In this document: piece by piece, positions 1 through 64,000 of the stretch
Numbering within the stretch: position 1 is the first letter of the stretch
Layout: the number at the start of each line of letters is the position of its first letter
Source: a virus
Virus record (IMG/VR): IMGVR_UViG_3300033997_000077
Coordinates: 62,001-126,000 of that record
Length of the DNA: 64,000 nt
Strand: one strand, 5' to 3'
Notes under the pieces: model-generated
The model's database searches: none
What the model was told of the DNA's origin: nothing
The model's input: the letters and a program-made list of their open reading frames with translations, nothing else
Program-made: the position numbers and the translations under genes

Positions 1-951
1 GACAACTGGCGTCGTAACTACGCAGCGTTTTCTGAATTTTGCCGCGTGCGCTTCAACGGTGCGCTGAAGGATTTGGAGTTGCTGACTCCCGTGCAACTTT
101 ACGCTGGATCCATCTCGGCAAAGGGCGCTGTACTCAACGAGAAGCAGAGCGGCAAGTGGCTGTACGCTGGATACACTGAGCTGATCCGTCGGCGAAGTTA
201 CCACACGGCGGCGCTGCTGACTCGCAACTTCGTCGGCACCAAGGGCACCACCGAACTTGTCGACGGCGACAACGGCAAGAACAAGGCAAGCAACCGCCAG
301 CCCAGCGTTGCGGATACTGTGCGGCCCCCGCAGCAGGACGACGGCGTGCGTCAGATAGGCAACGGGCTCAACGCAATTGATCAGGTTGTGGAGAAGCAGA
401 CCCAGCAGCTGGACGCCGCAATGGGCAAGATGATCGAGACCGCAAACTCGGCCATCAACCTGCCGGAACTGGCTGCCAAGTACGGGCCGGACTCTGACAT
501 GCTTGACGCGCTTATGAGCGAGTTCAGTATGGCGGCATTCACGAACCGACTGTGTGGCATGCTGTCCCCGTTAGAGAAACTGTCGCTGGACTTCGGCATC
601 AAGAATCCGGCAACGATCTTCCAGCTGCTCGACGGGCGACTCGGTGAACTCGAATCCCTTATGGGCCAATTCGAAGGCGACATCAACGACATGATCGCGC
701 GTGGTGACATCCCTGAAAACTATCGCGACGTTCCGACGTTGAATGCCCCGTGCGCCGACAACAAAGTCAGTGAGATGAACGATGCGATTGCCGATAAATT
801 GGGGAGCAAATGCCTCAACGCGTTCTCGCTGGATAAGCTGCACGGCCCCTCGTTTGACCTTGCGTCCCTGTACCAAAAGATGGAAGAGTATCTGCGTAAG
901 TTCCAGTGCGCATTCGGCGGACAGAACGACGCGAGCGTGGAGATCGTATGA
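1..951 (+). CDS. Baseplate hub protein, 5' end outside the window
   Basis: The reading frame is open from base 1 with no natural start, so the gene begins upstream. The first 80 residues contain the pattern SGKWLYAGYTEL followed by a Y-x-T-x-L-L-T-R-N stretch. This resembles the C-terminal part of gp27/gpD-type baseplate hub domains, which end in a similar strand-rich segment. The rest is mostly helical and acidic-polar (pools of Asp/Glu and Met) and may be a scaffold extension. The stop overlaps the start of the gp5-like spike gene (ATGA), matching the usual hub-spike gene pair. The hub call rests on the visible pattern plus gene order. The helical extension is unassigned. Confidence 0.55.
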   Translation, partial: DNWRRNYAAFSEFCRVRFNGALKDLELLTPVQLYAGSISAKGAVLNEKQSGKWLYAGYTELIRRRSYHTAALLTRNFVGTKGTTELVDGDNGKNKASNRQPSVADTVRPPQQDDGVRQIGNGLNAIDQVVEKQTQQLDAAMGKMIETANSAINLPELAAKYGPDSDMLDALMSEFSMAAFTNRLCGMLSPLEKLSLDFGIKNPATIFQLLDGRLGELESLMGQFEGDINDMIARGDIPENYRDVPTLNAPCADNKVSEMNDAIADKLGSKCLNAFSLDKLHGPSFDLASLYQKMEEYLRKFQCAFGGQNDASVEIV

Positions 952-1745
952 GAGAGCAGAAAGCATTGCACGGTAAAGGGCTCAACAAGGACGAGCCCTA
1001 CGAAGCGATTGTTGTGGACGAAAATGATCCCGGCAAGTTTGGTCAGATTCGTGCACGCGTCGCGGGCCTTATGGACGACATACCGGATGACCAGTTGCCG
1101 TGGGCACGCCCGCGCGGCTGGAATCACCCGTTCGGCCAGATGGCGAAAAAGATGGGAGCAATCGGCAAAACCAGTTTCTTCGGCGGTGTGCCACGTCGCG
1201 GGAACAAGGTCGATCTCTACTTCCCGACCGGAGACCCGCACGTTGCAACGTGGAGCGCGTCTTCCCCAATCGACAAGCTGTCTAAGGATCCGGTGTACGA
1301 CGTCAACTACCCGAACCGCTTGGGCTTCCGGTTCCCCAACGGCTTTCAGGTGTTGGTCGACACACAAACCAACGAAGTGTTCTTCATCAATCCCGGCGAC
1401 TACCATTTCGTGACTTTCGGTGACATGCACCAGACCATCGTTGGTAACCAGCAGCTGATCGTGACTGGCGACAAGGGAGAGGTTCCGGCCTACGTCCTCA
1501 ATGATCCGAACATGAGCGCCAAGTACCTGAAGAGCGACCCGCAAGGTCGCGTGCAATTCAAGGGGCTGCTCGGTCGCAAGGTGGGTTCGCAGCACACTAT
1601 CGTAGGTGGCAACCAGACTGTGCACGTGAAGGGTGACCGCAAGGACAAGATTGACGGCAAGTACAACATCGAAGTCGGCGGCGATTTCAAAGTTGACGCC
1701 AAAGGCGAAGCATTCGTGAACGGCTCCAACGTGAACTTGAACTAA
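948..1745 (+). CDS. gp5-like baseplate spike (OB fold plus beta-helix)
   Basis: 265 residues from the ATG at 948, which has a GGAG a few bases upstream. The N-terminal half reads like a gp5/VgrG OB-fold domain: the segment DENDPGKFGQIRARVAGL is the typical strand with a conserved Lys-x-Gly-x-x-Arg-x-Arg pattern, followed by PWARP. The last 80 residues are short strands rich in Val, Gly and Asp (HTIVGGNQTVHVKGD and similar), typical of the triple-stranded beta-helix needle. No lysozyme domain is present, unlike T4 gp5. It should form the central membrane-piercing spike attached to the hub encoded immediately upstream, with the PAAR protein at 50223-50513 as a candidate tip. Confidence 0.8.
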   Translation: MREQKALHGKGLNKDEPYEAIVVDENDPGKFGQIRARVAGLMDDIPDDQLPWARPRGWNHPFGQMAKKMGAIGKTSFFGGVPRRGNKVDLYFPTGDPHVATWSASSPIDKLSKDPVYDVNYPNRLGFRFPNGFQVLVDTQTNEVFFINPGDYHFVTFGDMHQTIVGNQQLIVTGDKGEVPAYVLNDPNMSAKYLKSDPQGRVQFKGLLGRKVGSQHTIVGGNQTVHVKGDRKDKIDGKYNIEVGGDFKVDAKGEAFVNGSNVNLN

Positions 1746-1754
1746 GAGGTAGCA

Positions 1755-2540
1755 ATGAAACAACTTTTGTGTGGTAAGATTTATATGCCCGTGGCTCTGC
1801 TGCACCGCGAGCGCGGTTTGGTAGTTGAGATATTCGCCATCGACTATTCCAGCGAGCGGGTTTCGGCATCCGACGCCGAGGTAACTCTCCGCCGTTACCT
1901 TCGCGACCGTGTGTTTATGTCGGCAGATGACACGTCGCTGTACGGGCCCGACGTTGAGTACGTGGACAACTACTACGAAGTCACTGGGGAAGGTTGGTCG
2001 TTCAGCATTCACGCCGACCGCACGCACATCGTTCCCCTGCTGCCGAACACTACGCCGCCCAAGTGTTTCCGCTGTGCGTTCTCCGATGACCTGCAACGTC
2101 GCATGATCTGTGGCGACGACTCGCACATCACAATCATGGCAACCAATATTGTCCGCAATCCGTCGCAGGATCCGTTCGGTCGCTTGGGTCTGCATCGCGT
2201 ACAGACCGAGCCGCTGCAAGCAATCACTTTCGGCGAAGACAGTGTGTCCTGCTTCTCTGCGTTCCGCATGGGATACAGCGACCAGCCAGTCGGCCACACG
2301 CTGCGCAAACCAACGCTGTTTATCCATGACAGTACGGGCGAGGCGCTGATAAACGTGAAGCTGGCAGGCTACCAGTTCGACAAGTTGGTCGTGGGCCCGC
2401 ATCCGCTGCGTATGATGATGTTTGGCGACTACGAATTCCAGCGCGCGGCCCACGCTTTTGGGGAGCCGAGCCACGAATTCACCATGTTCACCGACTGCAA
2501 GCACTACTGCCAACTGATTTCCGATTCTCCCGCACGCTAA
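1755..2540 (+). CDS. Unknown protein in the hub-spike operon
   Basis: 261 residues; the start is set by AGAGGT nine bases upstream. I do not recognise a family. The sequence is a mix of short strands with many aromatic residues and several cysteines (for example LLPNTTPPKCFRCAFSDD), no signal peptide and no membrane segment. It lies nine bases after the spike gene and reads in the same direction, so it is probably co-transcribed with baseplate genes and may be a virion component. It ends at a short palindrome that is also a candidate promoter element. Confidence 0.6.
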   Translation: MKQLLCGKIYMPVALLHRERGLVVEIFAIDYSSERVSASDAEVTLRRYLRDRVFMSADDTSLYGPDVEYVDNYYEVTGEGWSFSIHADRTHIVPLLPNTTPPKCFRCAFSDDLQRRMICGDDSHITIMATNIVRNPSQDPFGRLGLHRVQTEPLQAITFGEDSVSCFSAFRMGYSDQPVGHTLRKPTLFIHDSTGEALINVKLAGYQFDKLVVGPHPLRMMMFGDYEFQRAAHAFGEPSHEFTMFTDCKHYCQLISDSPAR

Positions 2541-2545
2541 TTTAG
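2538..2545 (+). promoter_or_regulatory. Candidate promoter element TAATTTAG (copy 1)
   Basis: TAATTTAG lies in the centre of the palindrome acgctaatttagcgt, which overlaps the end of the upstream gene and sits 15 bases before the next ATG. The same octamer lies shortly upstream of start codons at two minus-strand sites (18768-18775 and 43827-43834). A phage promoter or mRNA-end hairpin are both possible. No transcription data are available. Confidence 0.3.
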
Positions 2546-2560
2546 CGTAGGAGGAACACC

Positions 2561-2953
2561 ATGAACATTGAACTCAACATGTGCGTTGCTAACGCTTCGC
2601 TGTCCGCAGACCCAGTTGTTACGTTCTTAGAGCGTATGCGCAAGGCTGCGTACTCTACTGCCCCCAATCCGATTCGCGCAGCGCTGAAGAAAGTGAACCC
2701 CGACCACGTGGAAGATCTCAACTTCATTGTGCTGGGCGCGCCGTCGCTCACTACCAAAGACCCCATTGGGTTTGCGGTGGAAGACCCAGTGGACAATACT
2801 GTGGTCACGTCGTACCTCATTGATCGTGTTGCGCATGGTTCCCCTCTCGGGCGCGTGACTTCCGTGCGTGCTGACGACGCTAAGCTGGCAAACGTGCCAC
2901 TCAGTTATCAACACAGCGTTGTCCTAATGCGCATGCCGATGGACGCCCTGTAA
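2561..2953 (+). CDS. Unknown 130-residue protein
   Basis: The start has a strong TAGGAGG sequence. I do not recognise a family. The N-terminus MNIELN resembles the leader peptides of the genes at 2964 and 4032 (MNINLGLN and MNIALGLN), suggesting a common feature of this group. The body is a small alpha/beta protein with no membrane segment. It lies between the spike-operon gene and the Acb1-like gene, spaced ten bases from the latter. Confidence 0.6.
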   Translation: MNIELNMCVANASLSADPVVTFLERMRKAAYSTAPNPIRAALKKVNPDHVEDLNFIVLGAPSLTTKDPIGFAVEDPVDNTVVTSYLIDRVAHGSPLGRVTSVRADDAKLANVPLSYQHSVVLMRMPMDAL

Positions 2954-2963
2954 GGAGACACCA

Positions 2964-3518
2964 ATGAACATCAATCTTGGACTCAACATGGTTTCGGAAT
3001 CTACCCGACGCCGTGGCCGCCAGAATGACCCTGACCGCACGACCCCCGCTGGCTACGCTGCTGTGTATCCAACTCCGGAGACCGTGCGGTTTGTCATGTC
3101 TGAGTTGGAGAAGATTGGCCTGAAGACCGACTTCGATCCCAAAGACTTGCACGTTACGATGATGTACGACGTCGAGAACCCCGTGCTGTTCCATCCGGCA
3201 GCCCCGATTCAGATCGAAGCGACCGTGAATAGCGGCGCACTGTTCGGGCCGGAAGAGAACACGTTGGTTCTGAAGCTGGATAGCCAAGGTCTGATTGCTC
3301 GTCACAAGTACCTGCGTCAGATGGGCTACCGTCACAGCTACCCTGAGTATGAGCCGCACATGACAATCAAAGTTCCTGCCGATCAGCTGGACTTGGATTT
3401 GCTCAATCAGGGTTTGGCCGCTGGCGCGTTCAGTGGTGTGCGCCTCGTCTTCGGTGGCGAGACTTGGGAACCGATCCGCGAGGATGCTTATGCCAAGTAC
3501 GAGGACAAGGACGAATAA
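2964..3518 (+). CDS. 2H phosphoesterase, Acb1-like anti-CBASS candidate
   Basis: 184 residues with a strong SD (AAGGAGA). Two His-x-Thr motifs typical of the 2H phosphoesterase (LigT) superfamily are present: LHVTMMY at residues 62-68 and EPHMTIKV at 130-137. The stretch between them (LVLKLDS, then RHKYLRQMGYRHSY) closely follows the layout I know from phage Acb1 enzymes, which cleave cyclic di- and trinucleotides and block CBASS signalling. Related 2H enzymes act on other cyclic or 2',5' bonds, so the substrate is not settled. The first 13 residues, MNINLGLNMVSES, form a leader shared with neighbouring genes. The next gene is a nuclease-like MmcB relative and a DNA methyltransferase follows, a setting that fits counter-defence. 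Confidence 0.7.
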   Translation: MNINLGLNMVSESTRRRGRQNDPDRTTPAGYAAVYPTPETVRFVMSELEKIGLKTDFDPKDLHVTMMYDVENPVLFHPAAPIQIEATVNSGALFGPEENTLVLKLDSQGLIARHKYLRQMGYRHSYPEYEPHMTIKVPADQLDLDLLNQGLAAGAFSGVRLVFGGETWEPIREDAYAKYEDKDE

Positions 3519-3525
3519 GGGCGAC

Positions 3526-4032
3526 ATGACTCCAAGTCAGCGGGCGTTTGGAAACAAGCTGCCCGCATCGTTCGTCTCTATCAGTCGAAATCAAGTTGCC
3601 CCGCTATTGCGACAGGCACTATCTCCATACTTCACGAAGCTCATGTATAGCCTGCACTTTGAGGTGGGGGTCGAGAGGGGCGGGCATTTACGTGCTGACG
3701 TCGTATGTGTGAAGATGGATCGCTCTGTCACGATAGTTGAGGTGAAAAGTGGATGGCAGGATTTTGCGGCAGACCATAAATGGCAGCGCTATTTACCGTT
3801 CTGCAACCAGTTCTACTTTGCAGTGAGCGACGCACTCTGGGACACTCACGCCGACCGCTTGAAAGAAGCGTTGGCTGGGTCGGGTGCTGGCATCATCGTG
3901 TGTAGAACTGGTGGCCCTGTGCGCAAAGTCCTGCCTGCGGCTAAAAGGAAAATGGCACCTGCTCGACGCATTTGGCTATTCACAAAGCTCGCGTGGATTT
4001 CTGGGCTGTCTCGGGCACGGAGAGTTAACTAA
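3526..4032 (+). CDS. MmcB-like PD-(D/E)XK nuclease family protein
   Basis: 168 residues from the ATG at 3526, seven bases after the Acb1-like gene; a longer in-frame extension into that gene has no SD. The motif set is clear: RADVVCV (Asp58), TIVEVKSGWQDF (Glu72, Lys74), then DHKWQRYLPFCNQFYFAV. This is the order seen in MmcB-family proteins, a PD-(D/E)XK-fold group linked to mutagenic repair in bacteria and also found in phages. It could act in DNA repair, or degrade host or competitor DNA. Activity is unproven, but the Asp/Glu/Lys triad is intact. It ends with a TAATG overlap to the next gene. Confidence 0.7.
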   Translation: MTPSQRAFGNKLPASFVSISRNQVAPLLRQALSPYFTKLMYSLHFEVGVERGGHLRADVVCVKMDRSVTIVEVKSGWQDFAADHKWQRYLPFCNQFYFAVSDALWDTHADRLKEALAGSGAGIIVCRTGGPVRKVLPAAKRKMAPARRIWLFTKLAWISGLSRARRVN

Positions 4033-4739
4033 TGAACATTGCATTAGGATTGAATCAGGTTAAGTCGGAAAGCAGCGTGGAAGGCGAGCGCGCCTTTGCC
4101 GACATCTTCGGTGACATCTTCGGTCAGATGTTCACGGACAGTATGCGCAAGTACAAGAAGGCCGACACTGAGTGCATGCTCGGCCCGCTGGAATCTGCAT
4201 CCAACGCACAGCAAGCGTCGCGCAGCAGCCAGCACACCAAGTTCGGCCCCATCACGATCACTACTCGCCTCGAAGGCGCTGACATGTTCTCCATCGTGTG
4301 GAGCAACCGGATGAATAACTCGTCTATCGGGATCCACAAGTTCTCCAAAGGGCGCTACGTTGTGGAACTCGGTCTGGCGAGCGGTGCACGTGTTGAAGCC
4401 CTGAACTTCAAGGCCATTGAGCACGCCACGGCGTTCGCTCTGCTCAACACTGACGTGACTCGGGTACAAGATGATCACGCACTGGCCGCGCGCAAGCACT
4501 TCCTGCAATTCCTCGTCGCGCGAGAGAAGCGGGCACAAGGCGCAGTGAAGTTCACGAAGACCGCGTGGCAAGTTAGCCGACTGCGCGGGCAGGATGTGAA
4601 GTTCAGCGAAGGCACCATCGACCACATTGGCCGCTTGATGTTCCTGCTCCCCAGCGAGAAAGCACTGATCACAACCTCCGATGGTAGCGGCAAAGTCGTT
4701 AAGCACACCGTACCGTTCGACAATATTTGGATCCAGTAG
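4032..4739 (+). CDS. Unknown protein with MNIALGLN leader
   Basis: 235 residues; the start overlaps the previous stop (TAATG). The N-terminus MNIALGLNQVKSES matches the leader of the Acb1-like protein (MNINLGLNMVSES), after which the two proteins share nothing obvious. The body is basic in its second half and has no recognised domain, signal peptide or membrane segment. The shared leader followed by Ser-x-Glu-Ser could mark proteins that are handled together, for example packaged and cleaved, but this is only inference. Confidence 0.6.
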   Translation: MNIALGLNQVKSESSVEGERAFADIFGDIFGQMFTDSMRKYKKADTECMLGPLESASNAQQASRSSQHTKFGPITITTRLEGADMFSIVWSNRMNNSSIGIHKFSKGRYVVELGLASGARVEALNFKAIEHATAFALLNTDVTRVQDDHALAARKHFLQFLVAREKRAQGAVKFTKTAWQVSRLRGQDVKFSEGTIDHIGRLMFLLPSEKALITTSDGSGKVVKHTVPFDNIWIQ

Positions 4740-4748
4740 GGAGACCTA

Positions 4749-6881
4749 ATGCGAAAGCCTAAGTACAGGATTCTCCTTGGGGACAACCGCAAGACGCTTC
4801 CGACGATTCCGGATAAATCCATCTCCTGTTGTGTAACGAGCCCGCCCTATTATGGGCTGCGCGATTACGGCGGCATGGAAGAGCAGATCGGTTTGGAAGC
4901 GACGCCGGAAGAATACGTCGCGGAGCTGGTGAAAGTGTTCGAAGAAGTGAAGCGTGTTCTGCGGGATGACGGTACGCTGTGGTTGAACATTGGGGACACC
5001 CATTACAACTATCGTCCAACATCTGGCGACGACACGCGTCCGCATTCATTCGGCGGCGCTCGCACTGACGCAATGAAGCGGGGGCTGCCCAAGGACAACT
5101 CAAAGACGCACCGTGGCCGGAAGCTGACGACCGTTAAGCAGAAGGATCTGATCGGCATTCCTTGGATGCTGGCCTTTGCGTTGCGTGCTGCTGGTTGGTA
5201 TCTGCGGCAGGACATCATTTGGAGCAAGCCGAACCCGATGCCGGAAAGCGTCGGGGATCGTTGCACCAAAGCGCACGAATATATTTTCCTGCTCACTAAG
5301 AAGCCCCGCTATTACTTCGATAAGGAAGCCGCGAAAGAAGCCGCCGTAACTGGTGGGCTGCGCAAGCGGCGCAGTGTATGGCACGTCCCCACAGTCCCAT
5401 ACAAGGGAGCGCACTTTGCAACGTTCCCTCCGGAACTTATCGAGCCGTGTATTCGAATCGGCGCGCCGAAAGGCTCACGCGTATTAGATCCGTTCGGCGG
5501 ATCCGGCACTACGGCTGGGGTGGCGCTCGCTTTAGGTTGCGATGCGACACTCTGCGAATTGGATCCAAACTCCGCAAAACTCGTCAAAGACCGAGTGAAG
5601 TCAATCGGTCGGGCATACAAACTGAAACTCAATGAGGAACAAGACATGGAAATCAAACTGTCTGTATCGGCATTCAAGCCGAAAGTTCAAACAGGTGACC
5701 CGAAGCGCGATCTGGCGACGTCCCCGTCGGGGCGTCAAAGTGTGATGTCAGCCACGGAAATCACGAACATCGCACAGAGCATAGTAGACAAGATGCGCAA
5801 GCGCAACCTTCCCATCAGGTCGGAACACTCCCTGCGCAAGGCTGCTACGGAGGCGGTGAACAGTTGGGTAAACCGCTCCACTGCGTCGAAGCTCACCAAG
5901 GAAGTTAAGCAGAAGGCGGCAACCAAACTGGTCAACCGTGTGGTCGCCCTGTTCAACAAAAGCGAGCCGAAGGGAGTCTCTGCACCTAACGGCACCGATG
6001 CCAAGGCCAAGAAATTCTCCAAGGCCGAGATCGAAAAGATTGCAGGGCGTCTCGTCCACTACGTGAAGTTCTCCGGCGCGGTGGACAGCAAGAACAAGGA
6101 TAAATCCATCGACAACATTGTGAAAGGTTGGGCAGACATGCACAGCGTGCAGTATCCGAACCAATCACGCATGCTCAACAAAGACGCGGTTAAGAAGCAG
6201 CTGGTCGAGCTAGTCAACAAGAAGGCAGGCGGCTCCAAGAAAGCTCCGGCGTCCGCACCATCTGACAAGGTTGTGCCGAATACCGTGGCCGCCACCAAGG
6301 AAGAGAGACTGAAAGCTCAGATTCTGGCTGGCACCAAACTCCGCAACCAGTTCCAAGGCATGCTGGCAAAAGCCCCGTCCATGACTGCCAAGTCAATCGA
6401 GAACATCCGCAAGCATTGCGTTGCATACAACAAGGTGATCACCTCTGTTCAACGCGGCAACGAAGCGCTGGCCGAGACCACCAAGATCGAAGGGCTGCGC
6501 GGCATCGAATCCGTGAAGAACTACGTCAACAACGTTCTGGGCCTGACCTACGGCTACGTTGAAATCGCCAAGCAGTTGGGTGTTGCTCAGACTGCGCTGA
6601 AGGACAAGATCAATGCAGGCATCACCGTGGAGACTTCCAACGTTGAGCTGAAGCGCACCGCCAAGGCCAATGCGCAGCGTGCTCTGGGTTCCGTAGCCAA
6701 AGCACTCAGCCGCCGCAACTGCCAGCTGCCGACTTCCTTCCAGCGTGAAGTTGAGAAGGTGTTCGTGGACGCTGCGATGTCCGGTGACATCAAGAAGGCC
6801 AAGGAGCTGCTGCGTGATCGCATCGACATCTTTGTTGCCGACGTGTTCCGCAACAAGACCAAACTGTACTCAGCCAAGTAA
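4749..6881 (+). CDS. DNA methyltransferase fused to an unknown C-terminal protein
   Basis: Residues 1-299 are a beta-class amino-methyltransferase. The catalytic motif TSPPYYGLRDYG is at 30-41 and the SAM-binding motif DPFGGSGTT at 247-255, near the end, as expected for this permuted class (N6-adenine or N4-cytosine type). It ends at a normal length for such enzymes. From Met300 the sequence changes to a Lys/Ala-rich helical protein of 411 residues with no recognised family. A good SD (GAGGA at 5634) precedes that Met codon in the same frame, so the ORF looks like two genes whose separating stop is missing. The enzyme probably protects phage DNA from restriction; its target is unknown. Confidence 0.8.
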   Translation: MRKPKYRILLGDNRKTLPTIPDKSISCCVTSPPYYGLRDYGGMEEQIGLEATPEEYVAELVKVFEEVKRVLRDDGTLWLNIGDTHYNYRPTSGDDTRPHSFGGARTDAMKRGLPKDNSKTHRGRKLTTVKQKDLIGIPWMLAFALRAAGWYLRQDIIWSKPNPMPESVGDRCTKAHEYIFLLTKKPRYYFDKEAAKEAAVTGGLRKRRSVWHVPTVPYKGAHFATFPPELIEPCIRIGAPKGSRVLDPFGGSGTTAGVALALGCDATLCELDPNSAKLVKDRVKSIGRAYKLKLNEEQDMEIKLSVSAFKPKVQTGDPKRDLATSPSGRQSVMSATEITNIAQSIVDKMRKRNLPIRSEHSLRKAATEAVNSWVNRSTASKLTKEVKQKAATKLVNRVVALFNKSEPKGVSAPNGTDAKAKKFSKAEIEKIAGRLVHYVKFSGAVDSKNKDKSIDNIVKGWADMHSVQYPNQSRMLNKDAVKKQLVELVNKKAGGSKKAPASAPSDKVVPNTVAATKEERLKAQILAGTKLRNQFQGMLAKAPSMTAKSIENIRKHCVAYNKVITSVQRGNEALAETTKIEGLRGIESVKNYVNNVLGLTYGYVEIAKQLGVAQTALKDKINAGITVETSNVELKRTAKANAQRALGSVAKALSRRNCQLPTSFQREVEKVFVDAAMSGDIKKAKELLRDRIDIFVADVFRNKTKLYSAK
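5634..5638 (+). promoter_or_regulatory. Internal ribosome binding site GAGGA
   Basis: GAGGA lies seven bases before an in-frame ATG at 5646 inside the methyltransferase ORF, in a local context like that of the real gene starts nearby. It supports separate translation of the 411-residue C-terminal part. Confidence 0.5.
5646..6881 (+). CDS. Probable independent product of the C-terminal half (411 residues)
   Basis: Begins at an in-frame ATG with its own SD. The start peptide MEIKLSVSAFKP resembles the leader of neighbouring proteins (M-N-I-x-L), as if this were once, or still is, a separate gene. The protein is strongly basic, rich in Lys and Ala, and predicted helical throughout; no domain is recognised. 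A DNA-binding or internal virion role would fit its composition, but nothing in the sequence proves it. It may be made both alone and as part of the methyltransferase fusion. Confidence 0.5.
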   Translation: MEIKLSVSAFKPKVQTGDPKRDLATSPSGRQSVMSATEITNIAQSIVDKMRKRNLPIRSEHSLRKAATEAVNSWVNRSTASKLTKEVKQKAATKLVNRVVALFNKSEPKGVSAPNGTDAKAKKFSKAEIEKIAGRLVHYVKFSGAVDSKNKDKSIDNIVKGWADMHSVQYPNQSRMLNKDAVKKQLVELVNKKAGGSKKAPASAPSDKVVPNTVAATKEERLKAQILAGTKLRNQFQGMLAKAPSMTAKSIENIRKHCVAYNKVITSVQRGNEALAETTKIEGLRGIESVKNYVNNVLGLTYGYVEIAKQLGVAQTALKDKINAGITVETSNVELKRTAKANAQRALGSVAKALSRRNCQLPTSFQREVEKVFVDAAMSGDIKKAKELLRDRIDIFVADVFRNKTKLYSAK

Positions 6882-6890
6882 AGGTGAAGC

Positions 6891-7553
6891 ATGGATAGTT
6901 ACATCGTACTTGAAGGGCCGGATTTCGCTGGCAAGTCTTCTCTGATTGCTTTCATTGCGGAGCAACTTCAAGCGCGCGGTGTGGAAGTGGAGGTCGTCCG
7001 CGAGCCGGGCGGCACCCCTTTCGCTGAAGCGATGCGCGAGAGCGTGCTGTGCGGAGAGTACAACCCGAGCCAAGAAGCCGAACTGTTTGCCATGCTGGCA
7101 GCACGTGCCGATCTGTTCCACAAGCGGATTCTTCCGGCGTTGGAGCAAGGCAAAGTTGTACTGGGTGACCGTGGTTCTCCCAGCACTGACATCTACCAGT
7201 GTGGTAACGATGACGTACTGCGTGACATGTTCCTGCGCTACAAGAAGATAGCCGCACCGATCACTCCGCTGTACGTGTTCCTCGAACTCGACTACGAGAC
7301 CTACCTCGAACGCCGCAACGCGCGTGCTGCTGAAGGTCAGGCGCTCGACGCCATCGAGAAACGTTACACCGAGCGCTCAAAGTACGAAGCCCTGATGTCC
7401 AGTTACCGTCAGGCTGCTGCCCGTGAGCAGAACGTACTGATCGTCAACGTCGTTGGCAAGACGATTGAGCAGATCTACAATGAACTCTGGCCGTACCTGC
7501 GCTGTGAAGCGCAGTTGTCTGTAGGAGGCCCCCGTGAATGTGACCCAGCGTAA
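6891..7553 (+). CDS. tmk: Thymidylate kinase
   Basis: 220 residues, SD AGGTGA. The P-loop GPDFAGKSS is at residues 9-17, followed by the EPGGT motif near 38-42 that is diagnostic of dTMP kinases. The DR motif is present as DRGSPSTD instead of the usual DRY/DRF. The lid region is Arg-rich (ERRNARAAE). It phosphorylates dTMP to dTDP in the cytoplasm and completes the dTTP route with the dCMP deaminase, thymidylate synthase and DHFR encoded downstream. Its 3' end overlaps the next gene by 20 bases. Confidence 0.9.
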   Translation: MDSYIVLEGPDFAGKSSLIAFIAEQLQARGVEVEVVREPGGTPFAEAMRESVLCGEYNPSQEAELFAMLAARADLFHKRILPALEQGKVVLGDRGSPSTDIYQCGNDDVLRDMFLRYKKIAAPITPLYVFLELDYETYLERRNARAAEGQALDAIEKRYTERSKYEALMSSYRQAAAREQNVLIVNVVGKTIEQIYNELWPYLRCEAQLSVGGPRECDPA

Positions 7554-9459
7554 TTTTGGCGTCCGTATGCAAAGCCTCAGTCAAGTGTTACCGATGACTT
7601 CGGAGTCCGCCGTGACTCCGATTCGTCTGAAGTACATGGGCAGTGCGCCCGTGGAACTCGACGGTAACGACGACTGGGATGCGTCGATGGACAAAGGCGA
7701 AGCCTACGAGCTTGTGCCTGCCGCAAACGCACGCGGCAAAGTCGCCATTGTGTTGAAGATTGAACGCAAACGTGAATTCTTCTACGTCAGCGACCGTGCG
7801 AAGATCATGCAGATTCTGGCGGGCACCAAGTTCCCCAAGAAGATGGATCTCGACAACCTGCTGTACGCAACAGGCAAGGGCGTGAACCGTGCGAACTTTG
7901 TTGAGGTCGGCACCATTGCTGAAGACATCAACGATATGTCTACGCACAAGTGGTTCCTCGCCGCTGGGATCAAGATGTATATGGACAAGAACAAGCGCCA
8001 TTACTTCTGTTTCGATCTCAAGAACCCGATGGAAACCTACCTGCCGAAGACCAAGGTAGCCCGCCTGAAAGCGTCGTTCAAGCCGCAGCCCGCTAAGACC
8101 ATCGTGCAGCAAATCGCGGACAAGGTTGAGGAAAAGGTTGCTGGCACGAAGACCGTGCACCAGTACGACGGCGGCCCCATCGATCCGAAGTACGTAGGCG
8201 ACCCGAACTTCAGCGTCCTGATCGGCGGCAACGTCTACAAGGGCACCGAACTCAGCATCGACAACAAGGGCAACGTGTACCATCCGGTTGCGTCCGATGA
8301 CCCCATCGAGAATGCGTTGCGTAACCACAAGCGTCCTGCCTACAAGAACATGACGACCGCGCAGATCGGTGCTGCGTTGCTGGCTATGCCGCGCGAGCAG
8401 CTGTATGTTGAAGCCGCACGTGCTGCCCACGCCGAAGACCTGCGCGCACTGCTGGCAGCTGGCCGTACACTCTCGCAGTGGAAAGACCTCGGCTACACCA
8501 GCAAGCAGGGAGCTGAAAAGCAACTTGCAGCAATCGAGAGCGCCAATGTACGCGAGGCTGTTCCGGTAACGAGCCCGACTGTTGGCCCACGCAACACCAC
8601 TATCCCACAGCCGAAGACCATTGCGGATTCCGATTACGGCTTCCTCGCTGTAACACCGCACGAACTTCACGCCAAAGATAGCTGGGTGGTGTACGCTCCG
8701 ACACGCGCGGCCCTTACTCGCCAACTCGACATCCTGCACTCTGCTGCTGGTGATTCGATGGCGAAGGCCGGAAAGGTCGAACTCTACAAGATCGTGCGTC
8801 AGTCGCCGCTTGTCCAGCAGATCGCCAAGCGCGCCGTCGCAATGTCTACTGCGGAAATCAAATCGAAGGCAACGTTCGTGCGCATGGTTTCCTACGTCGC
8901 GCCCATCGCCGGAGACGAGGTTCAGCATGAGCGTCCGTGGACTGACATCGACCCCGACGACATCAACGTCAGTTGGAGCGACTACGATCCTGCGGAAACC
9001 CGACTGGCGATCACCAAGCTGTTCAACGAGGGCTTCTTCAGTGCCACGTTGAAGCCGCGCCCGACTACCAAGGGTTTGGTGTTCGACATCGTTGGTGGCC
9101 GCGCTGGTCGTGATGAAGTCTACGGTGCAGTGCGCCGCGTGTACCAGTGGCTGCACAACATTGGAATCAACAACGTCAAGGTTGCCGCCAAGTGGGCACC
9201 GACCAAAGCGCTGATTGACTTCAAGTTCCCTGCACTGTCCGCCGACGAGAAAGAGAGTATCCGACTGCTGCGCGAGAAGCCGCCAGTTATCGGGGCACCG
9301 CTCTACACCATCGAGGCGCAGAAGCACCGCACGTTCCAGATCTACGCTGCCGACAACAACTCCGGTAAGGTGTTCATGTATCCTGTGCGGAATACTCAGC
9401 CGCTCACGAACGAGCCGACGCCTGTGCTGTACTGCAAAGTTCAACGCATTGCAGAATAA
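7534..9459 (+). CDS. Unknown 641-residue protein
   Basis: GTG start preceded by TAGGAGG and overlapping the thymidylate kinase gene. No family recognised. The N-terminus has the pattern LPMTSES near residue 19, similar to the Ser-x-Glu-Ser end of neighbouring leaders. The protein looks multi-domain: an alpha/beta N-terminal half with many Lys/Asp residues, an Ala-rich helical segment near 290-340, and an acidic segment near 465-480 (DIDPDDINVSW). No signal peptide or membrane segment. It is the last gene before a strong terminator. Confidence 0.6.
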   Translation: MNVTQRNFGVRMQSLSQVLPMTSESAVTPIRLKYMGSAPVELDGNDDWDASMDKGEAYELVPAANARGKVAIVLKIERKREFFYVSDRAKIMQILAGTKFPKKMDLDNLLYATGKGVNRANFVEVGTIAEDINDMSTHKWFLAAGIKMYMDKNKRHYFCFDLKNPMETYLPKTKVARLKASFKPQPAKTIVQQIADKVEEKVAGTKTVHQYDGGPIDPKYVGDPNFSVLIGGNVYKGTELSIDNKGNVYHPVASDDPIENALRNHKRPAYKNMTTAQIGAALLAMPREQLYVEAARAAHAEDLRALLAAGRTLSQWKDLGYTSKQGAEKQLAAIESANVREAVPVTSPTVGPRNTTIPQPKTIADSDYGFLAVTPHELHAKDSWVVYAPTRAALTRQLDILHSAAGDSMAKAGKVELYKIVRQSPLVQQIAKRAVAMSTAEIKSKATFVRMVSYVAPIAGDEVQHERPWTDIDPDDINVSWSDYDPAETRLAITKLFNEGFFSATLKPRPTTKGLVFDIVGGRAGRDEVYGAVRRVYQWLHNIGINNVKVAAKWAPTKALIDFKFPALSADEKESIRLLREKPPVIGAPLYTIEAQKHRTFQIYAADNNSGKVFMYPVRNTQPLTNEPTPVLYCKVQRIAE

Positions 9460-9461
9460 GA

Positions 9462-9493
9462 AAAGGGGAGACACCGCAAAGTGTCTCCCCTTT
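9462..9493. terminator. Bidirectional rho-independent terminator
   Basis: A 13-bp perfect stem (aaaggggagacac with gtgtctccccttt) encloses the 6-base loop cgcaaa and is followed by a T-run on the plus strand and preceded by an A-run, giving a T-run on the minus strand. It separates the convergent genes ending at 9459 and 9498. Confidence 0.9.
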
Positions 9494-9497
9494 CTTT

Positions 9498-9989
9498 TTA
9501 CCCGATAGAGAACGCCTGCTTGCGGTTATTGCGGGGCACGTAGCTAACGTGTACCCAACCGCTGCGCGGGTCTCCGCTCTTGTGGAACTCAAGGATCAGC
9601 TGGTCGTAAACCAAGTTGGCCTTGATCCACTCGTACAGATCCTTGTTGCTTACTCCCCTCACTTCCAAATCAACGGCATTGCCGCGCGGGTGCTGCTTGC
9701 GGGCAAAATACTTCGCCCAGCTAACTTCGTTGACCTTCATGCCGTTCTGCGCACACCACTTCACATACGCATCCTTGCAGATAGCCTTCTCCAACGCTTC
9801 GCAGCGATACCACGAATTGATCTCAATGTTGGCGACGCCGTACTTGATAGCCAATGGCTCAAGAACGTTGACCGCAACGTTGATCGCTTCGTTCACCACG
9901 GCGGGCGGCGCACTGTTGTCAATCTTCAGGCGGTAAGCGGTATCGCTCTCCACCACATGACGCAGATTGAAATTGGCACTGATCTGCAT
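9498..9989 (-). CDS. M15-family peptidase, probable endolysin
   Basis: 163 residues from the ATG at 9989, chosen because GGAGG lies just upstream; a longer frame upstream has no SD. The zinc-peptidase motifs of the M15 (DD-carboxypeptidase/L-Ala-D-Glu peptidase) group are visible: SWYRCEAL, then HPRGNAVDLE (His-x6-Asp) and WVHVSY (the second zinc His). It should cut peptidoglycan cross-links or stem peptides during lysis. There is no signal peptide, so export would depend on a holin; holin-like and spanin-like genes are at 16958-18012. The start MQISANFNLRHVVES loosely resembles the leaders of the genes at 2964 and 4032. Confidence 0.8.
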   Translation of the reverse strand: MQISANFNLRHVVESDTAYRLKIDNSAPPAVVNEAINVAVNVLEPLAIKYGVANIEINSWYRCEALEKAICKDAYVKWCAQNGMKVNEVSWAKYFARKQHPRGNAVDLEVRGVSNKDLYEWIKANLVYDQLILEFHKSGDPRSGWVHVSYVPRNNRKQAFSIG

Positions 9990-10008
9990 ACATACCTCCG
10001 ATGCAAAA

Positions 10009-10018
10009 CTGTAAACAA
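10009..10018 (+). promoter_or_regulatory. Candidate promoter element CTGTAAACAA (copy 1)
   Basis: The 10-mer lies 25 bases before the dCMP deaminase ATG in the gap between divergent genes. An identical copy is at 12902-12911, and CTGTAAATAA lies 33 bases before the minus-strand gene starting at 54394. Position and repetition suggest a phage promoter element; no other gene start lies between each copy and its downstream gene. Confidence 0.4.
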
Positions 10019-10043
10019 GTGGTGACCCCTTATGGAGACCACT

Positions 10044-10586
10044 ATGAAACACGAGTACATTGTTAGTGCAGCGTTGACAGCGTTCCAGATTTCGACCCAC
10101 AGTCACTGTGTACGTCGTCAAGCTGGCGCAATCATCATTGCACGTGACGGGACTGAAAACCGTCCCGAGGTGTTGGGCTGGGGCGCGAACGGTATGCCGT
10201 CCGGCCATGCAACCAACTGCTGCGAGATCCCAGCTGCTCCGGACTTCGTGCCGCAAGCTGGTGATCCTTACGGCCACTTGATGACAAGCCCTGAAGTCGT
10301 TCACGCGGAAATCAGAGCGCTACGTCAAGCGGGCGAAAGTGCGCGTGGCGCAATCATGGTATGCACTGACACCCCGTGCCCAGATTGCCTCAAGGCACTC
10401 AACGATGCAGGGATTGCCGAGTTCTACTACCTGTTCGACTATCGCCTGACCGCACACCTTCAGGACGCCACATTCAAAATTAGCCAGATAGACGTGGATG
10501 AAGTTCTGTGTCTGTCACAGGCATTGAGCAAGCGCATTGAACACCGCATCATCAACAACCTGAAACTCATGGAGCAAAGCAAATGA
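10044..10586 (+). CDS. dCMP deaminase
   Basis: The start at 10044 has TGGAGAC at the right distance; an earlier in-frame ATG at 10032 is possible but has a poorer SD. Zinc-site motifs of the cytidine/deoxycytidylate deaminase family are intact: VVHAEIRAL (His and catalytic Glu) and TPCPDCLKAL (two Cys). The segment around GWGANGMPSGH is also typical. It converts dCMP to dUMP, the substrate of the thymidylate synthase encoded next with an ATGA overlap. Confidence 0.88.
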   Translation: MKHEYIVSAALTAFQISTHSHCVRRQAGAIIIARDGTENRPEVLGWGANGMPSGHATNCCEIPAAPDFVPQAGDPYGHLMTSPEVVHAEIRALRQAGESARGAIMVCTDTPCPDCLKALNDAGIAEFYYLFDYRLTAHLQDATFKISQIDVDEVLCLSQALSKRIEHRIINNLKLMEQSK

Positions 10587-11899
10587 ACGGAACCTGCCCA
10601 AGCGTAGCCGACGACTTCGAAGACGCCGAAGAGTTTAACTCTTACTTCAACGTAGATCTCCAATACGTCGACCTGTTGGAGAAAATTCAACACGTCAACT
10701 ACGTGAAACCTGCACGCCAGCATACGCGGATGTCTATTCCGCACTCTGCTATGTGGTTCCCCGACGTCACGGTAAGCATGCCGCTGCCACGCGTTAAAAA
10801 GTTGTTCCTGCGTCAGATGCTGCGCGAGCTGCTTTGGTTCTGTAGCGGCGCAACCGACATTGCGTATTTGAAACGCCACAACGTCAACATCTGGGATGGC
10901 TGGGTGAAAGCAGGCACCGAAGTGTGGGCGGAAATCCCGTGGGCGGATCGCATTCGCGAGGTAGAGAAGCGTGGCCTACTCGAAGAGTTCCAGCGCTACA
11001 CCGCACAGTATCCGGATCAACTCGACCGTCACGCAATCTGGATGGACAACTACAGCATCCCGTCACGCAAACTTGTCGGCGGCCAGCTGGGCCCCGTGTA
11101 TGGCGCGCAGTGGCGCAGAATCGAAGATACTCAGATCATCTTCACTGGGGATCCTGACTCCAAAGAACGCTACGACGCACTGTTAGCCAAGGGATACGTG
11201 AAGCAAGGCATCTTCGAAGCTGGCGAAACCGGATACGACAACGTGGTAATGGTCGGCTACATTGACCAGCTGGGCGACGTGCTGGATCTGCTGGATCGTG
11301 ATCCCGGCTCTTCGCGCATGGTTGTCAACGCGTGGAACCCGCGTGACTTGCCGAAGATGCAACTGCCGCCCTGCCACATGACTTTCCAGCTTGTGGTCGG
11401 CGCTCCCCACTATCGTTGTCTCCACAACGTTGAGCACGTGCTGCACATGAACGCGTACCAGCGCAGCGTTGACACCTGTTTGGGCTTGCCGTTCAATCTG
11501 GCGTCGTACTCCACACTGCTCCACATCTTTGCAGCAGTATCCAAGATCAAGCTGGACGCTGGTGGTCTCATGTATAACATGGGCGACTGCCACATCTACA
11601 GCAACCAACTCGGTGAGCCGATGGACAAGCTGAAGGGCCAGATCGAAAACGAACTGGAACGTCTGGCCGAACAAGAGAACGTGTCGGATGCCATGATCGA
11701 CGCACCGAAGTTGAAGATCAACGTTCCGGAGTCGCTGACCACCAAGTGGGCAGGCTGCGACAAATACTACGGCACGCGCTATCGTTTCGACGAATTCATC
11801 GGCCACTGCATGGAGTTGTCGGACGAAGAGCTGTTCAAGGTGTTCGACTACACCTACGAGAACTACCAGCCCCACGTTCACTTCCCCGTCAGCATCTAA
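10583..11899 (+). CDS. thyA: Thymidylate synthase, enlarged form
   Basis: 438 residues, against about 264 for E. coli ThyA. Family signatures include ELLWFCSGATDIAYL (82-96), QLGPVYGAQWR (168-178), catalytic Cys264 in QLPPCHMTFQ, and SVDTCLGLPFNLASYS (295-310). The extra length comes from insertions at about 110-165 (between the IWDGW strand and LGPVYG), about 183-223, and a helical stretch near 350-385. It makes dTMP from dUMP with methylene-tetrahydrofolate. The dihydrofolate it produces would be recycled by the DHFR at 15827. Confidence 0.92.
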   Translation: MNGTCPSVADDFEDAEEFNSYFNVDLQYVDLLEKIQHVNYVKPARQHTRMSIPHSAMWFPDVTVSMPLPRVKKLFLRQMLRELLWFCSGATDIAYLKRHNVNIWDGWVKAGTEVWAEIPWADRIREVEKRGLLEEFQRYTAQYPDQLDRHAIWMDNYSIPSRKLVGGQLGPVYGAQWRRIEDTQIIFTGDPDSKERYDALLAKGYVKQGIFEAGETGYDNVVMVGYIDQLGDVLDLLDRDPGSSRMVVNAWNPRDLPKMQLPPCHMTFQLVVGAPHYRCLHNVEHVLHMNAYQRSVDTCLGLPFNLASYSTLLHIFAAVSKIKLDAGGLMYNMGDCHIYSNQLGEPMDKLKGQIENELERLAEQENVSDAMIDAPKLKINVPESLTTKWAGCDKYYGTRYRFDEFIGHCMELSDEELFKVFDYTYENYQPHVHFPVSI

Positions 11900-11908
11900 G
11901 GAGCGTAT

Positions 11909-12244
11909 ATGGAAAAGCGCCCCACAAAAGCAAAAGCCAAGTATACGCGCTTTGAGGCACGCCTCAGTCCTGAATTGAAGGCGGCTATCGAAACGGCTGC
12001 CGACATCCGTGGAGTAACCACTTCCGCCTTTGCCAAGACTACGTTGAAGCAAGTGGCAGAGGGCGTAATCGCATCACCCTCTGCGCAAGTCATTCTACTT
12101 GACGCCGAAGCGTTCGCGCGATTCGAAGAGTTGATCAAATCACCGCCCAACTATAACGATGCGATGTTGAAGGCTTTAGAAGATGTTAAGCGCGGGCAAG
12201 TCGTTATCGGGTACAAGCGAACCAAACGCAAGGAGCAGCCATGA
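11909..12244 (+). CDS. TacA/DUF1778-type antitoxin without its toxin
   Basis: 111 residues, strong SD (AAGGAGC). Residues 14-55 carry the DUF1778 ribbon-helix-helix pattern (FEARLSPELKAAIETAAD, then TTSAFAKTTL), and the C-terminal half has VILLDAEAFARFEELIKSPP followed by N-D-A-M-L-K-A-L, the toxin-wrapping region of TacA antitoxins. The partner is normally a GNAT acetyltransferase that attacks aminoacyl-tRNA. The next gene is not a GNAT protein, so this antitoxin stands alone. It may neutralise a host TacT-like toxin or act as a transcription factor; which one is not known. Confidence 0.75.
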   Translation: MEKRPTKAKAKYTRFEARLSPELKAAIETAADIRGVTTSAFAKTTLKQVAEGVIASPSAQVILLDAEAFARFEELIKSPPNYNDAMLKALEDVKRGQVVIGYKRTKRKEQP

Positions 12245-12897
12245 TCACGTTGAGCATTGCAATGCCGTTCACCGACGAGCTTGAGGAAGAGTGCAAGTTC
12301 CTCAACGTCGATGACGGAAAGGTGCCGCCCTCAGTTGTCCGCTACGCTGCAATGCAGGGCGTATCGCTGGCAGGGCAGAAGCTCACCCGCGCCCGTTACG
12401 ACTGGGGTACGATGCACTTCACGTTCGAGCCCGTCAGTGAAAGCGAGTTCGTAACGTTGCCCGAAATTCCGTACACGGAAGACAACTACCACCCGCTGCA
12501 TGGGCCCGCGCAACGTTGGTGGGTTGCCATCTGCCGCGCTGGTGTCGAGGGCCCCAACATTCTGGATCCCAAAGTGGTCGAGGAAGTCAAAGCCGCGTGC
12601 GGTGGGCTTGACCTAACGGGCAAGGAAGTGAACTACGTCACCAAAGGCATGCACGGTTACCACATTCGGATCCGACGTGACTTGCTGAACGCTCCCGTGG
12701 TGCTCGGCGTGGACATGGCAGCAGAAGGGCAGGACACCACCGTTGAACTGGCGGTGGAGCAGCCCGACGCCGATCAGCCGAAGTACACGGAGAACGGCTA
12801 CCGCAAGTTGCCGGAAACCAAAGGCGAGCAGGGCATTGTTGGTAGAGCTATTGATTCGGTACTCGACGCATTCACCATTGGGTCACTGATCGACTGA
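12241..12897 (+). CDS. Unknown 218-residue protein
   Basis: Starts with an ATGA overlap with the antitoxin gene and has AGGAG upstream. No family recognised. Its composition is ordinary and soluble, with an acidic C-terminal half (DQPDADQPKYTENGY type). It lacks the acetyl-CoA binding pattern expected of a TacT toxin. Translational coupling to the antitoxin gene may only reflect compact gene order. Confidence 0.6.
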   Translation: MITLSIAMPFTDELEEECKFLNVDDGKVPPSVVRYAAMQGVSLAGQKLTRARYDWGTMHFTFEPVSESEFVTLPEIPYTEDNYHPLHGPAQRWWVAICRAGVEGPNILDPKVVEEVKAACGGLDLTGKEVNYVTKGMHGYHIRIRRDLLNAPVVLGVDMAAEGQDTTVELAVEQPDADQPKYTENGYRKLPETKGEQGIVGRAIDSVLDAFTIGSLID

Positions 12898-12901
12898 CAT
12901 A

Positions 12902-12911
12902 CTGTAAACAA
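12902..12911 (+). promoter_or_regulatory. Candidate promoter element CTGTAAACAA (copy 2)
   Basis: Identical to 10009-10018 and placed 33 bases before the ATG at 12945. A TTGGGT sequence lies about 17 bases upstream, so a sigma70-like reading is also possible. Confidence 0.4.
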
Positions 12912-12912
12912 T

Positions 12913-12933
12913 AGGGGAGCGCAGTGCTCCCCT
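12913..12933 (+). terminator. Intergenic hairpin, weak terminator or leader structure
   Basis: An 8-bp stem aggggagc/gctcccct with loop gcagt and no T-run. The same stem recurs in the terminator at 26788-26808. It sits between the candidate promoter and the SD of the next gene, so it could end upstream transcripts or protect the 5' end of the next mRNA. Confidence 0.45.
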
Positions 12934-12944
12934 TGGAGATCCAC

Positions 12945-13316
12945 ATGCAGAAAACGACCAATAGACGTTACTACGATCTGGAAGCTAGCGGGCTGGCGGA
13001 GCGTCCGATGGGCTCACGCCTTCCACGTTCGCAGTTTGAAGTGTACGAGTATGCGAAGGCGCTGGGAATGTCGGAACCTGAAGCCAAGCTCTTCGCCAAC
13101 AACGTTTCGTCGGCAGGTTATGGCGTAACACAGGAAGCGCTGGACAAGGCATACGCCATCCACAACGAACGGGTTCGCCTGCTGGCACAGCGTCAGCGTG
13201 AAGTTGAAGAGCGTGCAGCCAAAGCCGCCATCCGCAGCCCCAACACGGGCAACGCGATTCGCAGCCACGAACGCCGCGCCGCCCAGAAATCAGCAGCAAG
13301 GAAGAAACGCAAATGA
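12945..13316 (+). CDS. Unknown basic helical protein
   Basis: 123 residues from the ATG at 12945, which has TTGGAGA upstream; an in-frame earlier codon at 12924 would begin inside the hairpin region. The C-terminal third is a Lys/Arg/Ala-rich helix ending in AARKKRK, suggesting nucleic-acid binding. No family recognised. Confidence 0.6.
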   Translation: MQKTTNRRYYDLEASGLAERPMGSRLPRSQFEVYEYAKALGMSEPEAKLFANNVSSAGYGVTQEALDKAYAIHNERVRLLAQRQREVEERAAKAAIRSPNTGNAIRSHERRAAQKSAARKKRK

Positions 13317-13747
13317 ACATAGAGAAACCAAACGAAGACGGGAAGATTGACGTCCAGATCAACTTTCATCGTCTACCCTTCGCACTGCGCGGTGACCCGC
13401 TCATTGTGGCGGCGAAAAGCGAGTGGGAGCAAACCCTGTCGAAGGCGCTGACCAGTCAGTTGCATGGGCGCATCGACCGTGAGGGCAAGTTCACCGAAGC
13501 GTGCCCGACTTCCGCACCCATCATTGACTTCAAGGAAGGTGACAACGCTCCGGACAACGTTCGTGACGTGATGGACAGATGGCTCGCGGCTCTGGTGGGG
13601 GTGACCCCTGCGAGCATGCCGGAAATGGAGCTGTCGCCCGAGATTGTCCAGAACGTACTGAATGCAACGGGCGTTGATCTCAGCCACTACACTGTAACAG
13701 ATGTCGAGTACAGTGCCCCAAGCGTGTTCAACATTACTCTGAGGTAG
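13313..13747 (+). CDS. Unknown 144-residue protein
   Basis: ATGA overlap with the preceding gene. A small alpha/beta protein with no recognised family, membrane segment or signal peptide. It is part of a run of tightly linked plus-strand genes between the thymidylate synthase and DHFR genes. Confidence 0.55.
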   Translation: MNIEKPNEDGKIDVQINFHRLPFALRGDPLIVAAKSEWEQTLSKALTSQLHGRIDREGKFTEACPTSAPIIDFKEGDNAPDNVRDVMDRWLAALVGVTPASMPEMELSPEIVQNVLNATGVDLSHYTVTDVEYSAPSVFNITLR

Positions 13748-13751
13748 CACC

Positions 13752-14468
13752 ATGCCCCTGACTATTTCATTCGGACTTCCGCGCCTCTACTGGGCTCACT
13801 GGCCGGACGTGAAGATCCCAGTGACCAAAGCGCCCGCCGACATTCCAGAGAATCACACGCTGCACTTGGACATCCGCGTTGAACGGGTTGAGGGGCAACT
13901 CAGACTACTGATCGATGAATCGTTCCAGACATACAGCAGTCCCGACCTAATTCAGTATTCGACTCCGCCAACGCCATATCGCCGCATGTATCGAGCCAAG
14001 CTCCGCATGTGGTTGAAGGTATTGGGTCATGCTGCGTATGAGTTGCGCGACAAGCAAGCAGCCCGCACGCTCTCGAAAGTGAAGTGGCTGTCAGTCGCTG
14101 ACCAGAATTCGCTGCAAGGTTACTACGGACGACGCCGCAGTGCGAGCCATAACAGAGTCTGGAAGTTTGCGCGCCCGACTCCACACCAACACCGTGACAT
14201 TCTCAAGTTCATCGCAGCGGTGCGGAACTCCCTGCACGACTCCATCCGGCATTACACGCAAGGCAACTGCTATGGGTTCGCCAAGTTGCTGCGCCACCAA
14301 TATCCGGAAGCCGTGATCTGGTACGACCATGTTGAGGGCCATGTGTATACACGCATTGGTTCAACATGGTACGACATTCGCGGCGCACACTACAGGCGTG
14401 GCGACAAGCGCCCGCTGGATCACCGCGAAGGCCACCGCCCTCACAGATGGAAGCCCAATAATGGATAG
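13752..14468 (+). CDS. Unknown protein with a possible cysteine-hydrolase domain
   Basis: 238 residues, SD GAGGT. The C-terminal third has QGNCYGFAKLLRHQYPEAV, then VEGHVYTRIGSTWYDIRG. The ordered Cys, His and Asp within strands, with a helix after the Cys, is the arrangement seen in NlpC/P60- and transglutaminase-like cysteine hydrolases, but similarity is only at pattern level. The N-terminal part (strand-rich, then basic) is unassigned. Alternatives include a structural protein without enzyme activity. Confidence 0.5.
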   Translation: MPLTISFGLPRLYWAHWPDVKIPVTKAPADIPENHTLHLDIRVERVEGQLRLLIDESFQTYSSPDLIQYSTPPTPYRRMYRAKLRMWLKVLGHAAYELRDKQAARTLSKVKWLSVADQNSLQGYYGRRRSASHNRVWKFARPTPHQHRDILKFIAAVRNSLHDSIRHYTQGNCYGFAKLLRHQYPEAVIWYDHVEGHVYTRIGSTWYDIRGAHYRRGDKRPLDHREGHRPHRWKPNNG

Positions 14469-14742
14469 CAAAGCAGCATGGCACTTGGTGCTGAGTGAAC
14501 TCGGCGGCCCCAAGGTGGATCCCAACATTCTGAGCGAAGTAGAAATGATGGCGGTCGGTGACGGTCTCGGTATCCACCTCTTCGGGGTCAGTAAGCTGCC
14601 CGACCGTGACGAGATTGAACGCCGTCGCCAAATCCAGCGCGAGCAATGGGCCGCGTACCGAGCAGAACAAGAAAGGCTACGCCCGTTGCGTAGCGCGCTG
14701 CGTAGTCGTGAACTGCGCAAGAAGCAGAAACGTAAACGCTAG
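14461..14742 (+). CDS. Small unknown protein with basic tail
   Basis: 93 residues from the ATG at 14461, overlapping the preceding stop by eight bases; GGAAG lies upstream. The second half is a charged helix with many Arg and Glu, ending in KKQKRKR. No family recognised. Confidence 0.5.
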   Translation: MDSKAAWHLVLSELGGPKVDPNILSEVEMMAVGDGLGIHLFGVSKLPDRDEIERRRQIQREQWAAYRAEQERLRPLRSALRSRELRKKQKRKR

Positions 14743-14751
14743 GAGATTGAT

Positions 14752-15207
14752 ATGAGTAACGTGTTTGTTGTACGCCCCATTGCCGCTGGGTTCCCGTTTG
14801 CCTCAACCGACAAGTTGATCGAGGCAATATCCTTGGCGTCAGCCAAGCTGAAAGGCCACACGGGTTTGAAGATGCTCCGCGCCCTACCCAACCCCAGAGA
14901 AGGTGACGGGGAGTACGTGACCGAAGTGTTTAGACTGCGTGCCGACGGCAAGTTCGTCGAAGACGCCAGCTTCATCTTTCTGCTCGGGCCAAAGGCCGTC
15001 ACCGCGATCCGTGAGCATTACGAATCTCTTGTCTACAGTGCATATAACCCGAGTGAGCAGCCAGAGCATTTCGATCCCGTCAGTCTTGAGATCATCCATG
15101 CACTGCGCTGCTCACTGACCAAGTTCCAGACGCCTTGCGTTAAAAGCGAGTGCAGCGAGAACTGCGTCATGTTGGAGATCCGCAACGCAATGGATGAATC
15201 GCTATGA
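14752..15207 (+). CDS. Unknown 151-residue protein
   Basis: Strong SD (TAGGAGA). A soluble alpha/beta protein. Near the C-terminus it has three cysteines in CVKSECSENC, possibly a small metal site. No family recognised. The stop overlaps the next start (ATGA). Confidence 0.55.
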   Translation: MSNVFVVRPIAAGFPFASTDKLIEAISLASAKLKGHTGLKMLRALPNPREGDGEYVTEVFRLRADGKFVEDASFIFLLGPKAVTAIREHYESLVYSAYNPSEQPEHFDPVSLEIIHALRCSLTKFQTPCVKSECSENCVMLEIRNAMDESL

Positions 15208-15827
15208 TGTATGGCATTCTGGTTTACAAGGAAGCTGAGTGGGAACGTGCGGCGGAAGAGAGCAGCTTGGCATTCAACGCGGTGCTGCGGAACCATGCCC
15301 ACGACACGCTGAGCATTGGGGATTTCATGGAATGGGAGCAGACCCCACGTGCCGACATGCAAATGCGCCTGCTGTGTACCGAAGATTTCGCTAAGTGGTT
15401 TCCCACGACCGAGCCCGATTACAAGCTGGCGCTAGTTCAGTACGCTGGTGCAGCACTGACCAACCTGCCGCCGCTGGTTGTCGCCAGCTACCTCGGGAAA
15501 GAGTTCGTGAACTGCTGCCCACGTACCGAGATTTCTCGGATGCAGCTCATTACGAAAATACGCATGGATACCTACGACGACGGCTGGTACTCGGAACTCA
15601 GGGCGATGGGTAAAATGAGCCCGCACCTTGCGATCATGGGAATGCCGTTGGCGATGGCCTACTATCGACAAGGGGAGGCGCTGCGCAAGGCAGACTTCTT
15701 CTGCGCACATAACGGTGACATCGCGTCAATAGTGTGTCCGCTGCGCGGCGACTTCTGGGACAGGATGGTGGAAGCACGCAACGAAGGTCTCGCCATCCGG
15801 CGCAGTAACTTGTTCGAGGTGGTGTAA
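15204..15827 (+). CDS. Unknown 207-residue protein
   Basis: Translationally coupled to the preceding and following genes (ATGA and TAATG overlaps). Predicted soluble and mainly helical, rich in Met and Tyr, with paired cysteines near residue 104. No family recognised; it sits directly before the DHFR gene. Confidence 0.55.
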   Translation: MMYGILVYKEAEWERAAEESSLAFNAVLRNHAHDTLSIGDFMEWEQTPRADMQMRLLCTEDFAKWFPTTEPDYKLALVQYAGAALTNLPPLVVASYLGKEFVNCCPRTEISRMQLITKIRMDTYDDGWYSELRAMGKMSPHLAIMGMPLAMAYYRQGEALRKADFFCAHNGDIASIVCPLRGDFWDRMVEARNEGLAIRRSNLFEVV

Positions 15828-16330
15828 TGGAGCAGGTTGATATGATCGTCGCCGTGTCCAACAACATGGCGATTGGGATGCTGGATGGTGCGCTGCCGTG
15901 GCACGTGCCGGAAGAGCTTGCATGGTTCTCTGGTATCACGGCGAACCGCTCGATTATCATGGGGCGTAAGACGTGGGACTCGCTGCCAAGGAAGCCTCTG
16001 CCACACCGTCAGAACATTGTACTGACTTCACGCCGAATCCGTGGCGTTGATTGCGTCAGCAGCATTGAAGAAGCGCTGACTATTGCACGCAACCAGCCGA
16101 TTGTGATTGGCGGGGCCGAAATTTACCGACAGGCAATGCCGTTCGTGAGCAAGCTCTACCTGTCGGTGATTCCGTGTCAGGTGCGAGAGCCGCATGTAAA
16201 ATTCCCTATCAACGAACGCAACTGGAACGTTGAGAGTCGCGTCGACCACCCGACGTATTCGGTACTGGTGTTACGGCCCCGTCCTGCGGAGTTGCGTGAA
16301 GCGCCAGAAAGCATAACTTCAATCTACTGA
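15827..16330 (+). CDS. folA: Dihydrofolate reductase
   Basis: 167 residues; the start has GAGGTGG upstream and overlaps the previous stop. DHFR landmarks appear in order: IVAVSNNMAIG, LPWHVPEELAWF (active-site loop; the acidic residue is Glu where E. coli has Asp27), IIMGRKTWDSLP (NADPH-binding helix) and IVIGGAEIYRQ (second nucleotide-binding loop). It regenerates tetrahydrofolate consumed by the thymidylate synthase. Confidence 0.92.
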   Translation: MEQVDMIVAVSNNMAIGMLDGALPWHVPEELAWFSGITANRSIIMGRKTWDSLPRKPLPHRQNIVLTSRRIRGVDCVSSIEEALTIARNQPIVIGGAEIYRQAMPFVSKLYLSVIPCQVREPHVKFPINERNWNVESRVDHPTYSVLVLRPRPAELREAPESITSIY

Positions 16331-16340
16331 GAGTCTTACT

Positions 16341-16916
16341 ATGGAAACGTTACGTGCACAGGTTTACTTGATTCGCCACGAAGACACATCGCAGATAAAT
16401 GCGGTTCGTACCGCGCTGCGGGCATTCAGCAGCTGGGCCCCAATGTCGGGAACAACAGAAGAAACTGCCGTGTTTGCGGGAGTCGGGGCGGTGGAGATGT
16501 TTCAGGGCGTCAGCGCTCAAGTCAATCTGTATCCGGATCTGGAAATGGCAGGTGACGGCGAGTACCTGTACGACCGCAAGCCAGACGCGGTGAAAACACT
16601 GTCGCCTTACTACGCAGAGCTTTACGAACTGTCCGTGAACGCCGAGAAGGTTCCCAAGGAAGCGTCGATAGTCCTGCTGATTGGGGACAAGGTACTCAGC
16701 GAGTGTGACCGTGCTGACTTGAACGAGATCGCCAACACTGCACGGGACGGGGCGCGCGTGTTCGACGTAGAAGAGATTGCGCGCGAAGGTGAAGACGGCG
16801 TGCACGGTTTGGTAACCGCTATGGCTGCCGCTGCCGCTAACCTGCCGGATACCGATATGTGGAACGCATCCACCTACGCGAGCGAAGGCGTCAACATGAT
16901 CGTGTTCTCGGACTAA
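16341..16916 (+). CDS. Unknown protein, possible histidine-phosphatase relative
   Basis: 191 residues. The N-terminus VYLIRHEDTSQINA resembles the LIRHGET start of the phosphoglycerate-mutase-like superfamily, with the usual Gly replaced by Glu. A later EDGVHGLVTA could supply the second His, but the match is weak and the rest shows no family signature. It could equally be an unrelated phage protein. It is the last gene of the plus-strand run, followed by a terminator. Confidence 0.5.
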   Translation: METLRAQVYLIRHEDTSQINAVRTALRAFSSWAPMSGTTEETAVFAGVGAVEMFQGVSAQVNLYPDLEMAGDGEYLYDRKPDAVKTLSPYYAELYELSVNAEKVPKEASIVLLIGDKVLSECDRADLNEIANTARDGARVFDVEEIAREGEDGVHGLVTAMAAAAANLPDTDMWNASTYASEGVNMIVFSD

Positions 16917-16921
16917 ACGCA

Positions 16922-16957
16922 AAGAGGGGAGATCCAAGCTAATGGATCTCCCCTCTT
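16922..16957. terminator. Bidirectional terminator hairpin
   Basis: A 15-bp perfect stem (aagaggggagatcca with its complement) around the 6-base loop agctaa, placed between convergent genes ending at 16916 and 16958. The T-run is short on both sides, but the stem is the longest in the window. Confidence 0.85.
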
Positions 16958-17458
16958 CTACATTCCAGCCAAGATCGAGATAAGCAATAACGCGCGGGTT
17001 GCGTTGAGTTCCACGTTTCCCCACATTCGCTCGTCCTTTCTGGCTTCCTTCTCAACGTGTAACTCTGCACGTAGTCGATTCCCCTCTGCCTCTTCCGCCT
17101 TAGCCAATGCAAGCAGTCGGTTACGTTCCGCAATCGCGGCATTCGCAACTTCCACCGCAGAGTTCGCGGTGCTCGTCGCGTATCCGTCGTGCTTGTAGAG
17201 GTCTATCAGCTGAGCCATCCCCTCATTGCCAAGAGTCGGCACCCTTGAACCTTCAATCTCTCGAACCACCAACTTCGGCTTCACCGCTGGCTCCAACTTC
17301 GGAACCTGCACCTGCTTCATGTCGGGGATCTGCTCGATACTGGTACGTGGTTCGGGGCCTGCCTGCGGAACAGTGCTGCATGCACTCATGGCTACCGCGC
17401 AGAGTAGCACAACGCAGAACAGGATAACGCGCGCACTAAAGCCTGTCATAGTCTTCAA
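16958..17458 (-). CDS. Lipoprotein, candidate outer-membrane spanin
   Basis: 166 residues if started at the TTG at 17458, which has GGAGG six bases upstream; an ATG three codons later (17449) is the alternative. A lipoprotein signal is clear: hydrophobic run VILFCVVLLCAVAMSAC with lipobox Cys27. A Pro-rich linker, then a long Ala/Glu/Arg coiled-coil helix, then a short hydrophobic end follow. Together with the two upstream membrane proteins this resembles an o-spanin closing a lysis cassette. The hydrophobic C-terminus also allows a unimolecular spanin reading. Confidence 0.65.
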   Translation of the reverse strand: MKTMTGFSARVILFCVVLLCAVAMSACSTVPQAGPEPRTSIEQIPDMKQVQVPKLEPAVKPKLVVREIEGSRVPTLGNEGMAQLIDLYKHDGYATSTANSAVEVANAAIAERNRLLALAKAEEAEGNRLRAELHVEKEARKDERMWGNVELNATRALLLISILAGM

Positions 17459-17717
17459 GCATGGCCTCCATGTTTTTGTCCTTGGGGGTTTTGGCGGGTG
17501 GCTTCACCTCGTTGATTTCCTCAACCTTGGTGTTCACCACGTCGGTTTCCTTGGCTTGCGCTTCCACCATAGGGGCTTTGCCTGCGGGCTCTGCGACGTC
17601 TCCGGCGCTCTGCGCTTGCTTGCGTGAGCGCAGAGCATTGGCCCCGAACATCACGGCAGCCAGTAGACCGAGCAACCCCAGCAGCCAGCTACCGCACGCT
17701 TTCAGTTTTTCCAGCAT
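17436..17717 (-). CDS. Small membrane protein, candidate inner-membrane spanin
   Basis: 93 residues from the ATG at 17717, set by GGGAGG eight bases upstream. One membrane segment near the N-terminus (WLLGLLGLLAAVMFGANAL) is followed by a charged soluble tail, the topology of Rz-like i-spanins. It overlaps the upstream holin-like gene by 29 bases and the lipoprotein gene by 23, as spanin genes often do. The tail is shorter than in typical Rz, so the assignment is by context. Confidence 0.6.
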   Translation of the reverse strand: MLEKLKACGSWLLGLLGLLAAVMFGANALRSRKQAQSAGDVAEPAGKAPMVEAQAKETDVVNTKVEEINEVKPPAKTPKDKNMEAMLEDYDRL

Positions 17718-18012
17718 TTGGATCACCTCCCTGAGTCGCCACGTAACGATTGATGAATGCTTCGGCCACGAACCCCGCGCCGAAATACGTCATAAACTCG
17801 TTGTCGCCAGTCAAGAGTGAGTTCAGTACCACGGCAAAGCTGACGAGGATACTGGCAACACTGTTGAGGGGCTTGCTTGCCCAGTATTGCTTGGCCGTCA
17901 CGCCTTCACGCTGAAGTTTCATTCCCCAATGCGTTGCGATGCCCGCAATCCAGTAGAGAATGTAAATGCTTTGCTCTACAGTGAACGTTGCGAAAAGCTC
18001 CGAGAATTTCAT
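17689..18012 (-). CDS. Holin-like membrane protein
   Basis: 107 residues, SD TAGGAGA. Two or three hydrophobic helices are visible (YILYWIAGIATHWG; SVASILVSFAVVLNSLL; FMTYFGAGFVAEAF), with a hydrophilic tail. Size, topology and position before two spanin-like genes suggest it makes the inner-membrane lesion for lysis. Holins share little sequence, so the call is contextual. No antiholin is evident. Confidence 0.6.
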   Translation of the reverse strand: MKFSELFATFTVEQSIYILYWIAGIATHWGMKLQREGVTAKQYWASKPLNSVASILVSFAVVLNSLLTGDNEFMTYFGAGFVAEAFINRYVATQGGDPNAGKTESVR

Positions 18013-18019
18013 ATGTCTC

Positions 18020-18490
18020 CTATGCGGCGATAAAGCTCACTCCATCTAGCGACGTGCCTGCCGACTTGAATAGCGTGGCTTGAACTTGGCCGTTTGTGTT
18101 GATGGTCGCATACCCTATGGCATTCCCCGATGTCCATATCGGGCACACAATCTTGCGCGCTGGCCGGAAGCCGACGGGTAGCGTGGTAACCACTGTCGTT
18201 GACGTGGTGGAACCGTTGCGGATCAATCCTTCAATCATAACAACGTTGCCGGATCGTATTACACGGGCAGGGAACGCGGAATCCGTGTTAACCCAGTTGT
18301 TGCCCAGCACCAATGTCGCGGTTTGCACCCCGAGCACTTGCTTATTGTCGAACACCAGATTCCCATTCACGTCTACGGCGAACTTGCCGAGAAGATCGAG
18401 ATTCTGGTGTTCGTGGTTGAACAGCGGCTCTTCCTCGCCCTGCGTGTTAAGGACGCGAGCGAGGATCAAGACGAGTCCGGATGCCTTCAT
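18020..18490 (-). CDS. Tail-fibre tip / receptor-binding-like protein
   Basis: 156 residues with the start overlapping the stop of the upstream gene. The C-terminal 80 residues have the pattern RSGNVVMIEGLIRNGSTT, then TLPVGFRPARKIVCPIW and TINTNGQV. This is common in the tip domains of phage fibres, where a beta-sandwich is trimmed by a TLPxGxRP loop. The N-terminal MKASGLVL resembles the starts of the adhesin genes at 21321 and 22386. It probably sits at the outer end of a fibre and contacts the host surface. Confidence 0.6.
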   Translation of the reverse strand: MKASGLVLILARVLNTQGEEEPLFNHEHQNLDLLGKFAVDVNGNLVFDNKQVLGVQTATLVLGNNWVNTDSAFPARVIRSGNVVMIEGLIRNGSTTSTTVVTTLPVGFRPARKIVCPIWTSGNAIGYATINTNGQVQATLFKSAGTSLDGVSFIAA

Positions 18491-18741
18491 CAGTCAACCA
18501 TGTCGTGCTTGTCTTTGTACTCGGCCCAAGCGATCTCAAGTTCAGAGAAGAACTTCTTGATGGCACTGGGGTCTCCGAGTTCGAAGGGGTGATTCACCTT
18601 GTTCTCTGCGCACTTGTTGCGGAACAACTTATCATAGGCCAGCTGCTTTGGAGACTGCTGCTGGTCTTCTGACACGCTCTGCATCATCTGTGCACACACG
18701 GCACGTAGGCCGACTGACTGGTTGCGCTTTGCTACTTGCAT
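18490..18741 (-). CDS. Small unknown protein (83 residues)
   Basis: The ATG at 18741 has GGGAG seven bases upstream; a GTG one codon earlier is possible. Soluble and helical, rich in Gln, Lys and Asp. No family recognised. It separates the fibre-tip gene from the adhesin array and could be a chaperone for fibre assembly, but only its position suggests this. Confidence 0.5.
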   Translation of the reverse strand: MQVAKRNQSVGLRAVCAQMMQSVSEDQQQSPKQLAYDKLFRNKCAENKVNHPFELGDPSAIKKFFSELEIAWAEYKDKHDMVD

Positions 18742-18767
18742 CACTTGTCTCCCTATTAGTGGACACC

Positions 18768-18775
18768 CTAAATTA
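18768..18775 (-). promoter_or_regulatory. Candidate promoter element TAATTTAG (copy 2)
   Basis: On the minus strand this reads TAATTTAGGGT and lies 26 bases before the ATG at 18741. It matches the site at 43827-43834 over 11 bases. Confidence 0.3.
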
Positions 18776-18781
18776 CGTCAA

Positions 18782-19258
18782 TCAGACGTAAACGAGGAAA
18801 CGACACTCAGTGACCCAACGATAACCGTAGGGATCCCAGCTGTTGCGTCCGATAACGCGAACCTTGCCCGTCGGGTTCGGCATCGGGTCGTCGCGGAAGT
18901 CGAATTCCTGATACGTCGGGCCGCCAATGAACGGCGTTGAACTCGTCAGAGTTTTGAAGAACACCCACTTCGCGCCATCGTAGTAATAGAGGTCGAGGAA
19001 CTTCACTTTCTTGCCGTAGCCGTAAGTGTCGTTAGGGAACCAGTACCCAAGACCGCTTAGCGGAACTCCGTTGAACCGTGAGTGCAGTTGGCCTTGGCCG
19101 TCCCAGTCGCGCTTTTGGTTGAAGCACCCGACCGTCGCGTCGCTGTAAGTGAAGTTGTTGTCGAACACTGCACGGTCACCGCCAATCCAACTGTATTCAG
19201 TGATCGGGGTTAGTGCTGGGAGTCGCAAGTTGCCTTGCGTGCAAACATTCATGTGCAT
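18782..19258 (-). CDS. Adhesin-like tail protein, group A
   Basis: 158 residues from the ATG at 19258. It is a beta-rich protein whose last 50 residues (PMPNPTGKVRVIGRNSWD, then YGYRWVTECRF) are nearly repeated in the gene at 19759. The layout, with an exposed Trp/Tyr-rich face (LDLYYYDGAKWVFF), resembles discoidin-like carbohydrate-binding sandwiches. It probably binds a surface sugar at the end of a tail fibre. Exact fold and ligand are unknown. Confidence 0.6.
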   Translation of the reverse strand: MHMNVCTQGNLRLPALTPITEYSWIGGDRAVFDNNFTYSDATVGCFNQKRDWDGQGQLHSRFNGVPLSGLGYWFPNDTYGYGKKVKFLDLYYYDGAKWVFFKTLTSSTPFIGGPTYQEFDFRDDPMPNPTGKVRVIGRNSWDPYGYRWVTECRFLVYV

Positions 19259-19260
19259 GA

Positions 19261-19749
19261 TTACCACCACTCGTAATATTGAGGCGGAGTGCCGCCACGG
19301 TTACCGATGTCAAACAGTACGGTGCCTCTTCCGACGCCGTAGAAGTCAGGCACGCCGAAGATTGTCCCAGTGTAACGAACCACTCCGTCAATGGTGTAGC
19401 GGCAGTAGCCGTTGGTCATGTATTCGCACTGGACAAGGTGCCAGCCAGCCGGATACCAAGTGGAGAACGCGTTGCCTGCGCCCCACACTGCAATCTGAGT
19501 TTCGAACGGGAAGTAGACACGGAAGCAAAGATTGCGCCCCTTGGCAGCCCGACTGTATAGCATTCGATACGCGAGATACTGGTGCACCAAAATCTCTAGC
19601 TTCGTGTCGCTCTCTGACAAACGGAAGTCTACATTTTCCACCGCGCTCGGGCGGCTCCCACCGCCGGAGCCCTTGACTATCCACGCGCGATCCACTGCTT
19701 TGTTGATTGAGGGCTGCGTCGCCCCCAGCGATGGAACATTCAATAGCAT
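19261..19749 (-). CDS. Adhesin-like tail protein, group B
   Basis: 162 residues. It shares with the genes at 20287 and 20786 a LamG-like layout: a strand run with FRVYFPFETQ, then WHLVQCEY, then RYTIDGVVRYTG, ending in FDIGNRGGTPPQYYEWW. The final Glu-Trp-Trp codons (gag tgg tgg) also seem to serve as the ribosome binding site for the next gene. Probably a carbohydrate-recognition module of the tail. Confidence 0.6.
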   Translation of the reverse strand: MLLNVPSLGATQPSINKAVDRAWIVKGSGGGSRPSAVENVDFRLSESDTKLEILVHQYLAYRMLYSRAAKGRNLCFRVYFPFETQIAVWGAGNAFSTWYPAGWHLVQCEYMTNGYCRYTIDGVVRYTGTIFGVPDFYGVGRGTVLFDIGNRGGTPPQYYEWW

Positions 19750-19758
19750 ATTACCCCC

Positions 19759-20277
19759 TCATTCCAGTACGCTGAACTGGCATTCACTGACCCAGCGGTA
19801 GCCGTACTGATCCCAACTGTTACGACCAATGATGCGCACAAGCCCAGTCGGGTTCGGCATCGGATTGGTGAACAAGTCGAAGTCTTCGTAAGTGGGCCAC
19901 GGAGCAGTCGGGTACTTGGTGTTCAGCGTGACGTGGTGAACCCACGTGCTGCCGTTGTAGTACCAGAGTTCAAGCGTCTTCACCTTCTTGTATTCGTTAG
20001 GGTTCCAGTTCACATAGTGATAGCGCAATCGCAAGATCGGCTTCCCCTTATGCTGTGCCGGAACATAGCCCCACGCATCCCAGTCGGCTTTCTCGTTGTA
20101 CCACGATCCAGTGTTGTTGTCGAACGCCGCAGTGACTCCCCCAAGTCCAGTCATAGGAACAGCGAACACCAGCTTCGGCGGAATCAGCGACTCCGTTACT
20201 TGCACCGATGCCTCGGCGACTTCCAGCTTGTGTTGTAGGTCAAGCGCTTTACCGTGCGCTCGGTCGAGAGTCAGCAT
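19759..20277 (-). CDS. Adhesin-like tail protein, group A
   Basis: 172 residues, SD AAGGAGG. The C-terminal part matches the gene at 18782 (PMPNPTGLVRIIGRNSWD, then YGYRWVSECQF). Its N-terminal segment, RAHGKALDLQHKLEVA with SLIPP, instead matches the N-terminus of the gene at 24804, which has a different C-terminal fold. The gene therefore looks like the result of module exchange within the array. Confidence 0.6.
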   Translation of the reverse strand: MLTLDRAHGKALDLQHKLEVAEASVQVTESLIPPKLVFAVPMTGLGGVTAAFDNNTGSWYNEKADWDAWGYVPAQHKGKPILRLRYHYVNWNPNEYKKVKTLELWYYNGSTWVHHVTLNTKYPTAPWPTYEDFDLFTNPMPNPTGLVRIIGRNSWDQYGYRWVSECQFSVLE

Positions 20278-20286
20278 AGCGCCTCC

Positions 20287-20784
20287 TTAATACCATGCGA
20301 ACCCAACAGGCAGCGGCGAATTATATTGCCCGACGTCGAATTCCATCTCTGACACATCAGAGTGACCGTAGAATGACAGGTTCTTTGCAGTCCCCTGATA
20401 TAGTCCCGTGCCGTTGACCGTGTATCTGTAGGTCTCGCCTGCTACGTGCTCGATGCGGACTTCATGCCACACGTTGCCCGCCAGCGTACCGAGCGTCCAA
20501 GCCAGCTGGTTGTTTGCGCTCACCAGCCCGTTCGAAATCAAAATGGTTGAGTAGTTGCCGCTGTTGTTGAACTTGACGCGCATGAAAAACTTGCCCGGAC
20601 GAGGCTTGCTCAACATTTCGCATGATCGGCTATCAATTGGGGCTCCGCCAATTTTACGCAGCAGCGTCCCATCTTTCTCGATGGTGTATTGCGTCGGGGC
20701 CGCGAGTTTGAAGTTCGCTTGCACTGTGTTCGGGTCGATGACCGTCAGTTGTCTCGGAATATGATTTTGAAGTGTAAGAAGCAT
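20287..20784 (-). CDS. Adhesin-like tail protein, group B
   Basis: 165 residues from the ATG at 20784, placed right after the upstream gene's stop, with the GGTGG of its Trp codons as the likely SD. LamG-like layout with RYTVNGTGLYQG and a C-terminal EFDVGQYNSPLPVGFAWY that follows the group B ending. Probably a receptor- or sugar-binding module. Confidence 0.6.
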   Translation of the reverse strand: MLLTLQNHIPRQLTVIDPNTVQANFKLAAPTQYTIEKDGTLLRKIGGAPIDSRSCEMLSKPRPGKFFMRVKFNNSGNYSTILISNGLVSANNQLAWTLGTLAGNVWHEVRIEHVAGETYRYTVNGTGLYQGTAKNLSFYGHSDVSEMEFDVGQYNSPLPVGFAWY

Positions 20785-20785
20785 A

Positions 20786-21259
20786 TCACCACCACTCATG
20801 TCCGGCAGGCAGAACCCCACCGCGTCCGCCCGTGTCGATCAGATAAGTGCCCGACGGAGCGTTACAGTAGATTCCGACTGTGGAGCGAAGCGCTCCGCTG
20901 TATTTAAGCACACCGTTGATGGTGTACTTGTTCTTGTTGTCTGCTGTGTACTCGCACACAATAGTAACCCACCCAGTGAACCACTGCGCCCACACCGCAG
21001 TGTTGCCGTTCCATAGAGAAAGTTCGGTGCTGACTGGGAGGTACACCCGATAGAACAGCTTACCGTTGCGAATACGCGGCGGTGCATTCATGCCTATCGG
21101 CATTGTTCGGAGCATCTGGACTTTGGTGGCGTTCTCGCTAATGATCGTGTCGACGCCCTCAACAGTAGGGATCCACGTATTCCCAACCATCTTGCGGACG
21201 TTGATAACTCCCTCGCCGAACGGGTAGCCCGCACCGAGCCCCAAAATCTGAAGCATCAT
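20786..21259 (-). CDS. Adhesin-like tail protein, group B
   Basis: 157 residues; two adjacent ATG codons at 21259 and 21256, with a G-rich SD. Group B features are LFYRVYLPVSTELSLW, KYTINGVLKYSG and the ending LIDTGGRGGVLPAGHEWW. It is closest to the gene at 19261. It forms the left edge of a transcription unit that begins after the terminator at 21286. Confidence 0.6.
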   Translation of the reverse strand: MMLQILGLGAGYPFGEGVINVRKMVGNTWIPTVEGVDTIISENATKVQMLRTMPIGMNAPPRIRNGKLFYRVYLPVSTELSLWNGNTAVWAQWFTGWVTIVCEYTADNKNKYTINGVLKYSGALRSTVGIYCNAPSGTYLIDTGGRGGVLPAGHEWW

Positions 21260-21285
21260 ATAACCCCCCAGAGTAGATCTGAAAA

Positions 21286-21305
21286 CGGGGGCACTTGGCC
21301 CCCCG
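21286..21305 (-). terminator. Rho-independent terminator
   Basis: On the minus strand, a 7-bp G/C stem (cggggggc-type against gcccccg) with loop caagt is followed by TTTTC. It lies just after the gene ending at 21321. Confidence 0.75.
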
Positions 21306-21320
21306 AGATCGTCCGCTATC

Positions 21321-21869
21321 TTACGCTGACAGTTGTTGACCCATCAGGGTAGCCGCAACGTAGGACAGAGTTGCGTCCGCAGTGGCCGGAGAACTGATCG
21401 TCAGCTTGTCACCAGCTACGCACAGCAGATCGGCGGCGGGGCCAGTGAATGTGCCGACCAGCTGCCCAGCGGCAAAGTTGATGGTTCCGATCTGGTTACC
21501 GTTCAACTTAACCACGAACGCGGCAGCAGCGGTTGCCGCAACGTCGCACGCAGCTTTACTGCCGCCGAAGCTCTTGGGGATGATGGTCGGACGAACCAGC
21601 ACAACCATTGCCACAGTCTTGTTCGCTTCGGGTTTGCCAGCGATAGACATACCGACATCGTAGGGGTAGGAAACAGTTTCCTTGCGCACCCACTGGGTAG
21701 TGCGTTCGTTGTACGCGTAGATGCCGACCGGAGTTGCACCGCCCTCAATGATCTCGAAGATGTCGAGGTGCTTGGGGTTTGCAGGGAACGCGGTGCCGCG
21801 CTTGCTGTTGTCGAGCGGAGCAGTTTCGATCTTGCTGCCTTCCGGCAGAGTAAGGCCAAATGCTTTCAT
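21321..21869 (-). CDS. Fibre-type tail protein
   Basis: 182 residues, SD AGAGGAA. N-terminus MKAFGLTLPEGSKIE matches the adaptor-like starts of neighbouring fibre genes. The C-terminal 90 residues (VRPTIIPKSFGGSKA, then GQLVGTFTGPAADLL and AGDKLTISSPATADATL) form a beta-sandwich pattern common in phage fibre ends. Ala-rich and acidic. The last gene before a terminator. Confidence 0.6.
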   Translation of the reverse strand: MKAFGLTLPEGSKIETAPLDNSKRGTAFPANPKHLDIFEIIEGGATPVGIYAYNERTTQWVRKETVSYPYDVGMSIAGKPEANKTVAMVVLVRPTIIPKSFGGSKAACDVAATAAAAFVVKLNGNQIGTINFAAGQLVGTFTGPAADLLCVAGDKLTISSPATADATLSYVAATLMGQQLSA

Positions 21870-21886
21870 CTGTATTTCCTCTTAGG

Positions 21887-22384
21887 TTAAATCCCACCAG
21901 CAAAGTTGATGGTGATGTCGTTGGGTTTCCACTCACTCCCTTTCGGAATGAAGCCACCCTGAATTTTCATGTCGGCATTGCTGTTCTCGTCGCCGACAGT
22001 GAAATACACTGCACGCCTTCCAGTGAAGTCGTCGGAGTTAGTCGCGCAATCAAAGTGCACGATACCCCAAGTAGGTGCGTCGTCGAGTAGGCTGACGCAT
22101 TTGACTTGGGTCTGCGATAACTTCAGCCAAACTTTTTCGTCCGTGATGTCAACCGCACCAGCACCCGCGTACTGACGCAGCACGATCTTGCCTCCAAGCG
22201 AAGACAATACTCCGTTGAGGAAGGACACGTCGCTGCGGTAGCGCTGATACGCGCCGTATACCATCTCCCGCAGCTTTTCGCTGGTAGGGCGCGTGCCGCT
22301 GAATAGGACGATACCCCAGAACGAGTTGGTTCTGCTGCGATCCATCAGCATCTCATAGACCAGCATTGAATTAGTCGTGAGCAC
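21887..22384 (-). CDS. Tail protein, group C
   Basis: 165 residues starting at a GTG (22384) with GGAGG six bases upstream; a longer frame would run back into the upstream gene. The segment WGIVLFSGTRPTSEKL parallels WGLLIPTGSRPTGN in the upstream gene, suggesting the two are related. The C-terminus is strand-rich (ITINFAGGI). Likely part of the fibre or adhesin complex. Confidence 0.55.
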   Translation of the reverse strand: MLTTNSMLVYEMLMDRSRTNSFWGIVLFSGTRPTSEKLREMVYGAYQRYRSDVSFLNGVLSSLGGKIVLRQYAGAGAVDITDEKVWLKLSQTQVKCVSLLDDAPTWGIVHFDCATNSDDFTGRRAVYFTVGDENSNADMKIQGGFIPKGSEWKPNDITINFAGGI

Positions 22385-22385
22385 G

Positions 22386-23411
22386 TTACACCTCCACCAT
22401 GTTGCGCGGCTGAACATAGAATCCAGTTACTGTAGGCGTGTCGTCTGAGGTAAGGCCCGCAACCTTACTCAAAATTACTTCCTCTGACCCGCCGGGCCCG
22501 CCCACGGTGAACGCGAACAGTGGGATGCGTGACTTGGCGGAAATCACACCGTCCGTTACCAAAGTCTGCAACGATGCAATGCTATTTCCGGTAGGTCGTG
22601 ATCCGGTCGGGATCAGCAGGCCCCACTTCACGTCAGGGTGATTACGCTGAATCATTGGAGAGGCGGCGTAGAATGCAAAGCTGCAAGACGATTCGGTGAT
22701 AGCCCCAAGCGCGCCAGTACCGAGTCGCAGACGCAGCTTCGTGGTAGTCGCACTGAAAGGTACAAACCCAGCTGTAGTCGCGCGCTGGGCAACACACTGC
22801 ACCCAAGCAGCACCGTCCCAATAATCAACCGCGATGTTCTTGGTACTCGCCATCGACCACTGATCGATACTCATACCAGTCAAGGTCTGCGGAGAGTTGA
22901 AACCGACCACGATATGCGCAGTGGGATTCAACTCTGGCACTTGGTGCGGGCTCAACCACGTCGCGTCCGTGTACGTCCCATTGACGCTACCTGAGTTAGG
23001 TAGTCGGCAAAGCATCTGGGCGACAAATAGACTGAACCAGCCGCACTCGATGCGATTACCAGAGGCGTCTTGGATCTCAATGGTGTCTGGAACCAAACGT
23101 ACTGCGCTGCCTGAAGCGGCGAACGTGTGGCCTGATAGAGCAACGCGCAGCGGCCCGCCCTTCATCTGACCGATAGTTGATACCGCGTTGAAGAAGGTAG
23201 TCCACTCGGATCCAGCGCCGTTGTAGTTCGCGCGAGTCCCAGTAACGTAGGTGACCCCGACGCTCTTGTTCCACATGTCGCAGAAGTCTTTGAGGTTTAC
23301 CTTTGCCGCCAATTCTGCGTGCGTAGTTGGTGGCGTACCGTCCATCAGCAACAGCATGTAGGTCTGGTTTGCTGACGACAGGTTCAGGCCAAGCTCTTTC
23401 ATTAGTTCCAT
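22386..23411 (-). CDS. Tail protein, group C, 341 residues
   Basis: ATG at 23411 with AGGAC upstream; a second ATG at 23402 would give the family-like start MKELGLNLSSAN. Beta-rich throughout. Residues 165-260 (HIVVGFNSPQTLTG, then NIAVDYWDGAAWVQC, then TKLRLRLG) look like a discoidin-type sandwich. The C-terminal region shares the G-S-R-P-T motif with the gene at 21887. Probably a multi-domain adhesin. Confidence 0.55.
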   Translation of the reverse strand: MELMKELGLNLSSANQTYMLLLMDGTPPTTHAELAAKVNLKDFCDMWNKSVGVTYVTGTRANYNGAGSEWTTFFNAVSTIGQMKGGPLRVALSGHTFAASGSAVRLVPDTIEIQDASGNRIECGWFSLFVAQMLCRLPNSGSVNGTYTDATWLSPHQVPELNPTAHIVVGFNSPQTLTGMSIDQWSMASTKNIAVDYWDGAAWVQCVAQRATTAGFVPFSATTTKLRLRLGTGALGAITESSCSFAFYAASPMIQRNHPDVKWGLLIPTGSRPTGNSIASLQTLVTDGVISAKSRIPLFAFTVGGPGGSEEVILSKVAGLTSDDTPTVTGFYVQPRNMVEV

Positions 23412-23423
23412 ACTTGTGTCCTG

Positions 23424-24062
23424 TTACCGTAAAATTTCTGGGAAGGAAGACAGGTTATCGCTAGTGGCGCTCGACGTCTGAACCACACCAACTACTGACG
23501 GCTGCCCCTGAAGCGTACCGACTGAAGGTGCACTCACTTGAAGCGAGAACACCTGCGGCTTGTTGATCAGATTCTTCTGCACGTCTCCGACTTGCTGGCC
23601 GGGTACGCCTGAGAGTTCAAGTTTCGCCTCGAACGCTTTGTCTTCCGCGCTAACCGTGTTGCGTGACAGCTTGGCTTCCGCACCTGATAGCCCAGCACTG
23701 CACTGGTAGCAGCGAACGACTTTGGCCGCTGCTGTGCTTCCATCAAGCAACGCCAGCACCACGTAAGTGACAGTGCCGCTTTTCACTGGGGAGTACACGC
23801 ACTTGCTCGGGACAGAGAACGCGGGCACATACTTCTGGCCGTAGGCCGACGTCTGGCTGCGCATCATGCGAAAGCCGAACGCACTGACATCGGAGTTAGG
23901 CACCGCTGTTGCCAACGTGGAGCCCAATGCTCGCAAGTCAGCGACGGTTTTCCCCGTTAGGTTCCCAAGCGCCGCTGCTGACATCGGCCCTGAAGAGAGT
24001 ACGACGCACAGTCGGTAGCCTGCGGGAACCGTGAACTTGTTGAACATGTAATCTGCGATCAT
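23424..24062 (-). CDS. Tail protein in the adhesin array
   Basis: 212 residues, GAGGG close to the ATG. Ser/Thr/Val-rich, with two close cysteines in CYQCSAG and a long C-terminal polar region. The N-terminal GYRLCVVLSSGPMSAAALG weakly follows the group C pattern. No recognised domain. Confidence 0.5.
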   Translation of the reverse strand: MIADYMFNKFTVPAGYRLCVVLSSGPMSAAALGNLTGKTVADLRALGSTLATAVPNSDVSAFGFRMMRSQTSAYGQKYVPAFSVPSKCVYSPVKSGTVTYVVLALLDGSTAAAKVVRCYQCSAGLSGAEAKLSRNTVSAEDKAFEAKLELSGVPGQQVGDVQKNLINKPQVFSLQVSAPSVGTLQGQPSVVGVVQTSSATSDNLSSFPEILR

Positions 24063-24068
24063 ATGCCC

Positions 24069-24794
24069 TCACACAAAGTTTGGAGTGACGAGCAGCGTAG
24101 TGATCGAAACCCCGTAGGCAATCGTAAGGCTCGGCAGTTGAATCGAGTTACCGCCCCACGGATCCAGCAGCACGCCGAATGAAGGAATGGCCGCCGATTG
24201 CAGGGTCGCGGCGTTGGGCAGCCAGTTGCACATGAGGCAACCACCGTCCTCTATGCGCAACGTGATTGCCAAGTTCGTGACTGTCTTGTTCACCGCGATA
24301 TTCAGCGGAGTTGCGGACGGCACGAAACTTACCTCCGCAATAGTCGCACCGTCCGCAACAACCTTGTAGGTCGCGCCGCTCGGGTAAGCTCCCGTATCAG
24401 GATCCGGCAGCAGATTCGGAGTCAACGTTGTGATTGCTTGCCCGCCAGTGTACGTCATGTTCAACGTCATTGACTTGTGGCCTCGCATCAGCCCGCCGCT
24501 GAACAGCATGGCAACAGGCATCGAGTCAATGACGCCGGTATTGTAGCCACTCACTGTATTCTGCGTTGCACTGAACGCGGTAGGCATTGGCGGAAGTGCC
24601 TTGATCGTACCGAACTTGATTGAGCAAAGTTGGGTCAGTGCATCTTCCGGTGCCTTCGTGGTGCCAACGCATTTGTGCGTAGACTTCAGCATCTCCGCTG
24701 CGCTGGTCGACGTGCACCCGAGAAAGAGATCCACACTGCGCTCAACGTCAAACGCTTTGCTCCATGAGATGGGGTTTCCACTCAGAATAGGCAT
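24069..24794 (-). CDS. Tail protein in the adhesin array
   Basis: 241 residues, strong SD (AAGGAGA). Beta-rich, with a sandwich-like middle (LNMTYTGGQAITTLTPNLL, then YKVVADGATIAEVSFV, then LAITLRIEDGG). No family recognised. Position and composition indicate a virion surface protein. Confidence 0.5.
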   Translation of the reverse strand: MPILSGNPISWSKAFDVERSVDLFLGCTSTSAAEMLKSTHKCVGTTKAPEDALTQLCSIKFGTIKALPPMPTAFSATQNTVSGYNTGVIDSMPVAMLFSGGLMRGHKSMTLNMTYTGGQAITTLTPNLLPDPDTGAYPSGATYKVVADGATIAEVSFVPSATPLNIAVNKTVTNLAITLRIEDGGCLMCNWLPNAATLQSAAIPSFGVLLDPWGGNSIQLPSLTIAYGVSITTLLVTPNFV

Positions 24795-24803
24795 TGTCTC
24801 TCC

Positions 24804-25394
24804 TTACACCCATACCCAACCAGCAGGCGGCGGAGTACCGTCGCGTCCGAAGTCGAGTTGGAATTGTTGATACGCACGGCGCGTCACACAATCGAACGTA
24901 ACGGGCCCGCCCGGATAACCAGCGTAACTGTCGCTTCCGTACTGCGCCCACCAACGAAGGTAACCGTTCGCCGCGTAGTCGAAGTACATCCACTGCCATC
25001 CCCACCCGTCAACGGCGTCGCCGTATTTGAGCTGCGGTCTGTTACCCTCGGAGATGAAGCGCCGTAGGATGAACGCGTTATCACTATGGTCACCGCCACC
25101 GCCACACCACACACGAATAACTTTCTTCTCGCCGGGACGAATCAGTCGGCTGAAATTGAGCGGCGCGTAGAACAGCGAGAGGTTTGGGCGTCCCTTCAGG
25201 CTCTGAATCTTGTCGATACCGAGCACATTAAACAGCTGCCCTTCAGCGCCGGGCGTTCCGTCTGCGTTGATCCAGTTGAGCTGGAATCCAGACTCCGGAA
25301 TCAGCGAGTTCGTCACCACACGATTCGTTGCAGGCACTGTCAGTTTGTGGCTGACGTCCAGAGGATTTTCGTGCGCTGGGTCGTAGATGATCAT
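24804..25394 (-). CDS. Adhesin-like tail protein, group B with group A start
   Basis: 196 residues from the ATG at 25394 (AGGAGG upstream). N-terminal PAHENPLDVSHKLTVPA with SLIPES matches the start of the gene at 19759, while the C-terminal QLDFGRDGTPPPAGWVWV follows the group B ending. The middle contains Trp-rich strands (DGWGWQWMYFDYAANGYL). The chimeric make-up is direct evidence of shuffling within the array. Confidence 0.6.
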   Translation of the reverse strand: MIIYDPAHENPLDVSHKLTVPATNRVVTNSLIPESGFQLNWINADGTPGAEGQLFNVLGIDKIQSLKGRPNLSLFYAPLNFSRLIRPGEKKVIRVWCGGGGDHSDNAFILRRFISEGNRPQLKYGDAVDGWGWQWMYFDYAANGYLRWWAQYGSDSYAGYPGGPVTFDCVTRRAYQQFQLDFGRDGTPPPAGWVWV

Positions 25395-25402
25395 GGCACC
25401 TC

Positions 25403-25864
25403 CTAGTAGCCAACCACGAATTGAAACTCCATCCAGTGTGTGCTGGTTGACCCGCCCCACGTGTTAACGCCCACGATGCGGATACGTCGTTTGCTGTTTA
25501 CGAGAATCGGTGCAAGCGGGTTGTTATCAAGTTGGACAAGCGAGTTGTATTCGCCAAAGGGGAAGCGCACAGTGGCGTGAGCACGCCAGATGTTGTCATC
25601 GCCAAGAACTTCGATGCGCGCATCCTTTATGGCTTGGCTCTTAACTTGGCTGTTGTGGTTCTGCCGGATATAGCGGACACCAACAACTTTCCACCCAGCG
25701 TACTTGGCGTTCAGTGTGGCATCGCCATAAGCGAGACCGGAAGAAGTAATATTGCCGAGAGTTCCGTCAAACATTCCGTTCGCCGGATTCTGCGCTGCGT
25801 GCGCAGTTGCGATTTCAGAGTACGTGAACAGCGGAGCAGCAAAATTGATTACGTTAAGCATCAT
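25403..25864 (-). CDS. Adhesin-like tail protein, distant group A
   Basis: 153 residues from the ATG at 25864 with GAGGA upstream. A single beta-sandwich; the ending RRIRIVGVNTWGGSTSTHW with FQFVVGY is a diverged form of the group A ending (VRVIGRNSWD). Probably carbohydrate-binding, inferred from fold-like pattern only. Confidence 0.55.
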   Translation of the reverse strand: MMLNVINFAAPLFTYSEIATAHAAQNPANGMFDGTLGNITSSGLAYGDATLNAKYAGWKVVGVRYIRQNHNSQVKSQAIKDARIEVLGDDNIWRAHATVRFPFGEYNSLVQLDNNPLAPILVNSKRRIRIVGVNTWGGSTSTHWMEFQFVVGY

Positions 25865-25882
25865 GGTACATGTCCTCAGAAG

Positions 25883-25901
25883 GTGGGGGACTAGCCCCCA
25901 C
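25883..25901 (-). terminator. Hairpin, possible weak terminator
   Basis: A 7-bp stem gtggggg/cccccac with a 5-base loop between two minus-strand genes. Downstream on the minus strand is CTTCTG rather than a T-run, so termination may be partial. Confidence 0.45.
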
Positions 25902-25908
25902 ACTTTGA

Positions 25909-26139
25909 TTAGCGCAGTACCGCAGTACCAGCGGTCGGGATCCCAGCGAAGGTGATCTTCACTTCGTTGGCCGACACGATCTTCACTTCTTCGGGCAGCG
26001 CTTTGCGCGGAGTGTCCCATCCGGTAAGCTGGATGTAGACGTCAACCGCAGGCTCGCGGCCAAAGCCGTGATAGATGTTCCACTCGGCGGCGGGCACGGT
26101 TTGCTTGTGAACTTTCTCACGCGGAATTGAAAAGGACAT
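25909..26139 (-). CDS. Single-module tail-fibre domain protein
   Basis: 76 residues, SD AAGGAGG. It is one copy of a fibre module: AEWNIYHGFGREPAVDVYI, then ANEVKITFAGIPTAGTAVL. The same W-x-I-x-H-G/N-x-G layout recurs in the genes at 26149, 26826 and 30833. A free-standing copy this short may cap or extend a fibre made by its neighbours. Confidence 0.6.
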   Translation of the reverse strand: MSFSIPREKVHKQTVPAAEWNIYHGFGREPAVDVYIQLTGWDTPRKALPEEVKIVSANEVKITFAGIPTAGTAVLR

Positions 26140-26148
26140 AGCGCCTCC

Positions 26149-26757
26149 TTAGAACAGCAGCAGAGTACCTGCTACGGAGTTGGTGCCGAAGTCCACGCTG
26201 ACAGTGTTAGCGTCAGCAGCCACAGGGGCTTGAACTTCCGCGCCGTTCACGTAGATGCGAACAGTGGGGATGCGACCCAAGTTGTGCGCCAGCTCCCACT
26301 TAGTGGATGCGGTGAACTTCTGGGATACCACGGGCGACAGAGCGGGAGTGCCGAACATGGTGCCGGACAGGACGGTAACGCTGCCCTGCATCGGAGTGTT
26401 GAGCGTGATGGACAGAGTGTTCTCGTCCACGATCACAACTTCGTCAGGCGTGAAGATGTGGCCGTTCACGTCGTAGATCTGGAACACCGGAGTGGAGTTG
26501 TTCAGACCGTGCTCGACCAGCCAAGTGGTGGAGTTGGTCGGCTGGTTGAAGCGGAACATCTGCACTTCGCTGGACTGAGGAATCCACACGGGCAGCGGCT
26601 CTTGCGGATTGGTGCCGACGTCCACGCACAGCATCAGGCGCTTCTGGATCATTTCCAGAGAGCCGATGGTGGGCTTCGCCGGATACTCGGTTTTGTTTTC
26701 GAGGGACATGCTTTGGATCTTGTTACCCAGCATGTTGACATTACCTAGAACTTTCAT
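26149..26757 (-). CDS. Tail-fibre protein with two repeat modules
   Basis: 202 residues. After an N-terminal adaptor (MKVLGNVNMLGNKIQS), two copies of the fibre module follow: TTWLVEHGLNNSTPVFQIYD with an ENTLSITL strand, and TKWELAHNLGRIPTVRIYV with an ANTVSVDF strand. The N-terminal adaptor resembles that of the long fibre at 26826 (MNVAGNLKLLGQG), so both may attach to the same partner. Confidence 0.65.
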   Translation of the reverse strand: MKVLGNVNMLGNKIQSMSLENKTEYPAKPTIGSLEMIQKRLMLCVDVGTNPQEPLPVWIPQSSEVQMFRFNQPTNSTTWLVEHGLNNSTPVFQIYDVNGHIFTPDEVVIVDENTLSITLNTPMQGSVTVLSGTMFGTPALSPVVSQKFTASTKWELAHNLGRIPTVRIYVNGAEVQAPVAADANTVSVDFGTNSVAGTLLLF

Positions 26758-26787
26758 GTGCGTTTCTCCGCAGAATGAAAACTAAAA

Positions 26788-26808
26788 AGGGGAGCATTGC
26801 GCTCCCCT
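26788..26808 (-). terminator. Rho-independent terminator
   Basis: Stem aggggagc/gctcccct with a 5-base loop, followed on the minus strand by TTTTTAG. It lies directly after the long tail-fibre gene and has the same stem as the hairpin at 12913. Confidence 0.85.
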
Positions 26809-26825
26809 CCATGACGTGTCAGCTA

Positions 26826-28520
26826 TCAGTTCTTGTTGCCGCGAACTACGACACGGATACCGGAAGCAGGCAGAACGCTTACGCTTACGGTGTTGGCATC
26901 TACACGAACGATGGAATCAACCATTACGGTTGCGCCGTCTGCGTCCATGACTTCAACTTGCGGGAATGCGTTGTTGAGACCGTGGACGATGGTGTGAGTA
27001 GCCTGCACGTTTGCCAGACCGTTGTAAACGTGCTCGCTGTTGGTCAGACGAGTGTTCACAGCTTCGGCAGCAGCGGTAGCTTCAGCCTTGGCAGCGTTCA
27101 GTTCCAGCAGACGCACGACGTCGGTGTCAGCAGCGGGAACAGCGGTAACCTTCAGATCAGCAGCGGTGTCGCCAGTTTTCTTCAGGTAGGTCTGTTCCAG
27201 CACAGCGTTGTCAACGGACACGCCGTCGGCATCGACGATGATACCACCAGCGGCTTTGGCCTTGACGGTAACGGCAGAGCCTTCACCACCAACCAGACCG
27301 TTACCGAAAGCAGCAGCAGCCAGCTCGGCAGCGCCGATACCTTTGGCGGCAACTTTCAGACCAGCAGCGGTTTTCGCCAGAGTCACGCCGTCGAGTTTGA
27401 CGGACAGCTTGGCGTCAGCAGCGGTGGATTCAGCACCGTCAGCATCCAGCAGGGCCAGACCGGATTCAGCGCGCAGGTCGATACCAACGCCATCTTCCGG
27501 CAGCTCAACGATACCAGCACCCATGCGGACGTTGATGGTGTTGCCGACTTGCTCCAGACCAGCACCAGCGTTGATGTCGCTCAGGCCACCGAAGGAACCC
27601 CACGCACCAGTCAGGTAACGCTTGTAGGTCTTGGTGCCGTTGTCCCACGCCAGAGTACCGTTGGCTTTTTCGCCTTCAGCGCTCACGTCGAACACAACAA
27701 CGAACTCGGTGCCGTCGTGCTCAACGATGTCGCCGTTACCAACACCAGCGATGGTGCCGAAGCCAGCGTGCAGAGCGGCAACGTCGGTCAGGATGTAGCG
27801 GTCGCCTTTCACAGCAACGCCCGGATCCAGAGTGGCGTCAACTTGTACGCCCTTCACGTCTTCTTGCCAGTTCAGACCGGACAGTGCGTTGTCGATGTCG
27901 ATCTGACGAGCGGCATCGGTCGGCGCATTCGGAGCACCCAGACCAGAGATCTTGTGGCCGTTGGCGTTGATGTCGCCATCGAGGTTGTCACCGCCTTTGT
28001 TCAGCGGCACGTAACCCAGCTTGTCTTGCTTGCCATCGACTTGGCCTTGGATCGGGCCAGTGACGCCGGACAGGTGTGCGATTTCAGCAGCGGTAGCGCC
28101 GCCTTCGATCACTTTACCTTGAGCGTCGGACACCACAGCTTTGTTCGCGCCCAGATCAGCGGAGACGATGGTGGAAGCCGCACCAGTCACAACGTTCTGT
28201 TTGGTAGCCAGCAGGGTTACAGCGTAACCTTTGGAGATGGCAGCCTTGTCGTCGGAACCAGACTGGTCAGTGCTGGACAGGATCAGGTCGGCGGTCATGG
28301 CGATGGTGCCATCCGCGCGGATGTAATCGCTCAGGTCGCCACCGACAGCCAGAGTGATGATTGCGGTGCCGTTGTAGAACTTCAGAGACTTGGAGGTAGA
28401 GTTCCACCAGCCGCGACCTTCAAACAGCTCGACACCGGACGGGTCGACGGCCAGAATCTCGGGGATGAAATTCTTGATTTGGCCTTGGCCCAGCAGTTTC
28501 AGATTACCAGCTACGTTCAT
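26826..28520 (-). CDS. Long tail-fibre protein
   Basis: 564 residues, SD ACGGAGA. N-terminal adaptor MNVAGNLKLLGQG, then an Ala/Gly/Asp-rich shaft with recurring short strands (KLSVKLDGVTLAKTAAGLKV, INAGAGLEQVGNTINVRMG) typical of trimeric fibres. A helical segment follows (LLELNAAKAEATAAAEAV), and the protein ends in the W/I-x-H-G-L module (IVHGLNNAFPQVEVMDADG). It probably forms the main long or side fibre of the virion, with the smaller modular proteins as accessory tips. Confidence 0.75.
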   Translation of the reverse strand: MNVAGNLKLLGQGQIKNFIPEILAVDPSGVELFEGRGWWNSTSKSLKFYNGTAIITLAVGGDLSDYIRADGTIAMTADLILSSTDQSGSDDKAAISKGYAVTLLATKQNVVTGAASTIVSADLGANKAVVSDAQGKVIEGGATAAEIAHLSGVTGPIQGQVDGKQDKLGYVPLNKGGDNLDGDINANGHKISGLGAPNAPTDAARQIDIDNALSGLNWQEDVKGVQVDATLDPGVAVKGDRYILTDVAALHAGFGTIAGVGNGDIVEHDGTEFVVVFDVSAEGEKANGTLAWDNGTKTYKRYLTGAWGSFGGLSDINAGAGLEQVGNTINVRMGAGIVELPEDGVGIDLRAESGLALLDADGAESTAADAKLSVKLDGVTLAKTAAGLKVAAKGIGAAELAAAAFGNGLVGGEGSAVTVKAKAAGGIIVDADGVSVDNAVLEQTYLKKTGDTAADLKVTAVPAADTDVVRLLELNAAKAEATAAAEAVNTRLTNSEHVYNGLANVQATHTIVHGLNNAFPQVEVMDADGATVMVDSIVRVDANTVSVSVLPASGIRVVVRGNKN

Positions 28521-28532
28521 GTTGTCTCTCCG

Positions 28533-29273
28533 TTAAGACAGTTTCAGTGAGTAGGTGGATACAGAATCAAGGAGTGCTCTGTATGCCACCAGACTACGCT
28601 CGTCATCACGCACCTTTGCGTCATCGAACTCGCATAGAACTTTGATCTCAGCTTCACCCTTCAACAGATTGTGTGCGCGATACACATTCAATCTGGCGCG
28701 GGCCAAGCTGTAAGATTTACGAGCCTGAATCCGAATATCAATGTCACTCAGATAGAGGATCGGTGCAGCGCCATTCAACAGGCACACCAGTTCGTGCAAG
28801 ACGAACATGATGTGATTGAGGTACGACGTGCAAAAGCTGACTGCCATGCAGAACGCGGATTCGATGTCACCTTCGAGAAGGTCACGCGCGGCATCCAGCA
28901 ACGGCGTAGCAGATTCAGCGACCACCGCAGACCACGGCCCAGCGAATACTGGGTCGAAGTCTTGAGGGTTATCTTTTATGATTTGGTGGAGGCTCGAACT
29001 AAATTCCCGAGCCGACACCTTACACTTCGCCACCGCGACCTCAGAAACCACCCCATCGCTACACGCGATGAAAGCAACTTCGATGTCGCGGAGAAGAAGC
29101 TCCATTGCCGAGAAATACTGAAGCAGAATCTCTCTGGCTGTTGGGGAGAAGATGTTGGATTTGGGCCCATCAAGAATCTCCCCGAGCATATAGGACTTAG
29201 CGCTGTAGAATCCAGCATACTGCGCTGCACTGCTTCGGCGAAAGCCTATGTTGTTTCGGAGATATTTACTCAC
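28533..29273 (-). CDS. Unknown helical protein
   Basis: 246 residues starting at a GTG (29273) that overlaps the upstream stop and has GAGGA at about eight bases. Helical, rich in Leu, Ala and Ser, with several cysteines; no convincing membrane segment or known domain. It is the last gene of a four-gene group whose other members are membrane or secreted proteins, embedded between fibre genes. Confidence 0.55.
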   Translation of the reverse strand: MSKYLRNNIGFRRSSAAQYAGFYSAKSYMLGEILDGPKSNIFSPTAREILLQYFSAMELLLRDIEVAFIACSDGVVSEVAVAKCKVSAREFSSSLHQIIKDNPQDFDPVFAGPWSAVVAESATPLLDAARDLLEGDIESAFCMAVSFCTSYLNHIMFVLHELVCLLNGAAPILYLSDIDIRIQARKSYSLARARLNVYRAHNLLKGEAEIKVLCEFDDAKVRDDERSLVAYRALLDSVSTYSLKLS

Positions 29274-29728
29274 TATCTGAGTCCTCGAACGTTAAGGCCG
29301 TCAGGTGAACGTTGCACTTGGCGTTGTCCACCCATTGCGTTAACGGTGTTGGTTAAGCTGACGAAGCGGGTGGCTAGGTTGTGCATCTGCTGGCGAATCT
29401 CGTCCAGCAAGGTATACAACTCAGCCTGTGCCGTTCCTTCAGCACGCGAGGTAACGGTAGCGTGAGTTTGCATCTCTGCAAGCACTCGATTCAGCTCCGT
29501 CATTTGCTGCGTGACCGAGGCTAGTTCCTCGGACATGCGCTCAACCAGATTTTCCACGCGCTCAGGTGAGTGGTTCGTTGCTTCCTTCAGCTGCTCTCGC
29601 AGTTGGTTCCGTTCCAAGATCGCTGGCAGCGCAACATACCACGTAAACGCGATAAGGGCGCAGGCGATCAAGACCGAGATTACGGTAGCGAAGTTTCCGT
29701 TAAGCAGGGTTTGAATGAATTCCATCAT
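29273..29728 (-). CDS. Membrane-anchored coiled-coil protein
   Basis: 151 residues from the ATG at 29728 (AAGGA upstream, ATGA overlap with the preceding gene). One membrane segment, VISVLIACALIAFTWYVALP, precedes a long coiled coil (EQLKEATNHSPERVENLVER and onward). The topology resembles i-spanins or envelope-anchored phage factors. A second set of spanin-like genes is at 16958-18012, so this one may do something else in the envelope. Confidence 0.6.
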   Translation of the reverse strand: MMEFIQTLLNGNFATVISVLIACALIAFTWYVALPAILERNQLREQLKEATNHSPERVENLVERMSEELASVTQQMTELNRVLAEMQTHATVTSRAEGTAQAELYTLLDEIRQQMHNLATRFVSLTNTVNAMGGQRQVQRSPDGLNVRGLR

Positions 29729-30015
29729 CTTCGTTCCTTGCATTCTTTCCCAGTCGCTTCAATCACCAACCGGACGCTATCGCCGCGAACGTCCGGAACG
29801 GGAATGAGCTTGCTGACTGTAGGTGGGAAGTCGAGGCATTCCTTGCCCCTAACCGAATCGTAGAAACAAATGGCTGACGCGCAAAACACCTGCTCGTCAA
29901 CCTGAGATGGCGAGGGCTCACGACTACGGGAACCCGTCCACACGACAGACACTAGCAGGACTGCTGCGGCAACAATCAATGCGCGTCTGACGATGGCCAC
30001 GATTTTATCGTCCAT
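29725..30015 (-). CDS. Small membrane protein with cysteine-containing outer domain
   Basis: 96 residues. An N-terminal membrane segment (ALIVAAAVLLVSVVW) is followed by a soluble domain with four cysteines, probably in the periplasm where disulphides can form. No family recognised. Tightly coupled to the coiled-coil membrane protein downstream and to the secreted protein upstream. Confidence 0.6.
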   Translation of the reverse strand: MDDKIVAIVRRALIVAAAVLLVSVVWTGSRSREPSPSQVDEQVFCASAICFYDSVRGKECLDFPPTVSKLIPVPDVRGDSVRLVIEATGKECKERR

Positions 30016-30029
30016 TGTGTGCCTTCAAA

Positions 30030-30929
30030 TTATTGAGTGATAGAATCTATATCTTTGAACCCTACAACATAGACCTCTTTGAGACCAAGGGCGCGCAGAC
30101 GTTTCGGATCCACACACAGAACAACGTTACCTGCTGTGATAGTGCTCGACTCGAAGTTGATCTGTGCGGCACTATGTCGCACGCTTACAGCGCCGGGAGC
30201 GCTGTCAATCACACTCAAGTCAAGCAGGCCCGTGCGGCGAATCATGTTCGCAACCTTGGGGCCGAGCACTGCGTAGTCGAACTCAATGTCCTCTACGTGA
30301 GTCAAAGCATTTATGATCGCAACGTTGTCGTTGCGTGGAATACTGGCGAGCGCTGACTTCAGTTCGCCGAGCGTGGAGACCGCAATGGGCTCCAGTGACT
30401 TGAACCCTGAATCGCGAGCGACGTCATCATACAGCGGCCCATACTCCGGACGATAAAGGAGATAGAACTTGCGGTCGCTGATCCCCGTAGTGACGAGGAA
30501 TTTATGCAGACGCTCGAACGACGAACGCGCGATGTCCAAGATACCCAACGGCTTCACGGTGCGAAGTTTGGGCCCCAGAGCTTCACGCAATGTCGGGAAG
30601 TTGTCCAAGTCGATTTCGGCAGACACTACCAATTCTGGTTGCCACCTTTTTACCGCTTCCAGAATACGCGCTTCGTATTGGTCACTGATCCACGTGTTAC
30701 CGTTCGCCGCGCTCGGCAGGTACAAGGTAATCACGTGAGTGTAGCCGTTGCCAAGCAACTGCGCACCATACTGCGTTCCGCTGTAGGGCGAAAGCGACTC
30801 GCTGCGAATCACGAGTATGGTGCGTGGGCCCGCTACGGCTTCATTCCAATTGCCAACGCATAGCCAGATAGCGCAAGCGAGAAATACACTACGTGCGTAT
30901 CTCCCTCTCTTTGCACTCGGTCGGGCCAT
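30030..30929 (-). CDS. Secreted substrate-binding-like protein
   Basis: 299 residues with a basic start and hydrophobic signal peptide (FLACAIWLCVGNW, likely cut after AVAG). The mature part alternates strands and helices in two lobes (ILVIRSESLSPYSGTQYG; PELVVSAEIDLDNFPTLREAL; LKTVKPLGILDIA-type turns; NVAIINALTH). This is the pattern of periplasmic ABC substrate-binding proteins of the PF04392-like type. Phages rarely encode such proteins. The gene starts 97 bases inside the end of the upstream fibre gene. Binding target and role are unknown; sensing or envelope exclusion are possibilities only. Confidence 0.6.
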   Translation of the reverse strand: MARPSAKRGRYARSVFLACAIWLCVGNWNEAVAGPRTILVIRSESLSPYSGTQYGAQLLGNGYTHVITLYLPSAANGNTWISDQYEARILEAVKRWQPELVVSAEIDLDNFPTLREALGPKLRTVKPLGILDIARSSFERLHKFLVTTGISDRKFYLLYRPEYGPLYDDVARDSGFKSLEPIAVSTLGELKSALASIPRNDNVAIINALTHVEDIEFDYAVLGPKVANMIRRTGLLDLSVIDSAPGAVSVRHSAAQINFESSTITAGNVVLCVDPKRLRALGLKEVYVVGFKDIDSITQ

Positions 30930-31612
30930 ATGTTATCCCCATTACTGTCAGTCACGAAAATGGTCACGATCACATCGGGGCCAAATCCGTGGTCGACTAC
31001 CCAGACGCCCGATTCCATCTCTTGCGAGTGCAGATGCTGGTTGTTGGCGGCACTGCCTTCCAACACTTGAACCCGCGCAACCGTCTCGTCTGTCTTCAAC
31101 ATCAGAGCGCGGATACGCTGGTCATCATACAGCACTCGGTTGTTCATGTTCTGGTACATGGACATCAGAGAGTTGCGAACGCCGTTTACGAACTTCCGCA
31201 CCCAGCTAACCGGAGGCACTTCAGTTTCTTCGTAGACGTCTTTCGCCACAGGATACAATGGGCCAGTTAGCTGCCCACCTTCCACTAAATTAGCGGAGCG
31301 AACAACTTGGTCTTCGGGTGCCCAAATATTTTCTGTGCTGAAGATTGCATCGTAGTTGGTTTCCGGCGTCCACGTGTGGATCGTGCCGGATCCCGCAGCT
31401 TTCGATACTCGACGCCATAGCGTAGGCGTACCGTTGACTAGATGCACCCACAGGATATTCAGCGGCAGTACCAATTCCGTGGGTTCCACGTTGGAAACCA
31501 CGACGTACTTATCTGTCCCTGCACGAACCTGATAGATAAGTGGGCCGTTTTGCAGCCCACTCTCTAGCGCTAGGTTATACATGGAAGTGGCAAATCCCTG
31601 AACACTTGGCAT
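30833..31612 (-). CDS. Tail-fibre protein
   Basis: 259 residues, SD GGGAG. The N-terminal half is a strand-rich domain (YQVRAGTDKYVVVSNVEP; ILWVHLVNGTPTLWRRV). A helical bundle or coiled segment follows at about 140-200. The C-terminus carries the recurring fibre module (VWVVDHGFGPDVIVTIFVTD). Probably a tail fibre or adaptor subunit. Confidence 0.6.
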   Translation of the reverse strand: MPSVQGFATSMYNLALESGLQNGPLIYQVRAGTDKYVVVSNVEPTELVLPLNILWVHLVNGTPTLWRRVSKAAGSGTIHTWTPETNYDAIFSTENIWAPEDQVVRSANLVEGGQLTGPLYPVAKDVYEETEVPPVSWVRKFVNGVRNSLMSMYQNMNNRVLYDDQRIRALMLKTDETVARVQVLEGSAANNQHLHSQEMESGVWVVDHGFGPDVIVTIFVTDSNGDNIWPDRVQREGDTHVVYFSLALSGYALAIGMKP

Positions 31613-31613
31613 T

Positions 31614-32438
31614 TTAGTCTCCCATTGCGGTGTAGAAGAAGTCCCAATCCGCCGCGTTAGTACCGGAGCACTTGATCACGAAACCGCCCAGCATGCTGTT
31701 TTCAAACGTGCCGTCTTTGCGTGCGTGGTTATACAGTTTGTACGTCCGCGCTTGGTTCGTGGTCGCGTCCATGAACGTAATGCTCAAGGACAGTACGTGG
31801 TTCTGAAACGGCTTCTGGAACGTCACGTTTATAGTGTCGCGCAATGCCCGCGCAATCACACGCCCGCTGTTGATGATGCGACCAGTCATCACATCATTGT
31901 CGTAGCCGGAGTATGCTTGCTCGTAAGGGATCTCGGTGTCGGGATCCACATATTGCACGACGGTATAATCTGCTTTCACCGCGTCCTTGCCGGGAGGGCC
32001 GTCGGGGCCAGTGGGGCCAGTATCACCAGTGGGGCCAGTGTTACCAGTCGAGCCGCGCGGGCCAGTTCCACCTGTCGGGCCCATGCGTCCACGGTCGCCT
32101 TTACGTCCAGCGCAACCTTGGCCGCCGTCACGTCCAGCGCGACCGTCTTTGCCCGGCGTACCCGGCGCTCCCGGAAGTCCCGGCGCGCCGCGCATTGCTT
32201 GTTGTAAGTCGCTCGCTCGGATGAAGCCCGAAACAGATTGCTGCCTGCCGTCAGGATACGAGACGGTCAACGTACCCGTCTCGGGATCGTAGTTGTACGT
32301 CACGTTCCCGTCGAACAGCGGATCGCTCGCGCCGGGTGGTACGAAGTCCGCAGTGCCACCGCCAGCGACTTCAAGGCGTGAGCCTTCTTCCGCTGCGGAA
32401 GCGTCGATCATAGCTGTGTTAATTCTCTGCATTACCAT
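31614..32438 (-). CDS. Collagen-like fibre protein
   Basis: 274 residues. An N-terminal domain (YNYDPETGTLTVSYPDG, then VSGF) leads into about 22 Gly-x-y repeats (residues 86-150) and a C-terminal beta domain (VIARALRDTINVTFQKPF and onward) that may trimerise or bind the host. The N-terminal domain is shared with the three collagen-like proteins at 39367-41453, suggesting one docking site. Confidence 0.75.
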   Translation of the reverse strand: MVMQRINTAMIDASAAEEGSRLEVAGGGTADFVPPGASDPLFDGNVTYNYDPETGTLTVSYPDGRQQSVSGFIRASDLQQAMRGAPGLPGAPGTPGKDGRAGRDGGQGCAGRKGDRGRMGPTGGTGPRGSTGNTGPTGDTGPTGPDGPPGKDAVKADYTVVQYVDPDTEIPYEQAYSGYDNDVMTGRIINSGRVIARALRDTINVTFQKPFQNHVLSLSITFMDATTNQARTYKLYNHARKDGTFENSMLGGFVIKCSGTNAADWDFFYTAMGD

Positions 32439-32449
32439 CGTTCAATTCC

Positions 32450-32674
32450 TTAGACCGGAGTCGTCCACTTCGGATACACCGGATCATTTGGTGCGTGCAC
32501 AGCTGGGTTATGCTCGGGATTCCTAATGCGTGTGTTGTTCACGGTCATAAGAACCCAGCGAAAGGATCCCAGATTGGGATCCAAATATCGCACACGATAA
32601 CCACGTTCACGTAAATTATCGTGCCAGTTGCCAGTTGCGGGGTCGCGAATTGCTAAAACTCCATACGCTGCCAT
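32450..32674 (-). CDS. Small unknown protein
   Basis: 74 residues, strong SD (AAGGAGA). Basic, rich in Arg, Asn and Pro (NTRIRNPEHNPAVHAPNDP), no known domain. It sits between the giant tail protein and a collagen-like gene and may be a minor fibre or assembly component. Confidence 0.55.
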   Translation of the reverse strand: MAAYGVLAIRDPATGNWHDNLRERGYRVRYLDPNLGSFRWVLMTVNNTRIRNPEHNPAVHAPNDPVYPKWTTPV

Positions 32675-35600
32675 TATGCTCTCCTTACCGCAATACCAAC
32701 GTAGCCGGGGTTGTTGTCGTAGCTGTTACCGCCGTCACTATCGTTACGGCAACGTGCCACCACAGTGTACGAACCAGCAGGCAGGACAGCAGGCGTTGCC
32801 GCACCGCCATCCATGAAGCCCCAACGGTCTACGGAGAAGTAAACACGTCCGGTTTCGTTGTGCGTGATCGTCGCGTAGATGTGGTCATCCCACAGGTAGT
32901 AGATAACCACTGAGGTCTCGACGCCGAGCGAGAACTGGTACGTGGCTTCCCAACCGGACTGGTTACCTTGATACACGTCGCCGCGATTCGGGTCAGTTGT
33001 GATCCACACACTACAGTCTGCCCATTGATGGCCCCACCAATGCGGAACCGCCATGAGGAACAAGTTGACATCAGGTTGCTGCCACACGTCATGGCAGTAG
33101 CCAGACCAGCTGACAATCTTGTTGAACTGTCGGGTGTTGAACACGTCGCCGTCATCGTTGATGATAGTGCCAACGCCGCGCCCTTTGATGATGTCGCCAC
33201 GGCTCGGGTTAAACAGATCGACGTAGAAGAACTCGTCGTCTTCAACCAGAGTTTCACCGATCACGTTGATAGAGATCTGCTTCTGCGTCTCGTTCGACGA
33301 GAAGATCAGCTCACCACTGAACGGAGGGTCGATGTCAGGCGGCGACATTACTGCTGGGTCTACGATAAACGCCGAAATAGAGCCGGGCGCTTGGAATACC
33401 GGAATCGTAATGCCGTCAAGCAGCGCCTTGTTGCCGAGCGCAGCACGACACTGATCCAGATACACCATGCTCGATTCAGTCGGGTCGTTGTAGATGCGGA
33501 CGCCGAAGCGGTTCATGATCCGCGTGAACGACTTCGTGAACACGTCGTGGTCAGTGATTGCAAACAGACCTGTGCCTTTGCGCACTGCTGCTTCCAAGTT
33601 CTTCGAGAACGATTCTGGGATGGCGGTCGCGATTGAGGTGGTCGAGCTGATAAACACCACGGAGTCGTATGCAAGGAAGTTGTCGACTGTCGGACGTCCG
33701 CTGTAGAAGTTCTGCCACACCATTGAGTCAACAGCGTAACCAGCTTCCCCAATGGTAGATGGAACTGCGATACCGAAGTCCACGTCTTTACTACCCAGTG
33801 TTGCGTAGTTCACATTGACATCCACTTGGTCGCCAAGGAACAGCACGCGACGTTTCGGTCGACCGCGTTGCATCCAATCCAGCACGTTCTTGAAGTAGCG
33901 GCGCTGCCACGAACCAGCAGGCATCGTCCCGTTGTAGAACTTGGGGAACGCGCCGTCTGCAACAATGCGCACCAAATCATACTCGATGTAGACAGAGTGC
34001 CAGTTGCCATGTTCGTCGATCAACAACGACTTCGGCAGCTTCTCTTCGTTGCTACTGATTGCGGTTGTTGCCGTACCATCCACGACTTTCCAGTTGATGA
34101 TTGCGGGACGTCCGCGCAGGGGCCACGCCAGTGACACAGTGAACACTGCTTGGGTGTGACCGCTGTTGCCTTCGACTACCGCGACGTCATCGATCCGGTA
34201 TTGCGGAACGTCGTCAACCAGCGCGCAAGGCATCTCGATTGTGAGCGGCCACTTGTCGGTGTCACTCATGTCGATTTTCTTGAAGCGCAAATCCGTGAGC
34301 TTCGTCCACGCATCGAGGGTGAAGACCTTGCGGTTGTCCATGCCGTCGAGGATCTTGGTGTAGCGGAAGCGGGCAATGCGTCCGTTCTCTTTCAGCTGAA
34401 TGACGTCGAGCGATTCGCCGTTCACGCAGTACGGCCAGAGCAAACGCGTTTGGGTAAGGAAACCACCCGCAGCGCTGTCGTTAGCGAACGCTCCATGCAG
34501 CCCTTCGAAGATAACGTGGTCGCCATGTTGTGCACGTGCGCGCTCGACGACGAACGACTCTGGCTGAATTGCGGCAACACTATTGGTCTGCACCGAGTAC
34601 ATGTCGGCCAACACGTTCATTACTGGATGCGCGGTATCCGAGATTGCGAACAGCCCTGCCCCACCTTTCACCACGGTCTGCAACACAGGCATCAGGATTT
34701 GCATGCGCGCCCAGTCGTCAGCACCAGCACCTGCCGCCCAGAAAACCACGACGTCGTATTTACCGTAAGCACTGGCGACGGGTTTGCTGATCTTGGTGTG
34801 GTCGAGCACTGACAGGTTGAACCCAGCGGCCTTGACGTAATCCATGAAGGACGAACAGCCATCAGGATCCGTGTTCATCGGATTCCAGACGCCCGTCGTT
34901 GCCATCACGGTCGGCACGAACAGGACTTCCATTGTGGTGCCACGGCGAACCCAGTTCAACGCGTTCTTCACCCAGCGGGCGTTGAATGCCGCGACTGCGG
35001 GATCTGCGGTGGCCTTCTTGTTCTGGTACGAATCCCAGTTGGCTTGGAAGATCGCACGTTCCGCAATGCCTTGCAGCGTAGCGATGATCGGGCGGTTGGA
35101 GGTGTCGGACATTCGGGGCTCGATGGGACGTGCACCATCAGGTCGGAAGTCGAACGCCGCATCCACTACTGCGTTCGGGTCTTCGTCGACCGCGCCCTTG
35201 TAACGCTCAATCCCAACAGGCACGCCGGGAATTCCGACAAGCATGTAGGCGCTGCGCACTTTCATCTTGCGCAAAGTTGCTGCCCCTGCACCGATACGAA
35301 TCAGCGCGTTCTGCAATGCAGCAGTCAGGTTGCGCGTCGGTTCGTCACTGGTTACCACCAACACGATGTGCCCAGCGTTGAGGGTGTTGAGGAACGCCGC
35401 GCATTCCGCTGCCTTATTCACGTCGCCATACACGTCATAGGATCTGTAATCCAGCACGTCGCCGTTCACGCGGCTGAACACCATGACGTTGTAACTACGC
35501 TGCGTATCCCAAGAGCGGCCACGGTAGGTTATTGCGTTCGGTGTCGGGGCACTGCCTCCGCCGTAATGCCAACCACGCGCACGGACGTACAGGACTTCGG

Positions 35601-36708
35601 GCCCGTGCTCTGGGGTCTGCAACTCATGCCACCAGTCGAACTTGAGAATTCCATTAGCCAAATCCGTCTTGTAGTTGGTCGGCTTCACCACAGTTGCAGG
35701 AACGTCGAACTCCATCGAGTAGATGTCGCCTTCGTTGTAGCAGCAGTTCGGACGGAACACTACGATGTTCGGAATGTAGATGCTGTCAGTGAACGGTACG
35801 TCAACGCAGATTCCCTGATACCAAGTGCCGGGAAAACCATCGAGCCCTACGGTCGGCATTGAGCGCGAGTGACTGTAGGTTGCAGCACCTGAGATGAACA
35901 GGCGACGTCCGCCATACAGCGAGCCGATAGACTTCCACGCCAGATCATCGCCGTAGATGTTCTTGTAGTCGGTCACGGCTTCCGCGTAGAGGTGCGTGTA
36001 GTTGGCACCAGCGACTTGCATGCCAAGCGAGGGCATGAAGATGCGGTTGAACGTGTGGTTTGAATTCCAGCTGTAGCCGTCGGCTTGCACGCACACCACG
36101 GGAGCACCGCGCCCAATAGCGTCAGCCAAGTTCTTGCACAGTTCGTCACTTGCGAGCCAGCTGGGGGAGCCGCTAAGCAGAATGATGATGCGCTTGAACT
36201 TCTCGAAGAATGCAACGGTGTTGTCGTAGTTGAGAGCACCGCTTTGGAGTTCGTGCATGGTCAGCATTGCCATCGGTTCCGTGGCGCTCAAGTGCTTCAT
36301 CAGCTGGCCGTAGGATCTGGCGTTGCCGTCCATGTTTGAAAGATGGTTTGCCCAGTCGGGCGAATCGTTGAGGACGAGCGTCATGGATCCGCGCTCAACA
36401 CGCGCAGCCAGTGACAGTGCGATCTTCAGCTGCACCATTGCGCCCTGAGTAAGGTACTCGGGTTTGCTGTAGTCGCCGAAGATACCGTTGCCTACTGGTC
36501 GATCTTTGGCATCGAAGTATCCATTCATAAATGCTGCGCCGTAGCCGAAGCAATAGCCAGCAGTCTGCTCGTTACGAATTGCGAACGATGTCCACATGTT
36601 GGTAGCGGGCTGAGTGTCCGCCATCAACGATGCCTTACCCGCTAACGGGTTATGGTTCCCAGACCATGCACATGCAAGAGGTCTGGTAAACGTGCAGAGG
36701 TTTGACAT
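32674..36708 (-). CDS. Giant multi-domain tail protein (1344 residues)
   Basis: Domains visible in order: a Rossmann/amidotransferase-like segment at 105-260; an ILEI/FAM3 (PANDER)-like domain at 400-520 (YNVMVFSRVNGDVLDYRSYD, GHIVLVVTSDEPTRN, GAGAATL, then VGIPGVPVG); two tandem related Rossmann-like units at 574-750 and 936-1110. Each unit is introduced by a matching phrase (VKNALNWVRRGTTMEVLF and FKNVLDWMQRGRPKRRVLF). The two halves of a Calx-beta domain lie at 837-884 (VVEGNSGHTQAVFTVSL) and 1130-1186 (GETLVEDDEFFYVDLFNP, TIINDD), flanking the second unit. The last 150 residues form a Trp-rich beta-sandwich, likely adhesive. No catalytic residues are proven. Probably a fibre or baseplate-associated host-binding protein. 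Confidence 0.65.
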   Translation of the reverse strand: MSNLCTFTRPLACAWSGNHNPLAGKASLMADTQPATNMWTSFAIRNEQTAGYCFGYGAAFMNGYFDAKDRPVGNGIFGDYSKPEYLTQGAMVQLKIALSLAARVERGSMTLVLNDSPDWANHLSNMDGNARSYGQLMKHLSATEPMAMLTMHELQSGALNYDNTVAFFEKFKRIIILLSGSPSWLASDELCKNLADAIGRGAPVVCVQADGYSWNSNHTFNRIFMPSLGMQVAGANYTHLYAEAVTDYKNIYGDDLAWKSIGSLYGGRRLFISGAATYSHSRSMPTVGLDGFPGTWYQGICVDVPFTDSIYIPNIVVFRPNCCYNEGDIYSMEFDVPATVVKPTNYKTDLANGILKFDWWHELQTPEHGPEVLYVRARGWHYGGGSAPTPNAITYRGRSWDTQRSYNVMVFSRVNGDVLDYRSYDVYGDVNKAAECAAFLNTLNAGHIVLVVTSDEPTRNLTAALQNALIRIGAGAATLRKMKVRSAYMLVGIPGVPVGIERYKGAVDEDPNAVVDAAFDFRPDGARPIEPRMSDTSNRPIIATLQGIAERAIFQANWDSYQNKKATADPAVAAFNARWVKNALNWVRRGTTMEVLFVPTVMATTGVWNPMNTDPDGCSSFMDYVKAAGFNLSVLDHTKISKPVASAYGKYDVVVFWAAGAGADDWARMQILMPVLQTVVKGGAGLFAISDTAHPVMNVLADMYSVQTNSVAAIQPESFVVERARAQHGDHVIFEGLHGAFANDSAAGGFLTQTRLLWPYCVNGESLDVIQLKENGRIARFRYTKILDGMDNRKVFTLDAWTKLTDLRFKKIDMSDTDKWPLTIEMPCALVDDVPQYRIDDVAVVEGNSGHTQAVFTVSLAWPLRGRPAIINWKVVDGTATTAISSNEEKLPKSLLIDEHGNWHSVYIEYDLVRIVADGAFPKFYNGTMPAGSWQRRYFKNVLDWMQRGRPKRRVLFLGDQVDVNVNYATLGSKDVDFGIAVPSTIGEAGYAVDSMVWQNFYSGRPTVDNFLAYDSVVFISSTTSIATAIPESFSKNLEAAVRKGTGLFAITDHDVFTKSFTRIMNRFGVRIYNDPTESSMVYLDQCRAALGNKALLDGITIPVFQAPGSISAFIVDPAVMSPPDIDPPFSGELIFSSNETQKQISINVIGETLVEDDEFFYVDLFNPSRGDIIKGRGVGTIINDDGDVFNTRQFNKIVSWSGYCHDVWQQPDVNLFLMAVPHWWGHQWADCSVWITTDPNRGDVYQGNQSGWEATYQFSLGVETSVVIYYLWDDHIYATITHNETGRVYFSVDRWGFMDGGAATPAVLPAGSYTVVARCRNDSDGGNSYDNNPGYVGIAVRRA

Positions 36709-36726
36709 CCAAAATTCTCCAAAGAA

Positions 36727-36740
36727 GGGGCCGAAGCCCC
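36727..36740 (-). terminator. UUCG-loop terminator
   Basis: On the minus strand a G/C stem closed by a TTCG tetraloop (ggggc/gcccc core, extended by further G-C pairs) is followed by TTCTTT. It lies between two giant tail-protein genes. Confidence 0.7.
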
Positions 36741-36744
36741 CTCG

Positions 36745-39357
36745 TTAAACGTCGAGCCCTTCCACAACAAACGGACGCGACATCAGGAAGAAGCACGACC
36801 AGTCATCGTACCAACATTCAATCCCGTTCCCCACTGGGTACTTGAGCTTGGTGTTGCCGTAACCGAACGATGCAATACCGTTTTTGCCGAGACCGACGAT
36901 GTGGTTGTGTGAGCAGATCGTGTGTTGGTCAGTGCGGTAGTCTTTCGCAATGTTCCACAGCGCATACTCGCGACCAGTCACCCACGGGAACGCACGGCCT
37001 GCATGACCAACGGCCCACGGATCGTACAAGTCTTCGCGCCAACCCAAGTAATCCAAGTCACCTTGCGATTCGAAAATCGGTCGGCGGATTACCATCATGG
37101 TCTTGTAGTTGGTGTCCCATGCGCGTGACGCCCGCATCGTCTTATCCTTCCAGAAACTGAAGTCGTTCGAGTTGGATGTCGTGATGCACCAGCGCCAGTC
37201 ATCGGTATGCCATTTCGGGAACTTGTCGGGCGCAGGCATGAAGAAGTGCGTCTGCGAAATCTCTTGTGCTCCGTGGTCATCTGACGAGAATATGAAATAC
37301 TCATAGCCATGTTCCCACGCGACGTTGCCCAAGATACCGCCGCCACCATTCGCCACTATGCGCCAGCTGTTGTCGAACTCCGTGCCTTCGGTGTCTGGTG
37401 TGATGATGATGTCACGCTCGTACACCTGCCGGATCCCCATCCACGCGATGAAGCCCGTTGCTGGGTTACTGCGGTCACCTCGTCCCATTCGAACACGCGG
37501 CGCGTTATCACCGCCATCGTAGAACATCTCACTCGTTGTCCAAATCGTCATAGCGATTGGTGCATACGGGATGATGTTGCGCACCATGATGTCGTCATGG
37601 TTCGTGCCCACGATGTAGTATTCGCAGTCCTCACGCCACGGGTAGTTGATCCAGTCTGCCCACACGTTGTCGACAACCAAACGCCACGCGCCATTCCCGC
37701 CGGGCAAGTCATCGGCCTTCGGGGTCTCAACGCAGGTGAACGGAATGATCGTTGACGGAACTTCAACGTCGGGTTTCTGGATTGGGCAGTGCACGAAGTA
37801 GCGCCAGCTACAGCCGATACCGGATGTCACGTGAACGCGCGGATAGCGAACGTCAGTGTTACCTATCGGGGCCCAGTATTCGAGGTTGCCAGTTTGTCCG
37901 GCTTCCACGATCTGAGTATCCAACAGGTTGTCGTTGACGTCGAACACTTCGAACTTCGCTTTCTGGTTACCTGCTTGGCAGTTGATCAGGATACCGCACA
38001 CGTCGTCCTTGAACTTGCCTTGCAGGTCGAAGTTGTCTTCCGTGGTCGGGTGGCCCGCACTCGTTACCTCGTAGGATCCGCAGGGGTGGCGGAACTCTCG
38101 GGCACCGCGCGTTTCCGGACACCACAGGCCGTAGTAGACGGAAGTCGCATCTGGTTTGCTGCCGTCGGGCTGCACCTCTGCGAAATCTTCACTGACCACA
38201 CGAACCACGATGTCCTGACATTGGTTCTGCGTCGGGTCGAAGTAGAACTTCAGGAATCCGCGACCGCTTTCAGGATCCAACGTTGTGGCAATTCGGCGTC
38301 CGTAGTGGTACACCTCAACGAAGTCTTTGTTGTTCCACGACTTGAAGTCCAAATACATCCAGCCCGCTAGTTCGCCGACGTGGTGATAGTATTCGAAGTG
38401 GCCGCGAATCGACAAGCGCTCTGGCCGCACGTACACCGCAGCGTGACACGGCGCAGGGAAGATCGGCGTGCCCAGATAGTGCGGCGACAACACGTCCGGC
38501 ATGCTGGTGATCGCATACGGCTTGTAGTAGTCGGGCCGCAGGTTGTTGACTTCTGACGCAAGCAGCTCGCTAGGTGCGCGGCAATGCAGGGCCCAACGTC
38601 CAGCTTCATTGCAACGAACGCGAACCATGATACGCTCTTCGCCGTTGCCCTCTGCCGGATCGTAGTAGAAGCGCAGGCGTCCCCGTCCGGTTTTCTTACC
38701 GCAGCTTGTGCCACGGCGGATCCCCAGATAGTAGACGTCGACCGACATCCCGAACTGTTCCCAGCACACCCAAGTTATGTCAACGTAGCCGGGCGTTTGC
38801 CCCAGCATGTAGCAGAATTCCGTGATTGCGGCACCGCGCCCAAACACTGACGTCCACGCAGGCGCTGGGTTCGAGTAAGATGCGTCACCGTTGTACGCGG
38901 CAACCGGAGCGTTGTCGTAACTCTCCACCATGTCGGCACCAGTACGGCGCAGTGCAAAACCAGTAGGCCACATGTCGACGGGTTCAACGCCGAAACCAGC
39001 AAGCCCCGCGTCGGGCATGTCGTAACCAGCAGGATAGCCAGCAACTTGCTCCCACTCAGCACCACCGGAACCCATACCGTTGCCGGATCCCATTTCTTTA
39101 TCTTCGATGCCGCCATTACACGAACCCGGAATTGTCATGCGCAAGCACGGGTCGTCGATGTCTGGCTCTGCTTCGTTGTCGATGTCAATCCATCCGCTGT
39201 TCGTCTGATTTCGGATACTGAAATCGCCGGGCACAAGGCGAATCCAGTCCAAGTTATCAGGGTCACGAACAAACACTTCGTGATCCGCAAGGTCTTCCCA
39301 TTTGTTGTTTAGGATGTTGCGGAAGCGCAGACGAGATCTTACGAGTGAGTCACCCAT
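36745..39357 (-). CDS. Large beta-rich tail protein (870 residues)
   Basis: SD AAGGAGA. Three related sandwich units are visible at roughly 185-265, 330-420 and 455-535. Each has strands ending in an aromatic-rich phrase and a closing Cys (for example GRGRLRFYYDPAEGNGE, GRGFLKFYFDPTQNQ, TGNLEYWAP). A Gly-Ser-Asn linker near 90 and a Trp/Tyr-rich C-terminal half follow. No enzyme signature. Position between collagen-like genes and the other giant protein indicates a virion tail or fibre role. Confidence 0.6.
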   Translation of the reverse strand: MGDSLVRSRLRFRNILNNKWEDLADHEVFVRDPDNLDWIRLVPGDFSIRNQTNSGWIDIDNEAEPDIDDPCLRMTIPGSCNGGIEDKEMGSGNGMGSGGAEWEQVAGYPAGYDMPDAGLAGFGVEPVDMWPTGFALRRTGADMVESYDNAPVAAYNGDASYSNPAPAWTSVFGRGAAITEFCYMLGQTPGYVDITWVCWEQFGMSVDVYYLGIRRGTSCGKKTGRGRLRFYYDPAEGNGEERIMVRVRCNEAGRWALHCRAPSELLASEVNNLRPDYYKPYAITSMPDVLSPHYLGTPIFPAPCHAAVYVRPERLSIRGHFEYYHHVGELAGWMYLDFKSWNNKDFVEVYHYGRRIATTLDPESGRGFLKFYFDPTQNQCQDIVVRVVSEDFAEVQPDGSKPDATSVYYGLWCPETRGAREFRHPCGSYEVTSAGHPTTEDNFDLQGKFKDDVCGILINCQAGNQKAKFEVFDVNDNLLDTQIVEAGQTGNLEYWAPIGNTDVRYPRVHVTSGIGCSWRYFVHCPIQKPDVEVPSTIIPFTCVETPKADDLPGGNGAWRLVVDNVWADWINYPWREDCEYYIVGTNHDDIMVRNIIPYAPIAMTIWTTSEMFYDGGDNAPRVRMGRGDRSNPATGFIAWMGIRQVYERDIIITPDTEGTEFDNSWRIVANGGGGILGNVAWEHGYEYFIFSSDDHGAQEISQTHFFMPAPDKFPKWHTDDWRWCITTSNSNDFSFWKDKTMRASRAWDTNYKTMMVIRRPIFESQGDLDYLGWREDLYDPWAVGHAGRAFPWVTGREYALWNIAKDYRTDQHTICSHNHIVGLGKNGIASFGYGNTKLKYPVGNGIECWYDDWSCFFLMSRPFVVEGLDV

Positions 39358-39366
39358 CGTATCTCC

Positions 39367-39870
39367 TTAACGCGTTGCTTTAGCTCGCGGGCGAATCCAG
39401 AATGCGCCAGCACCAACAGGGCCGGGATCTGTGCTCTGCATGTAAACAGCTGCGCGACCATCTTGGCCGGGTTCACCTTGTTTACCTTCTGGGCCGGGGC
39501 CGCCCGGATCACCTTCACGTCCGCGCGGGCCATCTTTGCCGGGCAAACCTTCTTGACCATCAGCACCGATACAACCATCGGGGCCGCGTTGTCCGTCGCG
39601 CGGGTTCAAGCCTGCAATACCGTCACGACCGCGCGAACCATCCGCACCAGCTGGGCCGGATCCCATGTCGCTAGTCTTCGGCAAACCAGTGATCACGAAC
39701 GTTCCAATGTTAGGCAGACTGATTGAGAGCTGGCCCGTTACTGCATCGAACTTTCCACTGGGTTCCGTAACCGAACCTTCGGCAACTGGAGTAACTACGA
39801 CTCCACCATCGGCGGCAGCTAACGCGCCTTCGCCGTTAGTGCCGATCTGTTCAACGTTAACCTTTTGCAT
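39367..39870 (-). CDS. Collagen-like fibre protein
   Basis: 167 residues from the ATG at 39870, four bases or so after GGAG. N-terminal docking domain with GKFDAVTGQLSISLP and ITGLP, then about 20 Gly-x-y repeats and a short end STDPGPVGAGAFWIRPRA, which resembles the end of the next gene (SATDPGNVAAGTIWVNP). Likely a trimeric rod at the tail. Confidence 0.75.
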   Translation of the reverse strand: MQKVNVEQIGTNGEGALAAADGGVVVTPVAEGSVTEPSGKFDAVTGQLSISLPNIGTFVITGLPKTSDMGSGPAGADGSRGRDGIAGLNPRDGQRGPDGCIGADGQEGLPGKDGPRGREGDPGGPGPEGKQGEPGQDGRAAVYMQSTDPGPVGAGAFWIRPRAKATR

Positions 39871-39880
39871 CACACACTCC

Positions 39881-40507
39881 TTAAATCCAGACAGGCGGTT
39901 GATCTACGTTCGGGTTCACCCAAATCGTACCAGCTGCAACGTTGCCGGGATCTGTTGCAGACACCACGATATTCACAACGCCGGGAGGGCCAGGGTTTCC
40001 TGTTGGGCCAGTGGGGCCCGTAACACCTGTTGGGCCAGTTGGGCCAGTTGGGCCACGTTTACCACGCGGGCCTTCACGTCCACGCGGGCCCGGATTTCCA
40101 TCAGGGCCGGGCATTCCAACTGGGCCGGGACGTCCGGGTCTTCCATCTTTGCCGGGCGCTCCCGTTGCACCGCGTTCACCTTCGCGTCCATCACAACCTG
40201 CTTGACCATCTGGGCCCTGCGCACCGTCACGTCCGTCACGTCCGTCACGACCCGGATCGCCGGGTTCACCTTGCAATCCTTGCGGAAGATTGTTCTCGCT
40301 GGGAAATCCAGTGACTGTTGTGATCGTGCCGTCGTAATACTCAAGCGTTAAGACACCGAGTATCGGATCGAATCGGCCTGACCTGATATTCTGAGGCTGC
40401 GTTGATTGCGCCTCACCAGTCGAGAGTCGCTGATCCTCCACCTTCACCTGCTTACCTGCTGCGGTTGCGGGTGCAGTGATCATGCTCACATTCAAACGAG
40501 ATAGCAT
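39881..40507 (-). CDS. Collagen-like fibre protein
   Basis: 208 residues, SD AAGGT. Docking domain (GRFDPILGVLTLEYYDG, VTGFP), then a Gly-x-y rod of about 33 triplets with several GPTGPTG runs. The end SATDPGNVAAGTIWVNPN matches its neighbour at 39367. Confidence 0.75.
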   Translation of the reverse strand: MLSRLNVSMITAPATAAGKQVKVEDQRLSTGEAQSTQPQNIRSGRFDPILGVLTLEYYDGTITTVTGFPSENNLPQGLQGEPGDPGRDGRDGRDGAQGPDGQAGCDGREGERGATGAPGKDGRPGRPGPVGMPGPDGNPGPRGREGPRGKRGPTGPTGPTGVTGPTGPTGNPGPPGVVNIVVSATDPGNVAAGTIWVNPNVDQPPVWI

Positions 40508-40508
40508 G

Positions 40509-41453
40509 TTACACCTTAATCCTTACTTCGGCAGTATCGAAGAATGACGGTTTGCCGGGTCGAGCAATATCACGCACTACAAGTTTCACGGTGAAGATTT
40601 CGCCGGGATAACTTGAATTCGGAGCGCGTCGTGAGTAGTCAACCGTGAGTCTCAGGCCAGACGGTTTGAACTTGATGCCTTGAATGTCCGGCACGATCCA
40701 CGTGTACTCGTAGACACCGCTTCCACCAACTGCGGTTGCTTCCACATCGAAGAGCGCGGAGAACATGTTGGTCTGTTGGAAACGTTGCGCCTGTACCGAT
40801 CTGTCCTTGACGTATACCGTGACGTCGCTCCACTTCGGAACTTCCGGTCGGTCATATCCATCAAGCGGCAGCACCCAGAGGAACACTGCGGGATCTGTTG
40901 GTAGGTTAGGGCCGTATACGCACGTCCCTAGCGGTGCGGGCCCAGCGGGGCCACGCTTCCCAACAATACATGACGGGCCAGCGGGCCCAACGACACCTTC
41001 GTCGCCTTCCTCACCTTCTTCGCCTTGGTATCCCTCAATGCCGGAGATACCGCGACGTCCCATCAAACCCTGCGCGCCGTCCGGCCCGTCTTCACCATCT
41101 TCCCCAGCGTCACCATCAGCACCGACTGCACCTTTGGGCCCATCACAACCATTGGGCCCAGTGTTTCCGGTGGCACCATCTCGGCCATCGCGCCCAGCTA
41201 AACCACGCCGACCTTTGCGGCCACGCTTAGCTGGTTTTATTTGCGCGGCTGTCGGGAATCCTGAGATCTCTTCAGTGTCGCCATTGCGGCGCACCAACGT
41301 CAGGACTCCCGCTTCGTTGTCATACACTGCGTGCACAACAACTAGGTCAGATGCCGATGGAGCGGGCTGTAACTCCAACACTCCATCGGGCCCGACAACA
41401 ACCTTGTCGCCATCTGTGCCACCAATCGCTGATACTTGATCAGAGCTTGGCAT
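40509..41453 (-). CDS. Collagen-like fibre protein with Ig/PKD-like end
   Basis: 314 residues. Docking domain (AVYDNEAGVLTLVRRNGD, ISGFP), a Gly-x-y rod with acidic triplets (GEEGEEGDEG), then a C-terminal domain of about 130 residues. That domain, with FDVEATAVGGSGVYEYTWIV and FTVKLVVRDI, follows the PKD/Ig-like layout. It may bind a surface glycan. Confidence 0.75.
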   Translation of the reverse strand: MPSSDQVSAIGGTDGDKVVVGPDGVLELQPAPSASDLVVVHAVYDNEAGVLTLVRRNGDTEEISGFPTAAQIKPAKRGRKGRRGLAGRDGRDGATGNTGPNGCDGPKGAVGADGDAGEDGEDGPDGAQGLMGRRGISGIEGYQGEEGEEGDEGVVGPAGPSCIVGKRGPAGPAPLGTCVYGPNLPTDPAVFLWVLPLDGYDRPEVPKWSDVTVYVKDRSVQAQRFQQTNMFSALFDVEATAVGGSGVYEYTWIVPDIQGIKFKPSGLRLTVDYSRRAPNSSYPGEIFTVKLVVRDIARPGKPSFFDTAEVRIKV

Positions 41454-41457
41454 GCTG

Positions 41458-43803
41458 TTACCTCGCCATCATAATGTTCACTTGTACGTTGAGATTGCTG
41501 CCGTAGGCCGAAACCTTGGCACCAGTGACGCGCATCTTCGCGATCACTTCAACGGCGCGCGCCTTGTAGTTGGAAGCAACGATGTCCGCTGAGTACGTCA
41601 AGTGGCGGTCAGCGTATACTGTCGCCTGATCATCCACCGCACTATGGGCAGAGAAACCAGCACGTCCAGTACCGCGAGCATTCGATCCGTACTCGGGGGA
41701 CTTGGCACCAACTTCAACGATTGCAACCACACACTCAATGGATTCGCGGTGCAGCTCGCTTGAAAAACCCGGCCCGAGGCTGGCGCTGAATTCCGCGTTG
41801 ATCATCATCGACATATCTTCGGTGATTTGAATCTTCTGCGTGAAGACGATCTCTTCGGAGTCGGTAGCGCTGCGTTGGCCCGCAATGATCTGCGTGCGCT
41901 TTCTGGCAGCAGGGTCTTGATCAGGAGCATAGCTGAGTCTGACGAGCGGGAATTGCGTGTCGTCGATTACGATGCCGTCACGCCCACTGAAGATCGGGCG
42001 CGGGCATGGAACCTTGAGCGGAGCACGGCCATGACGTTCGAGCAGAATACCGCTCGGTGTCAGGAACGCGTGAGTCAACACACCTTCGAGGCTGCGGTCA
42101 GGGCTACCACTGTTCACTTGGTTCTGGAACACCAGAATCTCAATGAAGCGGTTACTGTGCGCAGGGATCGGAGTGTTCATCACAACGTGGTCGCCGATCA
42201 GCTGGAACTCAGACTGCATCACCACCGTACCAGTGTCGATGATAAACACGTGCGACTTCGACACGGGAGCAACAGTCAGTTGGAAGCTGCTGGTCTCCAA
42301 GTCGATCTGGAATTGGTGCGGGATGATTTTGGTGCTGGCCCCGATGCGTGCGTTGTGGCGCAAGCAGTAGAGATCGACGGGCACACCTGCCGGAATGTTC
42401 TCGGTGAAGCGGAGCTTGCCATCGTTGATAGTGTACGCCGTGACAGGGTTCTGCAAACGACTCACTACCGCGATAACCTGCTCGACGTCCGTGATACCTG
42501 CACCAAGTTCAATCTCTGGGGAGCCGCCGTCGCCAGTAACGGAAACGACAGTCACTTCCAGTTCGTGACCAGTGGTCGGCTCCCGCACGAATGCACGCGC
42601 GTTGAGATCCAAGTTGGTGTCCGGCGCTTCACTAAGGATCAGCTGGTCGCCCTCAAGGACATCGAATGCTGTGCGCGGCTGCGTAGCGCCACCAACAACC
42701 AGCATGACGTCAGCACTGGTGTCCACAGCTTCCAGCATTTCGTACACCAGAGAACTCGGAGTCGCCGTGGTAACCAGTGATTTGCTGACCAGCTTAGACG
42801 GCGGAGAGTACAGCACGACGCCAGATGCCGGAGTTGAACCGTTACTCGGCGGCGGAGACCACACGGGCGGCTTGCCGGGTTCGCCGGGCGTAAGCACCCA
42901 GTCTGGCGGCACGTCGTCGGTATTATCTGGTAGCGGAATTCCACCGCCACCGCTGCGCGCAGTCCCCGCGACCCACACTGCGATCACCGAAGTTGCGGTG
43001 AACAGTGGAATCTCGGGGACGTCGGTGTTGAGCTGCAAGAGCTTGCCGTCGTATTCGGCAGAGCGGCAGTAGCCCGCGCCACCACCGCTGATCACACTGA
43101 CGATAATGCTGTCGGTGATCTTCAGTCCTTCATACAGCCCCTCGGCGTTGATTTGCGTCGGGGAGATGAAACGCGCACCGACCGGATCGCTCCACACGCG
43201 ATCATAACCAGCGAACGACCACGCGTTACCGCCGATGCCAGCGCGGAACGCCATGCCGGGAACTTTGCCGCCGTCAGCCGTGGTGAATAGGTCGGCAACA
43301 ACGACCGTAGTAGACGACATGCCGCTATCAATCGGGGGCAGCCAGTTCACGGACGTGACTTGAGGGAGCGTAACGTGCTCCCCCATGCTTACGTTGAACA
43401 CGCGGTCGATGTCTTGCTCGCTGATCATGTAGAGCAGCAGGCTTACACGGTGCGCGTTGCCACGGAACTTGTGAATGGGATTAGCGAGCACAACGTGGGC
43501 GAACGGGATGCCGTCTTCGAGACTGACCAGCGCTTCACCGATAAGGGCTTCGCCTTGATCGGGAACGTTGGCCGGAATGTCGAACGTGAATCGCACAAGG
43601 TTGCCACCAAGCACTTCAAGAAAACGAATGCCTGACACCTCAGCAACCTTGTTCCCGATAAGCGTCTCGGGTACTGCGGTCGGTTCACTTCCCTTGTAAT
43701 CGCCAAAGGAACAGCGGGTGGGCCGCAAGTACAGCCCACCATCTTTAGCAGACGTGAATGCCTGCATCCCTTGCGGGGTCAAACGTAGAGTTTCTACATA
43801 CAT
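41458..43803 (-). CDS. Tail-collar/fibre-attachment protein (781 residues)
   Basis: SD CGAGGAA. The N-terminus LRLTPQGMQAFTSAKDGG, then RPTRCSFGDYKG, follows the phage tail-collar fibre N-terminal domain. That domain begins with a threonine-led turn and a Gly-Asp-Y motif and docks to the baseplate. The rest is beta-rich with a Pro/Gly linker near 300-325 (PGEPGKPPVWSPPPSNGS). It follows the gp7-like gene, the usual place for a baseplate-attached fibre protein. Confidence 0.65.
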   Translation of the reverse strand: MYVETLRLTPQGMQAFTSAKDGGLYLRPTRCSFGDYKGSEPTAVPETLIGNKVAEVSGIRFLEVLGGNLVRFTFDIPANVPDQGEALIGEALVSLEDGIPFAHVVLANPIHKFRGNAHRVSLLLYMISEQDIDRVFNVSMGEHVTLPQVTSVNWLPPIDSGMSSTTVVVADLFTTADGGKVPGMAFRAGIGGNAWSFAGYDRVWSDPVGARFISPTQINAEGLYEGLKITDSIIVSVISGGGAGYCRSAEYDGKLLQLNTDVPEIPLFTATSVIAVWVAGTARSGGGGIPLPDNTDDVPPDWVLTPGEPGKPPVWSPPPSNGSTPASGVVLYSPPSKLVSKSLVTTATPSSLVYEMLEAVDTSADVMLVVGGATQPRTAFDVLEGDQLILSEAPDTNLDLNARAFVREPTTGHELEVTVVSVTGDGGSPEIELGAGITDVEQVIAVVSRLQNPVTAYTINDGKLRFTENIPAGVPVDLYCLRHNARIGASTKIIPHQFQIDLETSSFQLTVAPVSKSHVFIIDTGTVVMQSEFQLIGDHVVMNTPIPAHSNRFIEILVFQNQVNSGSPDRSLEGVLTHAFLTPSGILLERHGRAPLKVPCPRPIFSGRDGIVIDDTQFPLVRLSYAPDQDPAARKRTQIIAGQRSATDSEEIVFTQKIQITEDMSMMINAEFSASLGPGFSSELHRESIECVVAIVEVGAKSPEYGSNARGTGRAGFSAHSAVDDQATVYADRHLTYSADIVASNYKARAVEVIAKMRVTGAKVSAYGSNLNVQVNIMMAR

Positions 43804-43826
43804 TGTTGTTTCCTCGGGTATCTACC

Positions 43827-43834
43827 CTAAATTA
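43827..43834 (-). promoter_or_regulatory. Candidate promoter element TAATTTAG (copy 3)
   Basis: Centre of the palindrome accctaaattagggt, extended by gtatct/agatac arms to a long inverted repeat (43818-43847). It overlaps the stop of the upstream gene and lies 23 bases before the next ATG. A hairpin role in mRNA processing is an alternative. Confidence 0.35.
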
Positions 43835-46800
43835 GGGTTTGAGATACTTGACGGTGAACTTTGCGAGCATTGCAGCACGTTTATTTGTGCGGTACAGCGC
43901 GAGACGTTCGGTGATGTTCTCATACACGATCTCGATGTAGATGGGGCCGCGTCCGCTGAAGTCACTGAGCGTCCAACTTGCACCATCCCAACCTTCGTAC
44001 CCAGTGTTGAGTACGCCGTTCGGCAACGCTGTTGGAATCAACTCTGCGGCACCCGCATCTTCACGGCAGCAGAAGTAACCGTACTGATCGGTGCGCGCAT
44101 CAATGATGAAGCTACCACCACCCTGCGCGTTGAGGCGACGACCAAGGGCGAGCACTTCCACCAACGTGTTGACGCCGAACGCTGCTTCGCCGTAGTACGG
44201 GATACTGCTGATCACGTCGACAACGTGCGTTGCCTCCAATCGGATTTTGCCCTCAAGGAACAAGCAGTGCACGTACACCTTGGCATCCTGAGCAAGCTGC
44301 GTCGAGGTAAGCATTCCGCTACGTGGGTTGATTGTGATGCCCGCGTAGTTCACCTCGTCACCGTTCGCATTGCGCAATGTCCAGAAGCAGTTCGCGGTCT
44401 CGTCAGTCTCGGGGCGGGCCGCACGTTTCACAATCCCCTTCAGCTGAATGGAACTGTCGTCACGCACGCGCTTAAAGCCTTCGATTCCCAAGCTAGTCGG
44501 ATAACCAACGCCGGGACAAGTTACGCGGATGGCTTCAACGATTTTCGTGCGGTCTTCGGTAAGCGTACATTCGACCACAGCATCCTGTGCAACGTTGCTT
44601 GGTCGGAAGCGCAACAAGCCATCGCCTGACAACGTAATGCCTTCTCCGATCGGAGTACGTAGCGCCCACTGGTAACCAATGCCGATCACAGGATTGAGCG
44701 AGTTGCCCTTGTCCTGATTACGACGTTCCCAGTGCATGACCATTTGAATGTCGGTATCGGGCGCGATGTTGGAGTCGGTGAAGTCGATGTAGGCGCTGAT
44801 GATACTGCGCGACGCCCGCACCATGATCGTCATCATGCCGACAATGGTTTCCATCGTACCGTCCGGTTTCGGGTATTGGAGTTTGGCGCTGATTGTGATC
44901 TGCGCGTCACTCTGCTGCTTGGTCACGTACAGATGGCCGTTGCTTTCACCGAGCGACACGCCGGACATGCTGACGGGGCCGACCAGTGACCAAAGGGCAT
45001 CGGTTGCCGGAATCAGAATGCCTTCTGCATCGTCTGCGGTTACGAGGCGCAGGTTATACGGAACGTACCACAGCCCATCGACGTATTCGACAGTCGGGTT
45101 ACCGGAAGGGGAATCGCTCACTTCGGACTGGCCGAGAATGTCGAGACTCTTCAGGTAGGTGTTGGCGCGGCGAATGTAGACCATGAGGTCACGACTGAAC
45201 TTGTTGAAGTTGTCGTTGAACACTGCACGCACCATCACGCGGCCATCAACGTTGCGCAGCGGGCGCATGTAGCCATCGCCATCAATGGACACCAGCGGAG
45301 ACGTGGCCGGAACGTATGCGCCGTCCGCCTGCATCTCTTCGTTGCTCATAATCACCCAGTCGCTCGAAACCTCCATCTCGTATTCGTAGGGCTGCCCGTC
45401 AATCTCCGTACCGTCCAGCAGAACGAGATCCCCTGTCATCGCGTAGGTGTTGACCAACGCATAGGACGCGTAAAGCTGATCGGCGCTGACTTCGGTGGGC
45501 CCTAGAATGTAGGAGTTGGTGATCGTGTTGATCGGAGTCGGCACTGCTGGCGTAACCGTGATGTCGAGGTACGCCTTCACGTTGTAGTAACGTGCGGTCA
45601 AACGTGCGAGCTTCAACTCCGTCACCGTGTCGATTTGCATGATGGCACCGTGGGCCGACATCAACTTCAAGTCATCCATCGAGCGCGCTTCAGCAAACAC
45701 GGGCAGCCGCGAAGACGTCATCGACAGGAAGTCGTCGAAGTCTTTGGGCTCGCGGTTCTCCAACACGGTAATCAGTTCGAGGAACGGCCACTCTCGGGCG
45801 CTGAAGGTAATGAGGTCGGTGTACTGATCCTGCTCGTACCAATCCGCAGTCCACACTGCTGGGATATAGGCACGGTCTCCGGTGTCGTACTGCACTTGGG
45901 CGCGCACGAAAGTCCGGCTACGTTCACCAACAACTGACGGCGCTTCCAGATGCAGGGCAACTACGCGATTGCGCAGAGGCGACAACGAAATGGTCGTCAC
46001 GTTCTCCAACACCTTGCCATTGTGTTCGTAGCGCGCCGTGAGCTTGGCCCGCCCATGCAGAGTGCCGCTGAACACCAGCAGCTGGCGCATGAACTTCTCG
46101 TCCTTCACCGAGTCGTACCCCTCAACCGTGCTATCGCGGAAGCTGAGTTCGACGTACTGGGTGTAATCAGGATTGTCGGGATCCAAGTCAGACGCATCTT
46201 CTCCGGCAGCCAAGCGGCGGGCAATCTCGGCCAGTACGTCGGCGCGCGCTTGTGCAACCGCTGACTCGCTGGGGATGAACACGACTTCGTACTTGGCGTT
46301 GAGTTCGGTCTGGGCACCAGAGTTCCATTCACCGATGGAACGCAGCGTGTTTTGGGTCTGGCTCGGGAGGAAGGTATTCATCAACACGTCGAGCGTTTGC
46401 AGTTGCAGCAGCTCGTCATAGACGACCACGGACTTGAAGCCCGAAACAGTTGCGCCGTTGTACTGCGCAGTGAACCCGATTCCGTATTTGGTATCCTCGG
46501 CCACCACGGGAGCGATAAACTCTCCGGTCACCGGATGGGGATTGAGTGCGCCGTAATCTGATCCAGACACGCCGTACCAGCGGCTGTTGTGGGCAGCGCG
46601 CCACCCGCGAACGTACAGGGGATTTGCTGCGTCAATCTCTGACTGCGGAGCATCGAGGTCAACGATGTAGAGCTGCGCTTCCGGAATGAAGGTCGCACGT
46701 TCAACGATACGATCCGGCACGCGAATTCTGGTAGCGAGCACGCCCCAGCGACGGGCAATAACACGCACCACGTTGCGCTTGGTCAAACGCGGGCCGCCCG

Positions 46801-48361
46801 GCGTTTGGTATTCGGCAATCAGGGTTGCGAGGTAGTCGGTACTCTGCACAGAGGTAACGACGGTGTTGTCCTGAATGTCCAACTTGTTCGTGCTGGAATA
46901 CAGGACAGCCTGCACCTCTTCCACAGTGTCGTCGTTGAACTTCGCACGCGTCACCACGTTGAAGTTCTGGCCCTGCGGCACGCTAAGCGGAGTGATGAAT
47001 TCCAACTCCACGGCATAGCGCTCGGCCACGTTACGCAGCACCTTCAGTTGGAAGGTTGCAACCAGCTCACGGTCTACGCCGATGTAGGTACAGCGAACGT
47101 TGGCGATGCCGTCAGCGAGTACGTTGGGCAGCACCAAGGTAGCGCCTTCGAACACGCCGAAGTCAGTCTCCCATTTCAGGAACCCGCTCTCTTCCGTGAT
47201 GTCTACGGTAGACGTTCCCGCGTACTGCGCGTAGGCCGTAAAGGGAACACGGCGTCCGCCATACGATGGGTTCTGCGCACGAATCGACAGCGTGACAGGA
47301 TCCACGACGTTGATGTTGGATTCCAGTTGGAGTTCAACGAACTTGGATTGATCGCGGTAGCTGAGTTCAACGCGGATCGCCTTCTTGAATTCCGGAACCT
47401 TGAACACGCACCAGCCGACGTCAGCAGCCTCAATCTCGGGAGACACACAATACGCCTGCTGCACCGAAGACGATCCATCTTGATAGCGCGTCACGTAGCT
47501 GAAGGTAAAGCGAGCGCCCGCACGAATCACGGTAGTGCCATGCTCGAACCCGCTTGCTCCCAAGTCGATGGCCTTGCCGCCCGCGCTGTTGTAGCGGAAC
47601 GGTTCGTGAATCAGGCGGGCCCCGTACATGAGCTTGGCGCTTGCCTGTGTGGTAATGATGATCGATTCGAGCACGTCTTCGATGGGTGCCCACTGGTAGA
47701 AGAATTCAGTGATGCGCTTGCCGAACAGGTAGGCCCGCACGTAGGACTTGTGCAGCGTCTCGTTGTTCAGCTGCAAGCCAACGTGGTTGGTTGCCCACTC
47801 CCGCGCCTCGTCTTCATTCATCCAGTTACCGGATACCAGCAGATCGATGATCTCGGGAACAAGGCTGTGGCTGATCGTGAGTTCGAACCCAGCGTCTTCA
47901 GCAGAGGCTCCAACTTCAAGTTCCATGTGAGTGGTTGGATACCACTTGCCGCCGTCTGCAAGCGTCCGGCCTTGCGGCACCGTGTAGAAGCTGCGGTAGT
48001 CTGAAGTCCAGAGACGAGTGACGTTGAAAAGGTCATCGATCAGGAACGCCGCGAATTTATCCCAGTTCGCGGTGTCCATGACTTGGCGGTATTGGTTGAC
48101 GGTATCGAACGCGGCGGCCAAGCGCAGCGCCTGTTTGCGCATAATCCCGCTGCTCAGGTTGATACCGATCATCCGGAGGCTGGCCTCAGCAACCGCATAC
48201 TCTTCGGTATCGGCAACTTTGCGCACGGCCATAAGAGCTTCAACCTGCGGCAGGATCAACGTGTCGTTTGCTGAACGCAAGAGGTCAATGAGTTCCACCC
48301 ACGAAGGGTTTTCCTCAATGACGTCCAACGATGGCAGATCAGATGAAAGCATTAGAGTCAC
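43832..48361 (-). CDS. gp7-like baseplate wedge protein with Ig-like repeats (1509 residues)
   Basis: SD CGAGGTGA; the start overlaps the gp6-like gene by 23 bases. The N-terminal 270 residues are helical and fit a wedge-core role. Most of the rest is a series of Ig-like (Big2-type) sandwiches, seen as repeated phrases such as LADGIANVRCTYIGV and GRVMVRAVFNDNF. T4 gp7 is about 1000 residues and lies next to gp6, so gene order supports this call, though sequence similarity cannot be shown here. The extra length is the Ig array. Confidence 0.65.
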   Translation of the reverse strand: MTLMLSSDLPSLDVIEENPSWVELIDLLRSANDTLILPQVEALMAVRKVADTEEYAVAEASLRMIGINLSSGIMRKQALRLAAAFDTVNQYRQVMDTANWDKFAAFLIDDLFNVTRLWTSDYRSFYTVPQGRTLADGGKWYPTTHMELEVGASAEDAGFELTISHSLVPEIIDLLVSGNWMNEDEAREWATNHVGLQLNNETLHKSYVRAYLFGKRITEFFYQWAPIEDVLESIIITTQASAKLMYGARLIHEPFRYNSAGGKAIDLGASGFEHGTTVIRAGARFTFSYVTRYQDGSSSVQQAYCVSPEIEAADVGWCVFKVPEFKKAIRVELSYRDQSKFVELQLESNINVVDPVTLSIRAQNPSYGGRRVPFTAYAQYAGTSTVDITEESGFLKWETDFGVFEGATLVLPNVLADGIANVRCTYIGVDRELVATFQLKVLRNVAERYAVELEFITPLSVPQGQNFNVVTRAKFNDDTVEEVQAVLYSSTNKLDIQDNTVVTSVQSTDYLATLIAEYQTPGGPRLTKRNVVRVIARRWGVLATRIRVPDRIVERATFIPEAQLYIVDLDAPQSEIDAANPLYVRGWRAAHNSRWYGVSGSDYGALNPHPVTGEFIAPVVAEDTKYGIGFTAQYNGATVSGFKSVVVYDELLQLQTLDVLMNTFLPSQTQNTLRSIGEWNSGAQTELNAKYEVVFIPSESAVAQARADVLAEIARRLAAGEDASDLDPDNPDYTQYVELSFRDSTVEGYDSVKDEKFMRQLLVFSGTLHGRAKLTARYEHNGKVLENVTTISLSPLRNRVVALHLEAPSVVGERSRTFVRAQVQYDTGDRAYIPAVWTADWYEQDQYTDLITFSAREWPFLELITVLENREPKDFDDFLSMTSSRLPVFAEARSMDDLKLMSAHGAIMQIDTVTELKLARLTARYYNVKAYLDITVTPAVPTPINTITNSYILGPTEVSADQLYASYALVNTYAMTGDLVLLDGTEIDGQPYEYEMEVSSDWVIMSNEEMQADGAYVPATSPLVSIDGDGYMRPLRNVDGRVMVRAVFNDNFNKFSRDLMVYIRRANTYLKSLDILGQSEVSDSPSGNPTVEYVDGLWYVPYNLRLVTADDAEGILIPATDALWSLVGPVSMSGVSLGESNGHLYVTKQQSDAQITISAKLQYPKPDGTMETIVGMMTIMVRASRSIISAYIDFTDSNIAPDTDIQMVMHWERRNQDKGNSLNPVIGIGYQWALRTPIGEGITLSGDGLLRFRPSNVAQDAVVECTLTEDRTKIVEAIRVTCPGVGYPTSLGIEGFKRVRDDSSIQLKGIVKRAARPETDETANCFWTLRNANGDEVNYAGITINPRSGMLTSTQLAQDAKVYVHCLFLEGKIRLEATHVVDVISSIPYYGEAAFGVNTLVEVLALGRRLNAQGGGSFIIDARTDQYGYFCCREDAGAAELIPTALPNGVLNTGYEGWDGASWTLSDFSGRGPIYIEIVYENITERLALYRTNKRAAMLAKFTVKYLKP

Positions 48362-49793
48362 CTCGTTTGCTGTAGACCACAGTCACGCGCACGCTACGCA
48401 GTCCGATGTATTCGAGCTTCGAGCCGGGCGTGAGGTCTTCTTCTGGGGAGAGAACGCGCACGTAATCCACGTAGTCCAAACGCTGCTTGCCTTCGATGCG
48501 GCAGCAGTCGCTCAGGTCGTCGATTGCCAACATGCGGCCCAAGATTCCGGCACGTGGTTTGAACAGTTCGGTGATCTTGCGCATAGAACGCAATTCAACG
48601 TCACGCAGATCACCAGTGTACCATTCGTGCACCGCAACCTCGACAACTACGGGAACCAGAATGCGCGTCGGGTTCCAAGTCTGCACGGTGTGGAACGGCT
48701 TGTACTTGGCGAGCATGTCCAGCAGGCGCACCCATGCAGCGGAAGTTGGGTTGGGGTTGACTCCGCCGAACGTTGAACCAGATTCCGCCAGCACGCAAAC
48801 GCGCAGCATCAGTTGCCATGTCGGGTCACTGGGGGCCACGTCGCGTTGGCTCAGAATCGCGCAATCCGCCACGCCGGGAAAAGCCAAAATTGCAGCGCGC
48901 CATTCGTCGGGACGTGACAGGCGGCCTTCGCTCAGGTGCAGGATGGGCCCGAACTGCTTGTAGAACTCGAACGGCAATTCGTCGTCCGCACCAAGCAAGG
49001 GCTCAAGTGTGCGGCCCGCAACGTTGGTGTTCTCCACGACTTCCGCCAGCAGTCCAACGCTATCGTTGTTGTCGCGCAGCCCGCCGCTCACGTGGTAGCG
49101 CACGAACAGCTTGTGATCCTTGTCGGGTGCGTAACCGAAGTAGCGGCCACCGAACAGCAGGGTCACCGATCCATCTTCATTGGTCACGTCGGTCACCACG
49201 CGGTCACCAACTGCCGCTCTGGTCAGCGCACGGTCGATAACGGTGTAGGGATAGACCGCACCTGTCGCATCTTCAGTCCACACTTCATACGAAGAGATGG
49301 TGAAGTTGGTTGCGGAAAGCGGAACCGTGAGCAGGTCGTAACGCTCAGTCAGCGTGAAGCTCTCAACGCGCACCTCGCCGATTTCGATTGTGGCGTCGCC
49401 AGTTTGGCCGGGCAAAAGGTGAAGAGTTTGGGTCAAGAACGCACCACGTCCGCCGACTGTCAGGGGAGTACCGCGATCATAGTTGATTGTGTCGGAGGTG
49501 CCGTTGGTGAAGCGCACAGTTGATACGGCGGGCGACTTGCGCTTGATGGGGATCCCGAGGAAGCGCGCACCAGCGTAGGTACTGGACTGACGGCGCGACA
49601 ACTGGATGAATGCTTCGCGCGCCGCAATGTTGATTGCTGCGGAGTTGGCCTCGCCAATGTCACCGAGCACGTCAGCCAACAGCACCAGCATGGACGCCGC
49701 TTGCTTGTCGCTCCACTGGGTGGTTTCGCTGGCCTTCGCCAAGATGTAGTCGACGATCTGGCGGTGGGTTGTCAGTTGCGTTAGGTTAGCCAT
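48339..49793 (-). CDS. gp6/J-type baseplate wedge protein
   Basis: 484 residues, SD AAGGAGC. The baseplate J pattern is present: a helical N-terminus (IVDYILAKASETTQW), RFLGIPIKRKSPAVSTVRFT with GTPLTVGGRGAFLT, and a C-terminal region with FPGVADCAIL and VVVEVAVHEW. It forms the inner ring of the baseplate wedge that drives sheath contraction. It lies between gp25 and the gp7-like gene, as in T4-like phages. Confidence 0.85.
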   Translation of the reverse strand: MANLTQLTTHRQIVDYILAKASETTQWSDKQAASMLVLLADVLGDIGEANSAAINIAAREAFIQLSRRQSSTYAGARFLGIPIKRKSPAVSTVRFTNGTSDTINYDRGTPLTVGGRGAFLTQTLHLLPGQTGDATIEIGEVRVESFTLTERYDLLTVPLSATNFTISSYEVWTEDATGAVYPYTVIDRALTRAAVGDRVVTDVTNEDGSVTLLFGGRYFGYAPDKDHKLFVRYHVSGGLRDNNDSVGLLAEVVENTNVAGRTLEPLLGADDELPFEFYKQFGPILHLSEGRLSRPDEWRAAILAFPGVADCAILSQRDVAPSDPTWQLMLRVCVLAESGSTFGGVNPNPTSAAWVRLLDMLAKYKPFHTVQTWNPTRILVPVVVEVAVHEWYTGDLRDVELRSMRKITELFKPRAGILGRMLAIDDLSDCCRIEGKQRLDYVDYVRVLSPEEDLTPGSKLEYIGLRSVRVTVVYSKRGDSNAFI

Positions 49794-50223
49794 TGTTGCT
49801 CCTTAATCCGGCCACGCGACGCGGAAGACTGAGGGCGTTGCCCTGCGGTTGAAGTTGGAAGTTGTAGTTGATCACCGCGCTCTTCTCGCCGCTTGGGAGA
49901 ATGACGCGGAAGTCGAGTGAGCACTCGTAGGTCTGAAGGCCGCGCGTAACCGAAATGTGCAGGTCGGTGAACAGGTCGCGAATCTCGTTGGCCGGATTCT
50001 CGATTGCTTCTTGAATGCCGATGCCGATCCAGCCTGCGGTGATGTCATCGAAGGGCTCGAACAAGCTGGCGTAAGTGGTGCTGCCGAACTCTTCGTAGCG
50101 CTTGCGTGCACCGCGCGGCACACTGAGAACGACGATCAGCTTTTGCACAGCGGAGTCAACGTCGGTAACGGTGTCCGCTGCCTGTTGCCCGTAGTCCATG
50201 CTGACGTCTGATAGAGTTGCCAT
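49786..50223 (-). CDS. gp25-like baseplate wedge protein
   Basis: 145 residues. The gp25/IraD-like pattern is clear: VQKLIVVLSVPRGARKRYEE, FGSTTYASLFEP, then IGIQEAIENPANEI, then strands ending in LQPQGNAL. It nucleates sheath assembly on the baseplate. It overlaps the gp6 gene by eight bases and shares its start region with the PAAR gene stop. Confidence 0.88.
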   Translation of the reverse strand: MATLSDVSMDYGQQAADTVTDVDSAVQKLIVVLSVPRGARKRYEEFGSTTYASLFEPFDDITAGWIGIGIQEAIENPANEIRDLFTDLHISVTRGLQTYECSLDFRVILPSGEKSAVINYNFQLQPQGNALSLPRRVAGLRSNNG

Positions 50224-50513
50224 TATCCTGCCCTCACGTTCTTGGATCCCTTGCCCGCTGAATCGCCACAGCTGATCTGGTCACCAGTTCTATGCACGGG
50301 CCGACCATTCACTTTGACTGTTGACGGGGACTGCGCAACGCGCGAACCGTGTACGACTTTGCCGCAACGGTGCGGGGAATACTTGTCGCCCATGCGCACA
50401 ACGCGAATGCCGTTGGCCTTAACGTTGGACGACGCAGACGTTGGCTGAGTCGGTGGGAAACATCCGTGCCCCTTGGACTTGTCGACGCCAACGCGAATGA
50501 CTGGTTTGCCCAT
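50223..50513 (-). CDS. PAAR-type spike tip
   Basis: 96 residues, SD TTGGAGC. PAAR-like layout with His/Cys residues able to bind a metal (GHGCFPP, SPHRCGKVVHGS, RTGDQISCGDS) and repeated short turns (VNGRPVHRTGD). It should sharpen the tip of the gp5-like needle. It is followed on the same strand by gp25 and gp6, giving the order PAAR, gp25, gp6, gp7. Confidence 0.85.
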   Translation of the reverse strand: MGKPVIRVGVDKSKGHGCFPPTQPTSASSNVKANGIRVVRMGDKYSPHRCGKVVHGSRVAQSPSTVKVNGRPVHRTGDQISCGDSAGKGSKNVRAG

Positions 50514-50535
50514 GATTTTGCTCCAAAACGAAAAG

Positions 50536-50554
50536 AGGGGCCACTGGGGCCCCT
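50536..50554 (-). terminator. Rho-independent terminator
   Basis: Stem aggggcc/ggcccct with a 5-base loop, followed on the minus strand by CTTTTCGTTTT. It lies just before the PAAR gene on the minus strand and ends the upstream group of early or middle genes. Confidence 0.85.
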
Positions 50555-50558
50555 ATGG

Positions 50559-50578
50559 TTTGTGTGCCTAGACACAAA
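50559..50578 (-). other. Second hairpin beside the terminator
   Basis: A 7-bp stem tttgtgt/acacaaa with loop gcctag directly after the gene ending at 50588, five bases from the terminator at 50536. It has no T-run. It could be an RNA-stability or processing element, or chance. Confidence 0.35.
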
Positions 50579-50587
50579 TTATCGCGT

Positions 50588-51262
50588 TCACGCAGTCTCC
50601 TTGCGTGCCACCGGAGTCGGTCGCTTGCGCGGATCGGTGCGCGTAATGTGCAGCTCTCGGTATAGGGGGATGCGTAAGAAGTTGCTCGCGGGGCCAAAGC
50701 CGTCACGGACAACGCCAAGCTCTTCAGCATACTGCTTGAAATACTTCATCCGTGCTACGTCTGACGTGCGCAGGCAATCGGGGACTTTCCCTTCTTGTAG
50801 ACACTTCAGGACTTGCTTCACCGGAGTACCATACACATAGTGGAAGGTCTCAGGCGTGTGCCACATTTCATCGTGCACGTAGTGAAAGAGAGTGTGTTTA
50901 TCCCGCATTCTCTTCAGCAGCTTCACGTCCATCTTGATGCCCCAGTCCATCCCGTAGCGCTCAACAAACGCGAGCACTATCAGGAAGTGAACGTCGAGAA
51001 GCATCCCGATTTCTACTGCATTGTAGTTAGCAAGTCCGAAACGTGCACGCACAGTCATGGCGCGCCCAAACATTGTCTCACCGACTTCGTTAAGACTGAA
51101 GCCGTCGAACACTTGCAGCGGTCGGTCGGGGGATCCCGTGACGTGCGAGTATGTCAGAGACAAGCAGCGGTCAATCAAGTTCTCAGGCATAGGCCGGATC
51201 GTTTGATGTACGTACTGGCACCACTTACCTAGCTTGGCTTCTACTTCATTGGTTTTCAGCAT
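50588..51262 (-). CDS. Unknown 224-residue protein
   Basis: AGGAG about eight bases from the ATG. Soluble and helical, His/Met-rich (TLFHYVHDEMWHTPETFHYV), C-terminal basic tail. No family recognised. Last gene before the terminator that isolates the baseplate block. Confidence 0.55.
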   Translation of the reverse strand: MLKTNEVEAKLGKWCQYVHQTIRPMPENLIDRCLSLTYSHVTGSPDRPLQVFDGFSLNEVGETMFGRAMTVRARFGLANYNAVEIGMLLDVHFLIVLAFVERYGMDWGIKMDVKLLKRMRDKHTLFHYVHDEMWHTPETFHYVYGTPVKQVLKCLQEGKVPDCLRTSDVARMKYFKQYAEELGVVRDGFGPASNFLRIPLYRELHITRTDPRKRPTPVARKETA

Positions 51263-51557
51263 TCCCTGAACTCCTGAACAGAGACGGGCACACAGCGTCA
51301 GACTTCTGCACCTTCACCCGAACGAAAGCAACTAGGTCTCTCAGAGTTTTGGGGATAGGTGCGCACGTGAGATGGAACGTAAGTGGGCCCTCGGTGGTTT
51401 CCACTTGCAGCAACTGGATGGTCTTATCCCAATCAATCGCGACAACCGGAATACTCAACGTAGATCCTTCTTCGTATTCGAACTCACCCAACGCTACGGG
51501 CACGTTATTACACTGGGCCGCAGTGATCGTGTATCTCTTCACCACTTCGTTTAGCAT
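51246..51557 (-). CDS. Unknown 103-residue protein
   Basis: The ATG at 51557 has GAGGG at the right distance; one two codons earlier is too close. A small beta-rich protein (TITAAQCNNVPVALGEFEYE) with no known domain, overlapping both neighbours. Confidence 0.5.
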   Translation of the reverse strand: MLNEVVKRYTITAAQCNNVPVALGEFEYEEGSTLSIPVVAIDWDKTIQLLQVETTEGPLTFHLTCAPIPKTLRDLVAFVRVKVQKSDAVCPSLFRSSGNAENQ

Positions 51558-52098
51558 AGCCATTCCCTCTTACGTCACCTGCAATCGAGTACACAATCTT
51601 CGGCACTTCGCTTCGGATGTGCGTGCGTAACGCAAACATGAACTGGTTGAACCACGGCACGATGTAGTCGTCAAACTCCTTCAGCTCGTAAGCGTCCGGA
51701 ATCTGGTCACCGATCAGCAGGTGCTGCTTCTGGCTGTGCAGACAACGCATTACCATAGGGTGCGTGCTTTGAAAGTCACGCATAATGATGATGCCCGTCT
51801 TGTCGGCCAGTGCGGTGTACGACGTGCTGCCCTTTGTGTAGAACGTGAACGCGTGGATCACGTACCCATCCTTGGGGCGGCGACTCAGTTGGTAAGTTGG
51901 AGGCACTGGTAAATTAGCTGCCTTCATCCGGCTAAGGATTGCTATTGCCAGTCTGACGTTGCGCGTCAGTGTTCGCGTTGACGATGCGGCGGCTACCTCG
52001 GCACTCAGTCGTTTGATTTCTCCGACTTGGTGCTGAGTGCAGAAGTCGAGGACGGATTGCAGTGAGCAGCGTCCACCGACGAACGGGTTATTGACCAT
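51508..52098 (-). CDS. Unknown 196-residue protein
   Basis: Overlaps the upstream gene by 11 bases and the downstream one by 50. A mixed alpha/beta protein; the C-terminal part has LLIGDQIPDAYELKEFDDYI and an Arg/His-rich end. No family recognised. Confidence 0.5.
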   Translation of the reverse strand: MVNNPFVGGRCSLQSVLDFCTQHQVGEIKRLSAEVAAASSTRTLTRNVRLAIAILSRMKAANLPVPPTYQLSRRPKDGYVIHAFTFYTKGSTSYTALADKTGIIIMRDFQSTHPMVMRCLHSQKQHLLIGDQIPDAYELKEFDDYIVPWFNQFMFALRTHIRSEVPKIVYSIAGDVRGNGYAKRSGEEIHDHCGPV

Positions 52099-52984
52099 TG
52101 GGCACCCCGTGCGTGCCTTTCACACCACGTTCCCCCTCTGGGCACTTGCGGTTGCTGCGATTGTGCTGCGGCTTACCGCGAGGCTTGCCACCAGTGCGGC
52201 GCTTCTTCGGCTGGCGGTGAATGTCGGTCGGGCAGATCAGCGCGTCGTCCGGCTTCTTGGAGGCGAACAGGTAGAACTCGATCTCCGGATGCGCTTCGGC
52301 TGCGGTGGTAACGAGTTCAACCAGCTGCATGAAAGGCACGCCACCGATTGCACCATACAGGCGCGGGATCCCGACGCGAGCAGGGCGACCCAGCTGCTGA
52401 TACTTCGGCTGGCCCTTCACCTGAGTGGCGAGACCTTTGAAGCACGAATCGAACACGTTGCGATGGAAGCGCGGACGCGGAACCGGATTACCTTTCGAGG
52501 TGCTGAAGTCACGGCTATCACCGTGCGGGCCATAGTCGGCAAACATGTAGGCGACCATCGGTGCGTCCGTGCGGTCGGCCCCAACCTTCAAGGGCGCAAG
52601 CAACGACATACCGGTCACCATCGACACGTAGTCTTGCTTGTTGTCTTCGGCGTGCTTCTTCATCATTGCCGTCAGCTTCAGGTAGCTGTCTTTGGCGCTG
52701 GGGAAGTCCTGCCCGATAAACTTGGAACTCGGAGTAGTGCCCCACTTGACACGCGGCATGCACTCCACACCAGCAACGTCGATCAGGCCAGCGCGAACTG
52801 CGGTGCCCGCAATCCCACCGACGCAGATAAACACGTTGTCAGATACCTTTTGGATTTCACCCATACCGCGCTTGACGGCAGTGGTGGCAGCAGTGACTTC
52901 GCGCGGCATCTTGGGGGCTTTGCTCGCCACCTTGCTACCAACACCGTTAGTTACCAGCTCTTGAAGTTTGTTCATGTCTACCAT
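52088..52984 (-). CDS. Possible macro-domain protein
   Basis: 298 residues. A core of about 200 residues has NVFICVGGIAGTAVRAGLID early and ARVGIPRLYGAIGGVPFMQL late. These positions and glycine patterns recall the GxGVA and P-x-x-G-x-G loops of macro domains that bind ADP-ribose. The C-terminal 45 residues are a basic, disordered tail (KKRRTGGKPRGKPQHNRSNR). The match is only by eye and a different Rossmann-like fold is possible. If correct, it could act on NAD-derived signals or ADP-ribosylation. Confidence 0.45.
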   Translation of the reverse strand: MVDMNKLQELVTNGVGSKVASKAPKMPREVTAATTAVKRGMGEIQKVSDNVFICVGGIAGTAVRAGLIDVAGVECMPRVKWGTTPSSKFIGQDFPSAKDSYLKLTAMMKKHAEDNKQDYVSMVTGMSLLAPLKVGADRTDAPMVAYMFADYGPHGDSRDFSTSKGNPVPRPRFHRNVFDSCFKGLATQVKGQPKYQQLGRPARVGIPRLYGAIGGVPFMQLVELVTTAAEAHPEIEFYLFASKKPDDALICPTDIHRQPKKRRTGGKPRGKPQHNRSNRKCPEGERGVKGTHGVPNGQ

Positions 52985-52988
52985 GATT

Positions 52989-53957
52989 TTATGCCCCGAA
53001 CAGTGAGTTGAATTTATATTTACGGCGCAGCTTAGTCATTGCTGCGATCCGCTCTTCCGTGAGTTTCGCGCGCTCGAACGCGCTTGCTTTCTTCGGCACA
53101 GACTTGATGCGACAGTCCAACTTGATCAGGCTGGTCAGCATGTCTGGGCTCATTGGCAGGTTGCCTTCACGCAATGCCTTCACCGACTTCACCGCTTCCG
53201 GATTCTCGATAACCTGCGAGAACGAGCCGAACTTGGTAATCAGTTTGATTGCGGTCTTCTCCCCTACGCCGGGAATTCCCGGCACGTTGTCCACGACGTC
53301 GCCGCACATGGCGAGGTAATCAACGATGCGCTCGGGCGGCACACCGTACACGTCAATGCAATCTTGCGAGCTGCGGAGTATGCGCTCAGGGGACTGTCCG
53401 ATTGCTGGGTGTACGATTTCGGTGTTGGGGAATATCAACAGCTGGGCCGCATCCTTATCGCGCGTGTGGAGGTGCACGACAACGTTGGGGCGCTTGCTGA
53501 AGTTGCGGGCAATGGTGCCGAGAATGTCATCGGCTTCTGCATCGGAATCCCCAATGCAAGGGAACCCAGAAGTCTCCAACATTTCAAGCAGCACTTTGGT
53601 CTGGAAGCGGATAGATTCACGCTTCTCCTGATCGATGGTGCGCTTGCCCTTGTAGTAAAGCTCCTGCGGCGGAACACCTAACTCCTTGGCGCGATCTTCC
53701 GCCCACGGCTTAACCATCAAGTATCGCCAGCTCTTAACGCGAGAGCAGTCAACGGCGAACACCAAGTGGTGCTTCTCTCCTTTCTTTTTCGTTTCGCGGA
53801 TCTTGCCGAGCAGGGATTCAACCATGTTGATGAAAACCTTCACGGCCCCTATGGGTTTGCCGTTGACTGTCATGTCTTCAGGACGAACCACGTGGTAAGC
53901 GCGGTGCAGCCAGTTACTCAAGTCAATGGCATGGATGTGATAGACTACATTTTTCAT
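52989..53957 (-). CDS. 5'-3' exonuclease / flap endonuclease
   Basis: 322 residues from the ATG at 53957; a longer frame upstream lies inside the next gene. Metal-binding pattern IDLSNWLHRAYH near the N-terminus, the acidic cluster GDSDAEADDIL, and the helix-hairpin-helix MCGDVVDNVPGIPGVGEKTA are all typical of T4 RNase H/T5 exonuclease and Pol I-type 5' nucleases. It removes RNA primers and flaps at the replication fork. Confidence 0.9.
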   Translation of the reverse strand: MKNVVYHIHAIDLSNWLHRAYHVVRPEDMTVNGKPIGAVKVFINMVESLLGKIRETKKKGEKHHLVFAVDCSRVKSWRYLMVKPWAEDRAKELGVPPQELYYKGKRTIDQEKRESIRFQTKVLLEMLETSGFPCIGDSDAEADDILGTIARNFSKRPNVVVHLHTRDKDAAQLLIFPNTEIVHPAIGQSPERILRSSQDCIDVYGVPPERIVDYLAMCGDVVDNVPGIPGVGEKTAIKLITKFGSFSQVIENPEAVKSVKALREGNLPMSPDMLTSLIKLDCRIKSVPKKASAFERAKLTEERIAAMTKLRRKYKFNSLFGA

Positions 53958-54394
53958 TGAGCATCCCGTATGAAGTGGACAGCATAATCGCCGTACCACG
54001 CAGCGCCTTCCTGTGCGCGCAACGCGTCGGCCATCATGTTCACCCGCGAACCGACAACGAGAGTTCGCAAGCACTCGAATTCGTGCATCCAATACAACTG
54101 GTACAAGCACGACTGCCCATCGTAGACTAATGGATGGTCAAACTTCGGTAGCATCTTTGGGCTAAGCATCGACACCACTGAAGTCGGAACATCGAACTTT
54201 GGAAGCAAGAGCCTATAGAGTCGGAGATAGAGATTCGACTTGTAGACCCAAGCCCCATCCGGTATGTGATCGAAAACAACAATCACTCCGTCAGGTGCAA
54301 GCAAACGCAAGCAGTCTTTCTCTGAACCCGCATCGCAGAACACCATGTCGTAAACACCACGGTGCTTCGACAACTTACAGGTTAAGAATTTCAT
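53954..54394 (-). CDS. Methyltransferase-like fragment or small Rossmann protein
   Basis: 146 residues, strong SD (GGGGGAG). The segment YDMVFCDAGSEKDCLRLLAP, then DGVIVVFDHI, looks like the second half of a class I methyltransferase core (strand 4, helix, strand 5). The SAM-binding first half is missing, and the start is well supported. It may be a reduced or repurposed domain. Coupled to the exonuclease gene (ATGA). Confidence 0.55.
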   Translation of the reverse strand: MKFLTCKLSKHRGVYDMVFCDAGSEKDCLRLLAPDGVIVVFDHIPDGAWVYKSNLYLRLYRLLLPKFDVPTSVVSMLSPKMLPKFDHPLVYDGQSCLYQLYWMHEFECLRTLVVGSRVNMMADALRAQEGAAWYGDYAVHFIRDAQ

Positions 54395-54427
54395 ACTCCC
54401 CCGATTTGCAGTACCGCCCGACGTAGA

Positions 54428-54437
54428 TTATTTACAG
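54428..54437 (-). promoter_or_regulatory. Candidate promoter element CTGTAAATAA (copy 3)
   Basis: Minus-strand match to the 10-mer at 10009 and 12902 with one C-to-T change, 33 bases before the ATG at 54394. It lies in the roughly 210-base stretch between a terminator and that gene, where no well-supported ORF exists. Confidence 0.4.
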
Positions 54438-54574
54438 ATTCAGGCGGCAACTGTGCATACAGCTCCTCACGGTCTTCACGCGCCACGCAGTTGACAACGT
54501 ACATTGCGCAGTACACGACGGAGTTTGTATGGAGCAGGTTCAGACAACAAGTGACGTGTCTGGAAACGAAAAGA

Positions 54575-54588
54575 GGGCCCGAAGGCCC
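54575..54588 (-). terminator. UUCG-loop terminator
   Basis: Stem gggcc/ggccc (extended by more G-C pairs) closed by TTCG on the minus strand and followed by CTCTTTTCG. It ends the unit containing the small genes at 54606-56278. The stretch 54395-54605 otherwise holds only the candidate promoter. Confidence 0.85.
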
Positions 54589-54605
54589 CCTTAGATCTGG
54601 TCGGA

Positions 54606-54974
54606 TTAATTCCATTCAGAGTCTGCCGTCTCGCTGGGGTCGCTTACCCCAACGGTGATAACCACGACGGATTCCTTGCCGACCTTGATCTCGATAACGT
54701 CCATCGGGGCCGCATCGAATTCGAGTCCGAGTTCTTCAACCCAGTTGCTGACGACTTCGGTACACTGCGGATAGTCAACGCCGAGTTCAGCGCTGCCGTC
54801 GCCGAGGATCATGCCAACCGCGTGCTCCATCTGCTCTTCACCAGCAGCATAGGCTTGCAGTCTCTCGCACGCACCCAGCACGTTTTCACCCAGCGGAGTG
54901 AACACGAAGTGAAGGCCAGTACCTTTGCCTTCATACAGACGCAGACCACCTTCAATAAGGGACGACTTGATCAT
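54606..54974 (-). CDS. Unknown 122-residue protein
   Basis: SD TGGAGA; ATGA overlap with the upstream gene. Acidic alpha/beta protein with a strand pair near the end (IEIKVGKESVVVITVGV). No family recognised. Part of a coupled group of small genes downstream of the portal gene. Confidence 0.55.
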   Translation of the reverse strand: MIKSSLIEGGLRLYEGKGTGLHFVFTPLGENVLGACERLQAYAAGEEQMEHAVGMILGDGSAELGVDYPQCTEVVSNWVEELGLEFDAAPMDVIEIKVGKESVVVITVGVSDPSETADSEWN

Positions 54975-55297
54975 ACAGACTTCTCCATTTCCATAACTAC
55001 AGTGATTGCTTTCACCAGCGCCGCTTTGTCGGTCAGCATCAGTTGGTGATAGAAGTGAGTTGCGCTATCAGCACTGTTTACGTTCTTGGCTGCAACGATG
55101 TCGTTGGCGGTGTAGGCCAGCTCGTTGGTGATAACGAGGATGTCCTTGTCTCCGAACACCTGTCGCAGTTCAGCTAACGCAACGCCAATGTTGAGGGGGA
55201 CATCAGCGTGCACCAGTGCATCTACTACGTGGGTATCTGCCATCGCCTTGTCGGTGACCAGCAGATTGACAAGCTCTTGAGCTTTATTATCCTGCAT
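54971..55297 (-). CDS. Unknown 108-residue protein
   Basis: SD TAAGG. Helical, Ala/Val/Asp-rich. No recognised domain. Overlaps both neighbours, indicating translational coupling. Confidence 0.55.
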   Translation of the reverse strand: MQDNKAQELVNLLVTDKAMADTHVVDALVHADVPLNIGVALAELRQVFGDKDILVITNELAYTANDIVAAKNVNSADSATHFYHQLMLTDKAALVKAITVVMEMEKSV

Positions 55298-55652
55298 AGT
55301 TGGATACCTTAACGTTACTGCCTATTTGAGCCGTAAGGAATTCGGCCCACTCCTGAGCACTGCGCGTTTCTCTTGAGGTCACGACGACCGATACGACTTT
55401 GAGGAACGCAGCAGCTTCTTCACCAGAATGCAGATCCGCAATCTTGGTGAGAATCTTTGAGGCGGGATCCGGTGCCATCGGGTTGACGAGCGCAATGAAG
55501 GGCGTGCCGACTGGCGTGCCCTGCTGCCCATACATTGGATGGCGAATCCCGACGAACACGTGGGAGTCAGGGATCTCGATCTCGAAAGAGACGTTGTGAT
55601 TCCCAGCCTCCTTGTAGAAGTCGGCAAGCGAGCCGCGCGTCAGCGAGATCAT
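55287..55652 (-). CDS. Unknown 121-residue protein
   Basis: ATG at 55652 with GAGGT upstream; overlaps the upstream stop (ATGA). Mixed strands and helices (VSFEIEIPDSHVFVGIRHP). No family recognised. Confidence 0.55.
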   Translation of the reverse strand: MISLTRGSLADFYKEAGNHNVSFEIEIPDSHVFVGIRHPMYGQQGTPVGTPFIALVNPMAPDPASKILTKIADLHSGEEAAAFLKVVSVVVTSRETRSAQEWAEFLTAQIGSNVKVSNYAG

Positions 55653-56278
55653 CACTTACCTCGCAGAGCGCGATACGCGACAACGTTGGGGAACTTGTCG
55701 GCCAACTCTTTTGGTGCGCTGCTGTGCCAGCTGAGATAGCTAACTTGGCGCAGCTGCATGAACTGCGAGTTGAGAAAGTCGAACGCGTCGGCTGAATCAA
55801 AACACTGCCGAGAAGTCATCGCGACTTCCATCTCACTGAAGCGCGCAGCTCCGAGGTTCAGAACTTTGCGCAGCCCAGTGGGGTTGAGCTTGGTACGCAA
55901 TGCGGCGACAAACGCCCCGTTGTTCACAAACTTGTCGAGCAGGATGCTCGCAACGGATGCGGCAACGGCGTTACTGGATACGATCTTGGCGATTGCCCAC
56001 ACGAACGCCGTTTCCACTTCCGGATAGTCGCTAGACAGCGACCAGCTCGGCATGTAACGAGCGATGAACTCGTTAATGCTCTTGGCCGCACTGTGGTAGG
56101 TGCTGTGGATAGTACCGCGATCCAAATAGATGTAGGTACATGCCTCCACAAATCTCCCACGCATTTGTTCCCACTCAGCGTCAGGGACTTCCGGCCCGTT
56201 AGCAAGCAGATCCAAAAGCGCAAGAGTCGGAGAAGTTGGGGAGTCTTGCTCCCCTTTCTTAAACCATGATTTGAACAT
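55652..56278 (-). CDS. Unknown 208-residue protein
   Basis: ATG at 56278 with GAGGG upstream; an earlier TTG lacks an SD. Mostly helical, with an N-terminal FKSWFKKGEQD. No family recognised; lies directly after the portal gene, so a head-related role is possible but unproven. Confidence 0.55.
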   Translation of the reverse strand: MFKSWFKKGEQDSPTSPTLALLDLLANGPEVPDAEWEQMRGRFVEACTYIYLDRGTIHSTYHSAAKSINEFIARYMPSWSLSSDYPEVETAFVWAIAKIVSSNAVAASVASILLDKFVNNGAFVAALRTKLNPTGLRKVLNLGAARFSEMEVAMTSRQCFDSADAFDFLNSQFMQLRQVSYLSWHSSAPKELADKFPNVVAYRALRGK

Positions 56279-56286
56279 GACGACCC

Positions 56287-58194
56287 TCAATACAAACGTA
56301 GCATTGCACGCTGCTCACGCGGACTTGCTTTGCGGGAAACAGCAGCGTTAGACAGCAGAGGGTTAGCTCCCTGCTTGTCTATGTTCTTTACAGATTTGTA
56401 GATCGCATTGTTGGCGCGGTCGTTGGCAGCACGTTGGTCTAACAGGTACTTCTTCTTGCCTGTCTTACCGTACTCGAACATCTCACTGAGGTGGCCGAAG
56501 TCACGGTCTTTCAGTGAGAGACGACGTTGGCCGCCAAGCACACCGCCGAACGGTTCGGCGCTTGAGAACGATCCGCCGCCCTCGTCGCCGTCCTCTTTCG
56601 GCCCGTACTTCTTCTTCAGCTCCGCGTTGCGCTTTTGGTAGTCGTAGATCTTACGCTGCATCGCCAAGTTTTCATCTTGGTCACCAACCATCTGATCCAG
56701 ACTGTATCCGCCAGCCGCCGCGATTGCACGAATCGGTACAGGTACGCCCATTTCGGTCAACGCACGTAGCGCTTCCATCTGACCTTGATCGCTTTCCGGA
56801 CGCAGCTTCTTCGTCCAGTGCACGGTCGGGATAAACAACTTGGAGCCGTCTTGCATGCGCTCCATGATGTCCATCGCATCGCCCTTCATCATGCCAGACT
56901 TCTTGACCACGTTGCCGCTACGGTTCACGGCCAGCCCGTTGATTACGGCTACCAGCGGGAAGATTTTCTCGTAGAACAGGCGGCGGGTCAAGTCATTACG
57001 GGAAGCCGCAAGGCTCTCCATGAATGCCATCATTCCGGTCTCGCCGTTGGCGAACGTTGCATCGCCAGACAGCAGGGCTTCGCTGGCACCCAGCGCACGT
57101 AACTTGTATTGCGTGGTGGTATCCCAGATGTCGGTGATCTTCCAGAAGTCGCCGCCTTGACGGAACTCGTTCACCTGCACGCCCATGCGAGTTGCGATCA
57201 CCGCACCGATAGGATCCGCATCCGCAGCCAACAGCAAGTCGGTTACGTATTGCAGTTCCTCAACGCTGGGCTCCCACTCCATCCCGTCGCCGAGCTGAGC
57301 GTGAAGGATACCACGTTGACGTCGGCCACTTTCGATCAGCGTGCCACGGTACAGGTTCTTTTCAATCAGCCACACCGGAAGGATCCGGCGATACACCGAC
57401 TGGCCCGCGCCCGTACTGTACGGACGACGAGGCAACCAGATTGTACCGAGCGGGTCGAGTTCAATCTTCTCGCCACCGTCGATCTTGGCGCACAGGTCGC
57501 TGCCGATGTATTCGCGGAGGCGCTTGATCCGGTCGTTGTCACGCTGCATCACGGTACGCGTTTCTTCCGGCACGTTCCACTCCAAGATTGGGTCTTGGTT
57601 GTTGAACGGCAGCGGGTACACGTCGATGTGGTCGTAGCGGTGGCACATGAGGTCGAGGAATTTCTTCTGCTGCTTGTTATACAGCATCGACGACACGTGA
57701 GCACCAGTAACCATCCGATCAGTGGTGATTGCCGGAAGCATACTGCCGATCTTCAGGCGCTCGTTTGTTTCGTAGTAGGGCTCAAGCAACGCATCCTTGG
57801 CCCCGCCGAACGTGTAGTCCGAATAGGGCAACGTGCTGAACATGTCCACGAACGAGCCGCCGATGGGATCGAAGTTGTAGATGTCGCGATAGATGTTGAA
57901 GAGGAACTTGTCGTCGGTGTCGTAGGCCATGCCTTCGAGCAACGGATCGACGTCGATGTCCAATGCCACTGCGCCGAACTGAGTATTGCCGATTGCACTA
58001 CCTGAGCCAGCACCAGCGGCAGAGGTGGACGCAACGCGGCCCCCATACTGCTCATGCTTAGCGCGTTCGCGCATCGTCTTCACCAACTTGTTGAGGGCCG
58101 CATCACTTGACGCGACCCCAATTTGGCGCTTACTCGATTCCGGCGCAGCTCCGCGATGTCTGAAATCGCTCTGTGCCTTGAATGAGATTCCCAT
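56287..58194 (-). CDS. Portal protein
   Basis: 635 residues. Features fitting a portal are a wing-like alpha/beta region with IWLPRRPYSTGAGQSVYRRI and LPVWLIEKNLYRGTLIESG, the stem-type helix region with ALGASEALLSGDATFANGET, MMAFMESLAASRNDL and LTRRLFYEKIFPL, and a long charged C-terminal helix. It forms the dodecameric ring through which DNA enters the head. Its position just after the terminase large-subunit gene supports the call. Confidence 0.8.
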   Translation of the reverse strand: MGISFKAQSDFRHRGAAPESSKRQIGVASSDAALNKLVKTMRERAKHEQYGGRVASTSAAGAGSGSAIGNTQFGAVALDIDVDPLLEGMAYDTDDKFLFNIYRDIYNFDPIGGSFVDMFSTLPYSDYTFGGAKDALLEPYYETNERLKIGSMLPAITTDRMVTGAHVSSMLYNKQQKKFLDLMCHRYDHIDVYPLPFNNQDPILEWNVPEETRTVMQRDNDRIKRLREYIGSDLCAKIDGGEKIELDPLGTIWLPRRPYSTGAGQSVYRRILPVWLIEKNLYRGTLIESGRRQRGILHAQLGDGMEWEPSVEELQYVTDLLLAADADPIGAVIATRMGVQVNEFRQGGDFWKITDIWDTTTQYKLRALGASEALLSGDATFANGETGMMAFMESLAASRNDLTRRLFYEKIFPLVAVINGLAVNRSGNVVKKSGMMKGDAMDIMERMQDGSKLFIPTVHWTKKLRPESDQGQMEALRALTEMGVPVPIRAIAAAGGYSLDQMVGDQDENLAMQRKIYDYQKRNAELKKKYGPKEDGDEGGGSFSSAEPFGGVLGGQRRLSLKDRDFGHLSEMFEYGKTGKKKYLLDQRAANDRANNAIYKSVKNIDKQGANPLLSNAAVSRKASPREQRAMLRLY

Positions 58195-58197
58195 GCC

Positions 58198-58446
58198 TTA
58201 CTCTCCCAGCGGGACGGGCATCGTCACCGCGCACTCACTGCAAAAGCGTGCCGGAACACCGCCAACCAACTCGGCGGCTACGGTCGGGCGCTTGCACTTC
58301 GGGCAGTTGGTCACGCTCTCAACGTGGAGTGCGGATTCCGACAACATGTTGCTATCCGTAATGCGTGGATCGATGTCAACGCCTTGGGCTTTCGCCTGCC
58401 GCGCCGCCAGCACATTTGCAGCTGGGTTGTTGAACTTGGTCGTCAT
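58198..58446 (-). CDS. Small zinc-ribbon protein
   Basis: 82 residues, SD AAGGAGA. The C-terminal half has CPKCKRPT and CSECAV, a two-knuckle zinc ribbon. It lies between terminase and portal genes, with an ATGA overlap. Function unknown; DNA or protein contact during packaging is possible. Confidence 0.6.
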   Translation of the reverse strand: MTTKFNNPAANVLAARQAKAQGVDIDPRITDSNMLSESALHVESVTNCPKCKRPTVAAELVGGVPARFCSECAVTMPVPLGE

Positions 58447-61400
58447 TTTGCTCTCCTTGAACTGAGTACCGCTGTGAAATTACCAATGGTTCCGCTGCGC
58501 GCCTGCGTGCCGCTGCTGGTGCCGATTGCTTTGGCACTGCCTATCACGGCGAGGCGTTGCGGGTTTCGGTCGATGTGCTTGTTAGGGCTATTTACAAGAA
58601 ACGGTGCGTAGTCCGGACTGTTGAGTCCATACGTCGCCAACGCTGTTGCCCGCCACAAGTCATCCGTCAGCCCCACACCTTTGAGAACCTGATTGCGGCT
58701 ATCTTGGATAGTGACAAGTTGATACATGAAGTGTTCGACTGGCTTGTTGGCAAAGCACGCTGGGTAGTTCGTCAGATCCTGATCGTGCAGCAGCTCGATT
58801 ACAGACTTCACGTATTGCGAACGTGGGTACGAGAAGGTGCCGCCTTGCATCTGGTTCTTGACGTCCCACATGTCGCTGTACTTCAGCGAATACTTCTTGG
58901 CAATGTTTACGAGCCCAAGGGCCAGCGCATCTTGCAAGAGTTTCGTTGAGTTCCAACGGTCGGCCAGCAGTACCTTAACGTTGCGCGCCTTGATCATCGG
59001 CACAATGATGTGGTCAAAGATCAACGTGTAGTTGAGAGGTTCGCCGGGACTTGGCATGATCTCAACCAGCAGGTCAACGCTCGGTATCCCGTCAACCAGC
59101 GACATACACGATAGCGCGAAGCTGTTGTTGGTTTCCCCCGCATCCATTGCCAGCACAGATGGGCGGTCGACTTGCTTGATCTTGGTGATCTTGCCGTAGG
59201 CCGTCCGCTCAACCGAGATCCCGTTACTGCGTCGGTCAGTCGATTGGTTATACACGACTTCGTTACGGCCAACTTCACGCATACACTCGTCAACTGTGCC
59301 CGGCGAAATGAATGGGTTCGCTGACACTGGCGGTTGTGCGCCGTAGTCTCGGGCCGCTGCTATCGGGTTCTTCCGGAATTCTTCGTCCAGCATCTCCCGC
59401 GTAACGTTCGGGTTCATCTTCCAAGTTGGCGCGTGGATGCCCAGTATCTTGTTACTGGTCTCCGCTTGCCGGACAATCTCACAGATCTTGTCTCGGAAGT
59501 CGGACGGACTACTGACGTTGAACCCATACGCCGTGTAACACATGTCGTTGCCGCTTGCGACAAGTCGGCCCTCCGCCGAACGCACGGTAAGGCAGGAACG
59601 TTCCAACGCAATCGAGACTTCGGCAGCGCCTGTCTTGATCTTGTTCTTGGAAGCATCGTTGTCGAACCAACCGATTTCATCTATCGCGTAGAAGATACGA
59701 GTTCGACCACGAAGGGTACGTTTGTCAGGGCCAGCGGGGAACACAATGAGGTTGCGATGGCGATACAGAACGAACGTGTCCCGAATCTTCATCACCTCAA
59801 CGCCGTACAGTGACTCGTAGCGTTTGATCAGCGCATGGTAACGCTGGAACCACGGGCTCGCCACGATGTAGCCGAAGTACGGCTCCCACAATGTGTCCTT
59901 TGCCTGAGCCTGAGTCAGGGCCACGAACGTGCCTTGCAGGATCTGGTTATCACCGATGCCATACACGCGCGTCGGCTTCTGCATCTTGAGCACACGGTGG
60001 GTCATGTAGGTCGACAGCATTGCAACCACAACGGACTTGCCGCTGTTCTCGCAAATGATGTTGTCGATCATGTAGCGTTGGCCGCTCGGCACTTCGAACG
60101 TCCACGTGTCTTCCGGTTCGATGTCGGCTACCGCAGCATTGAACACCGCGTAGTCGCCATCGACCAGCCGCTTGAGGTAGTACAGCGGGCTATCGATCCC
60201 GATGTTTTCGAGTGCAGACGCAAGAGACCCACGATCCCAGCGCTCGGCTGAAAAAGTGGGTTCTATGCGCAGCACGGTTTCGCGCAGCTCACTGAAGTCG
60301 TTGTAGGCTATGGCGTCGAGCCAGAGGCTGTGGCCGTCCCGCATGATGGGCCAGCCGCACGCAATACCCAGCGACTGAACCTCTCGCGCCAGTTCCTCAG
60401 TGTCGGCCATCACGGACAGAGCGATCTCGTCGTCGGGGAACAGGGTTGCGAAGAAGGTGTGCAGCAAGGGAGCCGCGTTGGACAGCAGGTAATCCGGCAA
60501 CTGCACCATCTTGTTGTCGCGGTAGCAGCCAGCAGTCAGCGACCGGAACACGGTGTCGATAGTGGTGCCGCCTTCAACGTAAGGAACGTTGTTGTGCACC
60601 AGCATCGTGCCCATCACCGCGTGCGCCATCGTCCGCATCAGCTCGTAGTTGCGGATTGCCTTGTGGCTGTAGTTCTCGGCCAACAGTCCTTGGCGCACCA
60701 TGCCTTCAGCGTACTCGCGGATCGGGAATGGTTCACCAGTGTGATAGTTGGTGGCGACAATGACAGGGGACTTGGCTGCATCTCGGAGCGGGCGATAGCT
60801 CTTGGCCCAGCCTTCGATGCCGTGGGTAGCGGTGCCTTTGATTTCGGTGCCGTTGGCAAGCGTCGCACACACCAGCTGTTCGCCAGCTTCGATGCGTACA
60901 ATCTTGTTGATCTTGAGGGGAGTGGTGTCACAGAGCGAGGCGGTAAGGCCAGCGATTTCGGTCTCACCGTATTCAGCGTCGGGCAGCAGGTCACGCACTC
61001 GGCGCATGCCCACACCAGTAGCCAGCAGCTGGTCACCAGTAACGCAACGTTGTCCGGCGTTCACACCAAGTTCGTTGTAGAACTTGAGCTTGCCTGTGCG
61101 GAAGAACTCAGCGCGGCGGCCCTTGCATTTGGGGCACACGCCATGTTCGAGCAGAGTAACCTTCGCCAGCATTCCGGCTAAGCCTTCCTGCGGTTCGTGG
61201 TTCTCGATTTTCATCCACTCGGTGTCACTGCATATCGGGCAGTATTCACCAAACAGACGCACACCGATCAGCACCTGTTCAAGGTACGGTTCGGCGTTGA
61301 GGAATTCGGAGCCCGTGCACCAACGGTAGAAGTTGGCAGCGTCAGGCATAGAAGAGTCGTCGAACTTCAAGTCACGGGGGACGCGCGTCTTCTGAGCTTG

Positions 61401-61604
61401 CTTGATGATCTGACGGATGTCGATGGACTTTGCAGTCCCTATCTCACTGGGGACGCCTGTGTCGCCGTCGCCAATGTCTACACCCATATCCGCATCGTCA
61501 GCGGCGTCAGTACCACCTAAGCCAATCAGGAAATCAGTCGCGGCTGAACGGCGCGCTACCAAGCGGCGGCGCGCGGTCAGATCCGGCTTCTTGGATCGTG
61601 TCAT
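58443..61604 (-). CDS. Terminase large subunit, interrupted by an intein
   Basis: 1053 residues in the ORF, of which 187-520 are an intein, leaving a 719-residue terminase. Residues 122-160 hold two CPxC pairs (YCPIC and VCPKC), a likely zinc ribbon. After splicing, AGQR joins SGKSVVVAML to restore the Walker A motif. Walker B is IFYAIDE at 637-643. The nuclease domain has AMDAGETNNSFA (Asp821) and LLADRWNS (Asp882). It packages and cuts DNA together with the portal. SD AAGGG. Confidence 0.9.
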   Translation of the reverse strand: MTRSKKPDLTARRRLVARRSAATDFLIGLGGTDAADDADMGVDIGDGDTGVPSEIGTAKSIDIRQIIKQAQKTRVPRDLKFDDSSMPDAANFYRWCTGSEFLNAEPYLEQVLIGVRLFGEYCPICSDTEWMKIENHEPQEGLAGMLAKVTLLEHGVCPKCKGRRAEFFRTGKLKFYNELGVNAGQRCVTGDQLLATGVGMRRVRDLLPDAEYGETEIAGLTASLCDTTPLKINKIVRIEAGEQLVCATLANGTEIKGTATHGIEGWAKSYRPLRDAAKSPVIVATNYHTGEPFPIREYAEGMVRQGLLAENYSHKAIRNYELMRTMAHAVMGTMLVHNNVPYVEGGTTIDTVFRSLTAGCYRDNKMVQLPDYLLSNAAPLLHTFFATLFPDDEIALSVMADTEELAREVQSLGIACGWPIMRDGHSLWLDAIAYNDFSELRETVLRIEPTFSAERWDRGSLASALENIGIDSPLYYLKRLVDGDYAVFNAAVADIEPEDTWTFEVPSGQRYMIDNIICENSGKSVVVAMLSTYMTHRVLKMQKPTRVYGIGDNQILQGTFVALTQAQAKDTLWEPYFGYIVASPWFQRYHALIKRYESLYGVEVMKIRDTFVLYRHRNLIVFPAGPDKRTLRGRTRIFYAIDEIGWFDNDASKNKIKTGAAEVSIALERSCLTVRSAEGRLVASGNDMCYTAYGFNVSSPSDFRDKICEIVRQAETSNKILGIHAPTWKMNPNVTREMLDEEFRKNPIAAARDYGAQPPVSANPFISPGTVDECMREVGRNEVVYNQSTDRRSNGISVERTAYGKITKIKQVDRPSVLAMDAGETNNSFALSCMSLVDGIPSVDLLVEIMPSPGEPLNYTLIFDHIIVPMIKARNVKVLLADRWNSTKLLQDALALGLVNIAKKYSLKYSDMWDVKNQMQGGTFSYPRSQYVKSVIELLHDQDLTNYPACFANKPVEHFMYQLVTIQDSRNQVLKGVGLTDDLWRATALATYGLNSPDYAPFLVNSPNKHIDRNPQRLAVIGSAKAIGTSSGTQARSGTIGNFTAVLSSRRAK
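60045..61046 (-). other. Intein within the terminase Walker A motif
   Basis: 334 residues from Cys1 (codon at 61044-61046) to the last Asn (60045-60047), with Ser as the +1 residue. Splicing blocks are visible: start CVTGDQLLATGVGMRRVRDL, block B NGTEIKGTATHGIEGW, end YMIDNIICEN. The middle resembles a LAGLIDADG homing endonuclease (LLHTFFATLFPDDE, then ELAREVQSLGIACGW), but the usual D-G of the first motif is replaced by DDE, so cutting activity may be lost. Confidence 0.85.
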
Positions 61605-61613
61605 GTATTACCC

Positions 61614-62315
61614 TTATGAGTGCTTGCCGATCACTGCCATTCGTGACGCGGGGTTTTCTGCGCCAGCTACTAGGTTCGCGTTCGCTTTCATAAGGGAAGC
61701 CACTAACTTTCTTTGTTTGGATACGCGCTTCTGCTTCAATGACTCGAAGCCGTCCTCGATAGCGCGTAGCATGGTTGCTCTCTTAACGGAGTCTGGTATG
61801 AATTTTGTTTTGGACAGTAGAAGTCCGAGGGTTTCCATGTCGAGCACAAGGGACGACATTTCTTCGACGTTGCGGTCTACAGATGCCTCTACACCAAACA
61901 CGTCAAGTAGGATAGCCTCGAACTCTGAGGCAGCACGGTCAGCAGCTAACACACTGTGCCCACCGTGCTCCATCAGCAAGGTTCTGAATTCGTTGGTAAG
62001 CCCTTCCATCCGCTGGCGTGCTTCCGCTTCCTCTGCTTCCGAATAGGACACAAAGTTTTCGGGCACGTCCACCGTGTCGCGCGTCACCATGATCGTTGAC
62101 CCAGCATCCTGCTCAAGCCACTCGGCATCTTCCGTAAGGTCGATTTCGTTTTGTGGTTTGCGCGAAGGGGAGTCCACAGGATCGTGTTTAGTGCGCGGCG
62201 GCTCACTGGCTTCTGCCACGTCGATACCGAGCGGCCAGAAGTCGAGCATGTACTCACTGTCAACGTGAAAGTCGTGACCCGAAGGCCACGACTCAGATAT
62301 GCGCTTCTTAAACAA
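61614..62315 (-). CDS. Unknown protein between helicase and terminase
   Basis: 233 residues; starts at a TTG, with GGAG about 11 bases upstream, and overlaps the helicase gene. Acidic N-terminal half (EIDLTEDAEWLEQDAG), then long helices. No family recognised. Position just upstream of the large terminase gene makes a small-terminase role possible, but there is no sequence support. Confidence 0.5.
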   Translation of the reverse strand: MFKKRISESWPSGHDFHVDSEYMLDFWPLGIDVAEASEPPRTKHDPVDSPSRKPQNEIDLTEDAEWLEQDAGSTIMVTRDTVDVPENFVSYSEAEEAEARQRMEGLTNEFRTLLMEHGGHSVLAADRAASEFEAILLDVFGVEASVDRNVEEMSSLVLDMETLGLLLSKTKFIPDSVKRATMLRAIEDGFESLKQKRVSKQRKLVASLMKANANLVAGAENPASRMAVIGKHS

Positions 62316-63792
62316 CTGAACTCAACTCCAATTCACCAAAGCCACGGGCCTTCGGCTTGTCTTTGGGTTTCCGGCTAAAGCGCTCACTGCGATCACCAGA
62401 CTTAACGGGGCGCTTTTTCTTGGGGGTAGGCGCATCGTCATCGTCATCGGCTTTCGCTTTCTCTCGCCGCATGTCGTCGCGGTTCGCATCGCCTCGGCTG
62501 GCTTGGGCCTTGGCCGCACGGGCACCCGCACTCATGGTCGCAAAGTCTTCGGCAACGAGGAACCCAAACAGTTCGCCGTCACGCGCTTTCTCAACTTCCA
62601 TTGGCAGTTCGTGGGTGGCTCGCACTTCCGCATCCACGTAGCTCCACGTGATCAGCACGTCCGCATGCTCGTTCATACCGCGCGAGTAACGGACTTTACC
62701 GCTCTCACTGTCGAGCTGAACAAGGATGATGTAGAGGCGCTGGTTCTGCGTGGCGTGAATCTTGGCTTTACGCACAGCCTCACTGAGGGTTGCCGCTTGG
62801 TTGTTGGTGTCGATGTCTTCGAGCAAGCCGATGTAGTCGATGATGGTAACTTGGTCGTTGTTGGCAGCCGTCATATACAGCACGTCGTCCATAGTCATCC
62901 CGCGCGGGGGCGAGGTGTACTTGAACGCACCGCCAGCTTTCTCCAAGTCCCGATCAATCTTCTCCATTGCGGCATAGATGCGGCGCTTCTCTGCACGGGT
63001 CAGGGTCGCGTTCTTGATCTTGTTGAACTCGACGCCGGACATTGCCGACATATAACGCTTGGTCTCTTGCTCTGCTGTCATCTCCAACGTGATCCGGCTA
63101 ACGGCAATCCCGTTGAGCATCGCCATGTCGTGACCAATGTTCATGGACACGGCAGACTTACCGCCCGAGGTTGTTGCCGCCAGCAGCACGACGCCAGTGG
63201 TAGGCAGACCGAAGTTGCGCTGATCGTATTCAGTCAATCCCGTCAGGTACAGCTTTTCTTTCGGGGCCTCCAACACCTGCTTCGCCAGCTTCAGACCAGA
63301 GCCGCGCTGCCCAGCACCAAAGCCATAGATCTTGGCTTCAGCGATTGCGTCGCGTCCTATGTTCTGCATGCCTTCGATTATGCGGGCGTGTAGGTCTTCC
63401 TCGTCAAAATCTTCACTCTCCTTTTCCTTCAGGCCATCATTGATCATCCGAGAGATTGCGAGCAGTGCGCGACGCTTGCTGTACTTGCCCAGAGCCCTAG
63501 CGAACTTGTCGTAGTGCTTCTTCAGTACGGGCTTAACATCGTCCTCGTCGCGCAGTAACTCGCGTGCCTCTTCGTTTAGTCGAGGGTCTTCGCACAGCGC
63601 TTCCCAGTCAGGCAACTCCCCATCTTCCCGCGCCAGTCGTTGCAATCGCACGAACGCGTTGCGCGTTGGGTCAACGCCGAAGTGTTTGGCATTGAGTCGC
63701 CCCAGCAGAGATAGTCGGTAGTGCTTGTCGACCTTGACGTCGGTTAAGCTGCGCAGCGCGCGCAGCTCAAGGTTTAGTGAGTGTAGCTCCAT
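62308..63792 (-). CDS. DnaB-type replicative helicase
   Basis: 494 residues. Walker A AATTSGGKSAV at 205-215, the H1a glutamate in ITLEM, Walker B VTIIDYIGLL at 315-324, and the H3 glutamine in ILVQLDSESG, all in the RecA-fold core expected for DnaB/gp41. The N-terminal third is helical. The last 70 residues are an acidic run followed by a Lys/Arg-rich tail, likely disordered. SD TAGGTGG. Confidence 0.88.
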   Translation of the reverse strand: MELHSLNLELRALRSLTDVKVDKHYRLSLLGRLNAKHFGVDPTRNAFVRLQRLAREDGELPDWEALCEDPRLNEEARELLRDEDDVKPVLKKHYDKFARALGKYSKRRALLAISRMINDGLKEKESEDFDEEDLHARIIEGMQNIGRDAIAEAKIYGFGAGQRGSGLKLAKQVLEAPKEKLYLTGLTEYDQRNFGLPTTGVVLLAATTSGGKSAVSMNIGHDMAMLNGIAVSRITLEMTAEQETKRYMSAMSGVEFNKIKNATLTRAEKRRIYAAMEKIDRDLEKAGGAFKYTSPPRGMTMDDVLYMTAANNDQVTIIDYIGLLEDIDTNNQAATLSEAVRKAKIHATQNQRLYIILVQLDSESGKVRYSRGMNEHADVLITWSYVDAEVRATHELPMEVEKARDGELFGFLVAEDFATMSAGARAAKAQASRGDANRDDMRREKAKADDDDDAPTPKKKRPVKSGDRSERFSRKPKDKPKARGFGELELSSVV

Positions 63793-63800
63793 CGATCCAC

Positions 63801-64000
63801 CTAAGCAGCGAGCGTTTGACGTACCCCATCAACGATCACGCTGTTGGCTTTCATCCAAGCATCTAGCTTGGGGCTTGCCTTCAGGCGCATCAGTTGGGTT
63901 TTGCTCGCGTTCCACACGGTCAGCGCATTGAACCCAGCTACGGATCGCAATGCGGCAATGGCGTCTTCACAGGCGTCAGGCGTAAACGCATGTTGCTTCT
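63801..64000 (-). CDS. Unknown protein, start outside the window
   Basis: An open minus-strand frame of 65 codons plus stop (tag at 63801-63803) enters from the right edge and reads KQHAFTPDACEDAIAALRSV onward, ending in a helical segment and VDGVRQTLAA. Nine bases separate it from the helicase start. No family can be assigned from this fragment. Confidence 0.6.
   Translation of the reverse strand, partial: KQHAFTPDACEDAIAALRSVAGFNALTVWNASKTQLMRLKASPKLDAWMKANSVIVDGVRQTLAA

What the first reader, a model, noticed from the sequence alone, without database searches (positions are those of the whole stretch)
60045..61046. Intein splits the Walker A motif of the large terminase
A 334-residue intein with C1, block B T-x-x-H, and C-terminal Asn followed by Ser sits exactly between AGQR and SGKS of the ATPase P-loop. 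Packaging would therefore depend on splicing. The endonuclease-like core has a LAGLIDADG-type layout, but the first acidic motif reads PDDE in place of DG, suggesting loss of homing activity while splicing is retained.
Basis: partly seen in the sequence, partly recalled or inferred. Interest (0 to 1): 0.75.

Follow-up and report, generated by a model that had tools for sequence, protein, structure and literature searches.

The report
Intein interrupting a jumbo-phage terminase P-loop
A 334-residue self-excising protein segment (an intein) sits inside the ATP-binding loop of a large phage's DNA-packaging motor, so the motor can work only after the segment splices itself out; it belongs to an old, already reported group of such inserts, but its DNA-cutting part looks dead and its C-terminal splicing residues are unusual.

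Summary
Window 60045-61046 (-) encodes residues 187-520 of a 1,053-aa TerL, between AGQR and SGKS of Walker A. Intein-free relatives (NCTB, PaBG, L022, others) read AGQRSGKS without a break. The insert carries Cys1, block B TATH, a terminal Asn and Ser+1; its AlphaFold2 model (pLDDT 83, pTM 0.87) matches homing-endonuclease inteins best.

All 23 members of one TerL clade, including cultured Erwinia, Dickeya, Yersinia and Alcaligenes phages, carry an intein at this site, mostly 221-224-aa mini-inteins. A PaBG paper already reports TerL inteins in this group.

Corrections and additions: (1) PDDE lies in the second LAGLIDADG repeat; the first repeat's Asp-Gly reads His-Asn here and Val-Gly in L004, so homing is very probably dead. 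(2) The core is still under purifying selection (dN/dS 0.14), like the N-terminal splicing half. (3) Three usual C-terminal assisting residues are replaced (block F Asp by Thr, block F His by Gln, penultimate His by Glu), also in L004, whose intein is only 42% identical. (4) TerL of the wider family is an intein hot spot, with one apparent natural split intein. Splicing itself is inferred, not shown.

The parts
61047..61604 (-). N-extein of TerL (residues 1-186), ending ...NELGVNAGQR
   Evidence: aligned to intein-free relatives
60045..61046 (-). Intein, 334 aa, inserted GQR|SGKS
61008..61046 (-). Block A (intein residues 1-13, CVTGDQLLATGVG), Cys1 nucleophile
   Evidence: sequence; C1, T10, G13 invariant in A2
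60819..60854 (-). Block B (residues 65-76, NGTEIKGTATHG), T72-x-x-H75
   Evidence: T72 and H75 invariant in all 20 P-loop-site inteins of A2
60177..60746 (-). Endonuclease-derived core (residues 101-290), degenerate LAGLIDADG domain
   Evidence: dN/dS 0.137 (0.076-0.210) against L002
60591..60596 (-). Position of the first-repeat catalytic Asp-Gly; reads His151-Asn152 here, Val-Gly in L004
   Evidence: alignment A6
60348..60515 (-). Second LAGLIDADG repeat remnant (residues 178-233)
   Evidence: hhalign E 0.001-0.005, 0/100 column shuffles reach it
60426..60437 (-). PDDE (residues 204-207) opposite the CDG of active second repeats; L004 has LFELGE
60045..60110 (-). Blocks F and G (residues 313-334, DTWTFEVPSGQRYMIDNIICEN): Thr316 for block F Asp, Gln323 for block F His, Glu333 for penultimate His, Asn334 kept
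   Evidence: reference positions from PMC4031507
60042..60044 (-). C-extein +1 Ser, first residue of SGKS (Walker A)
58443..60044 (-). C-extein of TerL: SGKS, Walker B AIDEIGW and nuclease motif MDAGETNNSFA
56287..58194 (-). Portal protein gene, same gene order as in PaBG
   Evidence: PHROG 16240 E 9.4e-224; PaBG order
62308..63792 (-). DnaB-type replicative helicase upstream, same order as in PaBG and Lu11

Best explanation
This is a vertically inherited class 1-type intein fixed in the Walker A loop of the large terminase of one lineage of PaBG/Yoloswag-like jumbo phages. Most likely the precursor is translated without a functional P-loop and the intein folds as a HINT domain with a nested LAGLIDADG-derived domain. 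Cys1 then makes the N-terminal thioester, Ser+1 takes over the N-extein, Asn334 cyclises, and GQR is joined to SGKS to give the 719-aa ATPase. The homing endonuclease is dead, so the element no longer spreads and persists by vertical descent. The former endonuclease domain is probably kept because it is part of the fold the intein now needs. Shown from sequence: position, blocks, empty sites, clade-wide presence, degenerate catalytic sites, selection. Inferred: that splicing occurs, its order of steps, and why the core is kept.
For: Exact boundary and empty sites. Inteins at the same residue in all 23 members of a 99%-supported TerL clade and in the Lu11/L051 pair, 2 changes on the tree. C1, TxxH and terminal Asn invariant at this site, with Ser+1 of SGKS following. 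N-terminal splicing region against LAGLIDADG inteins E 8e-8; C-terminal block 0/100 shuffles. AF2 model pLDDT 83, pTM 0.87; PDB hits TliVMA 9.6e-10, PI-PfuI 3.4e-8, PI-SceI 3.5e-7. An earlier model built without LAGLIDADG rows already matched inteins, at low confidence. dN/dS: exteins 0.038, intein 0.116, core 0.137, C-terminal splicing region 0.031. Catalytic Asp-Gly lost in repeat 1 and altered in repeat 2; L004 lacks both acids.
Against: Single-sequence Pfam and NCBIfam hits are absent or below cut-off. Three assisting residues of blocks F and G are replaced, which in other inteins can slow or block C-terminal cleavage, so efficient splicing cannot be taken for granted. The high-confidence model used an alignment containing LAGLIDADG inteins, so likeness of the core is not fully independent. 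The dN/dS estimate rests on one close pair (window and L002).
Confidence: 0.85

Rival explanations
1. Splicing is deliberately slow or conditional, so the intein acts as a post-translational switch that delays DNA packaging until late infection; the non-canonical block F/G residues set the rate. (A special case of the best explanation, not exclusive of it.)
For: Thr316, Gln323 and Glu333 conserved between inteins only 42% identical; C-terminal splicing region dN/dS 0.031; intein kept in all clade members despite loss of homing. In mycobacteriophages the penultimate residue tunes splicing rate (PMC5050341).
Against: No direct evidence of regulation; fixation can also reflect the rarity of an exact deletion inside a P-loop. 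In PMC5050341 a non-His penultimate residue made splicing faster, not slower.
Confidence: 0.2
2. The intein is an active selfish element: the core still cleaves intein-free TerL alleles with an unrecognised catalytic arrangement.
For: Core under purifying selection, dN/dS 0.137; full LAGLIDADG-like fold in the model; an Asp remains near the repeat 2 site.
Against: Repeat 1 Asp-Gly replaced by His-Asn, repeat 2 Gly lost, L004 lacks both acids; intein presence follows the extein tree, and many members lost most of the domain.
Confidence: 0.06
3. The intein no longer splices, and TerL works with the insertion or is replaced by another terminase.
For: Three assisting residues replaced.
Against: Both exteins under strong purifying selection (0.038); the insertion separates GQR from SGKS, which should not bind ATP unspliced; the residues that act as nucleophiles in all steps are kept. 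A second terminase was not searched for.
Confidence: 0.05
4. The stretch is a TerL-specific insertion domain, not an intein.
For: Weak single-sequence intein scores.
Against: Absent from intein-free relatives at the exact residue; orthologous inserts in Lu11 and L051 match intein models; fold hits are inteins.
Confidence: 0.02

Closest known systems
TerL inteins of Lupandier-type (PaBG-like) jumbo phages (PMC7412058); here Yoloswag, pEa_SNUABM, Dickeya JA, Yersinia fHe-Yen9-02, Alcaligenes Afa-NA1, Lu11
   Same: Same gene and same residue GQR|SGKS; C1, TxxH, Asn, Ser+1
   Different: Those are 221-232 aa with penultimate His and block F Asp; the window clade is 333-334 aa with a longer core remnant and Thr/Gln/Glu at the assisting positions. 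The paper notes intein insertion in several phages; its alignment figure could not be read here.
Mycobacteriophage TerL1-a/-b P-loop inteins (PMC5050341)
   Same: TerL host protein, Walker A insertion, splicing shown for several TerL inteins (a P-loop one, TerL1-b, among them); penultimate His often replaced in mycobacteriophage inteins
   Different: The 'classic' TerL1-a site is between the invariant Lys and Thr; here the site is before SGKS. Different terminase family; the -b and -c inteins have active endonucleases.
LAGLIDADG class 1 inteins such as TliVMA, PhoVMA, PI-PfuI, PI-SceI
   Same: Fold of the model, TMq 0.42-0.60, with nested endonuclease-like domain
   Different: About 8-12% identity; catalytic Asp-Gly motifs not preserved here

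Membership tests
Class 1 inteins | Cys1 or Ser1 nucleophile | tested here: met
   Cys1, invariant at this site
Class 1 inteins | Block B Thr-x-x-His | tested here: met
   T72-A-T-H75
Class 1 inteins | C-terminal Asn and +1 Cys/Ser/Thr | tested here: met
   Asn334, Ser+1
Class 1 inteins | Penultimate His (G:6) | tested here: not met
   Glu333; also Glu in L002 and L004. Usual but not obligatory: phage inteins with Gly, Lys or Ser exist and the Gly one tested splices
Class 1 inteins | Block F Asp (F:4) and His (F:13), the commonest residues there | tested here: not met
   Thr316 and Gln323 in the gapless alignment with Lu11; block F Asp is present in all 24 other inteins of A6. PMC4031507 calls these positions less conserved, so this does not exclude membership
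Class 1 inteins | HINT fold | tested here: met
   AF2 model pLDDT 83, best PDB matches all inteins
Class 1 inteins | Protein splicing activity | not testable with these tools
   Needs expression
Class 3 inteins | No N-terminal nucleophile; Trp-Cys-Thr signature (B:12, F:4, G:5) | tested here: not met
   Cys1 present; F:4 is Thr
LAGLIDADG homing endonuclease (active) | Two LAGLIDADG repeats with catalytic Asp-Gly | tested here: not met
   Repeat 1 reads His-Asn, repeat 2 PDDE without Gly, no acid in L004; no PF14528 hit in the record
LAGLIDADG homing endonuclease (derived fold) | Homologous sequence or fold | tested here: met
   Repeat 2 by hhalign, 0/100 shuffles; fold, with the caveat that LAGLIDADG rows were in the alignment
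TerL, PHROG 17415 | Profile match, and continuous alignment with intein-free TerL on both sides of the insert | tested here: met

The most novel reading that the evidence does not exclude
A conserved variant of class 1 splicing chemistry in which all three usual C-terminal assisting residues (block F Asp, block F His, penultimate His) are replaced by Thr, Gln and Glu, with a catalytically dead LAGLIDADG domain kept by selection as a structural or regulatory part, together tuning when the packaging ATPase becomes active.
Probability: 0.25. Interest if true: 0.65.

Novelty: new member of a known kind. Interest (0 to 1): 0.42.

Why it matters
It gives a phylogenetically traceable case of an intein that lost homing yet stayed fixed in an essential motor ATPase, with 334-aa and 222-aa stages at the same residue, the latter in cultured phages. 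That makes the question of why immobile inteins persist directly testable. The block F/G substitutions test how far splicing chemistry can drift while still making an essential protein.

Tried and rejected
Pfam and NCBIfam on the single intein: no usable hit. phmmer against PDB: none; profile of three long inteins against PDB: only chance hits. Profile A2 against PDB gave inteins, but designed 'Pizza' repeat proteins ranked at the top and were read as spurious. tblastn of the intein alone against phages: only chance hits. HMMs of the two LAGLIDADG repeats and of the C-terminus, built locally, did not find the window intein above shuffles (only L004's C-terminus did); profile-profile comparison was needed. 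First AF2 model was poor (pLDDT 47). Genome collection scan found no relatives. No LAGLIDADG, HNH_3 or second intein hit elsewhere in the 130-kb record. Class 3 splicing considered and rejected (Cys1 present, no Cys at F:4). An alternative register putting Trp315 at F:4 was considered; the fixed distance to Asn in relatives favours Thr316.

Full report
OBSERVATION. The window is positions 62001-126000 of a 129,992-bp IMG/VR virus record. The ORF at 58443-61604 (-) is 1,053 aa and is a large terminase (PHROG 17415, E 1.8e-269). Residues 187-520 (window 60045-61046) lie between AGQR and SGKS. The intein-free TerL of phage NCTB aligns in two blocks that break exactly there, 58-186 and 519 onward (49-52% identity). 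Other relatives without a P-loop intein (L022, L028, L031, L032, L033, L035, L039, L041, PaBG) read AGQRSGKS contiguously.

IT IS AN INTEIN. Single-sequence searches are weak, but four lines of evidence agree. (a) Orthologous inserts at the same residue, 221-232 aa, occur in cultured Erwinia, Dickeya, Yersinia, Alcaligenes and Pseudomonas (Lu11) phages; those of Lu11 and L051 exceed the cut-off of the intein C-terminal model TIGR01443 and match the Pfam Intein_splicing model at E 1e-7 to 1e-5, just under its cut-off. (b) C1, T72-x-x-H75 and Asn334 are invariant in the alignment of 20 P-loop-site inteins, and Ser+1 of SGKS follows in all. (c) Profile comparison of the window clade with seven LAGLIDADG inteins from other TerL sites gives E 8e-8 for the N-terminal region; the C-terminal block beats all 100 column shuffles. 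(d) An AlphaFold2 model from 27 aligned inteins (pLDDT 83, pTM 0.87) matches TliVMA, PI-PfuI, PhoVMA and PI-SceI best in the PDB (E 1e-9 to 4e-7) and many viral intein-bearing proteins, terminases among them. That alignment held LAGLIDADG rows, so the core fold is not an independent test; a model without them was poor, but its top matches were already inteins.

THE ENDONUCLEASE. Core residues 178-233 align with the second LAGLIDADG repeat only (E 0.001-0.005, 0/100 shuffles). PDDE faces CDG there, so an acid remains but the Gly is lost; L004 reads LFELGE. In alignment A6 the first repeat's Asp-Gly is His151-Asn152 in the window and Val-Gly in L004. Mini-inteins at the same site also keep a remnant that aligns with the second repeat (0/100 shuffles), so this site shows a decay series.

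SELECTION. Window against L002: dN/dS 0.038 for exteins, 0.112 for the N-terminal splicing region, 0.137 (0.076-0.210) for the core and 0.031 for the C-terminal splicing region (first pass). The core is thus about as constrained as the N-terminal splicing half although its nuclease is very probably dead. Most likely it is needed for folding or splicing; this is inference from one pair.

SPLICING RESIDUES. PMC4031507 lists the assisting residues B:7 Thr, B:10 His, G:6 His, F:4 (mostly Asp) and F:13 (mostly His). In a gapless alignment Lu11 reads TYDFTLPKTHQFVTGGIISHN and the window TWTFEVPSGQRYMIDNIICEN. Block F Asp is Thr316, block F His is Gln323, penultimate His is Glu333. L002 and L004 share all three, and WTFEVPSGQRY is invariant although the L004 intein is 42% identical. 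The block F Asp is present in the 24 other inteins compared. Phage inteins often lack the penultimate His, and its role can be taken by the block F His (PMC5050341), but here that is missing too. How this intein activates Asn334 is open.

EVOLUTION. On a tree of mature TerL, all 23 members of one clade (SH-aLRT 99) carry the P-loop intein, as do Lu11 and L051 on a separate branch; two changes suffice. This fits old insertion and vertical descent without homing. No intein-free member was seen inside the 23-member clade. The tree is a quick search with some long branches far from this clade.

PRIOR ART AND VERDICT. Inteins in TerL of several PaBG-like phages were noted in 2020 (PMC7412058). TerL is the commonest intein host in mycobacteriophages, with P-loop and Walker B sites (PMC5050341). 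So this is a new member of a known kind; its odd C-terminal block and constrained, apparently dead core are the new details, and they are what could raise it to a variant if splicing is shown.

Noticed in passing
L062 3771-9410 (1,880-aa TerL); also L058, L059: TerL with three inteins: a 133-aa mini-intein at SPWF|C, a 481-aa LAGLIDADG intein at RGR|TRF before Walker B, and a 528-aa intein in the nuclease motif DAGY|SNNSFA.
   Followed up: partly
L052 4950-8456; L061 4752-8397 (also L053): TerL gene split at SPWF|C: the first ORF ends in an N-intein, the last begins with a C-intein ending VHN|C, and a DUF7487 nuclease-like ORF lies between; probably a natural split intein restoring terminase by trans-splicing.
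   Followed up: partly
L031 5292-6710 (also L027): 473-aa intein with LAGLIDADG domain before the CPKCSD zinc-ribbon-like motif of TerL; the P-loop of the same protein is uninterrupted.
   Followed up: partly
L039 5934-7313; L055 5682-7103: 460- and 474-aa inteins in Walker B (FG|SVDEIGW, FA|SCDEIGY), with Ser or Gly in place of the penultimate His.
   Followed up: partly
L068 1343-2683 (PhiXhv-12) against L069 (PhiXhv-15): Cultured Xanthomonas phages whose TerLs are identical in the tree alignment apart from a 447-aa LAGLIDADG intein just upstream of the P-loop (YA|CVGQRAGKS) in PhiXhv-12 only: a natural intein-plus/intein-minus pair for homing tests.
   Followed up: partly
L034 and L036 TerL; also L048, L052: Walker A reads QRSAKS instead of QRSGKS.
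   Followed up: no
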